This document shows, one piece after another, positions 1-54,758 of a DNA stretch of 54,758 bases. Made by a program: the position numbers and the translations under genes. Source of the DNA: a virus; the IMG/VR virus record IMGVR_UViG_3300025771_000034, positions 1 through 54,758 of that record, one strand, 5' to 3'. The stretch's first letter is position 1; the number at the start of each line of letters is the position of its first letter. Below the pieces are notes generated by a model, which was given only the letters and a program-made list of their open reading frames with translations, searched no databases and had not been told where the DNA came from.

Positions 1-269
1 CCTTGCCTATTTACTCTTGCAACATAAAGAATCGCTCCCTTTGCATTTTGTCCAGCGGTTTTAATTGCAACTTCTTCTGCATGTCGTGAACAATGAACCT
101 TAATTAGTTCCTCTGGAAACAGGTCTGTATGATTTTTAAACTTGTTAAAACCATAGCCAACGACTCTTCCAGATTTGATTACGACAGCACCATGCCTTTT
201 ATTTTCCTCAGATCTTTCTGCCAAGGATCGTGCAAGATTAAGATAAGAAACATCTTTATTGCTCAACAT
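1..269 (-). CDS. dCMP/cytidine deaminase-like protein, 3' end outside the window
   Basis: The frame is open from an ATG at 269 to the left edge (89 codons), so the C-terminus is missing. The visible protein begins MLSNKDVSYLNLA and contains RHGAVVIKSGRVVGYG followed by CSRHAEEVAI. This is the core of the zinc-dependent cytidine/deoxycytidylate deaminase fold, with HAE supplying the zinc-binding His and the catalytic Glu. The second zinc motif (PCxxC) would lie beyond the edge. Such phage enzymes usually turn dCMP into dUMP for dTTP synthesis, which fits the MazG and ribonucleotide reductase genes in this window, but the substrate cannot be decided from this half. The gene follows the 115-residue protein with a one-base gap. 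Confidence 0.8.
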   Translation of the reverse strand, partial: MLSNKDVSYLNLARSLAERSEENKRHGAVVIKSGRVVGYGFNKFKNHTDLFPEELIKVHCSRHAEEVAIKTAGQNAKGAILYVARVNRQ

Positions 270-270
270 A

Positions 271-618
271 TTAATCCCTGTAAATGCCAACTTCAATGTC
301 TGCCAGTTCTGCAATGCTCACAAGCTTAGATTGATTCTCATTCTTTTTACTAAAGAAGGCAAGATAAGAAACATAGTCAATGTTCTCTTCAATATAATTC
401 TCTGGGAGCTTCTTAAAGACAACCTTAAAACCTTTTTGCTTCAAATAGTTTTCTGCAGAGTTGCAAAAGGCAGCAGTAAATGAATTTATTTTGTGTGGGC
501 CAGCAGACCAGACCTCAATTATGCTTTCATTATTTGGCTGAGACAATGCTACTCCCATGGCACGCATAAAGGTATCATAGTCTTGAAATCTTTTTGTACC
601 CTGAACTGCAATAATCAT
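271..618 (-). CDS. conserved hypothetical phage protein, possible Rossmann-like (SLOG-type) fold
   Basis: 115 residues starting MIIAVQGTKRFQDYDTF. The start, a hydrophobic strand followed by a G-T-K loop and then SAGPHKIN near residue 40, resembles the beginning of small nucleotide-binding Rossmann-like proteins of the SLOG/DprA type. That is only a pattern-level guess. The start codon overlaps the stop of the preceding membrane-protein gene by four bases (ATGA), so the two are probably translationally coupled. No membrane segment or cysteine motif is seen. Function unknown. Confidence 0.7.
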   Translation of the reverse strand: MIIAVQGTKRFQDYDTFMRAMGVALSQPNNESIIEVWSAGPHKINSFTAAFCNSAENYLKQKGFKVVFKKLPENYIEENIDYVSYLAFFSKKNENQSKLVSIAELADIEVGIYRD

Positions 619-917
619 CTTTGCTCCCTTATTGTTTCTACTATGTAGATAACTTCTACTGGAGACAGATCTTTTGTATTCACCTGATCTATTCTTTCAG
701 CAGATTTTTTATCTATTTTGTTGTTTTCTTGCAATCTATATAAGCCAGTTTCTTCTAGCCAATAATTATATCCATTATAGTTACAAATCGGAATTATGTC
801 AATAGATTCTTCAAATATTTTTTGATCATTCTTTGATATTTTTCCAAGGTAAAATGAAAATAAAACTACCTGAACAATAGCAATAATAACCCAAACAAAA
901 AACATGTAATCGTTCAT
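615..917 (-). CDS. small single-pass membrane protein
   Basis: 100 residues. Residues 5-24 (MFFVWVIIAIVQVVLFSFYL) form one strongly hydrophobic segment, followed by a Lys-rich stretch, so an N-out/C-in anchor with a cytoplasmic domain of about 75 residues is likely. The soluble part contains YNYWLEETGLYRL, which resembles the EKAYWVHQNIFYET stretch of the neighbouring 70-residue protein; the two may be related. I do not recognise the family. It could be an accessory membrane protein, but holin-like function has no support beyond the single transmembrane segment. Confidence 0.7.
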   Translation of the reverse strand: MNDYMFFVWVIIAIVQVVLFSFYLGKISKNDQKIFEESIDIIPICNYNGYNYWLEETGLYRLQENNKIDKKSAERIDQVNTKDLSPVEVIYIVETIREQR

Positions 918-921
918 GATA

Positions 922-1134
922 TTATGAAATACTGTCTAGTATGTCAAGCAGTTCGTTAAACTGTTTCTTTGACAAGTTATGAGCGTCAATTGGTCGTGCA
1001 GAATCTTTATCAATTTCTCCATCAACTATTTCTGTTTCATAGAAAATGTTTTGATGAACCCAATAAGCCTTTTCTCCTACAATAGCAACAGTCACGACAT
1101 ACTTCTTTCTTAGTTTTTGAGATTGAGTCTGCAT
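922..1134 (-). CDS. hypothetical 70-residue protein
   Basis: A longer open frame runs upstream to 1290, but the reading frame of the 52-residue gene at 1136-1294 occupies that DNA with a far better ribosome site. The ATG at 1134 (MQTQSQKLRKKYVVTV) is therefore the likelier start. It lies one base after the TGA of the upstream gene, a stop-start arrangement typical of coupled phage genes. The product has a basic N-terminus, a central EKAYWVHQNIFYETE segment and a helical end (LSKKQFNELLDILDSI). Function unknown. Confidence 0.6.
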   Translation of the reverse strand: MQTQSQKLRKKYVVTVAIVGEKAYWVHQNIFYETEIVDGEIDKDSARPIDAHNLSKKQFNELLDILDSIS

Positions 1135-1135
1135 G

Positions 1136-1294
1136 TCATTCTGCTGAAGACGACTCATCTGATTTATTTTCGTTGAGTGTTTGAATGATTCTTTGAGAGT
1201 TGATTTTATAGACAAGAAAATCATGCTCAAGTTTACTACATTTGTTACGATAATACTCAACCATAGCCTGTAGAATTTGTTCATTCTCATTCAT
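1136..1294 (-). CDS. hypothetical 52-residue helical protein
   Basis: Starts MNENEQILQAMVEYYRNK and ends SDESSSAE. The ATG at 1294 is preceded by AAGAAGGAGAGATA, a near-perfect Shine-Dalgarno with good spacing, which favours this frame over the overlapping one that starts at 1290. The sequence reads as one amphipathic helix or short coiled coil with an acidic tail, a composition common in small phage proteins. It is the first gene after the promoter at 1318-1346. Its TGA stop is followed after one base by the ATG of the 70-residue gene. No family recognised. Confidence 0.65.
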   Translation of the reverse strand: MNENEQILQAMVEYYRNKCSKLEHDFLVYKINSQRIIQTLNENKSDESSSAE

Positions 1295-1317
1295 TATCTC
1301 TCCTTCTTTAGAAGTAA

Positions 1318-1346
1318 AGAATACATTGGTTATTGTTCGTTGTCAA
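1318..1346 (-). promoter_or_regulatory. promoter for the leftmost small-gene cluster
   Basis: On the minus strand TTGACA (1346-1341) is separated by 17 bases from TATTCT (1323-1318). The -35 hexamer lies in the last codons of the upstream gene. The predicted transcription start, around 1311, gives a short leader carrying the GAAGGAGAG ribosome site of the 52-residue gene. Confidence 0.55.
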
Positions 1347-1722
1347 GTTTTTTGGTAAAGGAAAACGCAGAGTCTTGCCAAACATCTTTCTTGGCCTTGG
1401 CTCTCTCTACAATCTTCCTAGACCAAGAAAATCCTGCATCCCCGCCCCAGGCATCCCACATGATACGACCGTTAGATGGGTTGGAAGTATTGTAAAAATC
1501 CTTACCTTTCTTATCAACTTCATGTCGTGAAAAGAAAGAGTACATTCTTTTTACTGTAGACAAAGACATTGATCTTCCTGCGACAATATCGCTTGCTCTA
1601 CCCCAGCCTACTGGTGTTCCCGCTCCCGTTGCTTTACCTTGCTCTTTCCATTTTAAAGCACGCCTTGCGGCAGCCTTCATTCCAGAAGTTGGTGTGTATG
1701 TTTCTTCTTTATAGAAGTCCAT
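1330..1722 (-). CDS. conserved phage protein of unknown function with C-terminal WDAWGGDAG motif
   Basis: 130 residues. It has a pattern I recall from conserved proteins encoded in many phage head regions: an N-terminal AARRALKWKEQG helix, then GWGRASDIVAGRSMSLSTVKRMYSFFSRHEVD, and a C-terminal WDAWGGDAGFSWSRK. In that family a Lys/Arg-rich helix, an S-x-x-T-V-x-R-M-x-x-F segment and the W-x-x-W-G-G-x-x-G signature recur, but no function is established that I know of. It follows the TUDOR-domain protein with a two-base gap and probably shares its transcript. Confidence 0.75.
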   Translation of the reverse strand: MDFYKEETYTPTSGMKAAARRALKWKEQGKATGAGTPVGWGRASDIVAGRSMSLSTVKRMYSFFSRHEVDKKGKDFYNTSNPSNGRIMWDAWGGDAGFSWSRKIVERAKAKKDVWQDSAFSFTKKLDNEQ

Positions 1723-1724
1723 TG

Positions 1725-2903
1725 TTATTTTTCTTCTCCTCTAAAAAGATTAAGAGATATTGGAGACTTTCCACCTGTTGTTGCTCTCCTAGCCTGCTTT
1801 GGAGGATTGGCAAAGATGGAAGAAAGATCTGCTGGTACATCTGTCTTGTGAGCAGAATCTGAATCAATTGACTTGTTCTCCTTATCCTTGTATCCCTTTT
1901 GCTGCATCTCTTCGTCTTCCTCATCATCATGCATTGACTTCTCTTCTTCTTTCATGCTATGTGCCTTGGCCTCTTCTTTCATGTCATGATGAGCTTTGTT
2001 AATGGACTTTAGAATTTCCATTGCATCATTAATATCTTGGTTCATTGATTTACCTACCCTCCTTAAAGTACTCATTTTATGACCAACCACGGTGTCTGTT
2101 GGTTCTCCATTTCTGTAAACTCTGATTGCTACTGCTGGATCATCTGGAGTTCCAGTAATGGTAAAGTCTGAATTTGGAACATTGTATTTTCCATTACGAA
2201 TAACTCTGGTTACCTTGCCACTTGCCCTACCGCCACTAGAATTCCAGGAAACCATGTCTCCGACTCTTACGCCTTCTGCCTTGCCAATTCTTTCCATCAT
2301 GTCATCAACAAATTCCTGCATTTGATCTCTGTTCATAGTTGGTGTTTCCATTCCTGTATTTACTAGTCCATCTGGAATTGCAGCAAGTCTGCACTTTGCC
2401 TCTTCCTCTACGAGAAATGATACGAGCTTACAAGCGATAGTTCCGTTTTCTTGTTCAACATGAAATGAACAATTGCCACACTTTACTCCTATCGCTGCAT
2501 CTTCATTTTCTGCAGCAGATTCATATCCAACCCATATACTTGATGCGCCCTGATCAAAGGGACCAAAATCTTCTGCAATACCAACGAGTGCATCGTGATA
2601 TGCTTTCTCTTCTGGAGTGAGCATGTCATAAAGACGCTCTTCTTCATGCATTGATTTTGTTGTATCCATAAATTCCCTTTTCTTTTTCTTTTTAGGTCCA
2701 ATGTATTGTGGGTATTTATTGGGGGTAGTTTCATTTGTTATAACATCTTTTTGAGCAGCCTCTGGCTCAGATGCATATAATGCTGCTAACTGTGCCCTTG
2801 CAGACGCTCTAGTTGTATGACAACCAGAAACTGAGCCGTCTGGTAGCTTTACTACTGCGTATCCAGAACAGCCACCATAATTGCGCCTAATTTCCCATGG
2901 CAT
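1725..2903 (-). CDS. multi-domain TUDOR (HVA1-type) protein with Cys4 motif
   Basis: 392 residues with several recognisable pieces. Residues 1-45 (MPWEIRR... DGSVSGCHTTRASARAQLAALYASE) match a short N-terminal module seen in phage head-associated proteins. Cys142, 145, 158 and 171 form a probable metal site in a segment ending CRLAAIPDG. Residues 211-283 (GVRVGDMVSWNSSGGRASGKV ... TLRRV) fit the hypervirulence-associated TUDOR domain. The end is very rich in Lys, Glu and Asp (about 290-370). Biochemical role unknown; a virion or DNA-associated scaffold role is possible. A consensus -10 lies only six bases before the ATG, so the mRNA is predicted to be leaderless, and no Shine-Dalgarno is present. 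Confidence 0.75.
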   Translation of the reverse strand: MPWEIRRNYGGCSGYAVVKLPDGSVSGCHTTRASARAQLAALYASEPEAAQKDVITNETTPNKYPQYIGPKKKKKREFMDTTKSMHEEERLYDMLTPEEKAYHDALVGIAEDFGPFDQGASSIWVGYESAAENEDAAIGVKCGNCSFHVEQENGTIACKLVSFLVEEEAKCRLAAIPDGLVNTGMETPTMNRDQMQEFVDDMMERIGKAEGVRVGDMVSWNSSGGRASGKVTRVIRNGKYNVPNSDFTITGTPDDPAVAIRVYRNGEPTDTVVGHKMSTLRRVGKSMNQDINDAMEILKSINKAHHDMKEEAKAHSMKEEEKSMHDDEEDEEMQQKGYKDKENKSIDSDSAHKTDVPADLSSIFANPPKQARRATTGGKSPISLNLFRGEEK

Positions 2904-2909
2904 AGGACA

Positions 2910-2938
2910 ATTATATCATTGTTTCTCATTTTCATCAA
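2910..2938 (-). promoter_or_regulatory. leaderless-type promoter of the TUDOR-domain gene
   Basis: Minus strand: TTGATG (2938-2933), 17 bases, TATAAT (2915-2910) preceded by an extended-10 TGA. Six bases (TGTCCT) separate the hexamer from the ATG at 2903, so with a normal seven-base distance transcription starts on the A of the start codon. Confidence 0.65.
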
Positions 2939-3284
2939 AATATTTAGAAAAAATAGAAACTATAAAATACATTTGATTTCTTAACTTTTCATCCTCTATT
3001 GCCTCTATTTTGTTTATATCTGTACTATTTTTATTAAGTCCAATCATAGGCTCGCCATCTTCACCAAAAGTAACATCAATCATGTCTATACTCCATAGAT
3101 CAAACACTGTGGCATTTAGCTCTTGTTGTTGCATTTTTGCAAGCTCTGGCATAAGATTTTGTGTTTCTTGTGACACAAGATACATTTCGTCACCAATACT
3201 TTCATCATATCCTAAGGGCTTTAGTATTCCCATTTTAATAAGGAATTCTATCAGGTCTTGCGCTTCTTTATCATAATTTGACAT
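2916..3284 (-). CDS. hypothetical acidic protein
   Basis: 122 residues, acidic, with predicted helices at both ends (KEAQDLIEFLIKMGIL and EKLRNQMYFIVSIFSKYFDENEK) and a central beta-rich stretch (WSIDMIDVTFGEDGEPMIGL). No cysteine, membrane or nucleotide-binding motif is evident. It begins ten bases after the GMP reductase-like gene, with a weak AGGATAG ribosome site, and its 3' end contains the -35 of the next promoter. Function unknown. Confidence 0.7.
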   Translation of the reverse strand: MSNYDKEAQDLIEFLIKMGILKPLGYDESIGDEMYLVSQETQNLMPELAKMQQQELNATVFDLWSIDMIDVTFGEDGEPMIGLNKNSTDINKIEAIEDEKLRNQMYFIVSIFSKYFDENEKQ

Positions 3285-3293
3285 GTATATATT

Positions 3294-4322
3294 CTATCCT
3301 ATTTTTGCATGTGGAATTGATTCATTTATACTTAATGCTGATACCGTTACATATTCTGAATATTCTTCAAGGCATGAAAGATTCTCTGCTCCGCTATAAG
3401 AGCATCCACTACCTAGTCCACCACGAATTTGATTAAGAATGTGTGCAACAGAACCCTTGTATGGAACAGTAGTAGATATACCTTCTGCTACCGAAACCTT
3501 TCCTGTGGCATCTTTTTGTGCAGAAGCACTCGCCATGCCACGGAAAGCTTTTACCTCTCTACCATCAGCATCTGTTAGTATTTCTCCTGGGGACTCATCT
3601 GTCCCAGCAAGCATTGATCCAATCATTACTGCATCAGCACCAGCAGCAAAAGACTTAACCATGTCTCCACTTGTTCTTATTCCTCCATCAGCAATGATGG
3701 AACATTCTTGAAATGTTTCTGCACAATCCATAATTGATTGTAATGTTGGAACTCCATGGCCACTAACCATTCTTGTAGTGCAGGCACTCCCTCCACCAAT
3801 TCCTACGCGAACAGAGTCTGCTCCTGCTTCTGCCAACCTTAAAAATCCGTCTTTTGTAGAAACATTTCCAGCCATAATATGTGCATCTTTAAATGCGTTT
3901 CTAAGTTGTGCTACTGCCTTAGTAGCATAAGTACTATGACCGTTTGCAGTATCAACAAGAAAAACTCTTACTCCAACATTATATAAATGATCTGCCTGAG
4001 CAAGATATCCATTATTAGATGCAAGGGCAACACCAAATCTTATTTCTTTTTCTAAAAGGTTTTGAGACTTTAATATTTGTTCTTGATAAGACATATATCT
4101 ATGAAGGATTCCTATACCGCCAGCATTATGCATAGCAATACACATTTCAGTGTCACAAACTGTATCCATAGGTGCTGCTATAACAGGCAATTCTAGATTA
4201 ATTTTCTTTTTTTTATAACCTATACTCATTGACAAATTAACTTCGTGTCTTGAAGATATTGAGCTTTTTTGTGGAACAAGAAGAATATCATCAAAACACA
4301 TTGCTTTGCCTACTTTTAACAT
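3294..4322 (-). CDS. guaC: GMP reductase-like enzyme (IMPDH/GMPR family, no CBS domains)
   Basis: 342 residues, a full-length (beta/alpha)8 barrel of the IMP dehydrogenase/GMP reductase family without the CBS pair of most IMPDHs. Visible landmarks are DDILLVPQ near the N-terminus, AAPMDTV at 49, the phosphate loop with catalytic cysteine ([11 protein letters not shown], Cys181), [12 protein letters not shown] at 209 and AGADAVMIG at 227. The flap between FRGM (260) and [12 protein letters not shown] (279) is short and has no Arg-Tyr pair. It is followed by [15 protein letters not shown], as in GMP reductases (Glu280 matches their catalytic Glu). The likely reaction is NADPH-dependent GMP to IMP, a way of recycling host guanine nucleotides; IMPDH activity is the alternative. 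SD AGGAGA precedes the ATG. Confidence 0.85.
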
Positions 4323-4330
4323 TTTGTCTC

Positions 4331-6112
4331 CTATATTAGTTTGTAGTTAGAAAGATAATTTTTTATATCATCTGTCATTTGTGGTTTTTCTTTTTCTTCT
4401 ATTAATTCTCTATTTCTATCTGCTTTAAATGAGGACCATGTGTGTACCTCTATTTCTCCAAAAGTATTTTTCTTGGAGTGAGAGATTGCATTATAAACAG
4501 ATCCACACATTGCATCAGCCAAGTCCTTTGACTTCTTTCTTGGGTGATCGACCTTGTTATTTGACACGATTCTAAGTTCCAAAAGCTCTTCTAAGAGTAT
4601 TTCAATATGTGGTGCAACAACCCGCTCTTCATAAAAAAGCATGGCAAGATCTTCATAGTGTTTCTTTGCTACTGAAAGAGTCTCTGTATTAATACCAACA
4701 CTCTTTAGATCCCGCTGAATATCAAATGACTGCCAGCGGTCAAATGTAACTAGACCAAGATTAAATCCATTTCTTCTAAGATCAATAATCCAGTTTTTTA
4801 CTTCAGATAAGTCTACTGGGCCTTCTCTACGAGGCTCCCACCAAGCAATCATATCTACAACAACAAATGGCACTACTTGAGTGTAGTCATTAAATGTTTG
4901 CACCTCTACCCATTTTTCAACATGGCTTAATGCTACTGCACACTTGTCATGTTTTTGTGCTAGGTCAGCATGTACAAAATAAGTTGTATCTGGGTTTGGT
5001 TTAAAACTAGGATCTATTCTTCTAAAAGTATCAAGCGGATTACGAATACTTAATGACTTTTCTATCTTATCCCGCGATTTAAAAAATGCATCTGAAGATA
5101 CAGTAGGCATACAGGCAAAGCGCATCATTGCATCTGCTGGATCTGTATAAAATGCAAGCTTAAAGTCTTCAATGCTTCTTGTTGGGTTTACTTCCCATGT
5201 AGGTCTTTTAAGCGCATAAACTCCAGGGAACTTATAAGACTCTATTCTGTCTTCTTCCCATTCAATATCAAAGGTGTTTCCTGGATCATCTTCTGGCAAG
5301 GCAGGATTAAGAACAAAGGTATGCTTTTTAAATTCAGTTTCTTTTTCAGCAACAACGTCATCATATCTTTTAGAGATAAAGTCACCCTTGTAACGTGGGA
5401 ATGAAAGAAGAACTACCTTTCCATAGTCGGGAAATCGTGAATCAACTGAGCCACGGAATGCTTTATAGATTGCTTCTCCTGTTTTTGCATTTTCATTGCC
5501 ACTACTTGACTCTTGGGCAAAACCAGAAATCTCATCAAGGACAGCAAGCATAAGGTTTAGACCCTCATGGCTCTCTCTTTCTGAGTGACCAGAATATACT
5601 GTGACAGCCTTATCGAACTCAACATTGTCTACTTTAGCATCATACTTTCCAGCAAACCATGGAGATTTATCAATCTTGTTTTTGAATCCTTTAAAGAAAA
5701 CATTCTTTGCTTGCTGTGCGTTTACAGCAATATTGATAATGTCAATAGCATCACCAGGGGGCTTACCAAAATATGCAGCAGGATCTTTTAAGCAAAGAAG
5801 CTTATAAACAAGATAAGCACAACCCACAGTAGAAGTGTGATCCTTACCTGATCCTTTGCCAAGTTGCAATATAACTTCTGACTTAGTATATTTCTTATAG
5901 TGTTCACTACCCTCTTCCTTTCCCATAAATCTTTGCAAATCTTTTTCTTTGTATATCTGACTCATGCACTCTACGAGAACATACTGATAGTGAGACAGTT
6001 CTGGCTGCCCTAAAAAGTCTGGGGACTTTACAAAGGTTTCTACATCTACTGGTTCTTCCTGAAATGGATTATCATCAAGAGCCTCCATGAAATCAGATAA
6101 ATCAATTGTCAA
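4331..6112 (-). CDS. terL: terminase large subunit
   Basis: 593 residues, the usual length for a TerL. It is the DNA-packaging motor ATPase and headful/end nuclease acting at the portal. The N-terminal ATPase shows a Walker A-like GKGSGKD at 85-91 and a hydrophobic Walker B ending LMLAVLDE at 187-194 (the DE being catalytic). The C-terminal RNase H-fold nuclease begins near residue 380 (TTYFVHADLAQKHDKCAVAL). It continues through LVTFDRWQS and ends with the acidic DLADAMCGSV motif. The start overlaps the small-subunit gene by 11 bases. It lies far from the portal gene in this window, next to a nucleotide-metabolism gene. Confidence 0.95.
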   Translation of the reverse strand: MTIDLSDFMEALDDNPFQEEPVDVETFVKSPDFLGQPELSHYQYVLVECMSQIYKEKDLQRFMGKEEGSEHYKKYTKSEVILQLGKGSGKDHTSTVGCAYLVYKLLCLKDPAAYFGKPPGDAIDIINIAVNAQQAKNVFFKGFKNKIDKSPWFAGKYDAKVDNVEFDKAVTVYSGHSERESHEGLNLMLAVLDEISGFAQESSSGNENAKTGEAIYKAFRGSVDSRFPDYGKVVLLSFPRYKGDFISKRYDDVVAEKETEFKKHTFVLNPALPEDDPGNTFDIEWEEDRIESYKFPGVYALKRPTWEVNPTRSIEDFKLAFYTDPADAMMRFACMPTVSSDAFFKSRDKIEKSLSIRNPLDTFRRIDPSFKPNPDTTYFVHADLAQKHDKCAVALSHVEKWVEVQTFNDYTQVVPFVVVDMIAWWEPRREGPVDLSEVKNWIIDLRRNGFNLGLVTFDRWQSFDIQRDLKSVGINTETLSVAKKHYEDLAMLFYEERVVAPHIEILLEELLELRIVSNNKVDHPRKKSKDLADAMCGSVYNAISHSKKNTFGEIEVHTWSSFKADRNRELIEEKEKPQMTDDIKNYLSNYKLI

Positions 6113-6623
6113 CTATGATCACTCCGTCAGTTGCTTCAGAAAGCTTTGACATAATTTCATTACGAATTTCTGGATATTTTGTAGCAACATCTTTAAGAAT
6201 ATTTATAAGAATTTGATGCTTTTCTTCCATACGAGCAAGTTCTTCTGCTACCTCTTTATTATCTAAAAGACCTGCACGATGAAGCATGTCAAGTCTTTTT
6301 GCTTCAATATCAGCAATAAGTTTGATTGATGTTGTCTTAGCATTAAGATTTGCTGTTTGATCTGCTGTGTCAATGACCTCATATGCCTTTTTAATTAAGC
6401 TGGAATAATGTTGATCTGCACCAGCCAATGCCTCTCTTGCTCTCGCATGAATGGCTTCATTATTTGCTGCCATTTTACGCCAGTCATTGAGCAATGACAT
6501 TACACGGGTACGGGGTATGTCTAACTCCCGTGCTATCTGTGCTGTATCAGTTCCCTTTAAATATTCTGATGCAACCTTGTTTACTTCATCAAGATGCTTA
6601 ACTAGGTCTATTTCTTTTGACAC
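6102..6623 (-). CDS. terS: terminase small subunit
   Basis: 173 residues. A helix-turn-helix at about 25-48 (TDTAQIARELDIPRTRVMSLLNDWR) is followed by a long helical oligomerisation region, as in small terminases that bind the packaging site and load DNA on TerL. The start is a GTG at 6623 with GAGGA six bases upstream. It overlaps the preceding gene by 26 bases and TerL by 11. The assignment rests on the HTH plus its position directly before terL; sequence alone would only say DNA-binding protein. Confidence 0.8.
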   Translation of the reverse strand: MSKEIDLVKHLDEVNKVASEYLKGTDTAQIARELDIPRTRVMSLLNDWRKMAANNEAIHARAREALAGADQHYSSLIKKAYEVIDTADQTANLNAKTTSIKLIADIEAKRLDMLHRAGLLDNKEVAEELARMEEKHQILINILKDVATKYPEIRNEIMSKLSEATDGVIIVDN

Positions 6624-6891
6624 GCTTTCCTCGCTTCTTAGGCATTACCCTTACACGATCTTCATAAAAAGAACGCATACCACAACTAACACCCTTTTCT
6701 AATTCTACGCAATCAATCCAAGACCTATTATTCTCTGGATTAGTAACATGTTGGTGAAACTTAAACTTAGTACCCCAAATACCTTTTATCTTAATAATGT
6801 CCCCCTGATTTACTACCTTGCCTTCTTGTGTAGTAAAACTACCCTCTCTAATAAAGGGGTCGTTTATTTGCACCTTTTTGCGTCGTCCCAT
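6598..6891 (-). CDS. conserved small basic phage protein
   Basis: 97 residues, very basic at both ends (MGRRKKVQI and PKKRGKRVKRN). The middle (VNQGDIIKIKGIWGTKFKFHQHV ... SWIDCVELEKG) looks like a small beta-barrel such as an SH3/KOW-type fold. Closely similar proteins occur beside terminase genes in other actinophages as I recall, without known function; nucleic-acid binding is a reasonable inference from charge. It is the first gene behind the strong promoter at 6919-6947 and has a GGAG ribosome site. Confidence 0.75.
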   Translation of the reverse strand: MGRRKKVQINDPFIREGSFTTQEGKVVNQGDIIKIKGIWGTKFKFHQHVTNPENNRSWIDCVELEKGVSCGMRSFYEDRVRVMPKKRGKRVKRNRPS

Positions 6892-6918
6892 TTTTACTCC
6901 TTTGTGGTAGGTAGGACA

Positions 6919-6947
6919 ATTCTACCATGGTGTCTATTCTTTGTCAA
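6919..6947 (-). promoter_or_regulatory. strong consensus promoter of the terminase operon
   Basis: Minus strand: TTGACA (6947-6942), exactly 17 bases, TAGAAT (6924-6919), then TGTCC. The -35 sits in the 3' end of the DUF3310 gene. Predicted start is about 6912, giving a 20-base leader with AAAGGAG before the ATG at 6891. It should drive the 97-aa gene, terS and terL. Confidence 0.8.
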
Positions 6948-7149
6948 TAGTTTTAAGTCTATTTATTTCACGATTCAAATACCAGGCTGCTTTTTCCAAG
7001 TCCTGAATTTGTTTACCCTTGTATGGGGCACGCATAACATACTTTATAACATTGCCAAGACAGAAATTCATGTGTTCTGTAAGCTCTATTGTTTCAATAC
7101 CACTAGGATGTATTGTGTAATGCTTGGGATGATTTACTTCGTCATTCAT
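6934..7149 (-). CDS. DUF3310 family protein
   Basis: 71 residues with the complete DUF3310 signature: VNHPKHYTIHPSGIETIE, EHMNFCLGNVIKYVMRA and DLEKAAWYLNREI. The family is common in phages and is sometimes labelled nucleotide kinase-like, but its biochemical activity is not settled. The ATG overlaps the stop of the upstream HTH gene (ATGA), suggesting coupled translation. The stop lies next to the promoter of the terminase operon. Confidence 0.85.
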   Translation of the reverse strand: MNDEVNHPKHYTIHPSGIETIELTEHMNFCLGNVIKYVMRAPYKGKQIQDLEKAAWYLNREINRLKTIDKE

Positions 7150-7313
7150 CTTCTACCCTTTCTTCCCATCTTTAATCCGAACTTGTTCAAGTATAGATAA
7201 ATTGTTTGTACTGTGCAACCACATTCTTTTGCTATTTCTTCTGGAGTTTTCTTGTCTTGTACATAACGTTTGTGAAGCCAGCTTTTATTTTTGTAAAAAT
7301 CTTTTTTATTCAA
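7146..7313 (-). CDS. 55-residue helix-turn-helix protein (TTG start)
   Basis: An uninterrupted frame beginning with TTG at 7313 encodes NKKDFYKNKSWLHKRYV followed by a clear HTH (TPEEIAKECGCTVQTIYLYL, about residues 23-42) and a basic tail (MGRKGRR). The start overlaps the RuvC gene stop by eight bases and the TGA overlaps the DUF3310 ATG, so it fills the gap between two genes exactly as phage genes do. The short basic protein resembles homeodomain-like HTH modules of resolvase or small terminase type. A regulatory role is possible. No strong ribosome site is visible before the TTG. Confidence 0.7.
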   Translation of the reverse strand: MNKKDFYKNKSWLHKRYVQDKKTPEEIAKECGCTVQTIYLYLNKFGLKMGRKGRR

Positions 7314-7893
7314 AAATGGCACCCCACTTGTCGCTTACATAAGACCCTATGCCAATTGAGTCTGCCACATCATCGTCATCAACTTTAATTTTGTATCTAT
7401 TATTAACATAGTCAATAGTCTTTTGTTTTCTTAATTCTCTTTCCTTTCCTTTATACCATGAATTAGATTTTCCTGGTGTCTTTTTTACAATTGCTTGCTT
7501 TTCTGCTGCACTCAAAAGCTTGGTCCCAATATAATTTTGCCAAGCCATAGGTGCTACATTCTTTACCGTTTTAATTCCAGCAACTTGCGCTGCTGCAATA
7601 ATTGCTCCTTGCACCAACGACAGTTGCATAGCGGTTTTTGGAGAGTTGCTATAGATAGCCGATTCAAGAATAATAGCGTCTGATCGAAAAGCTTTAAAAA
7701 ACGGGATAGCTTTTCTACAGGCATCTCCTGCTTTATAAAGAGCATCTGTGCCAACAAATCGAACCTTTCCATATTTGATCAGCCTTCCTTCCTCAAATAT
7801 TGAAAATGCCATTGAATTTGTAGAGGCATCTACTGCTATTATAGTCCTTGGTTTTGATAGACTTGCTAAACCCCTACTCTTGTTGGTACTCAA
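7306..7893 (-). CDS. ruvC: RuvC-like Holliday junction resolvase
   Basis: 195 residues with an RNase H-like fold. Asp22 lies in the first strand (IIAVDASTNSMAFSIF), Glu77 in SDAIILES, and a C-terminal acidic cluster DDDDVADSIGIG (172-182) supplies the remaining metal ligands. The enzyme should cut branched DNA during recombination or before packaging. The start is a TTG at 7893 with AAAGGA five bases upstream; it overlaps the zinc-finger gene by 20 bases. It belongs to a block with RecA, a PD-(D/E)XK nuclease and a Cas4-like exonuclease. Confidence 0.85.
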   Translation of the reverse strand: MSTNKSRGLASLSKPRTIIAVDASTNSMAFSIFEEGRLIKYGKVRFVGTDALYKAGDACRKAIPFFKAFRSDAIILESAIYSNSPKTAMQLSLVQGAIIAAAQVAGIKTVKNVAPMAWQNYIGTKLLSAAEKQAIVKKTPGKSNSWYKGKERELRKQKTIDYVNNRYKIKVDDDDVADSIGIGSYVSDKWGAIFE

Positions 7894-8164
7894 AATATCC
7901 TTTCAACTCCTTTATAAAATTATTAAACTTTTTTTTGTTAATAAGGCAATTGTCACACATTCCAACATCATTATAAATGCTTAGATATGTTCCACAATCA
8001 CCAGCACATTTTTTATCTCTTCCAACTCTTTTTCTTCTTTTTTCTATTTCGTATCTTTGAAGAATTTTTTCTTTACTTGACTCCTGCCTACACTCAGCAG
8101 AGCAATAAATTTGTTTTGCTGAGTTTGGAAAAAACTCTTTGTCGCACCATGAGCAGAAAGACAT
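7874..8164 (-). CDS. small protein with two Cys4 zinc sites
   Basis: 96 residues. Cys4, Cys7, Cys21 and Cys25 (CSWC ... CSAEC) form a first zinc site. Cys53, Cys57, Cys70 and Cys73 (CAGDC ... CDNC) form a second, separated by a long basic helix (KEKILQRYEIEKRRKRVGRDKK). This architecture suggests nucleic-acid or protein binding. The ATG overlaps the Cas4-like gene stop (TAATG), so it is in the same operon. Function unknown. Confidence 0.75.
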   Translation of the reverse strand: MSFCSWCDKEFFPNSAKQIYCSAECRQESSKEKILQRYEIEKRRKRVGRDKKCAGDCGTYLSIYNDVGMCDNCLINKKKFNNFIKELKGYFEYQQE

Positions 8165-8994
8165 TAGAAATCTCCCTTTTCTTCCTTTCTTCTAGATATC
8201 TTAATATCTCCCTTAGGGGCCTCCTGACAGGCCTTTTGCACAGGGCAACTACCACACGGAACCTTTACTTTATTATTCTTATACGGAACCTCTGGGAGCT
8301 TCTGATCCTTCCATGCACCATACACCTCTTTCATCCAATCAAAGAGGTAGTCAACAAAGTCTACATGTCTCTGTGTAATATTTACAGGGATAGCAAGTAG
8401 ATCATGAGTATTTTTGTTCTCATACATTACTATGCCATTTTTCTTTTTAAATATTTTCATGTAAATAAGAAGCTGAACAATGTGGTATGTACTTGCTGTC
8501 ATACTCTTCTTATGACGCTCAAATGCATCATGGTTTGCTGTCTTAATCTCAACTAAATATTCTGAATCTTTCCACTTAATAATACTATCCAAAAAACCAA
8601 AGATGGGTGGGTCATCAAACACTACCTTCTCTTCGTTGACAAGCATTAGTCCTGCACTAGAAATGGCATCTTGAATTCTTTTGTGTCTGTCTGTGCCACT
8701 ATCCATGTTAGCCTGAGACTTGCCCTCACGCTCTTCATAAAAAGTGTTACCCTCAAATGCTAGATACCAATACCGTGGACACTTGCCGTGACCAAAAACA
8801 ATGGTGGAAGGAGAAAAGGTCTTCTTCTTCATATACTTAGGTTCATTGCTAGCAACATACCCCTTGTGAATAGCATCAACAAGGTCTGCAAATTCATCCT
8901 CTACATTGTCAGGCATTTGTGTTTGCCATTCTACTTCTTCTACAGCCTCTTTTGATTTACCCTTGACAATCTTAGATATTATATTTTTAGCCAT
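8164..8994 (-). CDS. Cas4-like PD-(D/E)XK exonuclease with iron-sulfur site
   Basis: 276 residues from the ATG at 8994, chosen over an upstream in-frame ATG because TAGGAG lies seven bases before it and this start leaves only an eight-base overlap. Cys72 (GKCPRYWYL) with Cys247, Cys250 and Cys256 (CGSCPVQKAC) are the four iron-sulfur ligands typical of Cas4/AddB-type nucleases. Catalytic residues are His104 (TDRHKRI), Asp136 (FGFLD), Glu149 and Lys151 (LVEIKTA) and Gln174 (HIVQLLIY). Phage versions probably resect DNA ends during recombination. No cas1, cas2 or repeats are nearby. Confidence 0.9.
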   Translation of the reverse strand: MAKNIISKIVKGKSKEAVEEVEWQTQMPDNVEDEFADLVDAIHKGYVASNEPKYMKKKTFSPSTIVFGHGKCPRYWYLAFEGNTFYEEREGKSQANMDSGTDRHKRIQDAISSAGLMLVNEEKVVFDDPPIFGFLDSIIKWKDSEYLVEIKTANHDAFERHKKSMTASTYHIVQLLIYMKIFKKKNGIVMYENKNTHDLLAIPVNITQRHVDFVDYLFDWMKEVYGAWKDQKLPEVPYKNNKVKVPCGSCPVQKACQEAPKGDIKISRRKEEKGDF

Positions 8995-9307
8995 GGTAGC
9001 TCCTAATTGTGTATTTAAGGGCATCCGATAACTTATCAAGTGCCTCTCTTGCTGAATAGTAAATATTTTTTTTAGCACGATCATCTTTTTTTACATTGGC
9101 ATACCATGAAGCTAGCATTGCAAATTTAGCAGAGTAGGCCTGAATCTGAATGATAAGCCTAGCAGCCTTGTCTGGAGGAATATCTGGCTTAGCAATTAGT
9201 TTAGCAATTGCGATAAGTGCTTGAGTTATTTCTTCATCTTGCATATATTCTGATAAATCATTAAAGTCATTAATTTGATTTATAATATCAATCGTGTTTT
9301 CGCTCAT
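8987..9307 (-). CDS. conserved hypothetical helical protein
   Basis: 106 residues, almost entirely helical (EITQALIAIAKLIAKPDIPPDKAARLIIQIQAY is the central run, here quoted only to show its character in parts). A PDIPPDKAA turn separates two helices, and the end contains YYSAREALDKLSDALKY. I recall homologues next to Cas4-type exonucleases in actinophages, so a recombination accessory role is plausible but not shown. It overlaps the resolvase gene by 20 bases and the exonuclease gene by eight. Confidence 0.75.
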   Translation of the reverse strand: MSENTIDIINQINDFNDLSEYMQDEEITQALIAIAKLIAKPDIPPDKAARLIIQIQAYSAKFAMLASWYANVKKDDRAKKNIYYSAREALDKLSDALKYTIRSYHG

Positions 9308-9599
9308 TATTCTCTCTTATCTCTCGTAACTCTTCAAACTCATTCCACTCAATTATAGCAAGCCTTGTCTTCTTTGTCTCTCCAAGAACTAACATTATTA
9401 CGGGAGATTTATTTGGATCTACTCTTAAAGTGTCTGTAACTATTTTACCCCATACATCCTTATTAACAGAAAATGATTTGCTATACTCTTTTACATCTAC
9501 AACATATCTGTCTAAGCTACCGTCGCCTTTTACCATTCCACGACCAGAATTTTTATGTGGCTTTGCACCAATACGCTTTAACTCGCCATGCTCACTCAT
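9288..9599 (-). CDS. PD-(D/E)XK family Holliday junction resolvase-like nuclease
   Basis: 103 residues from the ATG at 9599; an in-frame ATG farther upstream was rejected because it lies inside the zinc-ribbon gene, while this one has AGAGGAT five bases before it. The motif HKNSGRGMVKGDG with Asp26, then YVVDVKEYS with Asp35 and Lys37, is the core of small restriction-endonuclease-fold resolvases. A C-terminal strand MLVLGETKKTRLAIIEW completes the fold. It could cleave branched DNA, overlapping in role with the RuvC-like enzyme. The ATG overlaps the TGA of the zinc-ribbon gene. Confidence 0.75.
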   Translation of the reverse strand: MSEHGELKRIGAKPHKNSGRGMVKGDGSLDRYVVDVKEYSKSFSVNKDVWGKIVTDTLRVDPNKSPVIMLVLGETKKTRLAIIEWNEFEELREIRENNERKHD

Positions 9600-9772
9600 C
9601 AATATCCTCTTTCTTTTTCTATATTTACAGTGGATATTTGCTCGCAATATTTACACTTCCAGGTAATATCTAAAGTAGATGGGTAAAATCTAGACGAGTT
9701 TGCCTCTGAAGAGCAGCCCTGGCATAGAAATATTCCATGTATTACCTGATACTTATTCGATGATTTGGACAA
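9599..9772 (-). CDS. 57-residue zinc-ribbon protein (probable TTG start)
   Basis: The frame has no ATG after the recA stop; a TTG at 9772 inside the end of recA is the best start, with AAGGCGG about nine bases before it. The product has two CxxC knuckles, Cys17/Cys20 (CQGC) and Cys40/Cys43 (CKYC), spaced as in zinc ribbons. It has a hydrophobic VIHGIFL strand before the first. The TGA shares a base with the ATG of the nuclease gene. Zinc ribbons of this size usually bind nucleic acid or a partner protein. The exact start is uncertain. Confidence 0.6.
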   Translation of the reverse strand: MSKSSNKYQVIHGIFLCQGCSSEANSSRFYPSTLDITWKCKYCEQISTVNIEKERGY

Positions 9773-10760
9773 GTTCTGCCGCCTTATCTGGATTTTGTCG
9801 TAGCCATTCGACCACCTTTGCTCTACCCTGGAACCTTTCTCCAAGAACTGTGTACCATGCGCCACCCTTTTCTATGTGTCCTAATTGCTCTGCAACGTCT
9901 ACAACTTCTGCAATGTTATCTACGCCAACAAAGTCACCAGAGAAATAGAAGTCGTACATGCCACTCTCAAAGGCTTTTCCTGTCTTGTTGTAGTCAATAG
10001 TCCAGGTGACTTGGCGACCTATCTTGCTTTGTATGACTTTATCTCCTACTTCTATCTTGCCCTGGATAGCATTCTTTTCTGACTCACTTGACCAAAGCTT
10101 GACGACTGTGCTAGAAAAAAACTTAACAGCATGACCCCCTGTGGGCTGGTGGCTTACAAACATCTGACCAATATTATTACGTTGCTGAGATATAAGAACT
10201 AGCAATGTTTGCTTAGTCTGATTGTTTGCATAGTTAAGCATCTTGACAGCGTTTGTCATATCCCGTGCCTCTGCACCGATTTGCTTAGTATTCTCTAACT
10301 GTTTTAGTTCATCAGAGTCTTTCTCAAAGTAGATAGCAGGAAGCAGGGCAGAGATAGAATCAACAACAATAATATCTACGCCAGCAGACATAAGTTGTGT
10401 GGCAACATCAACCATGTCGTTGATTGTCCTGGCAGGAGAATATATAAGGCTCTCTGAGTCTACTCCTAGCCTCTGTGCCCACTTAGGATCATATGATTGC
10501 TCTGAGTCAATCCACGCACATATCTTTCCTTCTTTCTGTGCCTGACCAATCATTTGCAAGCAAAACGACGACTTGCCAGCAGACTTATTGCCCCAAATAA
10601 GAACCTGCCTGCCATAAGCGAGGCCACCATTTAGTTGCTTATTTAGCCCAACGCTGGGTGTCTTTTGCATTATGACCTCAATATCTGAGGCAGCAGACAC
10701 TTTCTTTCTAAGCTTTGGATCTATTTGTGAAAGAACTTCTTCCATTGCCTCACTAATCAC
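9753..10760 (-). CDS. recA: RecA-like recombinase
   Basis: 335 residues, close to bacterial RecA length. Walker A GNKSAGKSS is at 57-65, Walker B IIVVDS at 130-135, and PTGGHAVKFFSS corresponds to the L2 loop region of RecA. It polymerises on ssDNA and drives strand exchange for repair, recombination and perhaps recombination-dependent replication. It lies between MazG (four-base ATGA overlap) and the zinc-ribbon/resolvase genes, forming a recombination block. The C-terminus (LGERFQGRAKVVEWLRQNPD) resembles the RecA C-terminal domain. Confidence 0.93.
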   Translation of the reverse strand: MISEAMEEVLSQIDPKLRKKVSAASDIEVIMQKTPSVGLNKQLNGGLAYGRQVLIWGNKSAGKSSFCLQMIGQAQKEGKICAWIDSEQSYDPKWAQRLGVDSESLIYSPARTINDMVDVATQLMSAGVDIIVVDSISALLPAIYFEKDSDELKQLENTKQIGAEARDMTNAVKMLNYANNQTKQTLLVLISQQRNNIGQMFVSHQPTGGHAVKFFSSTVVKLWSSESEKNAIQGKIEVGDKVIQSKIGRQVTWTIDYNKTGKAFESGMYDFYFSGDFVGVDNIAEVVDVAEQLGHIEKGGAWYTVLGERFQGRAKVVEWLRQNPDKAAELVQIIE

Positions 10761-11107
10761 GCTAATACTCCATGCATCGCTGGACGCTCCTTGTTCTTTT
10801 CCATCTTGTTTACAACGGCCTTTGCTAAAGACTTATTTGTATACTGTGTCATAGAAAGAAATGCCCAAAAGTCTAGGACACGAATGATAATGTCAGCCAA
10901 CTCTTCAACAACAACATCGTCGCCCTTCTCTTTCCTCATAGCCTCTAAAACTTCTGATACCTCACTATGAATCATAGCCAGTTGCTTTAAATAAAACACT
11001 ATCCTGTCTGCCTCATCCATGTGTAAGTATGGCTCATAGAACCCCTTCTTTACTGCTCCTGAGTGCAGAGTAAAGGCTAGATCATCCATATCTTTTAAAT
11101 AACTCAT
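10757..11107 (-). CDS. MazG-like nucleotide pyrophosphohydrolase
   Basis: 116 residues, all-alpha. Glu49, Glu52 and Glu55 in SEVSEVLEAMR and Glu69/Asp72 in EELADIIIRVLD make the metal-binding E-x-x-E ... E-x-x-D pattern of MazG-type NTP pyrophosphohydrolases. Such enzymes hydrolyse (d)NTPs or alarmones to monophosphates; in phages they may lower ppGpp or clean the nucleotide pool. It overlaps the polymerase gene and the recA gene by four bases on each side, so it is embedded in the replication operon. Confidence 0.85.
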   Translation of the reverse strand: MSYLKDMDDLAFTLHSGAVKKGFYEPYLHMDEADRIVFYLKQLAMIHSEVSEVLEAMRKEKGDDVVVEELADIIIRVLDFWAFLSMTQYTNKSLAKAVVNKMEKNKERPAMHGVLA

Positions 11108-14100
11108 GATATTACTTCCTTCAAAATGGTAGTTCCTTCTTTTGTTTTTGATAGCTCAATCTTAACGACTGTACCTTCTTCACACTTCATATATGCTTGT
11201 GCAAATTGTGATGGGAAAACTGTTACAGCAATCATTTCACGATCAGCGGTTGCTATTGTCATGTTAGCCATTTTCTTACCCGCCTTTGTTATTCTAGGAT
11301 TAAACGATAGCACAAAAACCTCGTCTTGTCCAAAGGGTATTTGCTTATAGTTGAGGAACCTAATCATGGGACTTGTCTTGTAACTATCAAGTTCATCAAT
11401 TGGAATTGCCTCCGCAACCCTATTGGCTGATGCAAGAATTAGGTACGTCTTTCCCGTTTCTATCGTAGTGTCCTCAGGCGCAAATATTCCTACTGATCCC
11501 GTCTTGTCTAGTAGTTCAACACGCGACCAGCCCTTACCACGCTTTATATTTTTGACAACGCCTAGAAGAATGTGTGACCCGTCTTCTTCATAATCTTCAG
11601 AGTTGTCAATATACGCATAATAGTGATTAGGAACATTTATGTTGAATTCTGGCAGGTTAAGATATTCGTAAAGGTTTTCTCTTACCCTCTTTTCATCCCG
11701 TGGATTATCGTCAAAGGTCAATGCACCAACGGCATTCATGGCCTCTATTGCACGACTATTGATCCCGCTACCCTTCTTAAATGCGGCATCACGAACTTCT
11801 TGGTAAGAATTAAATGGCCTAGCAGCAATAATGTTTGACGAAACTTTATCAGATAGCCACTTGATAGAAGATAGTCCAAACCTAATTGCTTTACCCTCAA
11901 TAGAGAAATCAATCTCTGATTCATTGACATGGGGAAGCCTTAGTGGAATTCCCATACGCTTGGCCTCAATAAGATACTCTGTCCTTGAGTCCTTATCCTT
12001 TTCATTGCTAAGGACAGAATACATAAACTCAATAGGGTAGTAGAACTTGAGCCAAGCTGTCCAGTAAGAAAGCATTGAGTATGCAACGGCGTGAGACTTA
12101 TTAAATGAGTACCCTGCATGTGCCTCAAAGTCGTGCCACATATTATCTGCCTGGAATGGACTAATGTATGCCGATGCATTTCTAATAAACTTATCCTTGA
12201 ATACATCAAGCTCTTTAGCGTCTTTCTTCTTACCAATAATCTTGCGAACCTTGTCAGCCTCTGCGAATGTCATGCCTCCGACTGTGGTACACGCCTGCAT
12301 AACCTGCTCCTGATAAAGAATCTGACCATAAGTATCTTCTAGGAATGGCCTCATTACTGAATGGGGATACTCAACAATATTTTTACCACTCTTTCTAGCA
12401 ATGTATTCCTTTCCAATAGTATTCATGGCTCCTGGGCGAACAAGGGCGTTAGAAGCCACTAGTTCATCAAAGTTCTTAACACCCATCTTTATAAGAAGGT
12501 TAGTATATGGAGTTGCTTCACATTGAAACACTCCCTTGGTATTTCCCTCAGAAAGCATTCGATATACTTCTCTATCTTTTAGATCAATAGTATTAAGATC
12601 AATGTCTATACCGTTTCTTTCCTTGATAGTCCTTAGAGTATCTTGAATAACAGTAAGAGTCTTTAGCCCAAGGGCATCAATCTTAATCAGGCCAATGTCT
12701 GCTGCTTCATCCATATCTACAGCAACAACAGGAATACGAGTCTTAGTACCCGTTACAGTTCTAGTTTCCATTGGAGCGTACTTATGAATAGCATCCTTTG
12801 CAGTTACAACTCCTGCAGCATGGACCCCTGTACCACGAATACGACCACGCAATTGCTCTGCGTATATCTGAACATCTGGATACTTTTCTCTAAACCATTC
12901 TGTTGAATTAGAACTAATAAAATCTTCCCATGTGTCAACAAGCTTGAGTGCCTTATTCACATCTGGCAAAGGAACATGAAGTGCCCTAGCAACGTCACGC
13001 ACAACGCCCTTGTCCTTAAACATCAGGAAGGTAGTAATAGAGGCTACATTCTTGTATTCTTTCTCTAGGTATTCCTTAACCTCTTCACGACGGCTATCCT
13101 GGATATCAGTATCAATATCTGGAAAGTCATTTCGCTCAGGATTAATAAATCGGAAGAACAAAAGTCCATACTTAATTGGGTCTACTTCTGTAATACCTAG
13201 TGCATAACAGACGAGAGAGCCTGCAGCAGATCCTCGTCCTGGCCCAACCATAATACCTTGTTCCTTAGACCATGAGATCATATTGCTAACAACAAGGAAG
13301 TAGGGTGCAAACTCTTTGTCATTAATGATAGATAGTTCTTCGTCTACCCTGGCTAGATATTCTTCATCTTTGTCTAGCCCCCTAGACTTAAGGCCATCTA
13401 TGACAAGATTTCTCAACTCATCTTCTGGATTCTTTACCTTGATTGGAAGAAGATTAAGGTTACTCTTTAGCTTATAGTCTTCAACCTTCTCTGCAATCTC
13501 AAGGGTGTTAGAATAAATGCTATCATCAAACTTCTGCTCTTTCTCCATACCCTCTCGCATCTCTTCATATGAAAGGAGATGGATATCAAAACTACGGAAT
13601 GACATAGGACGATCTTCACCATAAAGATAGTCAAGACGCTTCATCAAGTCAGGTATCTTGGCAGACTTCTCATAACTAACGTCTTTTTGTATCTTGGCAT
13701 GTGTGTTGAGTGCAAGCATAATTTCTTGAATTACCTTTTGATCTGTCGTACAATGATGACAGTCAGGGGTAACGATGCACTTAGCACCCATTTCATTAGC
13801 AAGATTATAAAGCTCTGTGTTCATACCAGCAACGTTGTGTGGCATAAGTTCTACATAAAAGTCATCGCCAAAGCGATCCATAAACCACTTGATATGATTC
13901 TTGGCAACAGCATAATCATCTACTTCAATAGCCTTATTGATAAGGCCTGACATGCAGGCAGAGGAAACAATAAGACCGTCACCATACTTATCAAGAACCT
14001 CAAAATCAATTCGTGGCTTCTTGTAAAATCCCTCTGTCCAACCAATCTCATTGAGAGTATTAAGATTCTGTAGTCCCTGTGGATCTTTAGCAAGGATTAC

Positions 14101-14379
14101 GATGTGATTGTAAATAAGGTCTAGTGGTGTTGTTCTTTCTGTCTTATCACGCTTATCAAAACGATCAGCAGTAATGTATCCCTCTACACCAAGAATGGGC
14201 TTGACTCCCTGCTCTTTTGCAGCCCTGTACATTGGCCTATGACCAGAAAGAACACCGTGGTCTGTAATGGCTAGGGCTGGCATCCCCAGAGAAGCAGCAC
14301 GCTTAGCATACTCCTCTGGGGTTGCAACCCCGTCCATAAGACTATAATGCGAATGAACGTGAAGTGGTGCGTAATTCAA
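11104..14379 (-). CDS. dnaE: DNA polymerase III alpha subunit with PHP domain
   Basis: 1091 residues, full length for DnaE. The N-terminal PHP domain keeps its metal ligands (His7, His9 in LHVHSHYSL; Asp40-His41 in ITDHG). The palm has GPGRGSAAGS near 379 and the catalytic triad in FPDIDTDI (Asp423 and Asp425). HAAGVV and YQEQVM motifs follow, and an OB-fold-like region ends the protein. It is the replicative polymerase of the phage. No sliding clamp, clamp loader or separate epsilon is visible in this window, so these may come from the host or from outside the window; an intact PHP site might provide proofreading. Confidence 0.96.
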   Translation of the reverse strand: MNYAPLHVHSHYSLMDGVATPEEYAKRAASLGMPALAITDHGVLSGHRPMYRAAKEQGVKPILGVEGYITADRFDKRDKTERTTPLDLIYNHIVILAKDPQGLQNLNTLNEIGWTEGFYKKPRIDFEVLDKYGDGLIVSSACMSGLINKAIEVDDYAVAKNHIKWFMDRFGDDFYVELMPHNVAGMNTELYNLANEMGAKCIVTPDCHHCTTDQKVIQEIMLALNTHAKIQKDVSYEKSAKIPDLMKRLDYLYGEDRPMSFRSFDIHLLSYEEMREGMEKEQKFDDSIYSNTLEIAEKVEDYKLKSNLNLLPIKVKNPEDELRNLVIDGLKSRGLDKDEEYLARVDEELSIINDKEFAPYFLVVSNMISWSKEQGIMVGPGRGSAAGSLVCYALGITEVDPIKYGLLFFRFINPERNDFPDIDTDIQDSRREEVKEYLEKEYKNVASITTFLMFKDKGVVRDVARALHVPLPDVNKALKLVDTWEDFISSNSTEWFREKYPDVQIYAEQLRGRIRGTGVHAAGVVTAKDAIHKYAPMETRTVTGTKTRIPVVAVDMDEAADIGLIKIDALGLKTLTVIQDTLRTIKERNGIDIDLNTIDLKDREVYRMLSEGNTKGVFQCEATPYTNLLIKMGVKNFDELVASNALVRPGAMNTIGKEYIARKSGKNIVEYPHSVMRPFLEDTYGQILYQEQVMQACTTVGGMTFAEADKVRKIIGKKKDAKELDVFKDKFIRNASAYISPFQADNMWHDFEAHAGYSFNKSHAVAYSMLSYWTAWLKFYYPIEFMYSVLSNEKDKDSRTEYLIEAKRMGIPLRLPHVNESEIDFSIEGKAIRFGLSSIKWLSDKVSSNIIAARPFNSYQEVRDAAFKKGSGINSRAIEAMNAVGALTFDDNPRDEKRVRENLYEYLNLPEFNINVPNHYYAYIDNSEDYEEDGSHILLGVVKNIKRGKGWSRVELLDKTGSVGIFAPEDTTIETGKTYLILASANRVAEAIPIDELDSYKTSPMIRFLNYKQIPFGQDEVFVLSFNPRITKAGKKMANMTIATADREMIAVTVFPSQFAQAYMKCEEGTVVKIELSKTKEGTTILKEVIS

Positions 14380-14382
14380 GGC

Positions 14383-15033
14383 TTACCAATCAACCGTAGT
14401 TGATGTTGCTGGATTGTCAAATCCAAGGTAGAAAGACTCTTGATCAACATAAGGAACCTGTCTAATCGCAGACTCTAATGCATATGCCTCAATTCCAGAC
14501 CAGTCAAACTCTTCTATGTCTGGTGCGCCTGGAATGAGAGTATAATTTGTCTCTGTGCCCATACCATTTCTTTTAAGCTTCCATGTCATATTTGTGATGC
14601 CCTCTGCATCCATTGCATATTCACGAATAGTAGAAAATGTTGCAGACTTTGCAACACCCATGCTCCATACTGCGACGTATGGGTCTTCAATTCCATCATC
14701 AACAATAACATTGGTATAAAAGCGTAGCCTTGGCCTCCATCCAGCCTTCATATCCTTACGATGCATTTCGCATCCAAAGCAACGGCCCTCATCTTCTAGA
14801 CTGCATACAGCCTTACGCTTATAGTCCTTTGGATTAGTATGTTCGCTTACAACAATTGCTAAACCACGGTCTTCGTTATAAAACTTAGAGTCTTCATCAA
14901 TCTCATTGACAAAGCGAATCTTTGTGCTTTGACCATCTTCCATTCTTAGCCATCGTACTTTGCTTTCTGTTCCGCCCGTCTTTGGCTTATCTAGAACAGC
15001 TTCAATGTTCTTTAGCCCCTTAATAATTCCCAT
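14383..15033 (-). CDS. putative single-stranded DNA-binding protein
   Basis: 216 residues. It matches in pattern the phage ssDNA-binding proteins I recall from actinophages: STKIRFVNEIDED, SEHTNPKDYKRKAVCSLEDEGRCFGCEMHRKDMKAGWRPR (quoted in part) and RLRFYTNVIVDD. The Cys-x-Cys-x2-Cys-His cluster near 77-90 could bind zinc, as in T4 gp32. Its place between primase and polymerase fits this job. The C-terminus ends VDW and is less acidic than bacterial SSB tails. Start ATG follows AGGAGAGATGAT. Confidence 0.7.
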   Translation of the reverse strand: MGIIKGLKNIEAVLDKPKTGGTESKVRWLRMEDGQSTKIRFVNEIDEDSKFYNEDRGLAIVVSEHTNPKDYKRKAVCSLEDEGRCFGCEMHRKDMKAGWRPRLRFYTNVIVDDGIEDPYVAVWSMGVAKSATFSTIREYAMDAEGITNMTWKLKRNGMGTETNYTLIPGAPDIEEFDWSGIEAYALESAIRQVPYVDQESFYLGFDNPATSTTVDW

Positions 15034-15045
15034 ATATCATCTCTC

Positions 15046-15996
15046 CTATTGTAATATGTAATGTATCTCGTTATCAAATGTATTTATAAATGTTTTTAGT
15101 TGTTCGTCATCCAAGTCAGAAACGTCTTTAACAGTATCAGGTAGATCGCCCTGTATTACTATGCTACCAAGGGACATTGATAACTTTTCTTTCATATCCC
15201 TTCCTGCGTCGTCGTTGTCTGACACTACGATTATACTAGTAAAATACTTTTTTAGCAAGTCCTTTTGCTTATTAGAAATATTTGATCCTAGTGTCGCCAA
15301 TGCCTTACCGCCCACTTGTTCAATGCGGATAGCATCAAAGGATGATTCTACCAGGAATATCTTGTTGGCAGCTTTGTTTCTTTGGATATTGAACATAGTT
15401 TTAGATCGTGGGAGTCCTGGGGTATTCTTGAACTCCTTGCCCTCTACAGACCTACCTACCATTCCTACACAAATACTATCAGGCGAGTAGATGGGAATGG
15501 TAATCATATCCTGCTTTTCTGAATATCCTATCTTATATTTTTCTACGCTATCTTTAGTAATGCCTCTGCCCTTTAGATAACCTGCTGCCCTATAAGACAC
15601 AAGAGCAGCATCATTTAGCCTTAATACGACTCCTTCATCAAACTCTGGATATTCTGGCTTTTTGTCTAATATCTTAAGCAAGTCAACCTCTATATTGTCT
15701 TCTGCTTTCTTGGAATAAATAAGACGCATTGCCTCAAAGTAATTTCTTTTTGAGCAGAACATTACGAGCTGAACTAAATCGCGTGACTCATGGCATCCAA
15801 AGCAATAGAAATCTCCTGATGTTTTAGATACTTCTGCTGCTGGTGTTCTATGGTTGTTATGATATGGGCAGTAAATTATAAAGTCTGACTCAATCTCTTG
15901 GACAATATCTATGCCGCAGGCCAGGAGTGTTCTTCTGACTTGCTCTTCTGAGTAGAATTCGATATTAGCTTGTTTTTGTCCACCCCATCGAACCAT
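15046..15996 (-). CDS. dnaG: DnaG-type DNA primase
   Basis: 316 residues, shorter than bacterial DnaG because it lacks the C-terminal helicase-interaction domain. A CHC2 zinc finger is present (Cys43, His46, Cys65, Cys68: CPYHNNHR ... FYCFGC), followed by a TOPRIM catalytic core with Glu217 in FLVESSFDAI and the DNDDAGRD acidic motif at about 260-267. It makes RNA primers for the DnaE polymerase. The start overlaps the upstream 107-residue gene by 88 bases, with GAAGAGGG before the ATG. Confidence 0.92.
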   Translation of the reverse strand: MVRWGGQKQANIEFYSEEQVRRTLLACGIDIVQEIESDFIIYCPYHNNHRTPAAEVSKTSGDFYCFGCHESRDLVQLVMFCSKRNYFEAMRLIYSKKAEDNIEVDLLKILDKKPEYPEFDEGVVLRLNDAALVSYRAAGYLKGRGITKDSVEKYKIGYSEKQDMITIPIYSPDSICVGMVGRSVEGKEFKNTPGLPRSKTMFNIQRNKAANKIFLVESSFDAIRIEQVGGKALATLGSNISNKQKDLLKKYFTSIIVVSDNDDAGRDMKEKLSMSLGSIVIQGDLPDTVKDVSDLDDEQLKTFINTFDNEIHYILQ

Positions 15997-16232
15997 TGCG
16001 CCCTCTTCTTTCCTACAAATACTCCGTATACCGATAACTTAAAGTCGAATGATTTTCCATTGTACATGATGGTAAAGTCAGGGTCAATATCATATCTAAT
16101 CAAATAACCTTTCGTTTTCATCATCATTGTTAGCATGAATATATGTTCATTTTTTATTCGGGGAATAGAAGATTCATCATAGATTTGTCCTTCTAGTTCG
16201 AACCTTTTAATCCCTTTGTGTACAATTGTCAT
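15909..16232 (-). CDS. conserved hypothetical protein, leaderless, overlapping the primase gene
   Basis: 107 residues from the ATG at 16232 (MTIVHKGIKRFELEG). The start is chosen because a TATAAT lies exactly six bases before it and it falls after the helicase stop; an in-frame ATG at 16295 lies inside the helicase gene. The sequence has IRYDIDPDFTIMYNGKSFDFKLSVYGVFVGKK, which I recall in small actinophage proteins beside the primase. The last 29 codons overlap the primase gene in another frame. Function unknown; a replication accessory role is an inference from position only. Confidence 0.7.
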   Translation of the reverse strand: MTIVHKGIKRFELEGQIYDESSIPRIKNEHIFMLTMMMKTKGYLIRYDIDPDFTIMYNGKSFDFKLSVYGVFVGKKRAQWFDGVDKNKLISNSTQKSKSEEHSWPAA

Positions 16233-16238
16233 AGGATA

Positions 16239-16244
16239 ATTATA
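16239..16244 (-). promoter_or_regulatory. -10 element of a leaderless promoter
   Basis: Minus strand TATAAT (16244-16239) followed by TATCCT and ATG at 16232. The geometry is identical to the promoter at 2910-2915 and predicts transcription starting on the start codon. A -35 match is weak (TTTGAG at a 16-base distance). Confidence 0.55.
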
Positions 16245-16251
16245 CTGGACT

Positions 16252-17472
16252 TTATTGGTCCTCAAAATCTTTGTATAAGAATCTGCCCTTGTCAAAGTCT
16301 ACCTGTACTAAAAACTCTCCAAGGTAGCCGTGTCTATTTTTTCTAAAGCAAGCCTCAAGAATATCAGAGGACGCTTCACGGCCAAGTGCCAAAACCCAAT
16401 CGGCATCATAAGCCAACTGCTTTGACCATGAAACCTGACCCAAAGTTGGAACAGTATTCATATTCTTTGCATCATCAGGTGTTGCAGAAGCAATTGCAAT
16501 AATAGGAGTCTGCTCCGATATAGCAAGAATTTTTAATTCACGACTAATGTTCTTAATCTTTACTACCTCATTATCCGTTGGCGTATTAGACTGCATAAGC
16601 TGAATATAGTCAACAAACACTATGTCTGGTGAGTATTGGTCTATTTTGCCCCGCAAAACTGCTGGAGTTACCTCGCCCAATCCATCATTAGAAACAATCT
16701 GAAAGGAGGGCATATTATTTAAATATTTATTACCCCAACGCTGAAACTCTTCAATATCAATTTCTCCAGCACTAATCTTACGATGAGAGAACTGACCCCC
16801 TGCCATAATAGTATAGGCACGATTACGAACCTCGCTCTCTGTCATCTCTAGAGATACAAAGAGTGGCTTTTTGCCATTCTTCCATGCCTGCACAGCAAGA
16901 TACAATGCAAGCCACGACTTACCAATAGCAGGATAAGCAAGAAGAATTCCAAACTGCCCTGGCATAATTCCAGAAGGTAGGTAGTTATCAAATCCTGCCA
17001 GACCTGTTTTAATGCCATGAGCACCAAGCCTATTTAGTTCTTCAATGTGTTTGAAGTATGCTACAGCATCATCTACATCTACAACGTCAATATCACGAAC
17101 CTCTGCAGAGCCACGCTTAAGGTCAGAACTTTGAGAAATAAGGGTATTAAGAGCATCTTGAACCTTGTTTTCCTGGAGCTGTGATGCACTAGTTTTTAGC
17201 AACTCCCTAATTTTACCGTCAAGGAAGTTTGTTCTTAGTTCGTCTACATGGTGCTTGGTAGCACCCACATCTTTTACTGGCTCAAAGTCTCTAAACTTTT
17301 CTACAACAATAGATGACGGAGGAACAGACATATTCTTCTCATAGTATGTCCTGATAAATTCCCAAACATCTCCATGTGTTCTGAATAATGAATCTGGATT
17401 TGCTTGCAATAAAACATGAATTTGCTTGTCTTCAAGGACTGCAGATAATACTTTTGCCTCTAGGTCATCCAT
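16252..17472 (-). CDS. dnaB: DnaB-family replicative helicase
   Basis: 406 residues from the ATG at 17472, chosen because GGAG lies five bases upstream and the ATG shares a base with the previous stop (TAATG). The N-terminal helical domain (1-110) is followed by a RecA-type motor. Motor landmarks are the Walker A variant AYPAIGKSW at 179-187, FVSLEM at 205, Walker B IVFVDYIQLM at 284-293 and a C-terminal FRKNRHGYLG arginine-finger-type segment. It unwinds DNA at the fork and works with the primase and polymerase encoded just downstream. Confidence 0.93.
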   Translation of the reverse strand: MDDLEAKVLSAVLEDKQIHVLLQANPDSLFRTHGDVWEFIRTYYEKNMSVPPSSIVVEKFRDFEPVKDVGATKHHVDELRTNFLDGKIRELLKTSASQLQENKVQDALNTLISQSSDLKRGSAEVRDIDVVDVDDAVAYFKHIEELNRLGAHGIKTGLAGFDNYLPSGIMPGQFGILLAYPAIGKSWLALYLAVQAWKNGKKPLFVSLEMTESEVRNRAYTIMAGGQFSHRKISAGEIDIEEFQRWGNKYLNNMPSFQIVSNDGLGEVTPAVLRGKIDQYSPDIVFVDYIQLMQSNTPTDNEVVKIKNISRELKILAISEQTPIIAIASATPDDAKNMNTVPTLGQVSWSKQLAYDADWVLALGREASSDILEACFRKNRHGYLGEFLVQVDFDKGRFLYKDFEDQ

Positions 17473-17780
17473 TAAGTCTCCAACCATTCCTTAGCACCTT
17501 TTCGTAAACGTTCTCTTAGTATCCGATCATCATCTTCTAATGTCTTAGATTGTAGCAGCCTATCAGAGTTGTACGCAAACCATGTCCAGTCTGGTGAGGC
17601 TGAGACAACAAAATAATAATCTACTAAATCCTTACACTCCTGATATCCATATGATTCTATAAGTGCTTCTGCAGCCCATTGCTGAGAATGAATATTAATC
17701 GGTTGTAAGGGAGCATTGTTTTCCTTTGCTACTTTTTTAAAATAGCTTATAAGAGAGTATCTTTGCTTCTTATCAACCAT
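17472..17780 (-). CDS. hypothetical protein preceding the helicase
   Basis: 102 residues, helical, with a conserved-looking centre (WAAEALIESYGYQECKDLVDYYF then PDWTWFAYNSDRLLQ in short pieces) and a basic C-terminal helix (RILRERLRKGAKEWL). It sits directly before dnaB with a one-base TAATG overlap on each side. A helicase-loader or helicase-partner role is therefore an attractive guess, but no AAA+ motif is present. Function unknown. Confidence 0.75.
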   Translation of the reverse strand: MVDKKQRYSLISYFKKVAKENNAPLQPINIHSQQWAAEALIESYGYQECKDLVDYYFVVSASPDWTWFAYNSDRLLQSKTLEDDDRILRERLRKGAKEWLET

Positions 17781-17980
17781 TAATCCATTTCCCGCTTAGC
17801 TTCCTCAATCCTACTCATAACTTTGCCCTCTACAAAGTCATAAACGCGATTCATTGCGGTATCTACATCTTCATCTTGACGAACATAGTCAGTACATCCG
17901 AGATCTACCCTCAGACTCTGAAAATTTCCAAGATTGAGCGTGTATCCAAGGTTTACAGTAACCTCTGTTTTTTCTGACAT
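17780..17980 (-). CDS. conserved hypothetical 66-residue protein
   Basis: The ATG at 17980 with AGGAGAAAAA directly upstream is preferred over an in-frame start at 18010 inside the previous gene. The sequence EVTVNLGYTLNLGNFQSLRVDLG is beta-rich and the end is a helix (VYDFVEGKVMSRIEEAKREMD). Similar small proteins occur in other actinophages in my memory, always without function. It overlaps the next gene by one base and so belongs to the replication operon. Confidence 0.75.
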   Translation of the reverse strand: MSEKTEVTVNLGYTLNLGNFQSLRVDLGCTDYVRQDEDVDTAMNRVYDFVEGKVMSRIEEAKREMD

Positions 17981-17988
17981 TTTTTCTC

Positions 17989-18525
17989 CTAATATGTTTG
18001 TTCTGACCAAACAGGGACAAAATCCCCATCCTTTGTCCTTGTATATAACATCAAGGCATCACCCATCTTAGCACGCAATTCTTGCTCAGTCAATACGCTG
18101 TTGGATATTTTCCCATCTTTTCTTGGTCTACCCCTATGAATTGTTGACATAACCTCTCTAATTTTAAATATGTCGTCCTCTGAATAATAAGATAGTTTAG
18201 TAAACATCCTTTCCCCACCTGGCTGGGTTCCAGTTGGCGGATCAATTAATCCCTCGTTTATATATCTATATATTTGTGCTGGACCACGATTTAAAAGTCT
18301 TGCTGTATCTGCCAAAGTATAGGCTCTTTTTTTATGCCTTTTAAAATCTGATAAAAGCATAGATACTTCTTTTTGATTAATCAAGTCAAACAGGTTTACG
18401 ATATTCGCACCTCTATTTGTGTTTAATAACCTTACTAATATACCGTCTATGAAAAAGATGGTTCTTGCTGGAGCTACCTGCCATTCACCTGTTTGGCTGT
18501 CTCTTTTTCTTTTTTTTCTAGCCAT
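17989..18525 (-). CDS. MerR/excisionase-like HTH protein with AT-hook-like motif
   Basis: 178 residues. Residues 66-115 (KRAYTLADTARLLNRGPAQIYRYINEG in short pieces, then GGERMFTKLSYYSEDDI) form a winged-HTH of the MerR/excisionase type, in which a helix-turn-helix is followed by a wing. A following RGRPRKDGK (131-139) contains the GRP core of an AT-hook. The N-terminus is also basic (MARKKRKR). It heads the replication genes, so it could be an origin-binding protein or a regulator of this operon. No recombinase is present that would make it a true excisionase. Confidence 0.75.
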   Translation of the reverse strand: MARKKRKRDSQTGEWQVAPARTIFFIDGILVRLLNTNRGANIVNLFDLINQKEVSMLLSDFKRHKKRAYTLADTARLLNRGPAQIYRYINEGLIDPPTGTQPGGERMFTKLSYYSEDDIFKIREVMSTIHRGRPRKDGKISNSVLTEQELRAKMGDALMLYTRTKDGDFVPVWSEQTY

Positions 18526-18662
18526 AATGCAAAATTTCCAAACTTTGATGGGGGGTGATATATTTTTCTATAACCACAATTTATGCAAAAAATTTCCAAA
18601 TGATTATATGCAGAATGAACTCTATCTACAAACATTTTTCCTTTACATCTTTTGCAGCACAT
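18474..18662 (-). CDS. 62-residue zinc-ribbon protein
   Basis: Cys3-x2-Cys6 and Cys26-x2-Cys29 (CKRC ... CINC) make a zinc ribbon, followed by a basic C-terminal helix (LWLEKKEKETAK). The ATG at 18662 has AAGGA five bases upstream and lies about 20 bases after the predicted transcription start. The 3' end overlaps the HTH gene by 52 bases in another frame. Together these support a real first gene of the replication operon. Likely nucleic-acid binding; exact role unknown. Confidence 0.7.
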   Translation of the reverse strand: MCCKRCKGKMFVDRVHSAYNHLEIFCINCGYRKIYHPPSKFGNFALWLEKKEKETAKQVNGR

Positions 18663-18688
18663 AATATTCCTTGTTTAAAATTTAGACA

Positions 18689-18694
18689 ATTCTA
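18689..18694 (-). promoter_or_regulatory. -10 element heading the replication module
   Basis: Minus strand ATGG-TAGAAT-TGTC (hexamer 18694-18689), the same core as the strong promoter at 6919. No good -35 is seen. The position between the last tail gene and the zinc-ribbon gene fits an early-gene promoter. Confidence 0.5.
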
Positions 18695-18703
18695 CCATAA
18701 AAA

Positions 18704-19135
18704 TTATGATAGAACTGGGAAACCTATTGCAATAATGTTAACAAAAATATCTAGGTTTCCACCAGCATTAAAAGTTATCCTAAATGTACAACTTGAGCTT
18801 GAAATATTTTTCATAACTACCGTTGCATCGTCGCCAATTGTTGATGAAGCACCAGAAACAATCGTTGCAGTTACGATTGGATTTCCATTAAATGGTGGAT
18901 ATGAAACAGTATAGTCTACTACGTCGCCATCAGTTTTATTTGTACTAGCAAAAACGTTTACTGTCTTAGCAAAAAATTTCATGTCTGATGTTTTAACACT
19001 TACATCGTTGACAGAAGAAAATGATGATGATCTATCACCAACAAGGGTGGTAAGCTGATTAACTTGTGTAGCTATTTGAGCTATATAATCAACGTCAAGC
19101 GGCTGGCCCCTGTTGGGCGTAGATAAGATTCCCAT
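18704..19135 (-). CDS. putative tail appendage protein
   Basis: 143 residues. The N-terminus (STPNRGQPLDVDYIAQIATQVNQLT) is a short helical stalk-like segment. The rest is beta-rich and Ser/Thr/Val-rich (DVVDYTVSYPPFNGNPIVTATIV ... GGNLDIFVNIIAIG in pieces), as in small trimeric fibre or receptor-binding tips. It is the last gene of the tail module. The specific role is inferred from position and composition; no catalytic motif is visible. Confidence 0.6.
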   Translation of the reverse strand: MGILSTPNRGQPLDVDYIAQIATQVNQLTTLVGDRSSSFSSVNDVSVKTSDMKFFAKTVNVFASTNKTDGDVVDYTVSYPPFNGNPIVTATIVSGASSTIGDDATVVMKNISSSSCTFRITFNAGGNLDIFVNIIAIGFPVLS

Positions 19136-19160
19136 ATTTTCTCCTTAGTAAATTATATCA

Positions 19161-19946
19161 TTAGGTAAAGACTATATCATCTGTTACAAATTGTATCTGA
19201 CCATTTATTTTAGCCACAGTATTGGGATTAGCTGCTCCTAGATCTAATGCCGACCTGAGAGATATATCAGGGCCAGTAGACTCCACCTTAAAACTATTAT
19301 CTCCATCATCTCCTACACTATATACCCTCTTAATTCCAGCAAACAATGAATTATCTTCAAATGGGGTGACTGCGTTATTGTTGTTTAATGTAATATTTAC
19401 ATAGTCTCCTGCTGAAAATGGCACATCTCTTTGAAGCCAATATCTTAAATAGTTTACTTTCCTATCAAATTGATCTACATTTACTGATAAAGATTCTATT
19501 CTTGGATATTCTGGTAGCTTTACCATTATTTGTGCAGAGTAGTTTCCAAAGGAGTATATTGATATTCTATTACTTAATGGTAATGGATTTATTGAAACAT
19601 AATTTGTATTTTTTCTACCCAAAAACGACAATGGTTCGTGAAAATAAAATGTTCCATATACTACACTAAAGTATGACAACTTGTATCTAACATATATATC
19701 AAATTCTTGATTAATATCTGCCGTATACCATGTTCCATCAATTCTATTAGATATGCTTGAATCAATAGAATATGATGTTGTATTTGTATTAAAGTCTGCT
19801 TGATCTAATGCCCTTTTTATTTCTCCAATTACAGACCATTGAGAATAAAGGTTTCTGTTTTTATTAATAATTCTATATCTAAACTTATTTGTTAGTTCAT
19901 CAGAAACAGTTGGCAAAGCACTCTTTGGAATAATTATTTTAGCCAT
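19161..19946 (-). CDS. hypothetical distal tail protein
   Basis: 261 residues, beta-rich. The start AKIIIPKSALPTVSDELTNKFRYRIINKNRN is reminiscent of modular phage tail proteins with fibronectin-like strands, and WSVIGEIKRAL and YVRYKLSYFS follow. The ATG overlaps the upstream stop by one base, so it is co-translated with the 462-residue tail protein. No enzymatic motif seen. Structural role inferred from the tail-gene context. Confidence 0.6.
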   Translation of the reverse strand: MAKIIIPKSALPTVSDELTNKFRYRIINKNRNLYSQWSVIGEIKRALDQADFNTNTTSYSIDSSISNRIDGTWYTADINQEFDIYVRYKLSYFSVVYGTFYFHEPLSFLGRKNTNYVSINPLPLSNRISIYSFGNYSAQIMVKLPEYPRIESLSVNVDQFDRKVNYLRYWLQRDVPFSAGDYVNITLNNNNAVTPFEDNSLFAGIKRVYSVGDDGDNSFKVESTGPDISLRSALDLGAANPNTVAKINGQIQFVTDDIVFT

Positions 19947-21334
19947 TATGCTATATTGACTCCAAAACGGTATTCTATGTATCCTTGTGAATTTTCTACC
20001 TTTAAAATTGTTTGACCATCATCAAAATTATTTCTTAATTTAGAGTAAGCAACCATGCCGTACAACGGATTTTCTGTATTTTCATTGTCAATTCTTATAC
20101 CGTCAAATGCTATATAAGATCCATCATAGTTTCCAGATCCATCTAATGTCTGTGCATATATGACTATACCATCGACTCTTGACCAGCTAAAGTTGTTTCC
20201 AAGGTCAAAATCTTTTTTCTGTTTAGATAAAATTATATATCTTCCATCGGAGAAATCTGAAGATGTAAGTAGGCTAGTTGTTATCGCTTTTTGAGCACTA
20301 AGGCTATCAAGAAATTCTATTCTTAGTCTCACCTTGCTAGGAGCAGACAAAGGAGACAGTTCTTGAGATATTACACTAAATGCAAACTTGATATAGTCAT
20401 TTGGAGAATTTTGACTCAAATTAAGTTTCAAAGAGTTTGTAAATATATATTTTTGTTTTCCTACTAGTTCCATGTCGTCATTAAGAAAGCTTGTCATATC
20501 CCCAGGAATCATCAAACATCTATTGTAAAATCTTGGATTTTCATACTTTTCTTTTCTTTCGAAGAAAGTAAATGCTTCATTGTCAGAATTGACAAACATA
20601 GCACATGCAGACAAAGATGTTGCTGGATCAATAAAGGTTGCTGAACTAACTACTCCCGACGCACTTGCAATACTAGTTGTTGTAAAAGGAATAGTGTTAT
20701 CGCTCTCAATCAAGCTTGGTGAAACATTATGATATGTCCACCCCTCTGTTGTCAAAAATCCAGATACTACACGGCTATCATAGTTAAGTGCCAATGAATT
20801 ATTGGCTGCGGGATACAGGGCAATTTCACTCATTTCATATCTTTGATCTGTTGGAAGTTCAGCTTTAAAAACAATTCTTTCTCTGTTATATGAAACTGTG
20901 GCTGTATCTGATGCTGATGCACTTGAATACCAATTAGATGCACTAATTGTTTGCTCATAAGTTATAGTATTAGATGTTGTAGAAGCAACAATAAAATTAC
21001 CCTCTTTTGAATCATTTGAAAGACTAGAAAACTCTACAAATATTTCATCTCCAACTTTTGTTCCATGTAACGATGGAGTTTCTATAGTTACAGAGTTGTC
21101 TGTTACAGACCAGGAACCTATATCTAAAACAATATTGTCATTTACAAGGCCGCGAGATAGTACAGGAATTCTAAACGCCTCAAAATCCATAGATTTTTTA
21201 GTTATTGGAGAGTTGTCTACCTCGCCTGTTGACAAAGGTTTTGCTCCAACGCCTACAGAAATATATGCAGCATATTCTGGCGACTCGCCAAGTAGGTACT
21301 TAGTTATAATTTGGTTGCCTTTAGAAGTAATCAT
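19946..21334 (-). CDS. putative baseplate/tail fibre protein
   Basis: 462 residues. The N-terminal ITSKGNQIITKYLLGESPEYAAYISVGVG resembles the start of phage tail-tip proteins that dock on the baseplate. The middle holds Ser/Thr-rich beta segments, and a jelly-roll-like part near 270-420 has strands such as YIKFAFSVIS and KVRLRIEFLD. It overlaps the upstream 154-residue gene by 14 bases and the next gene by one. Adhesion or carbohydrate binding is possible but not shown. Confidence 0.6.
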   Translation of the reverse strand: MITSKGNQIITKYLLGESPEYAAYISVGVGAKPLSTGEVDNSPITKKSMDFEAFRIPVLSRGLVNDNIVLDIGSWSVTDNSVTIETPSLHGTKVGDEIFVEFSSLSNDSKEGNFIVASTTSNTITYEQTISASNWYSSASASDTATVSYNRERIVFKAELPTDQRYEMSEIALYPAANNSLALNYDSRVVSGFLTTEGWTYHNVSPSLIESDNTIPFTTTSIASASGVVSSATFIDPATSLSACAMFVNSDNEAFTFFERKEKYENPRFYNRCLMIPGDMTSFLNDDMELVGKQKYIFTNSLKLNLSQNSPNDYIKFAFSVISQELSPLSAPSKVRLRIEFLDSLSAQKAITTSLLTSSDFSDGRYIILSKQKKDFDLGNNFSWSRVDGIVIYAQTLDGSGNYDGSYIAFDGIRIDNENTENPLYGMVAYSKLRNNFDDGQTILKVENSQGYIEYRFGVNIA

Positions 21335-21785
21335 TTTCTCTCACTCTATTTATTTTACCATCTGTCTCAACCTCTACTTGAACAAGTTCAGTGGTTTTAA
21401 CATTATTAAATTCCAAAATTAAATTTTCCCCATCATAATAAGCATTGGTCAAGAGGTTGTTTTCTGGAAGCTCTTGATTTTCATCATAATATGTTTCTTC
21501 TGGAATTTTATTTACCAGTTTAATTGAATATTGATTAAAGATAGACTGATATTGTGCCTTATTTATAAGAAGTAATGATGGATCAAAATCAATATTTACC
21601 TTTGTTAGATCTGATATTACCGAATATACAACATCAACGCCGCTGATGGTGTCATGTCTAACAAGATTAATTAATTGTGTTCCAGCAATGTCCTGAAAAA
21701 TATATTTTTCTATTTCAGACAAGTCAGATAATACCTGAGTCTCAATATTTACTATATCCCTCGTTGGTAATTTTATAGCTGCCAT
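21321..21785 (-). CDS. hypothetical tail protein
   Basis: 154 residues. The N-terminal IKLPTRDIVNIETQVLSDLSEIEKYIF is helical and the rest is mixed. It lies between the 1432-residue tail protein (one-base overlap) and the 462-residue protein, in a tightly coupled tail operon. No motif is recognised. A small baseplate connector is one possibility. Confidence 0.6.
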   Translation of the reverse strand: MAAIKLPTRDIVNIETQVLSDLSEIEKYIFQDIAGTQLINLVRHDTISGVDVVYSVISDLTKVNIDFDPSLLLINKAQYQSIFNQYSIKLVNKIPEETYYDENQELPENNLLTNAYYDGENLILEFNNVKTTELVQVEVETDGKINRVRENDYF

Positions 21786-24700
21786 TATATCTCTACCACC
21801 TTAAGTGTTTGTGTAATCTCTCCCAACATTTTTGAATAAACTATGTCATTAATATAAAATCTAGTTGATGAATCAACATATTCTACACCGTCTGGCAGTG
21901 TATAATCTATTGTAACAATATCTCCAAGCTGGAGGTGCGGCATTGGAAAAGTTCTAATAGTTGCTTCTCTTCTTGGCCTCATAGTTTTATCTATTATCCA
22001 TCCCATAATATTTTCAGCAAAATCTTGAGATTGAATATACATAGAGTCTAATGAGAATTCTTTGTTTCCATATTTAGATCTACTAGACTTTATTTGATTA
22101 TATTTTTCTAAATTAATTTGTGGAGAAACTATTTCATTACCCTGATATTGTGGGTCAGAGAAGTTTGATATTTTATTAAAGTAGTCGTCTACTGTAAGAC
22201 TCTGACTTGTATTTTGTGTAAAAGTAACTCCTAAAATTCTTAAATAATTTCCCGTAGTTTCATCAAGAACTAATGCCTTGTCTGCTGCATTGAATACAAG
22301 AAACTCTGCCTCATAAGATCCACCATAAAATCCAGACACTGTGTAGCCACGGTCATTTATAAATGTTTTTGCAATAACTGAATAAAAAGATGGAAAAGCT
22401 TGGTCATATTTAATATTAAAGTGTGCACATTCCCGCATAATTGTGCCAAACTCTTCAAAGTAGGCACGATACTTTGTATTGGTGTCTGGACCTATATTGC
22501 TTAAATATGTTGACTGAATAATGCCAGACATTGCGTACTTTTTTAAAAATTCATTTGTTCTAATACCATTGTTATCAAAAATACTAGTGTCTGGAATAAT
22601 ATTGTCGTTGGAATTTTTAGCAACTAAGTCATCAATTGCATAAATGTTTTCAAACATGCATTCAGAACTTGATCTTACAAACAGGCAGGTGTTTGTTTTT
22701 ATTGGCAAAGGGTCTGAGTCGTCAACAACCTTAATAAGAATATTATTTATATATAAGTAAAATCTTAATGCTCCACCGCTCAAAATTTCATATTCTATAT
22801 TTAAATCATATACAGTAGAATTTTCTGTTATTGCAAGCCTATCCTGACCTACAAATAAGCCACTATCAACCGTTATAGTTGATAGACCACCCCAAAGTTT
22901 TGTTGGAATTGCTTTACCATTTAGAGATGATTCACTTGATGCATTTTTATTTATCTTGTAAAATAATATATTATGAATAACAGATGATTCATTTCCATCT
23001 GCATCGAAAGTATAATGTTTTTCTAAATTTCTTTCTGTAAGAGCAACTATTTCAAAATAATATCCACTACCACTATCAGTATCTACCATAATTCCCATAC
23101 CGCCAGATCCACCACTGACGCTTGTACTATCTTGCATATCTAAAGATTGAATAGAAAAATAATTACTAGAACCATTTGCAATCTGACCGTAATTAAAATC
23201 TGGCTCCCCAATAATTCTCATTCTTGTTCCAAAACTTCTAAATGAAAAATTAGATGATAAATCTTTATAGATGTAAGAAATTAAGTCCCTATGGTTAGGA
23301 ATTGATTGTTCAGGTGCTGGGCCTTTAAATACTAAAGCAGAGGATTGTAATGTTCCTGATTCTGTGGTTCTTAAATCGTTAACAAGGCCATCAACAAATG
23401 TTTTTGAAGACATAAAGTTTTTAATTATTCCGTTTCTTTTTGACTTTCTTGCAATTTCGTTTACAGCATCAGATTCTACTCTTTTTGTTGAGCTTATTTC
23501 TGGATATGAAATATTTTCTGTGGGAGTTGTAGTAAAAAGGTATTCAGACGCTGTTCTTACTCCATATGTATTTGTATTGTTTGACCAATATTCTGGAAGA
23601 CCTGCAGAATGATTTGTTATTTCTGTACCAAACTGACCGCGACCGTGTATACGGACTTCTCCATTTTTTAAAAATGTTGTTCCATTTATTGTTTCATAAT
23701 ATGGTTCAGAGAATATTCTTATCCTTCCAGTAGGGTATATTTTCCCATTAAATGGCAAAGAAGAAAAATATTTTTGATATTCTTGATTATTCGATATCCA
23801 AACTGTTGGAGTTTCTGTTCCAGGTACTGCAAATTCTACAGCATCAAATCTAATTATTTCACCATTTGCATATAGGTAACCCTGGAATCTTGGAATCCAA
23901 TAAATGCTTTCTCCTACATCAATAACATTGTTCACCATTTCTCTATTTACAACAGATGGAGGATTAATAGACAAGTCATTATTTAGTGCCATAGCTCCCA
24001 GAGTGTAACCAGAGGAATCTTTTGAGGCTTCATTTACAGTTTTTGTTTGTTCTGTTGCACTTACTTCCCACAAAAGGACTGGCTTATACTTGTAAGTTCT
24101 TTCTTCATCTAGTAAAAATGAAGATTTTAATGTAGATACTGAGCGTTGTATATATCTAATCGTATAGTCAATTCTTCCGTCATTAATTATTTTTGTTTCT
24201 GAACTATCTATTGATTCAATATTTGCTAATGGTGAATTATTTCCAGAAAGAACGAAATCTATTTCACGATCTGTCTCTGATGGGAAAAGATATTCTTTTG
24301 ACATTACAATAAAATTATTATATTCATCAAAAAACATTGCTGTTTGAGTTGCCTGCGCTAGCCTTTGTAAAATTTCAGCAACACTTATGTTTGGCTCAAT
24401 AAAAAAGAATGGAAGAATTGGATCGTTTTCTTCTGTAATATTTTTAAATAAGTAATTACTAAACCCTATGTAATCAAGAACGGTTGCTACTGCATATGTC
24501 AGTGTAGTTTCTTGGCTTAGGAGGCTTGGGGCATTGGTTGTCTCTAGTTTAAAAAATAAGTCTCTTAATGGGACAGATATTACTGAATCTCCCCCAGAAG
24601 GTCTGGGGAAAATTTCTGCATATAAAGTTTTTATTGGAATATATTTATCCGAACCATTAACATCAAGTATTGTTTCATAAAAAACAAACTTTGTATTTTG

Positions 24701-26083
24701 CCTTGCATAATCAGCTACAATACTTCCAAATTCGCCATCAAAAGTATTCGACTCAGTTAATATATTGTCAAAGTTGACAATGTTAACGTTTCCGTTTGAA
24801 ACAGTTAGGTATCCAACTGGAAGGCCATTTTCATCAGCGGAGAGGGACTTTGCTATATCAAACGATTCCACATAGTCTGACATATTGACAAGCAGCCTTG
24901 GAGATACCTCAATAATATCAAGTGGTGCTGATGGGGCATTCATTGTTTTTACAACTATTCTTATGCCATTAGTTCTATCAAACTCTCTATATGTTTTTTT
25001 ACCATTCAACTCATAAAAGTATGGATTAACTGGCTTTGATATTGTTCCATTTTTTTCTATAACATCTTCTTCATATAATGACCATCCATACTCTAATAAA
25101 AAGTCGTCCCAATCTGAACCATTCCAAATTTTTAATTTACCATTTGGCAAATTATCATCATTGACAACATATGCATCTCCGAAAATATTACCAATATTTG
25201 GCAGTAAAGTTTCTACTGAGTAGTCAATAAACCTAAAAACCCCTATATATTCTTTTGGAACTTTTATTCCATAAAAAATTTCAACGTGTCCATCTTTTGG
25301 AACTATTGGACTTCCGTCAGACCTTCTCGTATTTTCATTGAATTCAATAATGTCAATCCAATTATTTTTTTCATCAAGAGATTGTATCTTCCATGATGCT
25401 GGTACCGTAGCATTTGAATAATTATAAAGTGGATCAGATATAACCGTATCATTTGAAAGTCTAATAGATCCAAGATTTACCGATCCAACATTTGTTTGCA
25501 TTTTGATAACAAGCCTGTTAAAGTTAATTGCTTCTTTGTAAACAATAAATGGACATGCATCTGTCATAGCATAACCCGCAATAACTGGTTGTGATGGAGA
25601 AGATATTCCTCTTTCTACACCATCCTCATTCCTATATGAGGTCCAATATTTAAAGTAATCTGACCTTGAAGGCATATAATATCTTGGACGCTCTGCAGAC
25701 CTTACGTTATCAAAAAACTTGCCATTGATAAATCTTAATTTATTAATTCCTGATCTTGGTCTAAATGGTAAAAAACAATCTCCTAAAGAATAATACAAGT
25801 CTTTACTTTTATCTACAACTTTAAATGTATTTTCATCATCTGTGTCTGAATATTCTTTATAAGAAATGTCTGCTTCTGTATAGTAGTTTCCAAAGTCAAA
25901 CTTATCATATGTAGATATTGGCTCTAAGAATTGACCATCATTACCAAAAGGTCTGTATCTATAGTTCCCTATTCTAGAAATATTTTCTAGATCATTTAGA
26001 TTAAACTCTGCAAGAATAAAAGAAGAAATTTTTAGCGTGTTGTTATTTTCTATTGCATCTAGGAGGTCTTCATCATAAAACAT
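21785..26083 (-). CDS. large minor tail/baseplate protein
   Basis: 1432 residues, the second largest protein here. The first 400 residues are beta-rich with repeated aromatic turns. About 430-600 includes an ILQRLAQATQTAMFFDEYNNF stretch like the hub domains of phage tail proteins. Residues about 960-1150 (YFSIQSLDM ... GYYFEIVAL ... LRFYLYINNILIKVVDD) look like a concanavalin A/LamG-type jelly roll. The C-terminus LQLGDIVTIDYTLPDG ... FYINDIVYSK resembles the end of baseplate hub proteins. It probably forms the tail tip. No hydrolase catalytic motif is evident to me. Confidence 0.65.
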   Translation of the reverse strand: MFYDEDLLDAIENNNTLKISSFILAEFNLNDLENISRIGNYRYRPFGNDGQFLEPISTYDKFDFGNYYTEADISYKEYSDTDDENTFKVVDKSKDLYYSLGDCFLPFRPRSGINKLRFINGKFFDNVRSAERPRYYMPSRSDYFKYWTSYRNEDGVERGISSPSQPVIAGYAMTDACPFIVYKEAINFNRLVIKMQTNVGSVNLGSIRLSNDTVISDPLYNYSNATVPASWKIQSLDEKNNWIDIIEFNENTRRSDGSPIVPKDGHVEIFYGIKVPKEYIGVFRFIDYSVETLLPNIGNIFGDAYVVNDDNLPNGKLKIWNGSDWDDFLLEYGWSLYEEDVIEKNGTISKPVNPYFYELNGKKTYREFDRTNGIRIVVKTMNAPSAPLDIIEVSPRLLVNMSDYVESFDIAKSLSADENGLPVGYLTVSNGNVNIVNFDNILTESNTFDGEFGSIVADYARQNTKFVFYETILDVNGSDKYIPIKTLYAEIFPRPSGGDSVISVPLRDLFFKLETTNAPSLLSQETTLTYAVATVLDYIGFSNYLFKNITEENDPILPFFFIEPNISVAEILQRLAQATQTAMFFDEYNNFIVMSKEYLFPSETDREIDFVLSGNNSPLANIESIDSSETKIINDGRIDYTIRYIQRSVSTLKSSFLLDEERTYKYKPVLLWEVSATEQTKTVNEASKDSSGYTLGAMALNNDLSINPPSVVNREMVNNVIDVGESIYWIPRFQGYLYANGEIIRFDAVEFAVPGTETPTVWISNNQEYQKYFSSLPFNGKIYPTGRIRIFSEPYYETINGTTFLKNGEVRIHGRGQFGTEITNHSAGLPEYWSNNTNTYGVRTASEYLFTTTPTENISYPEISSTKRVESDAVNEIARKSKRNGIIKNFMSSKTFVDGLVNDLRTTESGTLQSSALVFKGPAPEQSIPNHRDLISYIYKDLSSNFSFRSFGTRMRIIGEPDFNYGQIANGSSNYFSIQSLDMQDSTSVSGGSGGMGIMVDTDSGSGYYFEIVALTERNLEKHYTFDADGNESSVIHNILFYKINKNASSESSLNGKAIPTKLWGGLSTITVDSGLFVGQDRLAITENSTVYDLNIEYEILSGGALRFYLYINNILIKVVDDSDPLPIKTNTCLFVRSSSECMFENIYAIDDLVAKNSNDNIIPDTSIFDNNGIRTNEFLKKYAMSGIIQSTYLSNIGPDTNTKYRAYFEEFGTIMRECAHFNIKYDQAFPSFYSVIAKTFINDRGYTVSGFYGGSYEAEFLVFNAADKALVLDETTGNYLRILGVTFTQNTSQSLTVDDYFNKISNFSDPQYQGNEIVSPQINLEKYNQIKSSRSKYGNKEFSLDSMYIQSQDFAENIMGWIIDKTMRPRREATIRTFPMPHLQLGDIVTIDYTLPDGVEYVDSSTRFYINDIVYSKMLGEITQTLKVVEI

Positions 26084-26664
26084 TATACCTCCTCAAGCGT
26101 TACTGATATGTTCCAAAGATCGTGATTTGTTCCGCCTCTTTTTATTATAGAGCTTTCACATGAGGCAAAGTATACTTGAACAACTTCGTTATATTCATTA
26201 AGATGTTGGTATGGCAATACATTAAATTCGTTATATTTGTCATAGGCAAGAAGCATATAGAATGAACCTTGATGGTTTTCATACCAATCAACTAGGTCTA
26301 CCCCGCCTGCTGCAAGATCAACAACATAATCCTCTACGCTATTTGTCAATTGACCACTAGCAGAGAATACAGGAGAATTTGAAAATGCACGGGATGGAAA
26401 CATTTCCCAGGACCATGAATATGTTTTCTTATCTGCAATATGATATGAGCGCATTGTTCCATTAATCATTCTTCTTCTATTTTCTATTCTTTGTTTTTGA
26501 ATAGATATTTCAGAACGATTATGATCGGAAAGGATTAAGAAGTCATCAAATTCTGTCCCAGATGGTACATATTTAGCATTGCTAGTTTCATATGCATCTG
26601 CCCAGACAATGGCTTGTGGTCTTGCATATTTAGACCTGCCAGCCATATATACACTATCAGCCAC
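26083..26664 (-). CDS. distal tail protein
   Basis: 193 residues directly after the tape measure gene, the usual place of the distal tail protein that joins tube and tip. RPQAIVWADAYETSNAKYVP and SYSWSWEMFPSRAF are characteristic-looking stretches, and the C-terminus ends in a beta strand (LWNISVTLEEV). I recall similar minor tail proteins in actinophages. It overlaps the tape measure gene by eight bases and the 1432-residue gene by one. Confidence 0.65.
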   Translation of the reverse strand: MADSVYMAGRSKYARPQAIVWADAYETSNAKYVPSGTEFDDFLILSDHNRSEISIQKQRIENRRRMINGTMRSYHIADKKTYSWSWEMFPSRAFSNSPVFSASGQLTNSVEDYVVDLAAGGVDLVDWYENHQGSFYMLLAYDKYNEFNVLPYQHLNEYNEVVQVYFASCESSIIKRGGTNHDLWNISVTLEEV

Positions 26665-29600
26665 GGGTATTGTATCCTCTTAGTCTAGTATTTTCAGTCA
26701 TCTTAATCTTCTTCATTACAGCATTTGCAACATCATCTGGATTCATATCTGAGCCATTTAGTGTTACATTTACATTATAATTATACATTGATCCAGATTC
26801 TGATGCACTACCATTGGGCATTGGCTGTCTAAAATTAACTCTTGGGAATACTTGACCATTAAGAGATTGAAGAAAGTTTCCATATGTCTCTGCTACTGGC
26901 TTACGAACTACAAATTCTCCAGGAGTTAGCATGGCAGGAACACTATCAAGCATTCCATTTCCAGGAACCCATGATCCAGAAGCGAACTTCTTCATTTTTC
27001 CACCATACATAAATCCTGGGGGTGTTTCTCTAGAACCTCTATAATTAACAGATCCACCAAACATAAGTTGCTTGATTTTCCCACCATACATAACAGTTGC
27101 TGCTCTACCAATATTATTAGCAATAATAGCCCACTCTCTTGCCCTAAATCCTGACGTATCTCCTTGTGCTGCACGATTTACAACGCTTTGAATAACTGAG
27201 TCTGCAGGAGTTTTTGTTTCATACCATGTTTGAGCCTTTGTATCTGCTACTGTAACAGGTTTTCCTGCGGCAATGTTAGCTTGTTGTAGTGTTCCAGGCG
27301 TTGTTACTCCAGGAACTGGTGCTGCTGGTGCTGGTGCTGGTGCTGGTGCAGAATATGACGTAGCATTCTGCTGTTTAATTCTGTTAGCAGCTGCTAATCT
27401 TTCATTTTGTTCATCAATTGCAGCATTCAATTTTCTTTGATCTACTTCAGCAAGTTCAAGCTCTGCTCTAAGCATAGCTAGTTGATTATTACCAAGCTTA
27501 TATTTATCTTCAAGTCTTGCAGCCTCTTCATTAATAAAAAACTGAGTATTGTAAATCTGATCTTGAATATCTCTTTGCTCAAGTTGCAGTCTCTTGATAT
27601 CTTCTTCAATGACCTTCCTTCTATCCTTGGCTTTATTAATCTTGTCGTCAATGTTTTCAATCTCTTTTTGTTTTTTCAACTCAAGCATGGATCTTTGATC
27701 TTCTCTTCTTTGTGCAGCAAGCTCCGATTGAAGCTGCATCTGTGCTCTTGCAGCAGCAGCAATATCACCACTAGATAGTGCATCGGCAACGTCTAGGCTC
27801 TTTTCTTTTAGAGCAATTATCTTTTCTTCTTTTTCAAAAATTTCATCAAGTGCTTCTATCTGGTTATCATATGTTTCTTGAATAGTTTCTTTTTGTTCTT
27901 CAAGCCTGGTTATTTCTTCATCAATTGGCTCAAGTGCCCTTTGTCTTAGCTCTATTTCTCTAGATTTTAGTTCGTTTTCTCTTTCATAAACCTCAAGCAG
28001 GTCTTCATGGTTGTCTACCTTTTCTTCAGCATAAAGGGCAGACATTGTTTCATTCTTATTTATATTTTCAAGAAGCTCAATTTCATATTTAAGTCGATTA
28101 ATATTTTCTTGTCCTTGAAGTTGCTGTAGTCTTAATTGTGCTGGATCTTGCATAGCAAGTGTAAGTATTTCTAATTCTTCAAATAGACCAACAAACTTAC
28201 TTAATTCTTCTGTTGAGTAGTTTGCTGCTCCAGCAATTTGAGATATAGCAACTGCCGCTGATGGCGCAATTCCTTCAGACATTAATTCTAAAGCATAATT
28301 AGCAGCCTTGACTTGATCGTCCAGACTTCCAAGCTCTGTATTAAACTTGGTAAACTGATCAGACTCTTCATTTAAATCTAATTGTTCTTTTGCAAATTTT
28401 TCAACTGAATTAGTTGCCTTTTGTAACAAAGAGTTTTCTTCTCTAAGCTGTTTAATTCTTCCTGTATTTCTTTCTGACTTTTTCTTTTGTCTTTCTTGTC
28501 TAATAATGTCTTTGTTTATTTGAATTTGATCTCTATATGCCTTTGTTTGTTCAGCTATTATTTCTACTTCTTCTATAGACCTTCCCTCTGCAACAAGAGA
28601 CTTCCTATAGTCTAGATCCTCTCTTTGATTCTGCAACTGATTTGCGAGAGTAAATGGAAGAGCCATTGCTTCTGCAGCAAGTTGTGCAGACCGATCTGCT
28701 ACAAAATTAGCATATGCCCCCTTGACTTTATCAAGACCGCCCCTAATTAGTTTAAGACCTTTTTCTCCTTGTGATCTAAGATATTCAAGAAATTCTGGGG
28801 CAAAGGGTCCAGAAATGAATTTCTTAAACCCTCTTTGATTACCTAATTTAGACATTCCTGCAAGCATTTTTTGTGATGCTTGAGCTTGTTCTTTAAGTTG
28901 TTGGAAAAGAGTTTTTTCTTTTTGTCCATTACCGCCAGGTCCTGTTCTTGTTCCACTATCTGCTAGATTTATCCTAGAAGTTTGTTGTGCAGCTTCTAAG
29001 ATTTGTATTGCATTCCTAACCCTCTCTTTTGCTAATTGATTAGCTTTTCTATCAAGTGCTCCTCCACCACCTACGCCTCCAAATTCTGCCATAGATTCTT
29101 CAAGTGCTGATAGTGCTTCAATTGCTTGCTCAAGTTCAACATATGCTTGAATTACAATAACTTTGTCTTCTACCTTAAAATCGTTAAAATCTTTCATTCT
29201 TGCAAGTAATTTACCAAAAGCTGTGTTAGCATCGGTTTGAGTCATTCCTTCTTGAACCATTATTTGAACTGCAGCCTTTTTAACAATTTCTGGTTTTGTT
29301 GAATCTAAATCAGCCATTGCTTTTCTTATTTTTATTACTTCATTTGCCAACTCTTCTGGGCTTGCTAATTCACCATTTTTATTTGTATTAGCTTCAATAA
29401 AAGCTTTAACATTTATTTCTTCTGGTAGTTTTAATAATATAGAGGCACTATTAGCAATATCATCTGCAAGTGGACCAAATTGTTTTAAGTCTTCTCTGTT
29501 AGTAATATCTATACCAAGTTTGAACTGCAAGTCTTGTGGAATTTTAGAAATTTCTTTTGCATAACCAGTTAATCTTGAAAGTGGTGTATCAGTAATATTT

Positions 29601-32600
29601 GCATAATTAATTATTGAGGTTGCATATTTACCAAATACTTTTTCTGCTTCTTCCATATCTGAAACTATTGCTTCAGTTGTACCTTGTTCTAAAGCTTCTT
29701 GATATTTACTGCTTTCTCGAATACTGTTAGCAAAATTATCACCAAATATACTTGCTAATTTTTCTGAGTCAGATAGCATTGTGTTTTGTTGTTCTGGAGT
29801 TAAAAGATCAAAATTCATAAGGAAGTCATATCTTACTGTCCCGTCCTCTGGAAGAGAAGATATTAATCTTAATAATGAAATTAAATCTCCACCAGAAGAT
29901 TCAAAATTAACCGCAATATCTCTAACATCAGACTCATTACCAGATGTTATGAGTGATGATATTGCTTCTGATGCAGCAGTTGACCTTAGTGCTTCAAAAG
30001 GAAGTTTTCCTAAATCTATTTGAGCACTATATATATCAAATAATTCGCCAGCACCTGAAGATATTTCTTCTAAGATGGACTTCATATCTTCAAAATTTAT
30101 TTCTCCTTGTAAACCAAGTGCTGCAGATATTAGTTCATTTTGATCAATTGTTGATGCTTGACCAGTTTTAGCTGCAGTTTCTCTTCCAACTTCTTCTACT
30201 GTTACAGCAGTCATCTCCATCCCAGGACCAGTATACTGGTCTACAACTTGAGGGATTTCTTCTGTAGTTACTGGCTCTCCGCTTCTTAAACGACCAGTTA
30301 TTGATTCTAATTCTTTAACCTGATCTTCTGTATATATTCCAGCAGAAGAAACTTGCTCAATAACTGCTTGCATTGTTGCGCCCAAATCATTTGTTTTATC
30401 TAGTGCAAATTGAATTGCCTCGCTATAATCACTTTGAGCCTTTGTTGTTTTTTCAATAATTAATTGAAGTTCTTCATACCCTATATCACCAGCAGCGAAC
30501 TGCTCTCTAGCTAACGCTTCTGCATTAGAAAAGTCTTGAATTATTTGTGTTGCAGCACCTATTGTTTTAGAAGCTTCTTCATGTGTAAGCGTAGTTTCAT
30601 TTAGTGCATTTGACATAAGATCGGAAGACTTTGATATTCTTTTTTCAGCTAAATTAATTAGTGATTCTGGACCCTGACCTTGTTCAGATATTCTTGTTGC
30701 TACTTGAGTTCCTAAAACTGCATCACCAATTTCTATAGCAATGCCTTTTGCAAAAGCTTGAGCTGTTGTTTGATCTAGCATTCCCGCTGCTATTGCATAA
30801 CTTAAGTTATCAGAAAGTTTTTTAAATCTTTCTGCAGAGGTTGAATTTTTAAGATCTTCAATAAATGCCTGTCCCTTTTCTGAAGAAAACATGTTTTGAA
30901 ACTCTTGAGCATATTCATTTAGAATTTCTTTATCTTCTTTATTTAATGTAAGCTGTGCCCTTCTTTGTGAAGGCGTTTGTTGTCCCATTAATGCTGCCAT
31001 ATTGTTCAAAGCATTTGCAGTTGCACCTAGATTTGCTCCAAATTCTGCAGCTTTACGAGAAGCGGTATCAACACCATCTCTCCACTTATAAAGTGCAACT
31101 CCAGCCGCTGTTGCCGCTGCTGTTACTCCAGCAATTGCGAGTCCAACTGGCCCCATGCCTGCAAGCATTGGAGCCATTGACAACAACATTCCTCCACCCA
31201 TCATTGCAGTTGATGCTACTTGATTTTGTGCAACGCCTGGAATCATCATTCCACCCATCATTGCCGTGCCCCCAAGCATGGATAGGCCCATTGCTCTTCC
31301 ACCCATCATTCCCATTCCACCAGAACGAGAAATACCAAGATTTCTTACTATTTGTCTTGCTTCTTTTCTAGCCATTCTTCTTGTTGGGAAGGGACCACTC
31401 TTCATTCCATTTGTACCCTCTGCATAAAAACCGTTTCTCTTATCTCCAACAACATCTCCTGCAGCGTAACCTCTAATGGTTCCATCATTGATAGCTTTAA
31501 GAAGGGCCATGTTAGATTGGGTAGCTTTTTTATTTACAACAAATTCCCCTGGGGTAAGCATTGCAGGAACAGTATCTTTGTTACCTACACCAGGAACAAT
31601 ATGCCCTCCTTTATTTGCATGAGCAAATTGAACACCTTTTATTCCAGGTCCTGTCACACTCTTATAACTATAATCTGCTCCTGGGGCAGAACCCAACTCT
31701 CCTCTTAATAGCCTTAAATTTACTGGCCCATCATCATCGTTTACCCATATATTAGCCTTATTTCTTCCATCTTTTATGTATTGTTTTTCACCGACACTAA
31801 TTATTGCCATTTCTTCTCGTTCTGTATCTATACCATCTTTTTTCTGTTTCTCGGTTAATTTTCTTATATGTCTTGATATTCTAATTCTTCCATCTGGCAA
31901 TAAGTCTGCCTTTATTAGATTCTCAGATCTATCAAAACCTGAGCCAAACTCTTGTTGAACATTCCTAGCTGAGTATTCCTTCTGCCTCAGACCAATTTCT
32001 TGATCTTGAAGTGTCATTTTTGCATCTATAACTGCTGGTTTTCTAATGGCATCAAGAAAGTCTCTACCATTAACACCTGATTCTTCTATTGCCTCCCTGT
32101 ACAAAAGTTTTATTCTGGTATCATTAACTTTAGTTTCTTCTAAACCGCTCAAACTTCTTTTAAAATTTTTAATAATCGTATCTGTATTCACAGTAGAATT
32201 TGGATTTCTTGAATTCCATGTTTGTGCTTGTTGTCTCAATACAACAAAAGAATCATATGTGTCATCATTTAAATCATCTAGTAGTTGTCTTGCTGTTGGA
32301 TTAGCATCAACATTTCCATCTTTTAATTGTTGATTATATTTTGAATGAAATCCTACGGAACCTCTCGTATCTGCATTAGTCGTAATTTCAAGCTCATTAG
32401 CAAGCGACCAGGCTCTTCTTTTTGCTGGTTCTGATATGTCACTTAGATTAAAATCATTTTCTAAAAATCTTTGTTGTTGATTTTGCCGTCCTTGTTGTCG
32501 TCGTGCTTCTGCTTGCTGCCAAGGGCTACCCTTGGACACTATTGGCATAATTGTCTGATTATTAATTGGAGGCTTTCTTCTAAACATTGATAGCAGCCTA

Positions 32601-34801
32601 GCAACTATTCCACCAGCAAAGTATCCTGGAACCTTTCCACTTTCATTTATCTGCCTAAGCAAAGGTAGGTTATCTTGTGTTGCCTGCTTATTGACAACAA
32701 ATTCACCAGGGGTGAGCATTGCTGGTACTGTGTCTGTATTTCCTGAACCTGGAATTGTACCGCCGCGATTTCTTCTAACCCTTGGACCTCTTGTACCTGC
32801 TGCTCCCATTGCTGCAGCACTTGTACCAAACACAAGTTCATTCATCGCGGCTGTCTCACGCATTTGTTGTGTCAAAATTTCATATGCATAAGCAAGTTCC
32901 ATAACTGCTGCCTGAGCACCCTCACTTGCTCCAACCTGACCAAGTAGTGCGGCATTTACTGCCTCTGTAGATCCAGCCAATTGTTGAGATGCTGTTGCAG
33001 CATCAATTTGTTCTAGAGACATATAGTTTACAGACTGTGATACTGCATCAAATGCACCCTTAATACCGCCGCTCAAAAATCCTCTAAATGCTGAACCAGT
33101 TACTGCACCAAACTTTGTAAGTGTTCCAACAAGGTTTACCAACAAACCTAAGAACATTGTGCCTGCAGGTATTACGAGGCCAACAACAACTGTTGCCAAT
33201 CCAATAAACTTCTTAGCAAAATCTGGCAAGTTATTAAATGCATCTGCAATCTTTGACAAGAAATTAATAACTGGAATAGCAAGCTTAGTAAACATTTCAC
33301 CTATAGGTGCTATTGCCAACTGTAGTTTTTCCATTGCTGCAGTAAACTGAGTTCCTACTGCTTCTTCAATAGCACTAAGCTCTTTTTCTGCAGATGCCGC
33401 CATTTCACCAGCACTCATTCCTGTCATTTCAAGAACTCTGGCTGCCTGTGTTCCCTCTTTATTGATATTATCAAATAGTGCTGCTAGTCTTGCGTACTGG
33501 AACTTTCCAAAGATTTCTTCAATTGCCTGCTGTCTACTGAATTGATCAAGGGTGTCAAAGGCATCTGCTAGTGCTTGTACAGTACCCATCAGGTCGCCTC
33601 TGTTCGCCTGAATTATTGTATCTAAGGAAATGCCCATGCCTTGCAACTTTTCTTTAGCCTTGTCTGTAGGGTTAATTAATGAAGCAAGACCAGACTTGAG
33701 TGCCTGTGCACCCTGAGCAGCACTAACACCGCCTTCTTGCATTGCAGCAAGGAATGCAGCCAGATCTTCTACATCTCCACCAAGACCTTTAATTACTGGG
33801 GCAACGCGAGGGATTGCTCCAGAAAGATCTTGTAGAGTTACGACTGTTTGGTTTTCAACCATGTTAAGGAAGTTAACAGATTTAGCAAGCTCGTCACCAG
33901 AAAGTTTAAATGCATTCTGCAAAGAAATGGTTGTCTTTAGTGCCTCATTCTGTTCCATTTGGCCCAGGGTTGCAAGTCTGGTTGCCTGTGTTGTAGCATC
34001 AATCAGTTCTTGATTCTGTGCGCCTGCTGCGGCTGCCTCTGCAGCCAAACCAATAGTATCTTTTACGGCGATACCATACTTTGTATATTCTTTAGCAAGC
34101 TCTTTAACTGCATCAAGGTTGGCCTGCATTTCTTCTGGGGGAGTAAAGGCATCTCCATATACCTTTTTAAAGTTTACGGCTTCCTTTTCTAGCTCTCTAA
34201 ATGTCTTTCCTGCAACAGCACCAAAAATTGTAAGAGGAACGGTAAAACCAACCATAAGCTGGCGACCAGTCCACTGTGTATTCTTACCAAAATTAATCAT
34301 AGAAGTAGTTGCTTGATTAAGCATTGATCTATGAATTGCAAGTTTTTGAGCACTTACTGTTGCTGCATTATTAAATGCTTGAAGGGGTCTAATGGCAATT
34401 GCATCTCGCATACCATTTGCTGCTGCCCCTGTAGCAACAAATTGTGTTTGAAGTGCTGCTGCTCTTGTTTCTGCTAAAGATAGTGCGCTTGCTGCTGCTG
34501 CGCTATTTTTAAGAAACTTAGCACTAAAGAACTGCCCCAGAGTTCCTTGACCTTTTGCCAATGTTTTGTCAAGTTTGCCTGCGGCAGTTTGCATTCTTAC
34601 TGTTTCAGCAGTAAAGAATCTAGATGCATTGACAAGCTCCATGAGATTGTCTTTTGCATTTCTCATTGCGGTTGCTTGAACAGCAGAACCCTTTGTTAGG
34701 GTAGAATTAAATGCATTTAATTGTGATTGAAGTCTTTTTAGGCCAGCAGCGGCCTCACTGGTATTAATATCAACATTAATACGAGCATTAGCATTAGCCA
34801 A
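26657..34801 (-). CDS. tail tape measure protein
   Basis: 2714 residues, far the longest gene, just after the frameshifted chaperones. The N-terminal third carries a TP901-type core (about 170-500, with GRQLMVGFTVPLTIFGAVAG at its start). Membrane-like segments are near 530-560 and 1157-1237 (Met/Gly/Ala-rich). Long coiled-coil stretches lie near 2100-2450 (many E/K/Q/R runs). Three copies of a DTVPAMLTPGEFVVNK-type motif occur near 684, 1070 and 2615. Tail length scales with this protein, so a long flexible tail is expected (roughly 0.15 nm per residue would give about 400 nm). It also may help DNA cross the membrane. Confidence 0.95.
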   Translation of the reverse strand: MANANARINVDINTSEAAAGLKRLQSQLNAFNSTLTKGSAVQATAMRNAKDNLMELVNASRFFTAETVRMQTAAGKLDKTLAKGQGTLGQFFSAKFLKNSAAAASALSLAETRAAALQTQFVATGAAANGMRDAIAIRPLQAFNNAATVSAQKLAIHRSMLNQATTSMINFGKNTQWTGRQLMVGFTVPLTIFGAVAGKTFRELEKEAVNFKKVYGDAFTPPEEMQANLDAVKELAKEYTKYGIAVKDTIGLAAEAAAAGAQNQELIDATTQATRLATLGQMEQNEALKTTISLQNAFKLSGDELAKSVNFLNMVENQTVVTLQDLSGAIPRVAPVIKGLGGDVEDLAAFLAAMQEGGVSAAQGAQALKSGLASLINPTDKAKEKLQGMGISLDTIIQANRGDLMGTVQALADAFDTLDQFSRQQAIEEIFGKFQYARLAALFDNINKEGTQAARVLEMTGMSAGEMAASAEKELSAIEEAVGTQFTAAMEKLQLAIAPIGEMFTKLAIPVINFLSKIADAFNNLPDFAKKFIGLATVVVGLVIPAGTMFLGLLVNLVGTLTKFGAVTGSAFRGFLSGGIKGAFDAVSQSVNYMSLEQIDAATASQQLAGSTEAVNAALLGQVGASEGAQAAVMELAYAYEILTQQMRETAAMNELVFGTSAAAMGAAGTRGPRVRRNRGGTIPGSGNTDTVPAMLTPGEFVVNKQATQDNLPLLRQINESGKVPGYFAGGIVARLLSMFRRKPPINNQTIMPIVSKGSPWQQAEARRQQGRQNQQQRFLENDFNLSDISEPAKRRAWSLANELEITTNADTRGSVGFHSKYNQQLKDGNVDANPTARQLLDDLNDDTYDSFVVLRQQAQTWNSRNPNSTVNTDTIIKNFKRSLSGLEETKVNDTRIKLLYREAIEESGVNGRDFLDAIRKPAVIDAKMTLQDQEIGLRQKEYSARNVQQEFGSGFDRSENLIKADLLPDGRIRISRHIRKLTEKQKKDGIDTEREEMAIISVGEKQYIKDGRNKANIWVNDDDGPVNLRLLRGELGSAPGADYSYKSVTGPGIKGVQFAHANKGGHIVPGVGNKDTVPAMLTPGEFVVNKKATQSNMALLKAINDGTIRGYAAGDVVGDKRNGFYAEGTNGMKSGPFPTRRMARKEARQIVRNLGISRSGGMGMMGGRAMGLSMLGGTAMMGGMMIPGVAQNQVASTAMMGGGMLLSMAPMLAGMGPVGLAIAGVTAAATAAGVALYKWRDGVDTASRKAAEFGANLGATANALNNMAALMGQQTPSQRRAQLTLNKEDKEILNEYAQEFQNMFSSEKGQAFIEDLKNSTSAERFKKLSDNLSYAIAAGMLDQTTAQAFAKGIAIEIGDAVLGTQVATRISEQGQGPESLINLAEKRISKSSDLMSNALNETTLTHEEASKTIGAATQIIQDFSNAEALAREQFAAGDIGYEELQLIIEKTTKAQSDYSEAIQFALDKTNDLGATMQAVIEQVSSAGIYTEDQVKELESITGRLRSGEPVTTEEIPQVVDQYTGPGMEMTAVTVEEVGRETAAKTGQASTIDQNELISAALGLQGEINFEDMKSILEEISSGAGELFDIYSAQIDLGKLPFEALRSTAASEAISSLITSGNESDVRDIAVNFESSGGDLISLLRLISSLPEDGTVRYDFLMNFDLLTPEQQNTMLSDSEKLASIFGDNFANSIRESSKYQEALEQGTTEAIVSDMEEAEKVFGKYATSIINYANITDTPLSRLTGYAKEISKIPQDLQFKLGIDITNREDLKQFGPLADDIANSASILLKLPEEINVKAFIEANTNKNGELASPEELANEVIKIRKAMADLDSTKPEIVKKAAVQIMVQEGMTQTDANTAFGKLLARMKDFNDFKVEDKVIVIQAYVELEQAIEALSALEESMAEFGGVGGGGALDRKANQLAKERVRNAIQILEAAQQTSRINLADSGTRTGPGGNGQKEKTLFQQLKEQAQASQKMLAGMSKLGNQRGFKKFISGPFAPEFLEYLRSQGEKGLKLIRGGLDKVKGAYANFVADRSAQLAAEAMALPFTLANQLQNQREDLDYRKSLVAEGRSIEEVEIIAEQTKAYRDQIQINKDIIRQERQKKKSERNTGRIKQLREENSLLQKATNSVEKFAKEQLDLNEESDQFTKFNTELGSLDDQVKAANYALELMSEGIAPSAAVAISQIAGAANYSTEELSKFVGLFEELEILTLAMQDPAQLRLQQLQGQENINRLKYEIELLENINKNETMSALYAEEKVDNHEDLLEVYERENELKSREIELRQRALEPIDEEITRLEEQKETIQETYDNQIEALDEIFEKEEKIIALKEKSLDVADALSSGDIAAAARAQMQLQSELAAQRREDQRSMLELKKQKEIENIDDKINKAKDRRKVIEEDIKRLQLEQRDIQDQIYNTQFFINEEAARLEDKYKLGNNQLAMLRAELELAEVDQRKLNAAIDEQNERLAAANRIKQQNATSYSAPAPAPAPAAPVPGVTTPGTLQQANIAAGKPVTVADTKAQTWYETKTPADSVIQSVVNRAAQGDTSGFRAREWAIIANNIGRAATVMYGGKIKQLMFGGSVNYRGSRETPPGFMYGGKMKKFASGSWVPGNGMLDSVPAMLTPGEFVVRKPVAETYGNFLQSLNGQVFPRVNFRQPMPNGSASESGSMYNYNVNVTLNGSDMNPDDVANAVMKKIKMTENTRLRGYNTRG

Positions 34802-35494
34802 TCTTTGTCACCTGCCCGTCACCGTCAACTGAAACGGCATCTAGGCCAAGGCCAATTCCAAAACCCTTCATCTTGGCATTTTTACCTTTAAGTGCCATAA
34901 CATCTTTGGGATTACTTGTTTTACCGCCGCTAAATGCTCTAGCCTTTATTTCTTCCCAGGTACTTCCCTTGTTTTTAGCATTAGACTGATCAAGATCAAC
35001 GCCCTGGAGGGCTGCCATAAATTTTTTGTTCTGATAATCGTCTTCTTGTTTTGCTTCAAGAATAGCCACTAGTTCTGGCATTGACAGGTTATCCTCCAGT
35101 TCTTGGTAATCCTTCCAATGCCCCAGAAGAAATACCTTTGATTCTATTGCGGCGAGATCTAGCTCTGACCAGCTAGAGCCGCCGCTAGTGCGTTTGGGTC
35201 ATCAAGTTTGATCCCCGCTGCGACTTCAATAATCTTGTAGATCGTTGGTAGATCTACAACATCTTCTAGCTTTGTTTTGTCTGAATACTCATCGTTGTAC
35301 TGCTTCATCGCAATAGCAGCACAATCAAGAAGTAGATCCATTGACTTAATATTGTCAGAAGCAATATCTTCATCACCAATCTTCTGGAATTCTTTCATGA
35401 ATTCACGCAGAAGAGAGATTTTGAGGGGACGCATAGTAATTGTTGTCCCATCAATTAATTCAACCTCTACCGTTTCGTAGACGCTTGTTGCCAT
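34794..35494 (-). CDS. tail assembly chaperone fusion made by -1 frameshift
   Basis: Ribosomes that slip back one base at CCCAAAC (35198-35192) join the first 101 codons of the upstream chaperone to a second frame of 132 codons, giving about 233 residues. The second frame continues RTSGGSSWSELDLAAIESK, then FLLGHWKDYQELEDNLSMPELVAILEAKQEDDYQNKKF in pieces, and ends before the tape measure start. This G/GT organisation is conserved in long-tailed phages: both products bind the tape measure during tail assembly. The second frame also has an internal ATG at 35081, but no need for it is evident. The downstream overlap with the tape measure is eight bases. Confidence 0.85.
35158..35177 (-). promoter_or_regulatory. 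RNA stem-loop behind the slippery site
   Basis: On the mRNA TCTAGCT (35177-35171) can pair with AGCTAGA (35164-35158) around a six-base loop. It starts 14 bases after the slippery heptamer, longer than the usual 5-9, and contains the in-frame TAG. An alternative GCTCT/AGAGC stem also exists. It may enhance frameshifting. Confidence 0.4.
35159..35494 (-). CDS. tail assembly chaperone, unshifted product
   Basis: 111 residues read to the TAG at 35161-35159 without frameshifting. It begins MATSVYETVEVELIDGTTITMRPLKISLLREFMKEFQ, typical of tail assembly chaperones of the lambda gpG type, and ends with helical AAALAGQS. The ATG has TAGGAGGAAT upstream. It lies between the tail tube gene and the tape measure, exactly as expected. 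Confidence 0.88.
   Translation of the reverse strand: MATSVYETVEVELIDGTTITMRPLKISLLREFMKEFQKIGDEDIASDNIKSMDLLLDCAAIAMKQYNDEYSDKTKLEDVVDLPTIYKIIEVAAGIKLDDPNALAAALAGQS
35192..35198 (-). other. programmed -1 ribosomal frameshift site CCCAAAC
   Basis: The heptamer fits X-XXY-YYZ in the correct phase (GAC CCA AAC becoming CCC AAA CGC). In the -1 frame two TGA codons lie immediately upstream of the heptamer, while everything downstream is open to 34794, so the shift must happen between here and the TAG at 35159. Confidence 0.85.
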
Positions 35495-35518
35495 TTATTC
35501 CTCCTAGAATATAATTAA

Positions 35519-35524
35519 ATTATA
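35519..35524 (-). promoter_or_regulatory. extended -10 promoter for chaperone/tape measure genes
   Basis: Minus strand TGC-TATAAT (hexamer 35524-35519). It lies right after the terminator at 35559-35581 and 17-18 bases before the ribosome site region of the chaperone gene. The -35 is poor. A second TAAAAT lies at 35542-35537 on the same strand. Confidence 0.5.
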
Positions 35525-35558
35525 GCATAGCAGGGGTATTTTATCATAAATACACTAA

Positions 35559-35581
35559 ACCCCGCCTTTTTGGGGCGGGGC
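35559..35581 (-). terminator. hairpin terminator after the tail tube gene
   Basis: A 7-bp all-GC stem, CCCCGCC (35560-35566) with GGCGGGG (35574-35580), around a 7-base loop, lies 25 bases after the tail tube stop. On the minus strand it is followed by TTTAGTG, a weak U-tract, so it may be a partial terminator or an RNA 3' end stabiliser. Confidence 0.65.
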
Positions 35582-35605
35582 AAGTGTTATTAAATTTTTA
35601 TTTAA

Positions 35606-36289
35606 TTAGGAACCAACAACGCGGTCTACGATCTTACCGTAGGAACCGTTGTCTGCTGGTAGCAAACGGAATGAAACCTCAAACATTGTAGGCTCATCAC
35701 GCTTTGCGGAAGCAGTTACACTCTCAATTGAAAGTGCACGGTGAGCGACGTAAACACGCTCTACCTTGTTAGCACCAATTGCGGCTGGATCACCTGAGCC
35801 TGGGCCTACAGCGATCATAGCACGCTCTAGTGGTACTTCACCAAGGTCGCCAGACTGAAGAACTAGTGTCTCTTCATTTGAGCCAGAGCCTGTTAGGTCT
35901 GCGTCTTGTGCTGCTGTTGCAACAAGAAGGTTCTCAAGAGTACCTTCAGCAAAAGCTGTGACCATGTTAACCTGCATACCCTGCTTGTAAAGGCGAGCAA
36001 CGTCAAGTAGCTGATCTACCTGAACCTCACCAAAGTCTGGCTGGAACTGAACCTCTAGACCATTCATTGTGTAACCAACGTTGCGCCAGTTAGCGGAAGC
36101 GGAAGCTCCTGCTAGTGTGTCAGCAAACTCTGTTCCAGAAACAAAATCTGGAATATCGTCGCCTGCGGCACCGTCGAATGAATACTCTGCTGGATCTGTA
36201 CCATCAATAAACTTTAGTGAACCACTTCTTGAAACAAAAAGCTGTGCTGCACCTACAATGATCTGTGTTGAATCACCAAGAGTTGCCAT
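35606..36289 (-). CDS. major tail tube protein
   Basis: 227 residues from the ATG at 36289; an in-frame GTG at 36301 directly abuts the AAGGGG ribosome site and was rejected. The protein is beta-rich and Gly/Ala/Asp-rich (SRSGSLKFIDGTDPAEYSFDG ... NVGYTMNGLEVQFQPDFGEVQVDQLLDVARLYKQG in pieces), as expected for a self-assembling tail tube. It precedes the tail chaperones, has its own consensus promoter and a GC-rich terminator. These suggest high expression. Confidence 0.85.
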   Translation of the reverse strand: MATLGDSTQIIVGAAQLFVSRSGSLKFIDGTDPAEYSFDGAAGDDIPDFVSGTEFADTLAGASASANWRNVGYTMNGLEVQFQPDFGEVQVDQLLDVARLYKQGMQVNMVTAFAEGTLENLLVATAAQDADLTGSGSNEETLVLQSGDLGEVPLERAMIAVGPGSGDPAAIGANKVERVYVAHRALSIESVTASAKRDEPTMFEVSFRLLPADNGSYGKIVDRVVGS

Positions 36290-36343
36290 ATATTTTTTCA
36301 CCCCTTATTAGTTAAATTTGGCGTGGGGCGTTTCCTCAATTAC

Positions 36344-36372
36344 ATTATAGCCTATGTTTTAAGCATTGTAAA
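36344..36372 (-). promoter_or_regulatory. promoter of the tail tube gene
   Basis: Minus strand: TTTACA (36372-36367), 17 bases, TATAAT (36349-36344). It lies at the end of the tail terminator gene. The leader is about 48 bases and ends with AAGGGGTG. Confidence 0.75.
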
Positions 36373-36859
36373 TATCTGAGATATGATAGTCATATTTGAT
36401 TATGAGGTTGGCAGAATACTGTTTATTTTTACCCTGCTGTTCTGTGGTGTTTCCAACGTAATTAACCTGGCTAGTATTTACACAATGAAAATATATTCTA
36501 GTATTTGATAGGGTTTCACCAGCATACTCATTTATATCCCGTGCCCCATCATCTTCTCTATCAAGGACATTGGAAATAAAGTCTCTCCATTCAAATATAT
36601 CTCCTACCCCACCCTTTATGGAATACATCATTTGACCAGCTTTTACTGGATAGAAATATTTTCTTGTTGTTCTTGCTCTCATAAAGGAATCATAAACTAT
36701 ATAAGGCTTTGTTCCCCATGCCGTGTCTCCAGCTTTTATATCGCTAATTGGAAAAAATGGTATAAGGCCAGAGGTGTAATTAGAATATATAGCAGGCTTT
36801 GCCAATTCAAATTGCTTCCATACATATTTATTGATTATAAGTTCTGGATAATTACTCAT
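36359..36859 (-). CDS. tail terminator-like protein
   Basis: 166 residues from the ATG at 36859 (MSNYPELIINKYVWKQF), with AGGTGG before it; the in-frame GTG codons upstream overlap this ribosome site. A mixed alpha/beta protein (GDTAWGTKPYIVYDSFMRART ... LIIKYDYHISDIYN in pieces). Position between the HK97 gp10-like protein and the tail tube gene is that of the tail terminator/completion protein that caps the tube. Sequence alone is not decisive. Confidence 0.6.
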   Translation of the reverse strand: MSNYPELIINKYVWKQFELAKPAIYSNYTSGLIPFFPISDIKAGDTAWGTKPYIVYDSFMRARTTRKYFYPVKAGQMMYSIKGGVGDIFEWRDFISNVLDREDDGARDINEYAGETLSNTRIYFHCVNTSQVNYVGNTTEQQGKNKQYSANLIIKYDYHISDIYNA

Positions 36860-37541
36860 TTTCACCACCTGGCATATTCATAACCCATTTTAGCGCAGTT
36901 GTTCTACCTATGCCAGCGGCATTGCCAGATTTTACTGCACTACCAAAATTCGACTCAAACCCTTTTGGATTCTCAAAATGTTGATAAAATCTAATTGCTC
37001 TTAAATATACTTGTTCAAAATAAGTATTATAAAATTCTTCAAACGCTGCAACAAATGATCCCCGTACACCCTCGCCACCTGGATTTTCTATTACAATTGG
37101 TCCAGCAGTAAAAAACTCATCTCCATTGTATTGAATAAACATAGCCTTTGCCTGAACAGCCTGAACTGTAATTGGAATACCTTCCTCCATAATCTCAGCC
37201 TTTTCATAAAATGGCTCTGACCCACCTTCTGGGATACTAGAAGATGTTACAAATTCGGAATCTATTTGTGCAGATTTTCCACTAAGTCTTTTCTTTAATT
37301 CCACAAGTCTTGAGTCTGGATCTCCTACTGCGCCCCACTCATAAACATGATGAAGCATTCCTGGATTTGTTCTTGCTAGTGTATCAAGGTAATCATAAAA
37401 TGCATCAATGCTTGTATCTGCTAATCTACTTGCTACCGTTTTTTCTTGTGCTTTTGTTTCTTTAATAAATCCATTAGAATATGAAACAACATTATTTAAC
37501 ATTTTCATTGCTTCTTTTCCATCAAACTTAATTGTATACAT
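36852..37541 (-). CDS. neck protein, HK97 gp10-like
   Basis: 229 residues. The N-terminal half is helical (KEAMKMLNNVVSYSNGFIKETKAQEKTV in pieces). The centre holds MEEGIPITVQAVQAKAMFIQYNGDEFFTAGPI, like the gp10 family of head-tail connection proteins, though longer than most. It ends GGENE with an eight-base overlap with the next gene and shares one base with the previous one. It should join head and tail. Confidence 0.65.
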   Translation of the reverse strand: MYTIKFDGKEAMKMLNNVVSYSNGFIKETKAQEKTVASRLADTSIDAFYDYLDTLARTNPGMLHHVYEWGAVGDPDSRLVELKKRLSGKSAQIDSEFVTSSSIPEGGSEPFYEKAEIMEEGIPITVQAVQAKAMFIQYNGDEFFTAGPIVIENPGGEGVRGSFVAAFEEFYNTYFEQVYLRAIRFYQHFENPKGFESNFGSAVKSGNAAGIGRTTALKWVMNMPGGENE

Positions 37542-37984
37542 TATAGAGCCACCTGCAAATCTGATCTGCGTAGCAATATTCTATATCCCATAATATTATG
37601 AACTGCATCAAACATTGGCTCAATTGTATCTATTTCAAAATTTGTTGGCTCTGTGTCAGTTTCTGTCCAGGCAATTGATCCGAAAGGATCTTTGATATTA
37701 CGAACCAAGATATCTGTTGGCCTATAATGTGTACCATCTAAAGACTTATAAATATTTTCATTGGTACGCATATTTATTTTTACATCATACTCAAGAAACT
37801 TTTCTGATGTTAATTGAGTTCTCATTTGAGATTGTGGGTTTTCTTTAATTGCTGAACAATTAATGCTTCTATCCATTGTCCATGATCTTTGAAGTTCTCC
37901 AAAATCGTTCTGGCTTTTTGTAGCATAATAAATATCTGCAGTCATGGGGTAGAAAAGACCATTAAGATTGCCTTGGGGTAGCAT
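37541..37984 (-). CDS. head-tail joining (head closure) protein
   Basis: 147 residues. MTADIYYATKSQNDFGELQRSW resembles the N-terminal strand pair of phage head closure (gp16/FII-like) proteins, with LVRNIKDPFG and YRILLRRSDLQVAL strands at the end. One-base overlaps with both neighbours place it in the connector series between the adaptor and gp10-like genes. Function inferred largely from order. Confidence 0.65.
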   Translation of the reverse strand: MLPQGNLNGLFYPMTADIYYATKSQNDFGELQRSWTMDRSINCSAIKENPQSQMRTQLTSEKFLEYDVKINMRTNENIYKSLDGTHYRPTDILVRNIKDPFGSIAWTETDTEPTNFEIDTIEPMFDAVHNIMGYRILLRRSDLQVAL

Positions 37985-38853
37985 TAAATCACCCCAGGAA
38001 TTATTCTATTCTTATATCCCGATAGAATTTTGTCTGCAATAAGATTTCCTGTACCCGTGGTTATTCCCTTGCCAAACTTAACCTTAAACTCATTGTTGTC
38101 AAACTCTTCGATATATCTGTTGATATATCTCATGTTGTCATTTGTAATATCTTGCATAATAAGCTCACAAGCTTCTTGAATGTCTTCTGGTACAACAATG
38201 TATCCAAAATCTCCATCTACAAGATAATCGTATCCACTAAAAAAGTCTGTGTCAAGATATCTATCTCGCCAAACATATTTATACTCCATCTTATTTACTT
38301 GTGTTACGGAAGTAACAATAGATGTTCCATCTACACTTATCTTATATTCTTGAAGATCTTCATCTTCATAGTCATAAATTTTTACACCATTTTCATATAG
38401 ATAATATAGTTTTTGAATTTTTTCATCTAATGGTAGGTAATCAAGTCCCATTCCATATATTTCTTTTTGTTTTCTTTGAAAATCAAACTTTCCTGCTTCA
38501 GACTCAATAATTTTTCTGGCTACCTTCTCAACTTGAATTGCCTGTGCTGTTGTAATTCCTAATTTATTTTTTACGCTTGTAATATCGCAATATGGTTTAA
38601 CAACATCAATTCCATCGGTTATTACTAATGCACTAGCAGCAGTATAAACTGTTGCTTTAAGACTTCCAGTATAGGTAAGGTAACGATCATCAAGTCCAAA
38701 GGTTACAATTTTAGAAGAATTAGATGTGGCACTAGTTGAATAGGTGCTTCCAGTTGTCAAATCATCATATGACAAAATATAGAGTGTTGATGCGTCTGGT
38801 ACGCTAAATGAAACCTCTACGGTTGTTGTTTCTGGAAGTCTAAGAGTTTCCAT
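37984..38853 (-). CDS. head-tail adaptor with N-terminal Ig-like domain
   Basis: 289 residues. The first 80 or so (TVEVSFSVPDASTLYILSYDD in part, SKIVTFGLDDRYLTYTGSLKATVY in pieces) look like an all-beta Ig/BppU-type module. From about 88 (CDITSVKNKLGITTAQAIQVEKVARKIIESE in pieces) the protein is helical like the gp6/gp15 adaptor family that rings the portal. The extra domain is unusual for an adaptor and may decorate the neck. It starts three bases after the previous gene. Confidence 0.65.
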   Translation of the reverse strand: METLRLPETTTVEVSFSVPDASTLYILSYDDLTTGSTYSTSATSNSSKIVTFGLDDRYLTYTGSLKATVYTAASALVITDGIDVVKPYCDITSVKNKLGITTAQAIQVEKVARKIIESEAGKFDFQRKQKEIYGMGLDYLPLDEKIQKLYYLYENGVKIYDYEDEDLQEYKISVDGTSIVTSVTQVNKMEYKYVWRDRYLDTDFFSGYDYLVDGDFGYIVVPEDIQEACELIMQDITNDNMRYINRYIEEFDNNEFKVKFGKGITTGTGNLIADKILSGYKNRIIPGVI

Positions 38854-38856
38854 TCA

Positions 38857-39189
38857 CTATACCCCGTAGGCAATTGCCACTTCTTCTGGTGTAGCCATTC
38901 TTACCTTTGTAGAAATTTTCATCCATTCATCGGCCTGATCTGGCGTAACAATGTTATATCCCTTGTCTAGCCTTCCTAGAGCTGGGTGAACTAGTTTGCC
39001 CTCTGAATAAACAGCGGTTGGTTGTGGCTTAGGATCTTCCTTTTTTGGAGCAGTCTTAGAAGTGATTGTTTTAGAAGTTGTCTTCTTTGTTGACTTTGGC
39101 TTATCTTCTACCTCTACTTCTTTTTTATCTTGAAGTGATTTAGAAACATATGCTTTGTCATAAGAACTTCTAATAATATTATCGCTCAT
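38857..39189 (-). CDS. small capsid-region protein with Lys/Thr-rich linker
   Basis: 110 residues. The N-terminal half is low complexity (KSTKKTTSKTITSKTAPKK), a flexible linker. The C-terminal half is ordered (VHPALGRLDKGYNIVTPDQADEWMKI in pieces, then RMATPEEVAIAYGV). Position after the major capsid gene and the flexible linker suggest a head-associated or head-neck role. Function unknown. AGGAGGATTATA precedes the ATG. Confidence 0.65.
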   Translation of the reverse strand: MSDNIIRSSYDKAYVSKSLQDKKEVEVEDKPKSTKKTTSKTITSKTAPKKEDPKPQPTAVYSEGKLVHPALGRLDKGYNIVTPDQADEWMKISTKVRMATPEEVAIAYGV

Positions 39190-39206
39190 TATAATCCTCC
39201 TTTGTT

Positions 39207-39215
39207 ATTATATCA
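39207..39215 (-). promoter_or_regulatory. extended -10 promoter after the capsid gene
   Basis: Minus strand TGA-TATAAT (hexamer 39212-39207). It lies between the terminator of the capsid gene and the 110-residue gene and should restart transcription of the neck genes. No clear -35. Confidence 0.5.
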
Positions 39216-39229
39216 TCTATAAAAGTGTT

Positions 39230-39258
39230 GAAGGGGAGCCATATTTCAGACTCCCCTC
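39230..39258 (-). terminator. hairpin after the major capsid gene
   Basis: A 7-bp stem, AGGGGAG (39232-39238) with CTCCCCT (39251-39257), and a 12-base loop lie 21 bases after the capsid stop codon. On the minus strand it is followed by TCAACACTTTTAT, a weak U-tract. Confidence 0.6.
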
Positions 39259-39278
39259 CAAACTACTTGACAAAGAGA

Positions 39279-40280
39279 TTACTTGCTGCCGTAGGCAACT
39301 GCGTCTGTCTCTTCGATCTGAACACCAAAGCGAACGAATACTGTGTACTCTACTGTGTCCTTCTTTGGCTTGAACTCGCGGTGGACTGTAACATCTCTCT
39401 GGAATCCCCAGATACGATTCTCTGGGAATGTGAGTGAGACATAATCATCGGGGAGGTATGGAACCTCAACGATTGGAAGCCCGAGAACGCGGTACTGTAG
39501 TGGAGCACCAACAATCTGTGGAACACTACCATCAACAATGCGCTCAACAATTCTCTCTGAAGAGAAGTTGCCTGTCTGAGCGAGCTGATTGAGTAGGCTG
39601 GAAAGTGTTGGTGAACCAGCATAGAACTTCATGGCTGAACGTGAACCACGGTACTTTCTTGGCATTGCAAGAATAATATCCTGTAGATCCTGTACTGTCC
39701 ATGTGCTACCACTTGAGGTTACAGCAGCGGCCTGATTGCCACCAGCTGTCTCCTTTGCGTGGAAGCCCTCCATGATGCTAAGGAACGCATTTGTTCCAGA
39801 GCCTGTTCCGTTGATAGCTAGATCCTCTAGATCGTTAGCGAATGCACGGGTCATTGTGCGAACCAAGTGGTCCTCTAGACCTGCACCTTCGATGTTATCC
39901 TCTAGAGCTTCAGTTGAAACCTCCCAATCCAAACGGATCTTCTTGGTGGTAACCTCAACCTTAGTGAAAGCAACATCAGCGTTTGTGTAAGTTGCATCAG
40001 CCTGTGCTGCTGCACGGATTACACGCTCGCCAACGTTTAGCTTCTCTAGCTCTGCGGTGTTGGAACGCATTGTTACTCTGCGACCATCTTGTGCTAGTAC
40101 CTGCTGCTCCCAAATGTATTCGATGAACTGGCGAGACTGCTCAGGATTGAGAATACCGCCATCATCGGTTGTGCTGCCAACAACACCGAGGTCACCAGCG
40201 GCTGGGTTTGTTACACCCCCAATACCACCAGAAACTACTGCGCCTGTTGCAGCTGCCTTCTCTAGGATTTCGTCTGACAT
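39279..40280 (-). CDS. major capsid protein
   Basis: 333 residues, HK97-fold type by composition and context. After a disordered Gly/Ala-rich N-arm (about 1-45, AGDLGVVGSTTDDGG) it has NPEQSRQFIEYIWEQQVLAQDGRRVTM. E-loop-like and A-domain strands follow (FTKVEVTTKKIRLDWEVSTEALEDN in pieces, LEDLAINGTGSG, GAPLQYRVLGLPIVEVPYLPDD). A terminator follows the gene and a protease-scaffold gene precedes it. The base composition appears richer in G and C than the surrounding genes, consistent with strong expression. Confidence 0.92.
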   Translation of the reverse strand: MSDEILEKAAATGAVVSGGIGGVTNPAAGDLGVVGSTTDDGGILNPEQSRQFIEYIWEQQVLAQDGRRVTMRSNTAELEKLNVGERVIRAAAQADATYTNADVAFTKVEVTTKKIRLDWEVSTEALEDNIEGAGLEDHLVRTMTRAFANDLEDLAINGTGSGTNAFLSIMEGFHAKETAGGNQAAAVTSSGSTWTVQDLQDIILAMPRKYRGSRSAMKFYAGSPTLSSLLNQLAQTGNFSSERIVERIVDGSVPQIVGAPLQYRVLGLPIVEVPYLPDDYVSLTFPENRIWGFQRDVTVHREFKPKKDTVEYTVFVRFGVQIEETDAVAYGSK

Positions 40281-40302
40281 TTTTATTTCACCTCCTATTT
40301 AT

Positions 40303-41703
40303 TTACCGATATAAGTCAGCGGCTTTGAGGAAACGACCGCCCCACATCGACTTTTCAGTTGTATTTTCTTCCTGCACGATCCCGCCAAGATCGCCAGACT
40401 TGCGAACGGCTGTGTCAGCTTCTACAGCATCAACACGCCCTTCAAACTCTGCTACATTGCCTTTTACAGTTGTTACTTCCTCTTGTACGCCGTCTAGAGA
40501 CTTCTTCATCTCTGCGACCTGCTCTGCAATGCCCTTAACTACTGCAGCTAGATCTCCTAGTGAATCTGCAACAGAATCCTTGATCTCGCTAACAGCCTTT
40601 GCCAAGTCATCTGTGCTGCCTTCTTCATTAGGAGTTGTGGACTTTTCGACTACCTCTTCAGTTGTGGCTTCCTCTGTCTCTTCTGCCTTTTCTACTGTTT
40701 CTTCGGCAGAGTCCTCAACAGCGTCCTCTGACTTCTCTACAGTCTCAGCATCTTCTGCAGCGTCATCTGCCTTTGCAACTTCTTCTGTTGTCTCTTCAGC
40801 AGGTTCTTCAACAGTCTCTGCTTCTACTGCAGCGTCCTCTGACTTCTCAATTGGAGCAGCCTCTTCTGAAGACTTTCTATTTAGAATTCCCACGTTATTT
40901 CCCTCCTTTTCAATATTTTCGTCAGCAATTGACTTGGCTATGTCTTCGTCAATCGCCTCATTTTTATCAGATTGTGAATCTGAAACCTTTTCAAATGATG
41001 TAATCAAAGATTTTACAACTTCGGATTTATTTACATCGTTACTCTCTACAAAACCAATATTAGTCATGTGCTTGCTGCACTCTGGGCAACTGTAATCTGA
41101 CTTATCACTTAAGATAACATTGTCACTAGTTGGACACCAGTATACGTTTTCAAGGTAGTTCTTTTCTACCTTTTCTTCTGTAGCATTAAACTTTTGTACA
41201 GAAATAATATTAGAGTCTGGATTTGCTGGATTATCAACAAGGGAAAGCTCATAAAGATCATAATCTTTAATTACCCGAACGGGCTTATCAATTTGCTTGT
41301 TGTACATTTCTTCTGAGTCATTGATGCTTCCACCAATTGAGAATCCAGTAAGAATGCCTTCATTAATTTTATGCCAGGTATCTTCTGCGCCTTTTGAAAC
41401 ATAAACATCTACATAAATACCGTTGTAAAACTGATCAGTATTTTTGTCAAAATATTTATCCTGCTTAAATGAAACGACCTTGCCTACGGCAAGTGGGGTA
41501 TGCTGCTCACGAACGTTTCCACGGAATGCATCAAAAGCTTTTGCTGATGCGTCAGCATTTACAATGTCGCCCTGCTTATCAATGCTATCTGTTGTAGCCC
41601 AGCCTGAAACAATTCTTCTTTCTTTGTCTACTTTTTGAATGGGCATTCTAACGGAAATGTTATTCCCGTCTGTGCTCCAATAAGCTTTTTCAAAAATAGT
41701 CAT
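40303..41703 (-). CDS. prohead protease fused to scaffold domain
   Basis: 466 residues. Residues 1-175 form a serine-type capsid maturation protease: VSGWATTDSIDKQGDIV, His68 in REQHTPLAVGKV, Ser122 in LTGFSIGGSI, and YELSLVDNPANPDS near 151-164. Cys190, Cys206 and Cys209 (WCPTS ... CPEC) suggest a small metal knuckle. The rest (about 230-430) is a very acidic Glu/Ala/Thr-rich region and a coiled coil (AKAVSEIKDSVADSLG), the scaffold. It therefore should both shape and process the procapsid. A -10 nine bases before the ATG predicts an mRNA leader of about three bases. Confidence 0.88.
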   Translation of the reverse strand: MTIFEKAYWSTDGNNISVRMPIQKVDKERRIVSGWATTDSIDKQGDIVNADASAKAFDAFRGNVREQHTPLAVGKVVSFKQDKYFDKNTDQFYNGIYVDVYVSKGAEDTWHKINEGILTGFSIGGSINDSEEMYNKQIDKPVRVIKDYDLYELSLVDNPANPDSNIISVQKFNATEEKVEKNYLENVYWCPTSDNVILSDKSDYSCPECSKHMTNIGFVESNDVNKSEVVKSLITSFEKVSDSQSDKNEAIDEDIAKSIADENIEKEGNNVGILNRKSSEEAAPIEKSEDAAVEAETVEEPAEETTEEVAKADDAAEDAETVEKSEDAVEDSAEETVEKAEETEEATTEEVVEKSTTPNEEGSTDDLAKAVSEIKDSVADSLGDLAAVVKGIAEQVAEMKKSLDGVQEEVTTVKGNVAEFEGRVDAVEADTAVRKSGDLGGIVQEENTTEKSMWGGRFLKAADLYR

Positions 41704-41712
41704 TTCAAACCC

Positions 41713-41718
41713 ATTATA
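41713..41718 (-). promoter_or_regulatory. -10 element of the protease/capsid operon
   Basis: Minus strand TATAAT (41718-41713) nine bases before the ATG at 41703, predicting a leader of only about three bases. A second TAAAAT at 41739-41734 lies just upstream. Confidence 0.5.
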
Positions 41719-41735
41719 TACTATATTTATAGTAT
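41718..41735. repeat. 18-bp palindrome at the protease promoter
   Basis: ATACTATA-TT-TATAGTAT, perfect 8-bp arms around two bases. It sits immediately upstream of the -10, where a repressor or activator dimer would bind; its AT content makes a terminator unlikely. Confidence 0.55.
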
Positions 41736-41755
41736 TTTATCACAATTTTATAAAT

Positions 41756-43312
41756 TTATGCAGTTGTTCTGCCTTCTCCTCCTGGATTTCTTCCAGTTTC
41801 TGTTGCGGAGGAGTCAGTAGCGTTATTTTGTCGTTCTGTATCTCTTTGTCTGTTACCTGTAATTTGTGCCCTTGATTCCGCTCTTTGTTGTGCTGTTAGT
41901 TCAACTGGTGATTGACCGCCATCTCGTACAGGCATTCCCATTCTTTGTCTTACTTCATTTGGAACAATAACCTGAGTCTTGAGATATCTTTCATCAATCT
42001 GACTTTGTGTATTTTCATCTGTTAATGTAAATTCATTTAGTCTAAAGTTAAACATATCTGTTTTTTCTTTTACTATTTTATTTATTACCTTTTCTAAAGT
42101 TCTTTGTGCTGGTCGTGCAACCTGTTCCTTAAATGTACGATCCGATGCTAGTGCAGCGGCAATAGACATGCCCTGACCGCCACCAACCTTTGATATTGGT
42201 GTTTGATGAGCCATAAGAATATCTTCACGATTAGACTTGCGGTACTTTTCAAAAGAGCCTTCTTGTACGCCATTTTCAATTGGCTCCATATTAAACTCTA
42301 CCTTGTTATCTCCTGTATCTCCAGGAAGAGGGATGTAGAGTGTTCTGTGGCTTTGTCCTTTGAGTCCAGACTGCAAAAATCTAAACAGCTTATCTTCTGC
42401 ATCTGTACTTAGCTTTGCACCCTTAAGAGTAACGATGTATCGTGGCACTGCCTTATTCTCAAAATAGTCAATGTTGTAGCGACCAGCAAGTGTGTCACCA
42501 ACTAGTGATGTAGAAGCAGCCAAGATATCTGGAACACCATAATAGCTATTACGAGGGGTATATTTCTTAATATGAATTAGCTCGTTTGGTCGCGGATCTG
42601 TTGTTACATTGTTGGGTGTTTTTACATCTTGGAAATTTCTGAAGAATACTGTTCTTTGATTAACTACCTGAATGTATCCATCGCGTTCTCTTCTAACGCG
42701 AATAGTTGTTGCAGGAATATGACCGATATATCCAATTTCTCCAGAAGTTGTTCTACCTACCTCAATATATCCATTTCCAGTTGCCTCATAATCAGTAAAG
42801 GCTTTTTCAAGAACGTGAGTCAGAGTATCTTCATCATTAAGATCTTCAAGCCATTCCATAACCATAGCCTTTGCTCTGTCAGCTTTTCTTTGTGCACGCA
42901 TTCTCTGATCATCATTGCCAGCATCTTCAATCCTGTCCATAAGATTGGGAGTTGGTTCTAGATGATATCCAAGGCCAACAATGTTTGATACCTTGGCATT
43001 TACCGCTGCATGGTTAGCAAAATTTGTTTCATAAAAATTAGCAAGCTCGTCAAGGTTGTATGGTGGAACAATAACATCAAAAAGTCCATAGGCAGTTGTA
43101 ATATCCATATCTGGAATTAGCTGCTTTGACTTTGCCCCGTCTTGTCCTGTCCAAACCTTATTTAGTCTAGAAATACGACGCTTAAAATTAGGATTAAGTC
43201 CAGTATATGATTTTACTGTTTCTACACCAGCATTGAATGGATCAAATTTTGATATCTTGTTTGATTGAGGATTATCAATTCTTGCTCTACCCTCGTAGTC
43301 GTCATTCTCCAT
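41756..43312 (-). CDS. portal protein
   Basis: 518 residues, normal length for a siphovirus portal. Typical stretches include FYETNFANHAAVNAKVSNIVGLGYHLEPTP in pieces, EKAFTDYEATGNGYIEVGRT and YIGHIPATTIRVRR. The crown-helix region KGQSHRTLYIPLPGD and a C-terminal Gln/Arg-rich tail (RQRDTERQNNATDSS) follow. It forms the dodecameric DNA entry channel and docks the terminase. It overlaps the 114-residue gene by 11 bases. Confidence 0.92.
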   Translation of the reverse strand: MENDDYEGRARIDNPQSNKISKFDPFNAGVETVKSYTGLNPNFKRRISRLNKVWTGQDGAKSKQLIPDMDITTAYGLFDVIVPPYNLDELANFYETNFANHAAVNAKVSNIVGLGYHLEPTPNLMDRIEDAGNDDQRMRAQRKADRAKAMVMEWLEDLNDEDTLTHVLEKAFTDYEATGNGYIEVGRTTSGEIGYIGHIPATTIRVRRERDGYIQVVNQRTVFFRNFQDVKTPNNVTTDPRPNELIHIKKYTPRNSYYGVPDILAASTSLVGDTLAGRYNIDYFENKAVPRYIVTLKGAKLSTDAEDKLFRFLQSGLKGQSHRTLYIPLPGDTGDNKVEFNMEPIENGVQEGSFEKYRKSNREDILMAHQTPISKVGGGQGMSIAAALASDRTFKEQVARPAQRTLEKVINKIVKEKTDMFNFRLNEFTLTDENTQSQIDERYLKTQVIVPNEVRQRMGMPVRDGGQSPVELTAQQRAESRAQITGNRQRDTERQNNATDSSATETGRNPGGEGRTTA

Positions 43313-43646
43313 GCGCTCTTAGTCCCTTTGCTGCGTCATACCATGCACCCAGATCTGTTTCGCTAGGAATATACCCCTGGCTCATTCTGTCAATCTGTTC
43401 CGAATGTTCTTCATCAGTAATTCTTCTTACGCCTGCTTTAAACTCTGGCTTACCATCTGGAAATCCATAATAAGCTGCCGCCTTGGTAATTTTAGCCATT
43501 GCCTGAATATCACCATTACGAGCAGGAATATTCATGATGTTACCATTGCCATCACCAGCCAACTTTCCATTAGGAAGCTTCCAAACATAGATGCCATCGT
43601 CACCTTGCTTTTCTATTACAGTTAGCTTTGGATTAGAGGATGCCAT
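43302..43646 (-). CDS. conserved hypothetical protein before the portal gene
   Basis: 114 residues. GDDGIYVWKLPNGKLAGDGNGNIMNIPARNGD in pieces, then YGFPDGKPEFKAGVRRITDEEHSEQ. I recall similar proteins directly upstream of portal genes in actinophages. Function unknown; a head-assembly role is an inference from order. No ribosome site precedes the ATG at 43646, while a TACAAT lies seven bases upstream, so translation is probably leaderless. Confidence 0.75.
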   Translation of the reverse strand: MASSNPKLTVIEKQGDDGIYVWKLPNGKLAGDGNGNIMNIPARNGDIQAMAKITKAAAYYGFPDGKPEFKAGVRRITDEEHSEQIDRMSQGYIPSETDLGAWYDAAKGLRAHGE

Positions 43647-43653
43647 GTCAACA

Positions 43654-43659
43654 ATTGTA
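43654..43659 (-). promoter_or_regulatory. -10 element of the head operon (leaderless type)
   Basis: Minus strand TACAAT (43659-43654) followed by TGTTGAC and ATG. It predicts a leader of about one base and lies between the ribonucleotide reductase stop and the 114-residue gene. Confidence 0.5.
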
Positions 43660-43679
43660 CCATAATTAGCATGACTCAG

Positions 43680-45638
43680 CTAGTTTTTGACACTAGCTAG
43701 GTCACCAATATCAACTATCTCGCAAGATCCTGCAACACAACTTAGCTCTTGTGATCCAGTAGTTCCGTCTTCTGTCTCATAAACAGTAAGCATCTCCCAT
43801 GGAATATTTGTGGGCATATTCTTTAGTGCTTCCTCATATTCTTCCTTTGTGCAAGACTGGTAGGGTGCTTGCTTGTAAGAATGCTCAACTGCTGGCAAGA
43901 ATGAAACGCCACCGATTTGATCAAAGTTGTCATAGACCCATGCCCCTACGCTCATCCATTCATCTTCATGAACATTAATGGTGACAGATGGGTTATGCTC
44001 TGTCCAATGATTACGATAGGTTTTCCATAGTTCTAGATGATCAATGGCTGAAATATCTTCTGTAACTACCGCGTTCTTTGGAGCCTTTACGGGGAAGTAG
44101 AAAACGGTAGTATCATTTGGCTTCATAACATCTGGCTCATTTGGAATACCACAATCAATAAGGAATCGTGTTAGTGGATCTTTATTATCTCCACGAACAG
44201 AACGAATGTAATATTCTGAATACCATGGATGAATGCCACTTGATACACCAGTTAACTGCGATACTGTTCCAGAAGGCTTAACACAAGTAACAGACATGGA
44301 CTGATTAATTCCAAGTCTTTCAGCTTCCTTCTTATTTGTTTCTACTGCTGATTCACGGAGATTATCTAATAGAGAAGATAGATTAGCATTATTATTTGAT
44401 GTTAGCTTATTTCCATAAATACCTGTGAGTGATACCCCAAGTAGTCTTTCCTCCTCGCAGTTATCTTTCCATGACTTACGAATATACTTAAAGTTTGTAA
44501 GAGTAGATTGCCAGGTTCCAAAGATGGAGGCGAGTTCTACCTTCTTCTTAAGATCTTCTTCTGTATCAGAAGCTTCAATAATTACCTCTGTTAGATTACA
44601 AAATTCATTGGGTCGTAGAAGAATTTCGCCACATGGGTTGGTTCCTGCTACCTTAGAAGAATCACGACGACCGAAACTATCAATGTGCTTGCGAACGCTA
44701 TCAAGGTTATAAATTCCTCTTTCCCCTGATTTTGACTCATAAAGGTTTCTCCACTCACGCAGAAACTGCGCTGTATTTGGCTTCATGTTGTAAACAGCAG
44801 AGTTATTTGCTAGAGCACGCTGGCCTTCATTCTCCCACCAGTTTCCACTCTTTGCCTTTGCCATTTCAAAGTCATCAAGGTTGGACAACGAGATAAGTGC
44901 AGAGCGACGAACGCCACCTACAACAACTACCTCTCCTATTTTACACATAATATCGTGTGCTTCAATAGGCTTAAGTCTGCGTCCCGCTGCATTTCTAAAT
45001 ACATCGACAGTAAACTGGAATAGTGCATGTAGTGGCTCTGGGCCTGATGCACGACCACCAAAAGTCTTAAGCCTTGCTCCTGCTGGACGAACCTTTGTCA
45101 TATCCCAATTAGGGATCTGCCCCTGATAAAGAAGTGCAATAAGTTCTTTGTATGCTTTAGCCCAACCAAGCTTAGAGTCCTCAACAACGATGGTTGTTCC
45201 TGTTGGAAACATTTGTTCTGCTACAACGGGTAGTTGGTCTGTATATTTTTGCTCAACACTAAATCCAACTCCTGTACCATTCATCAAAATATACATAGCC
45301 TCATCGAATGCTCTTGGGCTATCAACCGCAATAAATGAGCAGTTGTAGGCAGCAATGTTATCACGCTCAAGTGCTGGGCCTGCCGTCATCATAGCACGCA
45401 TAGAAGGCATGATCTTATGATTAATAATGGCATCACGAACTTCATCAAAAATTGGTGCACTATCTTTATATTCGTAGTTGTTGACAAGATGACTCTTCAT
45501 AAAGTTCATAAGTCTATCTACTGTTTCCACCCATGTCTCTCGCCTATTTTCTTCCTCCATCCACCTGGCGTATCTGCTGATGTGGATGAAATTTCTGTAG
45601 TGATCCTTTATCGAACCGTTATTATTAATGAGAGACAA
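43680..45638 (-). CDS. nrdJ: class II (adenosylcobalamin-dependent) ribonucleotide reductase
   Basis: 652 residues of the monomeric RTPR type, about 90 shorter than the Lactobacillus enzyme. Cys100 (YNCSF), Cys336 and Glu338 (NPCGEI), Cys347 (NEFCNL) and the C-terminal Cys634/Cys639 (CVAGSC) match in spacing the redox pair, thiyl cysteine and tail pair of that family. It reduces ribonucleoside triphosphates to deoxy forms using a B12-derived radical, so the phage depends on host cobalamin. The start is a TTG at 45638 with AAAGGAAG nine bases upstream. Its promoter overlaps the divergent gene. Confidence 0.93.
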   Translation of the reverse strand: MSLINNNGSIKDHYRNFIHISRYARWMEEENRRETWVETVDRLMNFMKSHLVNNYEYKDSAPIFDEVRDAIINHKIMPSMRAMMTAGPALERDNIAAYNCSFIAVDSPRAFDEAMYILMNGTGVGFSVEQKYTDQLPVVAEQMFPTGTTIVVEDSKLGWAKAYKELIALLYQGQIPNWDMTKVRPAGARLKTFGGRASGPEPLHALFQFTVDVFRNAAGRRLKPIEAHDIMCKIGEVVVVGGVRRSALISLSNLDDFEMAKAKSGNWWENEGQRALANNSAVYNMKPNTAQFLREWRNLYESKSGERGIYNLDSVRKHIDSFGRRDSSKVAGTNPCGEILLRPNEFCNLTEVIIEASDTEEDLKKKVELASIFGTWQSTLTNFKYIRKSWKDNCEEERLLGVSLTGIYGNKLTSNNNANLSSLLDNLRESAVETNKKEAERLGINQSMSVTCVKPSGTVSQLTGVSSGIHPWYSEYYIRSVRGDNKDPLTRFLIDCGIPNEPDVMKPNDTTVFYFPVKAPKNAVVTEDISAIDHLELWKTYRNHWTEHNPSVTINVHEDEWMSVGAWVYDNFDQIGGVSFLPAVEHSYKQAPYQSCTKEEYEEALKNMPTNIPWEMLTVYETEDGTTGSQELSCVAGSCEIVDIGDLASVKN

Positions 45639-45653
45639 TTAAAAACACTTCCT

Positions 45654-45680
45654 TTGATAGATTTATTAGTAAGATATAAT
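45654..45680 (+). promoter_or_regulatory. promoter of the plus-strand 76-residue gene
   Basis: TTGATA (45654-45659) with 15 bases, or TTTGAT with 16, then a perfect TATAAT (45675-45680). The predicted start is near 45687 and TTAAGGAG lies seven bases before the ATG at 45708. Confidence 0.7.
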
Positions 45681-45692
45681 TCTATCAGAATT
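45678..45692. repeat. palindrome spanning two divergent -10 elements
   Basis: AATTCT-ATC-AGAATT, perfect 6-bp arms. It covers the end of the plus-strand -10 (45675-45680) and the minus-strand -10 (45679-45684), so a bound protein would block both promoters. Confidence 0.6.
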
Positions 45693-45706
45693 TTAAGGAG
45701 AGTCAA
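45679..45706 (-). promoter_or_regulatory. promoter of the ribonucleotide reductase gene
   Basis: Minus strand: TTGACT (45706-45701), 16 bases, TAGAAT (45684-45679). Predicted start near 45672, leader about 34 bases with AAAGGAAG before the TTG. It overlaps the plus-strand promoter almost completely. Confidence 0.65.
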
Positions 45707-45707
45707 C

Positions 45708-45938
45708 ATGGAACTAACAATTCAAGAGGTACATACTTATAACGATTTGATAAACAAAGGTGAGGCCGAACCACTTGATCTACCTGGCTGTGACACAAGT
45801 GAATTTGGGGGGCTGGTGATACCTAGACTAGATGAAGATGATCGTGTATACTTTCACGATCTTGCGTCGGGCGTTAATGTCTACCCAGGAATAAACACAA
45901 TAGAAAAAATCAAGAAAGCTATTGACAAAATAAAGTAA
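45708..45938 (+). CDS. 76-residue acidic protein, possible regulator
   Basis: The ATG at 45708 with AAGGAG at ideal distance is the start; the open frame extends farther upstream only by chance through the promoter. The protein (MELTIQEVHTYNDLINKGEAE, LDLPGCDTSEFGGLVIPRLDED in pieces, and a basic helix IEKIKKAIDKIK) is compact and acidic with one cysteine. It is one of only two genes on this strand. No family recognised. It could act on the shared control region, but I see no HTH. Confidence 0.75.
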   Translation: MELTIQEVHTYNDLINKGEAEPLDLPGCDTSEFGGLVIPRLDEDDRVYFHDLASGVNVYPGINTIEKIKKAIDKIK

Positions 45939-45974
45939 TCAAGATACCATGGATGGGTGGTCAGGGAGGGAATA

Positions 45975-46023
45975 GATCTAATATATAAATATTAATAATA
46001 TATAAATATATATAATATAGATC
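45975..46023. repeat. AT-only repeat tract bounded by GATCTA/TAGATC
   Basis: Inverted ends GATCTA (45975-45980) and TAGATC (46018-46023) enclose 37 bases of pure A/T. Two direct copies of ATATATAAATAT (45981-45992 and 45998-46009) lie 17 bases apart. It is a candidate for a melting region, an iteron-like binding site or simply an AT-rich promoter-upstream region. The rest of the 45939-46115 gap holds the promoter and leader of the next gene. Confidence 0.6.
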
Positions 46024-46053
46024 ACATTCCATTCATAAATTCTGTTATTTCAT

Positions 46054-46082
46054 TTGACATACATTTTTTTATTATGTATGCT
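46054..46082 (+). promoter_or_regulatory. promoter of the secreted lytic enzyme gene
   Basis: TTGACA (46054-46059), 17 bases, TATGCT (46077-46082). The leader is about 27 bases and carries AGGAGG six bases from the ATG. Confidence 0.75.
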
Positions 46083-46115
46083 AGATGAACTGTTGTCACC
46101 GTCAGGAGGAAACAG

Positions 46116-46637
46116 ATGATAACAAAACTGATAGGAGGTTTGGTAGGAATGATGATGTTATTTGCAACCCCTGCCTACGCCTCTGATGCGGTCGATGCTA
46201 AATCTGCAATAACCGCGACGGCGAAAGTCGTGTATATCAGCCAAGAGCATAAGTATGCTAGGTCTGATACCGCACAGGATATGAAGGGCTATGAGCCATC
46301 TTTGTATCGCGGTAAATGGTTCGATTCTAAATGGGAAAATTCTCGTAAATGTATTATGAAGCGTGAATCCCGTTTTTCTTATCGGGCCGCCAATAAGTCA
46401 TCCTCGGCAAGAGGAGCCTATCAATTCTTGGACTCTCAATGGAGAGATGGGCTTGTTTGGATGATGTTAAAGGAATCCAAGAAAACAAAAGATGGTTTGT
46501 CAGCTGAAATTAAGACTTTATTTGATAAACCAATTCATAAATGGTCAAGGTATTATCAAGACCGTGCTTTTTACACCGCTTGGCAAGATGGTAGTGGCAA
46601 GAAGCATTGGTATTATCCTGGTCATAACTGTTACTAA
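46116..46637 (+). CDS. secreted lytic transglycosylase/Rpf-like protein
   Basis: 173 residues. A signal peptide (residues 1-22, MITKLIGGLVGMMMLFATPAYA) is followed by a linker and a lysozyme-like domain. The domain has KCIMKRESRFSYRAANKSSS with Glu84 as the likely catalytic acid, ARGAYQFLDSQW at 98-109, and a C-terminal HNCY. Cys79 and Cys172 probably form a disulfide. It should cut peptidoglycan outside the cytoplasm. The strand, strong promoter and terminator set it apart from its neighbours, and its GC-richer codons hint at acquisition from the host. It is the only lysis-type gene seen here. Confidence 0.8.
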   Translation: MITKLIGGLVGMMMLFATPAYASDAVDAKSAITATAKVVYISQEHKYARSDTAQDMKGYEPSLYRGKWFDSKWENSRKCIMKRESRFSYRAANKSSSARGAYQFLDSQWRDGLVWMMLKESKKTKDGLSAEIKTLFDKPIHKWSRYYQDRAFYTAWQDGSGKKHWYYPGHNCY

Positions 46638-46645
46638 ATAGATTA

Positions 46646-46698
46646 GCGGGGCAGAAAACCTAATTCAAAAGGTGGCAACATTCTGCCCTGCTTTTCTA
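46646..46698. terminator. bidirectional terminator between convergent genes
   Basis: GCGGGGCAGAA (46646-46656) pairs with TTCTGCCCTGC (46681-46691), 11 bp with one G-U, around a 24-base loop that itself contains an ACCT/AGGT hairpin. TTTTCTATT follows on the plus strand. It ends the lytic enzyme gene and overlaps the end of the convergent glycosyltransferase gene at 46696. Confidence 0.85.
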
Positions 46699-47787
46699 TT
46701 GCTCTTTAATTTGATGAATTACTTCATCCCATTCAGATCTACGAACTTCCATTGTTTGGTATTTTTTAATGCCCTCAAGATTTCTTTCTACATCTTCTTT
46801 TCTTGTATTGGGATTTAAAAGTTCTTCAGAGTGTTGCAACCATTCCTCTTGATTTCTTGCTACCCTTCCTACCCCTTGCTGCTCTAAAAGCTCGTACTCT
46901 GGACTCCAGGACGCTATAAAAGGCACACCAGCAGCAGCATATTCCAAACCTTTAATAGAAGACTTTGCATGATTAAATCCAACATCATTTAGTGGAACTA
47001 AGCCAACATCAATTTTTCTAAAAAGACTTGGATACTTACTAATTTTTTCCATAGCCTGTTTTGTTGACTTAACAGCTTTTGGAATTCCTAGTTGGTCCCT
47101 AGCCTCTTTTGCATTTTTAATTGCTCCAGAATGATGAAATGTTAAATGATTTTTTTCTAAGAAATTTCCAAACCACGGAGATAATTGTTCAAGGTCATTA
47201 GATCTCCATGGAGTTGCACCAACCCAACCAAATTGCGGCAGCCATCGTGAGTGGTCTTTTCTTTGCGTCCATCTATCCAAATCTATACCATTACGAACCA
47301 TGTATACGTTTTTATATCCTTTTTCATTCTTATAAAAATCATATAGGAATGGGGTAGAGGTAATAATTGCATCTGCATTTTCAATGATATACATATAATG
47401 CTCACGATTATTACGAGGATTTACTTCTGGGTCTGTCATTTTATGAGCAAGGTTTGATTTTGATAATCCTTCAAACCAGTCATCAATATCCACCGCTATT
47501 TTTTGTCCTAGTTTTTTTGCCTCATTTATTTTGCTAGCAATAGACTCAAGCATAATTAGTTTTAATACAATAACATCCCAACCATGAATAGCCTTGTTGT
47601 CTGGAACCAATAATCCAAATCCATGGTCTTCATTCCATCCAGGGAATCCAATTCCTACATCCCATCCATTTTTTTCAAGCTCTTTCATTGGAAGGTAGCA
47701 TCTGTACCAGGCGCACCCATTTGGTTCTACTGGATTACTGCCTAAAGTAAAGTCATATGTTAAAAAAGATACTGTTGGTTTTGCCAT
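46696..47787 (-). CDS. GT-B glycosyltransferase (GT4-like)
   Basis: 363 residues. The N-terminal half binds acceptor (NPVEPNGCAWYRCYLPMKELEKNGW in pieces, KIAVDIDDWF). The C-terminal half has the donor-binding motif SIKGLEYAAAGVPFIASWSPEYELL with the conserved Glu, and VRNGIDLDRW near 165. This is the GT4 layout. It probably modifies phage DNA, capsid or tail proteins or a host surface glycan. It is the last gene before the convergent terminator and has its own 17-bp-spaced promoter. Confidence 0.85.
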   Translation of the reverse strand: MAKPTVSFLTYDFTLGSNPVEPNGCAWYRCYLPMKELEKNGWDVGIGFPGWNEDHGFGLLVPDNKAIHGWDVIVLKLIMLESIASKINEAKKLGQKIAVDIDDWFEGLSKSNLAHKMTDPEVNPRNNREHYMYIIENADAIITSTPFLYDFYKNEKGYKNVYMVRNGIDLDRWTQRKDHSRWLPQFGWVGATPWRSNDLEQLSPWFGNFLEKNHLTFHHSGAIKNAKEARDQLGIPKAVKSTKQAMEKISKYPSLFRKIDVGLVPLNDVGFNHAKSSIKGLEYAAAGVPFIASWSPEYELLEQQGVGRVARNQEEWLQHSEELLNPNTRKEDVERNLEGIKKYQTMEVRRSEWDEVIHQIKEQ

Positions 47788-47809
47788 AATTTCCTATTCG
47801 TCATAGGTA

Positions 47810-47838
47810 TTCTACTACAAAAAAATAAAAATGTCTAT
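47810..47838 (-). promoter_or_regulatory. promoter of the 363-residue glycosyltransferase gene
   Basis: Minus strand: TAGACA (47838-47833), 17 bases, TAGAAT (47815-47810). The leader is about 16 bases with AATAGGAAA before the ATG. The -35 overlaps the stop of the LamG-type gene. Confidence 0.7.
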
Positions 47839-50800
47839 ATTGGAGATCCCTCAACAATTTCCCATTGAACATCGGTAAATGTATCTACTCCATTAGAGTA
47901 GACCGATATAGAAGAAATATCTTCTGTTACAGAAATAGAAAGACCAACTTGATTATTGTACTCGTTTGATCCATTTATTATGTATTGATTTGGAACAAAA
48001 ATAATTGATGCGTCCTCCCATGTTAAATCTTGTTCTGCTCCGCTTGGCCTAACAAAGTCTTGCCAATTATTAATAAAATTATTTCCTGCATTAGAAATTA
48101 GCTGCCACCATTTTTTAAGGTAAGCTTTTGATTCTTGATTTGGCGGTTGTGAATATTTATATTCACCAATGTTATTGAATACCATACCAGAATATAGCTC
48201 TATTCTTCCAGTTATATTGTCAAATTCTATTGGATCGGGGAAAGCAATATTTATTGCAGTCCATTGACGCGGATAAATAATTGGATTGTTAACTATTTCA
48301 GAATCTTGGAAGAATATAAAGTTATTATATTCTTTTCCAGTTTTATAATCATAAGCAATAAGTTTTGCTCTTTTACCACTTGATTCTGGATTTAAATAAA
48401 GGTCTATGTCTACATTGTCACTTTTAATTTTTGCAACTTTAAATGGAATGTCTGGAAACTCTGTTATTGGGTACCTTGTCCAAAACTGAATTCCGCCAAC
48501 TTTATAATCTGATTGTTTTTCTTTATTAATAGGAACCAATATTCCACGCTCATATTCTGAATTAAAAGGTTTTACAAATATTCCAGAATATTCTGTTAGG
48601 TATAAGTATGGAGAAGTATCCTTGTATATTGTAAATGGATTTTGTTTTTTATAATTAAATAAATAGTTTTCTCTTGTAAAAGGGTAAACATCATTTGAGT
48701 ATTTTGTTCCAACAGGGTACCCAGATGAGTTGTCAAATGCTATTGACGATAATTCCATTCTTCTTAGTAGTAAATTCTTATAAAGTATTCCTCTTACTTT
48801 TATTTCTAGGTGTATTCCTAAATAATAATCTTTAAAGTCTGGTGTTTTTGGCGGTAAAATAACACTATTATCTAATATTTCATACTTAGTGTTTGTATAA
48901 GCAGATCTATCAAACTCTACCACGTTGTTATAAGACACAGCTTCTGTATTTATAAAGTCTGAGTATGGCTTATTTCCAACCTCAGACTTAGTTTGAAAAG
49001 AAAGATAGGCGTTTACAGATGTATCGTATGAAGTACTTGATTCTAATGAAGATGAAGCATCTTTTAGTTCTTGATATCTGGTATATCCAGAAACAAGTAT
49101 GTTAGAAAAGTCTGCATAAGTAAGTCCAGAAAAATGAAGTTGAGAATATGATGAATATAAAAGATCTATTGATGCATAACTTAAATATCCCTTTAAATAT
49201 TCGTTTACTTCAGCTTTTTTAGGTATATCAAAATTAAATTGAATCATATCTAAATCATAATATGTCTCGTTTAATTCATTAGTGACATATTTACCAAAAA
49301 AAGACAGAGGCTGAAAGTCTTCCCAGTATCCTGTCACACCAATATCTAAATCAACTATATAGTCTTTCTCGCTTGGAATCAATGAGTAATTTGCTGTATA
49401 CTCTATAAGTGATCCTGAGACATTTTCTGTTTCAGTTCTCTGTGCTATAAATGATCCAATAAAATATTTCGAGATATCTTTTTCAAAAAAGAATTCATTA
49501 TTAAAGTGAATAGCATAAATTCTTCCACCAAATGACCTATCTAAATATCCACCGATATTTAATGATATATTATTTAATGAAGAAAAGAAGCTTCCAATAA
49601 TTGAATATTTATCTATTTGTAACTTTTTTATATTTATTCCAGCAACAAAATATTCTGCATCTTCTATTTTTTCAATATGTAAGACTGTTTGATCTCCAGC
49701 AGAAGAAATATAAATATATTTTAGCCAATTTAAATCTAGCTCAATAGATATTGCTTCATTTGTTACTTTATTTCTAAAATATAAAAGAGGCTGCAAAATA
49801 ATGGCAGAATCTGGCGATCTAAATACCCCCGATACAGACTCTAAGTTTTGATCAAGTATATTTATATTATCGTAATAGATACTAACATCTGAGTATAAAA
49901 TATTTTCATTTACAAAGAATTCATTTGTTGCATTATACCAATTATCGTTTGTTATGCTTGACCAATCAACAGTTCCATTATTATAAACTTCTGACCACCT
50001 TAAGAATCTTTCTCTTTCATATAGTGGCTTCATTGTTATGTATGTATATTGATCACTGTCTATATCATTAGCAGTTTTATTTTCTGCATACCACTCAAAC
50101 ACATCAAGGAAGCGTGAATTTCTTTTTAGCTGAACTTCTGGTAGCTGATAATTTGGAGTTGTTAAATGAGTAGATGTTGCATCTAAATTATTAGCGAAAC
50201 CACTTCTCCATGGACTAATATCTGGGTATAAAGAATTCGCTGCATAGTTTGCAAATGAATAGTCAAAAACATATGAATTTGTAGAATAAATATCGTTTGA
50301 TAAATTTACCTCTTTAACTCCTTGACCATATACAAACCTTTTTTTTGCCATCTCTATTGGTACTAAATACGGATAAATAGAAACGCAATCAATTTCAAAG
50401 GGCTGAATAAAATCGCTACCATATATTCCTATCCAGTCTTGATTATTGCCTATTTCATCTTCTTGTGTTGCAAAAACAATGTTGCTTATATCAATTGGCA
50501 TTGTTATTACTTGTTCTCCATTGATCAATAAAGTAGCTTCAGACTGAGAGTATTTAAAGTGCAACAACATTGGTCTATACCATTTGCCAACATAATATGA
50601 TTTAAAATATGGTCCTATTCTTAAAGTTATGAATCCTTCTTCAACATAAACTCCGTCACTTGATTTTACCGCACCAATAATTTTAATTGGATTTGCACCA
50701 ACATTTTCCATTCTTACCCATGCCTCAAGGGTATAGTTATTATATTTTCCAGAGTCGTTTAAGAATCCAAGACCTGGCATTATAATTGATGGGTTGTTGT

Positions 50801-51593
50801 CTGGTGCTTCAAATATTTTTGTTGTATGGTTTGAACCAAAAACAAGGGGTATTCCAAAATTCTGAGCATAAATTTTATTGTCTTTAACTAAGTAGTAGCC
50901 ATTTATTTCTGTATCTAGTCCATAAGCATCAACTGTTATTGCATTATATGCAGATCCAGAAGTTATAAGGTTTTCAACTTCATAAGGTAAATCTATTGAA
51001 TTAATTCCAATTGAACTAACAATATATTGTTCTGACCATTGGCCTAAAGATACGCCATTTATTTGTGTAACAAAATCTGAAACATATCCTGAATCAGAAA
51101 ATGTAATTCTAATAAAAAAAGTTAGTTCTTCATTTTCAGGCAAATCAAAGGTATGAAGAATACTGTGCCAACCAACATCAGTATCGAAAGAAAAGCTGCT
51201 GGTGTCCTCTACAGACCCATATGATACGCCAATTTCAAAGGAGTCAATAAAAATAGACTCCTGGTAAACGTGTGCAGAAAAACATCCACTATTTTTAGAT
51301 ATATCAAAGTCGTCTGTACTATTTAATGTAAAGTTGCTTGTTATTTCAGCAACATATGAATTTGACGAATTAAGTGTAAAACGAGAAGATGTACTACCAG
51401 GAATAGGAGTTTCAGAATACTCTCTTGGATCTTGTTGTGCTAAATTAGAAGTTGACCAGTATGTATTGTCTGATAAATTTTGTTGTGCATCTGAAAATAG
51501 TTGTAAAAAAGATATATTATCATCTAGAGGCCATAGAGAAAGGGGGTGCTCAGCAAAAACTCTTTCAGCATATAGATTAGAATTGGTAATCAT
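47835..51593 (-). CDS. large tail/fibre protein with LamG-like domain
   Basis: 1252 residues, almost all beta. It begins ITNSNLYAERVFAEHPLSLWPLDD, a start I recall in large actinophage tail proteins. Residues about 270-380 (YNNYTLEAWVRMENVG ... GPYFKSYYVGKWYRPMLLHFKYSQSEATLLINGEQV in pieces) fit a concanavalin A/LamG domain. The remainder is rich in Tyr, Asn and Ser, as in receptor-binding fibres. No hydrolase motif noticed. A -10 lies nine bases before the ATG, predicting a leader of about three bases. It sits among glycosyltransferase genes. Confidence 0.75.
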   Translation of the reverse strand: MITNSNLYAERVFAEHPLSLWPLDDNISFLQLFSDAQQNLSDNTYWSTSNLAQQDPREYSETPIPGSTSSRFTLNSSNSYVAEITSNFTLNSTDDFDISKNSGCFSAHVYQESIFIDSFEIGVSYGSVEDTSSFSFDTDVGWHSILHTFDLPENEELTFFIRITFSDSGYVSDFVTQINGVSLGQWSEQYIVSSIGINSIDLPYEVENLITSGSAYNAITVDAYGLDTEINGYYLVKDNKIYAQNFGIPLVFGSNHTTKIFEAPDNNPSIIMPGLGFLNDSGKYNNYTLEAWVRMENVGANPIKIIGAVKSSDGVYVEEGFITLRIGPYFKSYYVGKWYRPMLLHFKYSQSEATLLINGEQVITMPIDISNIVFATQEDEIGNNQDWIGIYGSDFIQPFEIDCVSIYPYLVPIEMAKKRFVYGQGVKEVNLSNDIYSTNSYVFDYSFANYAANSLYPDISPWRSGFANNLDATSTHLTTPNYQLPEVQLKRNSRFLDVFEWYAENKTANDIDSDQYTYITMKPLYERERFLRWSEVYNNGTVDWSSITNDNWYNATNEFFVNENILYSDVSIYYDNINILDQNLESVSGVFRSPDSAIILQPLLYFRNKVTNEAISIELDLNWLKYIYISSAGDQTVLHIEKIEDAEYFVAGINIKKLQIDKYSIIGSFFSSLNNISLNIGGYLDRSFGGRIYAIHFNNEFFFEKDISKYFIGSFIAQRTETENVSGSLIEYTANYSLIPSEKDYIVDLDIGVTGYWEDFQPLSFFGKYVTNELNETYYDLDMIQFNFDIPKKAEVNEYLKGYLSYASIDLLYSSYSQLHFSGLTYADFSNILVSGYTRYQELKDASSSLESSTSYDTSVNAYLSFQTKSEVGNKPYSDFINTEAVSYNNVVEFDRSAYTNTKYEILDNSVILPPKTPDFKDYYLGIHLEIKVRGILYKNLLLRRMELSSIAFDNSSGYPVGTKYSNDVYPFTRENYLFNYKKQNPFTIYKDTSPYLYLTEYSGIFVKPFNSEYERGILVPINKEKQSDYKVGGIQFWTRYPITEFPDIPFKVAKIKSDNVDIDLYLNPESSGKRAKLIAYDYKTGKEYNNFIFFQDSEIVNNPIIYPRQWTAINIAFPDPIEFDNITGRIELYSGMVFNNIGEYKYSQPPNQESKAYLKKWWQLISNAGNNFINNWQDFVRPSGAEQDLTWEDASIIFVPNQYIINGSNEYNNQVGLSISVTEDISSISVYSNGVDTFTDVQWEIVEGSPI

Positions 51594-51602
51594 CCTAATA
51601 CA

Positions 51603-51608
51603 ATTTTA
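51603..51608 (-). promoter_or_regulatory. -10 element of the LamG-type tail gene (near-leaderless)
   Basis: Minus strand TGA-TAAAAT-TGTATTAGG-ATG (hexamer 51608-51603). The transcription start would lie about three bases before the ATG at 51593. Confidence 0.5.
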
Positions 51609-51625
51609 TCATGACATGGCAATAT

Positions 51626-52567
51626 TTATAACTCTTTATCAAAATCAAGCCATTTTTGCATAATTTTTTCCTTATTTCTTTTTTCTCTTATATCGCTTAC
51701 TTGCTGGGATGGATCGAATTTACCGTTTTTAATTATATTAATAGATTCAATTAGTTTTTCTTTATAGTCTTCAGCTATTTCATCTATTGTTAACATAGAT
51801 AAAAAGTCAGAGACTATTCCATGACCAAGAGAAGTTTCTGGGAGCGACCCATAATTACTATAAACGCATAGATTTCCTGAAAGCATTGCTTCTGCTTGAA
51901 CAAGACAGCTCGTTTCATCAAAAATTGAAGGATATGCATGTATATGTGACTTAGATAGCTCCTTTAAAAAAGTAACTCTTGGAGTTTTTCCGTAGAATGT
52001 AATTCTTTCATCTTTCATTATTTTATCAAGTGCTGGACTATAATTTTGTTCAGGGTAAAAATCATTATATATGTTTAGCTCAATGTCCTCGTCTAAAGTT
52101 TCAAATACTCTTAAAAGAATTTCTAGCCCTCTTATTGATTGTGATGCATGAATGATTTTTGGCTTCTTTACATTGTCAAACTTTGAAAAATCAAATGTTA
52201 TATCTTCATCAATTGGATATTCAATAACTTCAACCATTTTTGGATCTAATGACATTTCTGACACTATTCTTTTTTTATGAAAATTAGAAATAGCAATAAC
52301 TTTATGAAGTGTTTTTTTAAAATCAGTCATTTGTAAAACATTCATTCCATTATCGTCTACTTGATTTGGTGTTAGATGAAGCCATAAAATATTTTTTTTA
52401 CTATTATCTAAAACATTTTCTAGTATAGTAGGCTTTCCAGGAACAGATATGCATCTATAGTTTTTTAAATTTTTCATTTCTGGCAATACATTTTTATGAA
52501 ACCATTTTAATGCAACTTCTGTTCCTCCTATATAACTATTATTCCAAGCAAAGAAATCTTCTGTCAT
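51626..52567 (-). CDS. GT-B glycosyltransferase
   Basis: 313 residues. SYIGGTEVALKWFHKNVLPEM at the start matches the GGT loop of GT4 enzymes. HASQSIRGLEILLRVFE near 155 and AYPSIFDETSCLVQAEAMLSGNLCVYSNYGSLPE (in pieces, about 215-248) give the donor-site Glu motifs. It is clearly of a different subfamily from the 363-residue enzyme. It follows the small acidic repeat gene after a 46-base AT-rich gap containing a run of T and A. Confidence 0.85.
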   Translation of the reverse strand: MTEDFFAWNNSYIGGTEVALKWFHKNVLPEMKNLKNYRCISVPGKPTILENVLDNSKKNILWLHLTPNQVDDNGMNVLQMTDFKKTLHKVIAISNFHKKRIVSEMSLDPKMVEVIEYPIDEDITFDFSKFDNVKKPKIIHASQSIRGLEILLRVFETLDEDIELNIYNDFYPEQNYSPALDKIMKDERITFYGKTPRVTFLKELSKSHIHAYPSIFDETSCLVQAEAMLSGNLCVYSNYGSLPETSLGHGIVSDFLSMLTIDEIAEDYKEKLIESINIIKNGKFDPSQQVSDIREKRNKEKIMQKWLDFDKEL

Positions 52568-52613
52568 AATGCTCCAATTTTTATTTCTTATAAAAAAAAA
52601 ATTTTTTTATATA

Positions 52614-52925
52614 TTATGGCTGGATATCGGGTTCAATTGCAGGATCAAGTTCAAGAGCTGGGTCAAGTTCAAGCTCAGGATCAAGTTCGGGTGCAGGCTC
52701 AGGCTTAGGAAGTCTTGGCTCACCTGGACCACTAGGTGCAAATGGAGCTTCGATATCTTCTAATGCTTCAATAAATTGAAGAGTCCATTCTTCGGCTTCT
52801 TGTGCACTTGCCCAAGGCTCACCATTTGGCCAATGCGGTTGTCTTAGTCCTGGAACATCAGATCCATTATAAAAAACCTCAACAGTGTATGGTTCCTCTG
52901 GTTGAATTGTATATGTGTTTGTCAT
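52614..52925 (-). CDS. small protein with acidic Pro-rich repeat tail
   Basis: 103 residues. The first 70 are ordered (EEPYTVEVFYNGSDVPGLRQPHWPNGEPW in pieces, AEEWTLQFIEALED). The last 30 are a DPELE/DPALE/DPAIE repeat, highly acidic and proline-rich. I recall the N-terminal pattern from tail-associated proteins of actinophages, where it might assist fibre assembly. Located between two glycosyltransferase genes, with a good AGGAGG site. Function unknown. Confidence 0.7.
   Translation of the reverse strand: MTNTYTIQPEEPYTVEVFYNGSDVPGLRQPHWPNGEPWASAQEAEEWTLQFIEALEDIEAPFAPSGPGEPRLPKPEPAPELDPELELDPALELDPAIEPDIQP
52627..52690 (-). repeat. tandem repeat encoding an E/D-L-x-P tail
   Basis: About three and a half imperfect 18-base units around CAAGTTCAAG on the plus strand, which encode ELDPELELDPALELDPAI. 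Such a tract can change copy number by slippage. Confidence 0.6.
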
Positions 52926-52945
52926 TATTTCCTCCTTTTAATATT

Positions 52946-53605
52946 TTACCATGTAATTGGTATTTTTTTAGTGTGTTTTACTAAAACTTCTGGGTCGAAA
53001 TATATCTTTATACCTAGCTTATATGCATCAATACACCAAGATATATCTTCTCCTAAAACCATTTCTAGCTCTGAGCCATCTTCTTTTTTTAAAGTTTGAG
53101 TATAATGCTTAAACCATGGCCGATTTATTTTTTCAAATACTCCAGATTTCATTGTTATGAAACCAAATCCAGCACTTTGAACAGTCGTTTCTCCCGACAT
53201 TTGCATAATTTCTGATTTAGGAATATGTGTTGCTGTTCCCCAACCATGTACACTTGTAGTAATGCAATCTGCCAATAGATATGCACCAGTTATAACATCA
53301 TGTTCTGATTCGTATAGTCTAAAAAATTGCCAAGGCTCCCATGAGATATCTGAATCAATCCAAAATATTTTATCATAAGATACCCTGTCTTTTAATGGAC
53401 CCTTATCGTTTGGGTCCAATTGTCTAGAATCATATCCTGTCATAGTTAGTTCTCTAGCATTATAAACTAGAGAGGCATATGAATTTAAAAATTTATAGGT
53501 TATTCCTCTATTAGAACATTCTTCTAAAGTATTAACTAGACTTTTTACATAGTCTGCTTCCATCATTGATCCTGGGGTAGCGATTAAAACATTATAATGT
53601 TCCAT
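52946..53605 (-). CDS. GT-A type glycosyltransferase
   Basis: 219 residues. VLIATPGSMMEADYVKSLVNTLEE is the first Rossmann-like strand-helix. IFWIDSDISWEPWQFFRL near 98 contains the D-x-D metal/nucleotide-sugar motif, and GEDISWCIDAYKLG near 186 gives the typical catalytic E-D. It is a GT2-like fold, unlike the two GT-B enzymes nearby, so the three may act in sequence on one glycan. A TAAAAT at 53642-53647 (minus) with a 37-base leader may be its promoter. Confidence 0.8.
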   Translation of the reverse strand: MEHYNVLIATPGSMMEADYVKSLVNTLEECSNRGITYKFLNSYASLVYNARELTMTGYDSRQLDPNDKGPLKDRVSYDKIFWIDSDISWEPWQFFRLYESEHDVITGAYLLADCITTSVHGWGTATHIPKSEIMQMSGETTVQSAGFGFITMKSGVFEKINRPWFKHYTQTLKKEDGSELEMVLGEDISWCIDAYKLGIKIYFDPEVLVKHTKKIPITW

Positions 53606-53656
53606 TTTTTTTCCTTTTTATAGTGTCTATTGCTAACATATATTTTACCACATACT

Positions 53657-54758
53657 TTATTTGCCAATAATAAAGTTCCAGTTGCTACTAGTCGGCAAAG
53701 ACCTGATCGTCCAGGTAGACCCGTCTGTTGATGTTGCTGCATCTGATGTGTCAGTAGATATAGCAATAAACTTATTATCAGTATATGTAATTCCAGTCCA
53801 TGATCCATAAGATGGCATAGTAACGCTAGTCCAAGTAGTACCATCTGTCGAATACGCAGAAGTCCCAGATGTTCCTACAGCAACAAAATTGCCATTTCCA
53901 AATGCTACAGAATTATATGTAATATTTGTTATATCTCCTAAAGCTGGCATAGTTCCTGTTGTCCATGTTGTGCCATCAGTAGACAATAGTAGGCTTCCAT
54001 AATTAGAAGCTCGCTTTCCTACTCCAACCATAATATTTGCAGATGAATCAAAAGCAAACCCATGAATATGATAATAAAGACCACTCACTGGAGTTACACT
54101 ACTCCAGGATGATCCATTAGTAGAATAACGTACTTGGCTACTATTATTATCTTTATTTACAATTACAAATCTATCGTGACCATATCCTACTGAATAAGTG
54201 CCCACTGGTGTAGCCAAATACGTCCAGGTAATGCCGTCAGTTGACAGTGCTCCTTGACTTTGTTGGCTTGAAGCAATAAGGTATTTATCAGATCCGTTAA
54301 AAGCCATGTACTTATCAGAATAAGTGTTTATTAACCTATTATCTACGTCATTACTTATCTGCCAAGATACTCCATCAGTAGAATAAATAACGTTAGCACT
54401 GTTTGGTCCTACAGCAATAAACTTACTAGAGTCGTGCAGTCCATCTGTCCATGTTCCACCTATAATAGAGGTGCCAGAACTCCAAGTAGTGCCGTCTGTT
54501 GTAAATGCTGATGTTGAGCTATCACCTAGAGTAACAGCAGTTACTGGTTCAGCAGGAACTGGTACTGCTGTCTTTGGTGTATAGCTTTGTTTTTTAGATA
54601 TGAGCGTTTTGTTTGCAGCGTCATCAGACAGAGTTATAGAAGTCCAAGTAATACCATCAGTTGATGTAGCTCCAGAGGTAGTGTTATCTGCTGTGGCAAT
54701 AAACTTGTTGTCGTAATAACTGATTCCAGTCCAAATCTGGCTTGATGGAAGAGTTGCT
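53657..54758 (-). CDS. Asp-box (BNR-like) repeat tail protein, 5' end outside the window
   Basis: The frame is open from the right edge to 53657 (366 codons visible), well beyond the internal ATG at 54307. At least eight copies of a S-T-D-G-x-T-W-(T/S) motif occur (for example YSTDGTTWTS, LSTDGTTWTT, FTTDGTTWSS), about 40-50 residues apart, each preceded by an F-I-A/V strand. This is the Asp-box pattern of sialidase-type beta-propellers. In a tail-fibre neighbourhood it is likely an adhesin binding host glycans. No catalytic residues are apparent. Confidence 0.8.
   Translation of the reverse strand, partial: ATLPSSQIWTGISYYDNKFIATADNTTSGATSTDGITWTSITLSDDAANKTLISKKQSYTPKTAVPVPAEPVTAVTLGDSSTSAFTTDGTTWSSGTSIIGGTWTDGLHDSSKFIAVGPNSANVIYSTDGVSWQISNDVDNRLINTYSDKYMAFNGSDKYLIASSQQSQGALSTDGITWTYLATPVGTYSVGYGHDRFVIVNKDNNSSQVRYSTNGSSWSSVTPVSGLYYHIHGFAFDSSANIMVGVGKRASNYGSLLLSTDGTTWTTGTMPALGDITNITYNSVAFGNGNFVAVGTSGTSAYSTDGTTWTSVTMPSYGSWTGITYTDNKFIAISTDTSDAATSTDGSTWTIRSLPTSSNWNFIIGK

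Follow-up and report, generated by a model that had tools for sequence, protein, structure and literature searches.

A putative compact bidirectional promoter region between nrdJ and a small zinc-ribbon-like gene in an uncultivated phage

How are two divergent genes transcribed from an intergenic gap of only 69 bases? The question is raised by an uncultivated phage, IMG/VR record IMGVR_UViG_3300025771_000034, of which positions 1 to 54,758 were analysed; this whole stretch of 54,758 nucleotides is referred to below as the window. On its minus strand lies nrdJ (43680-45638, TTG start), encoding an adenosylcobalamin-dependent (class II) ribonucleotide reductase, whose product matches PHROG 367 (E 1.8e-191), TIGR02505 (E 8.1e-99, just below the curated cut-off), and PF21995, the B12-dependent insertion domain. 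It is preceded by a Shine-Dalgarno-like AAAGGAAG (45649-45656, minus strand), which is kept in related leaders. The opposite strand carries a gene for a 76-residue protein (45708-45938) belonging to a zinc-ribbon-like family, most of whose cysteines it has lost. An earlier note on this DNA described the gap as a switch made of two interlocked promoters with a common palindrome. The host is likely to be actinobacterial, since the portal protein encoded in the window is about 53% identical to the portal of Streptomyces phages of the Stanwilliamsviridae. An Rfam search of the gap and the downstream DNA gave no match.

The comparison rests on related loci collected from viral contigs. The 76-residue protein used as query gave 12 loci and nrdJ gave 80, and a second nrdJ query, taken from a locus lacking the small gene, returned a further 80 that partly overlapped the first set. 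A homologue of the 76-residue gene was found divergent from nrdJ in 81 of the 129 nrdJ loci examined. Once duplicates had been removed, promoters could be compared in 50 loci possessing the small gene and 42 lacking it.

The nrdJ promoter is strongly supported by this comparison, and is the firmest part of the whole finding. The minus strand reads TTGACT (45706-45701), 16 nt, and TAGAAT (45684-45679), with an extended TG before the -10, the complete extended element being TGATAGAAT (45679-45687); transcription is predicted to start near 45672. When the gap was shuffled 300 times, no shuffle reached the score of this promoter. All 50 unique loci in which the small gene diverges from nrdJ have the pattern TTGnnn, 16-18 nt, TA[G/C/A]AAT at nrdJ, and in 45 of them the spacer is 17 nt. 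The -35 and -10 that the earlier note had assigned to this strand are therefore both present and conserved. In many loci with the small gene, the nrdJ promoter has a TTGnnn -35 and no TG.

The promoter of the 76-residue gene is also supported, by a more complex record. The plus-strand pair of the earlier note consists of TTGATA (45654-45659), 15 nt, and TATAAT (45675-45680). This TATAAT, candidate A, is the best-scoring plus-strand -10 of the window (p 0.027 against shuffles of the gap). The TTGATA overlaps both the nrdJ ribosome-binding region and a second candidate, B, the extended -10 TGATAGATT (45655-45663, plus strand), from which transcription would start near 45670. Most relatives carry TGnTA[G/A]AAT at this place. 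At the site of candidate A, several close relatives read TATAAT or TACAAT and the group of locus L025 has a degraded GTCAAT, and the spacing from TTGATA to the proximal -10, 15 nt in the window, is variable among relatives. The plus-strand elements are present in the window as the earlier note had described them, but what relatives retain is the extended -10 at 45655-45663 and usually not TATAAT. In the window itself, candidate B is off-consensus (TAGATT), although it is intact in the other members of the clade, and TATAAT is perfect, so candidate A, candidate B, or both may be in use there.

The clade-specific pattern for the extended -10 was framed after the alignments had been viewed, and the count was then redone with a generic definition: TG, any base, and a hexamer with A at position 2, T at position 6, and at least four of six consensus bases, sought on the small-gene strand within 70 nt of nrdJ, with the expectation taken from shuffles. 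Such an element occurs in 50 of 50 loci that have the gene, against 6.8 expected; where the gene is missing, 6 of 42 loci have one, against 6.5 expected, which is the chance level. Since the loci are related to one another, these counts do not represent 50 independent events, and the turnover of the opposing element with its retention is a stronger argument than the counts. On a quick NrdJ tree, the element takes three forms (TGnTA[G/A]AAT, TGnGATAAT, and TGnTATCAT), several switches between forms are required, and it is always retained in loci with the gene. The tree also nests, with moderate support, a clade lacking the small gene (L021, L022, and L040-L042) among loci that have it; in this clade no extended -10 opposes nrdJ, whose own promoter has an extended -10. 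These results bear on the idea that nrdJ alone has a genuine promoter in the gap, the small gene being read from a promoter further upstream, inside nrdJ, and the plus-strand -10s being chance products of A+T-rich DNA. Many relatives indeed have no plus-strand element that scores well singly, and promoters of the type found at locus L043 do not beat shuffles when scored in this way; the support for these comes from conservation. Given the presence of the extended -10 in every locus with the gene against its chance-level frequency in those without, we regard the nrdJ-only explanation as very unlikely.

How are the two promoters arranged relative to each other? As the earlier note had it, the two -10 hexamers of the window overlap, having positions 45679-45680 in common, and each -35 lies within the leader of the opposite gene, the TTGACT of nrdJ (45701-45706) within that of the 76-residue gene. 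Over the unique loci, the offset between the -10 hexamers is -2 bp (six loci), 3 bp (13), 11-12 bp (20), or 14-15 bp (10), one further locus being an outlier that is probably mis-assigned. The predicted starts are 15, 10, or about 2 bp apart across the loci; in the window they are separated by 15 bp if candidate A is used and by about -2 bp with candidate B. From these distances, polymerase footprints would overlap at every offset found, and no fixed interlock is conserved. Because the offset drifts among lineages, what is conserved is the presence of both promoters in one short gap, and the coupling of nrdJ to the small gene through opposed promoters, proposed in the earlier note, is kept in 50 distinct loci. 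The window contains five opposed promoter-like pairs (at least 10 of 12 matches, -10s within 15 bp), whereas a shuffle yields 0.8 on average. The four others lie at 15230-15245, 35510-35524, 39177-39193, and 46071-46082.

A more specific variant of the two-way promoter is that the exact pair of the earlier note is the working one, so that TATAAT (45675-45680) and TAGAAT (45684-45679) would together make up one near-symmetric -10 shared by both directions, the starts would be separated by about 15 bp, and the window's candidate B would be a relic. In favour of this variant, TATAAT matches the -10 consensus and scores highest among the plus-strand elements of the window, six unique loci share the exact -2 offset with TGATATCAT, and the window's copy of candidate B departs from consensus. 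Yet the spacer is 15 nt long, the TG is missing, TATAAT is lost (GTCAAT) in the L025 group, where the small gene is still present, and candidate B is intact in the other clade members. We regard this variant as a fair possibility, though less likely than not. At the other extreme of geometry, a face-to-face pair with starts within about 2 bp might be a true either/or switch, opposing nrdJ and the head genes to a small regulatory protein of zinc-ribbon-like type, with the exclusion kept while the geometry drifts; we consider this very improbable.

The palindrome AATTCT-ATC-AGAATT, which the earlier note had seen spanning both -10s, is exact in the window (AATTCTATCAGAATT, 45678-45692, the sole perfect match to AATTCTNNNAGAATT there). 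Its perfection is nevertheless confined to the window and to its nearest relatives (L014-L017), nearly all other unique loci pairing at one to four of six positions. One half corresponds to the conserved extended -10 of nrdJ, and the other half is free to vary. Perfect palindromes of this 6-3-6 format are also common by chance: one arises anywhere in the shuffled gap with p about 0.04, and the window contains 27 against 14-27 in its shuffles. The palindrome was therefore dropped as an operator, on its poor conservation and these chance-level counts; it is probably a side effect of having two A+T-rich -10 regions. Conservation in related phages, which the earlier note had named as a check, thus holds for the promoters and fails for the palindrome. 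Host NrdR was the other regulator to consider, and NrdR boxes have a consensus of about ACACWATATATWGNGT. With up to three mismatches to this consensus, no match was found from 45000 to 46700, hence none in the gap, and the control by NrdR that had been envisaged finds no box there to act through.

Could the 76-residue protein itself be such a regulator? Searches of Pfam, PHROGs, and NCBIfam with the window protein gave no match, and the PDB gave nothing significant, by sequence or by fold; the family of the protein, scanned against genome contigs, has no relative there. The family profile matches gp10 of BillNye (58 bits) and gp12 of Francob (40 bits), both Streptomyces phages. Relatives that bear cysteines weakly resemble the CHC2 zinc ribbon of DnaG primase (PF01807, E 0.0006-0.004, below the curated cut-off); the window protein gives no match to that domain but aligns with these relatives. 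By this sequence homology, it is a member of a small phage zinc-ribbon-like family. The metal-binding cysteines themselves are missing, as one cysteine is left and the CxxC knuckle is replaced. Within the family, Francob gp12 has four cysteines (CPxC, CxxC), most uncultivated members three, and the window protein one, a stepwise loss. An AlphaFold2 model (pLDDT 86.9) consists of a helix, a beta hairpin, and a helix, and resembles small proteins of Streptomyces phage Muntaha and of uncultured phages. Nothing suggests a helix-turn-helix regulator, and none is obvious in the model. In BillNye (locus L255, 5989-6204), the homologue is flanked by a tRNA-Thr cluster and thyX, and here too genes of nucleotide metabolism are close by.

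These observations bear on the proposal of a dedicated switch, in which the palindrome would be the binding site of a regulator (host NrdR or the 76-residue protein) that picks nrdJ or the small gene. Binding to nucleic acid or to polymerase is known for some zinc-ribbon proteins, and both the membership of the small protein in such a family and the position of a perfect 15-bp palindrome over both -10s would fit the proposal. They are outweighed by the restriction of the perfect palindrome to one small clade, the absence of an NrdR-like box from the gap, the loss of metal cysteines and the lack of an obvious helix-turn-helix in the model, and the drift of promoter spacing among lineages, which together make a dedicated switch highly unlikely.

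Just past the 76-residue gene, another element was noticed on the plus strand (45922-46022). It comprises TTGACA, within the last codons of the gene, 17 nt, and TACCAT, with GGGTGGTCAGGGAGGGAATAGAT at the expected start site, followed by an A+T-rich tract. The G-rich GGGTGGTCAGGGAGGGAATAGAT motif recurs in 77 viral-contig stretches, many of them without nrdJ, and TTGACA with at most one mismatch is found 30-34 nt upstream of it at 33 of 50 unique sites. The element has no match in Rfam. It may represent a leader RNA, or else an origin at which replication is primed by transcription; GC skew near it tracks the coding strand and is uninformative as an origin marker. One contig with the G-rich motif (L153) also encodes an abiF RNA (RF03085) directly behind a tRNA gene, at 6777-6813.

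Taken together, the gap is probably a compact bidirectional promoter region of sigma70 type. The RNA polymerase of the host, with its housekeeping sigma factor, would initiate in both directions from the gap. As the two initiation complexes would overlap, a single DNA molecule would be read in one direction at a time, leading at most to mutual interference, and RNAs of both directions would be made across the population. The leftward RNA would also serve the closely packed head genes beyond nrdJ. The layout may have arisen because a short island of rightward genes breaks the leftward block, so that both units must restart in minimal space. Since this layout is conserved and the palindrome is not, the arrangement is better described as an economical two-way promoter than as a dedicated switch. 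The comparison reveals, in an uncultivated phage group, a two-way promoter that is retained while its exact geometry turns over, with the opposing promoter absent from a nested lineage that lacks the second gene. It also ties an unnamed family of small phage proteins to nrdJ.

Among known phages, the closest parallels are BillNye, Francob, and Wofford, Streptomyces phages of the Stanwilliamsviridae or near them, which likewise have nrdJ on one strand and a transglycosylase or hydrolase gene on the other, BillNye and Francob also having the small zinc-ribbon-like homologue on the strand opposite nrdJ. Their clusters differ in that one or two glycosyltransferase genes stand between nrdJ and the divergent point and, in BillNye and Francob, in that the small gene lies farther off, after tRNA genes. 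As for the promoters, the gap resembles the bidirectional promoters of bacteria described by Warman, Grainger and colleagues (PMC10268837, PMC12825309), in which opposed sigma70 promoters share or flank one -10 region: the two -10s of the window have 2 bp in common, all 50 loci with the gene show opposed elements, the gene pair is divergent, and the predicted starts lie within about 15 bp. Bacteria commonly have bidirectional promoters whose starts are separated by 7-25 bp (PMC10268837), a spacing of 18 bp being the most frequent, whereas candidate B in the window would give facing starts only about 2 bp apart. Unlike in the bacterial cases, the -10 offset here differs between relatives. In five E. 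coli bidirectional promoters tested, basal transcription was too low for polymerases to compete, and competition appeared once one direction was activated (PMC12825309). Of the one-promoter-at-a-time design of the earlier note, the predicted overlap of footprints stands, while the drifting promoter spacing and the weakness of published basal transcription argue against a dedicated switch. In its different offsets, and in the nested lineage without the opposing promoter, this phage group offers a usable set of natural variants on which the importance of polymerase competition at bidirectional promoters could be tested.
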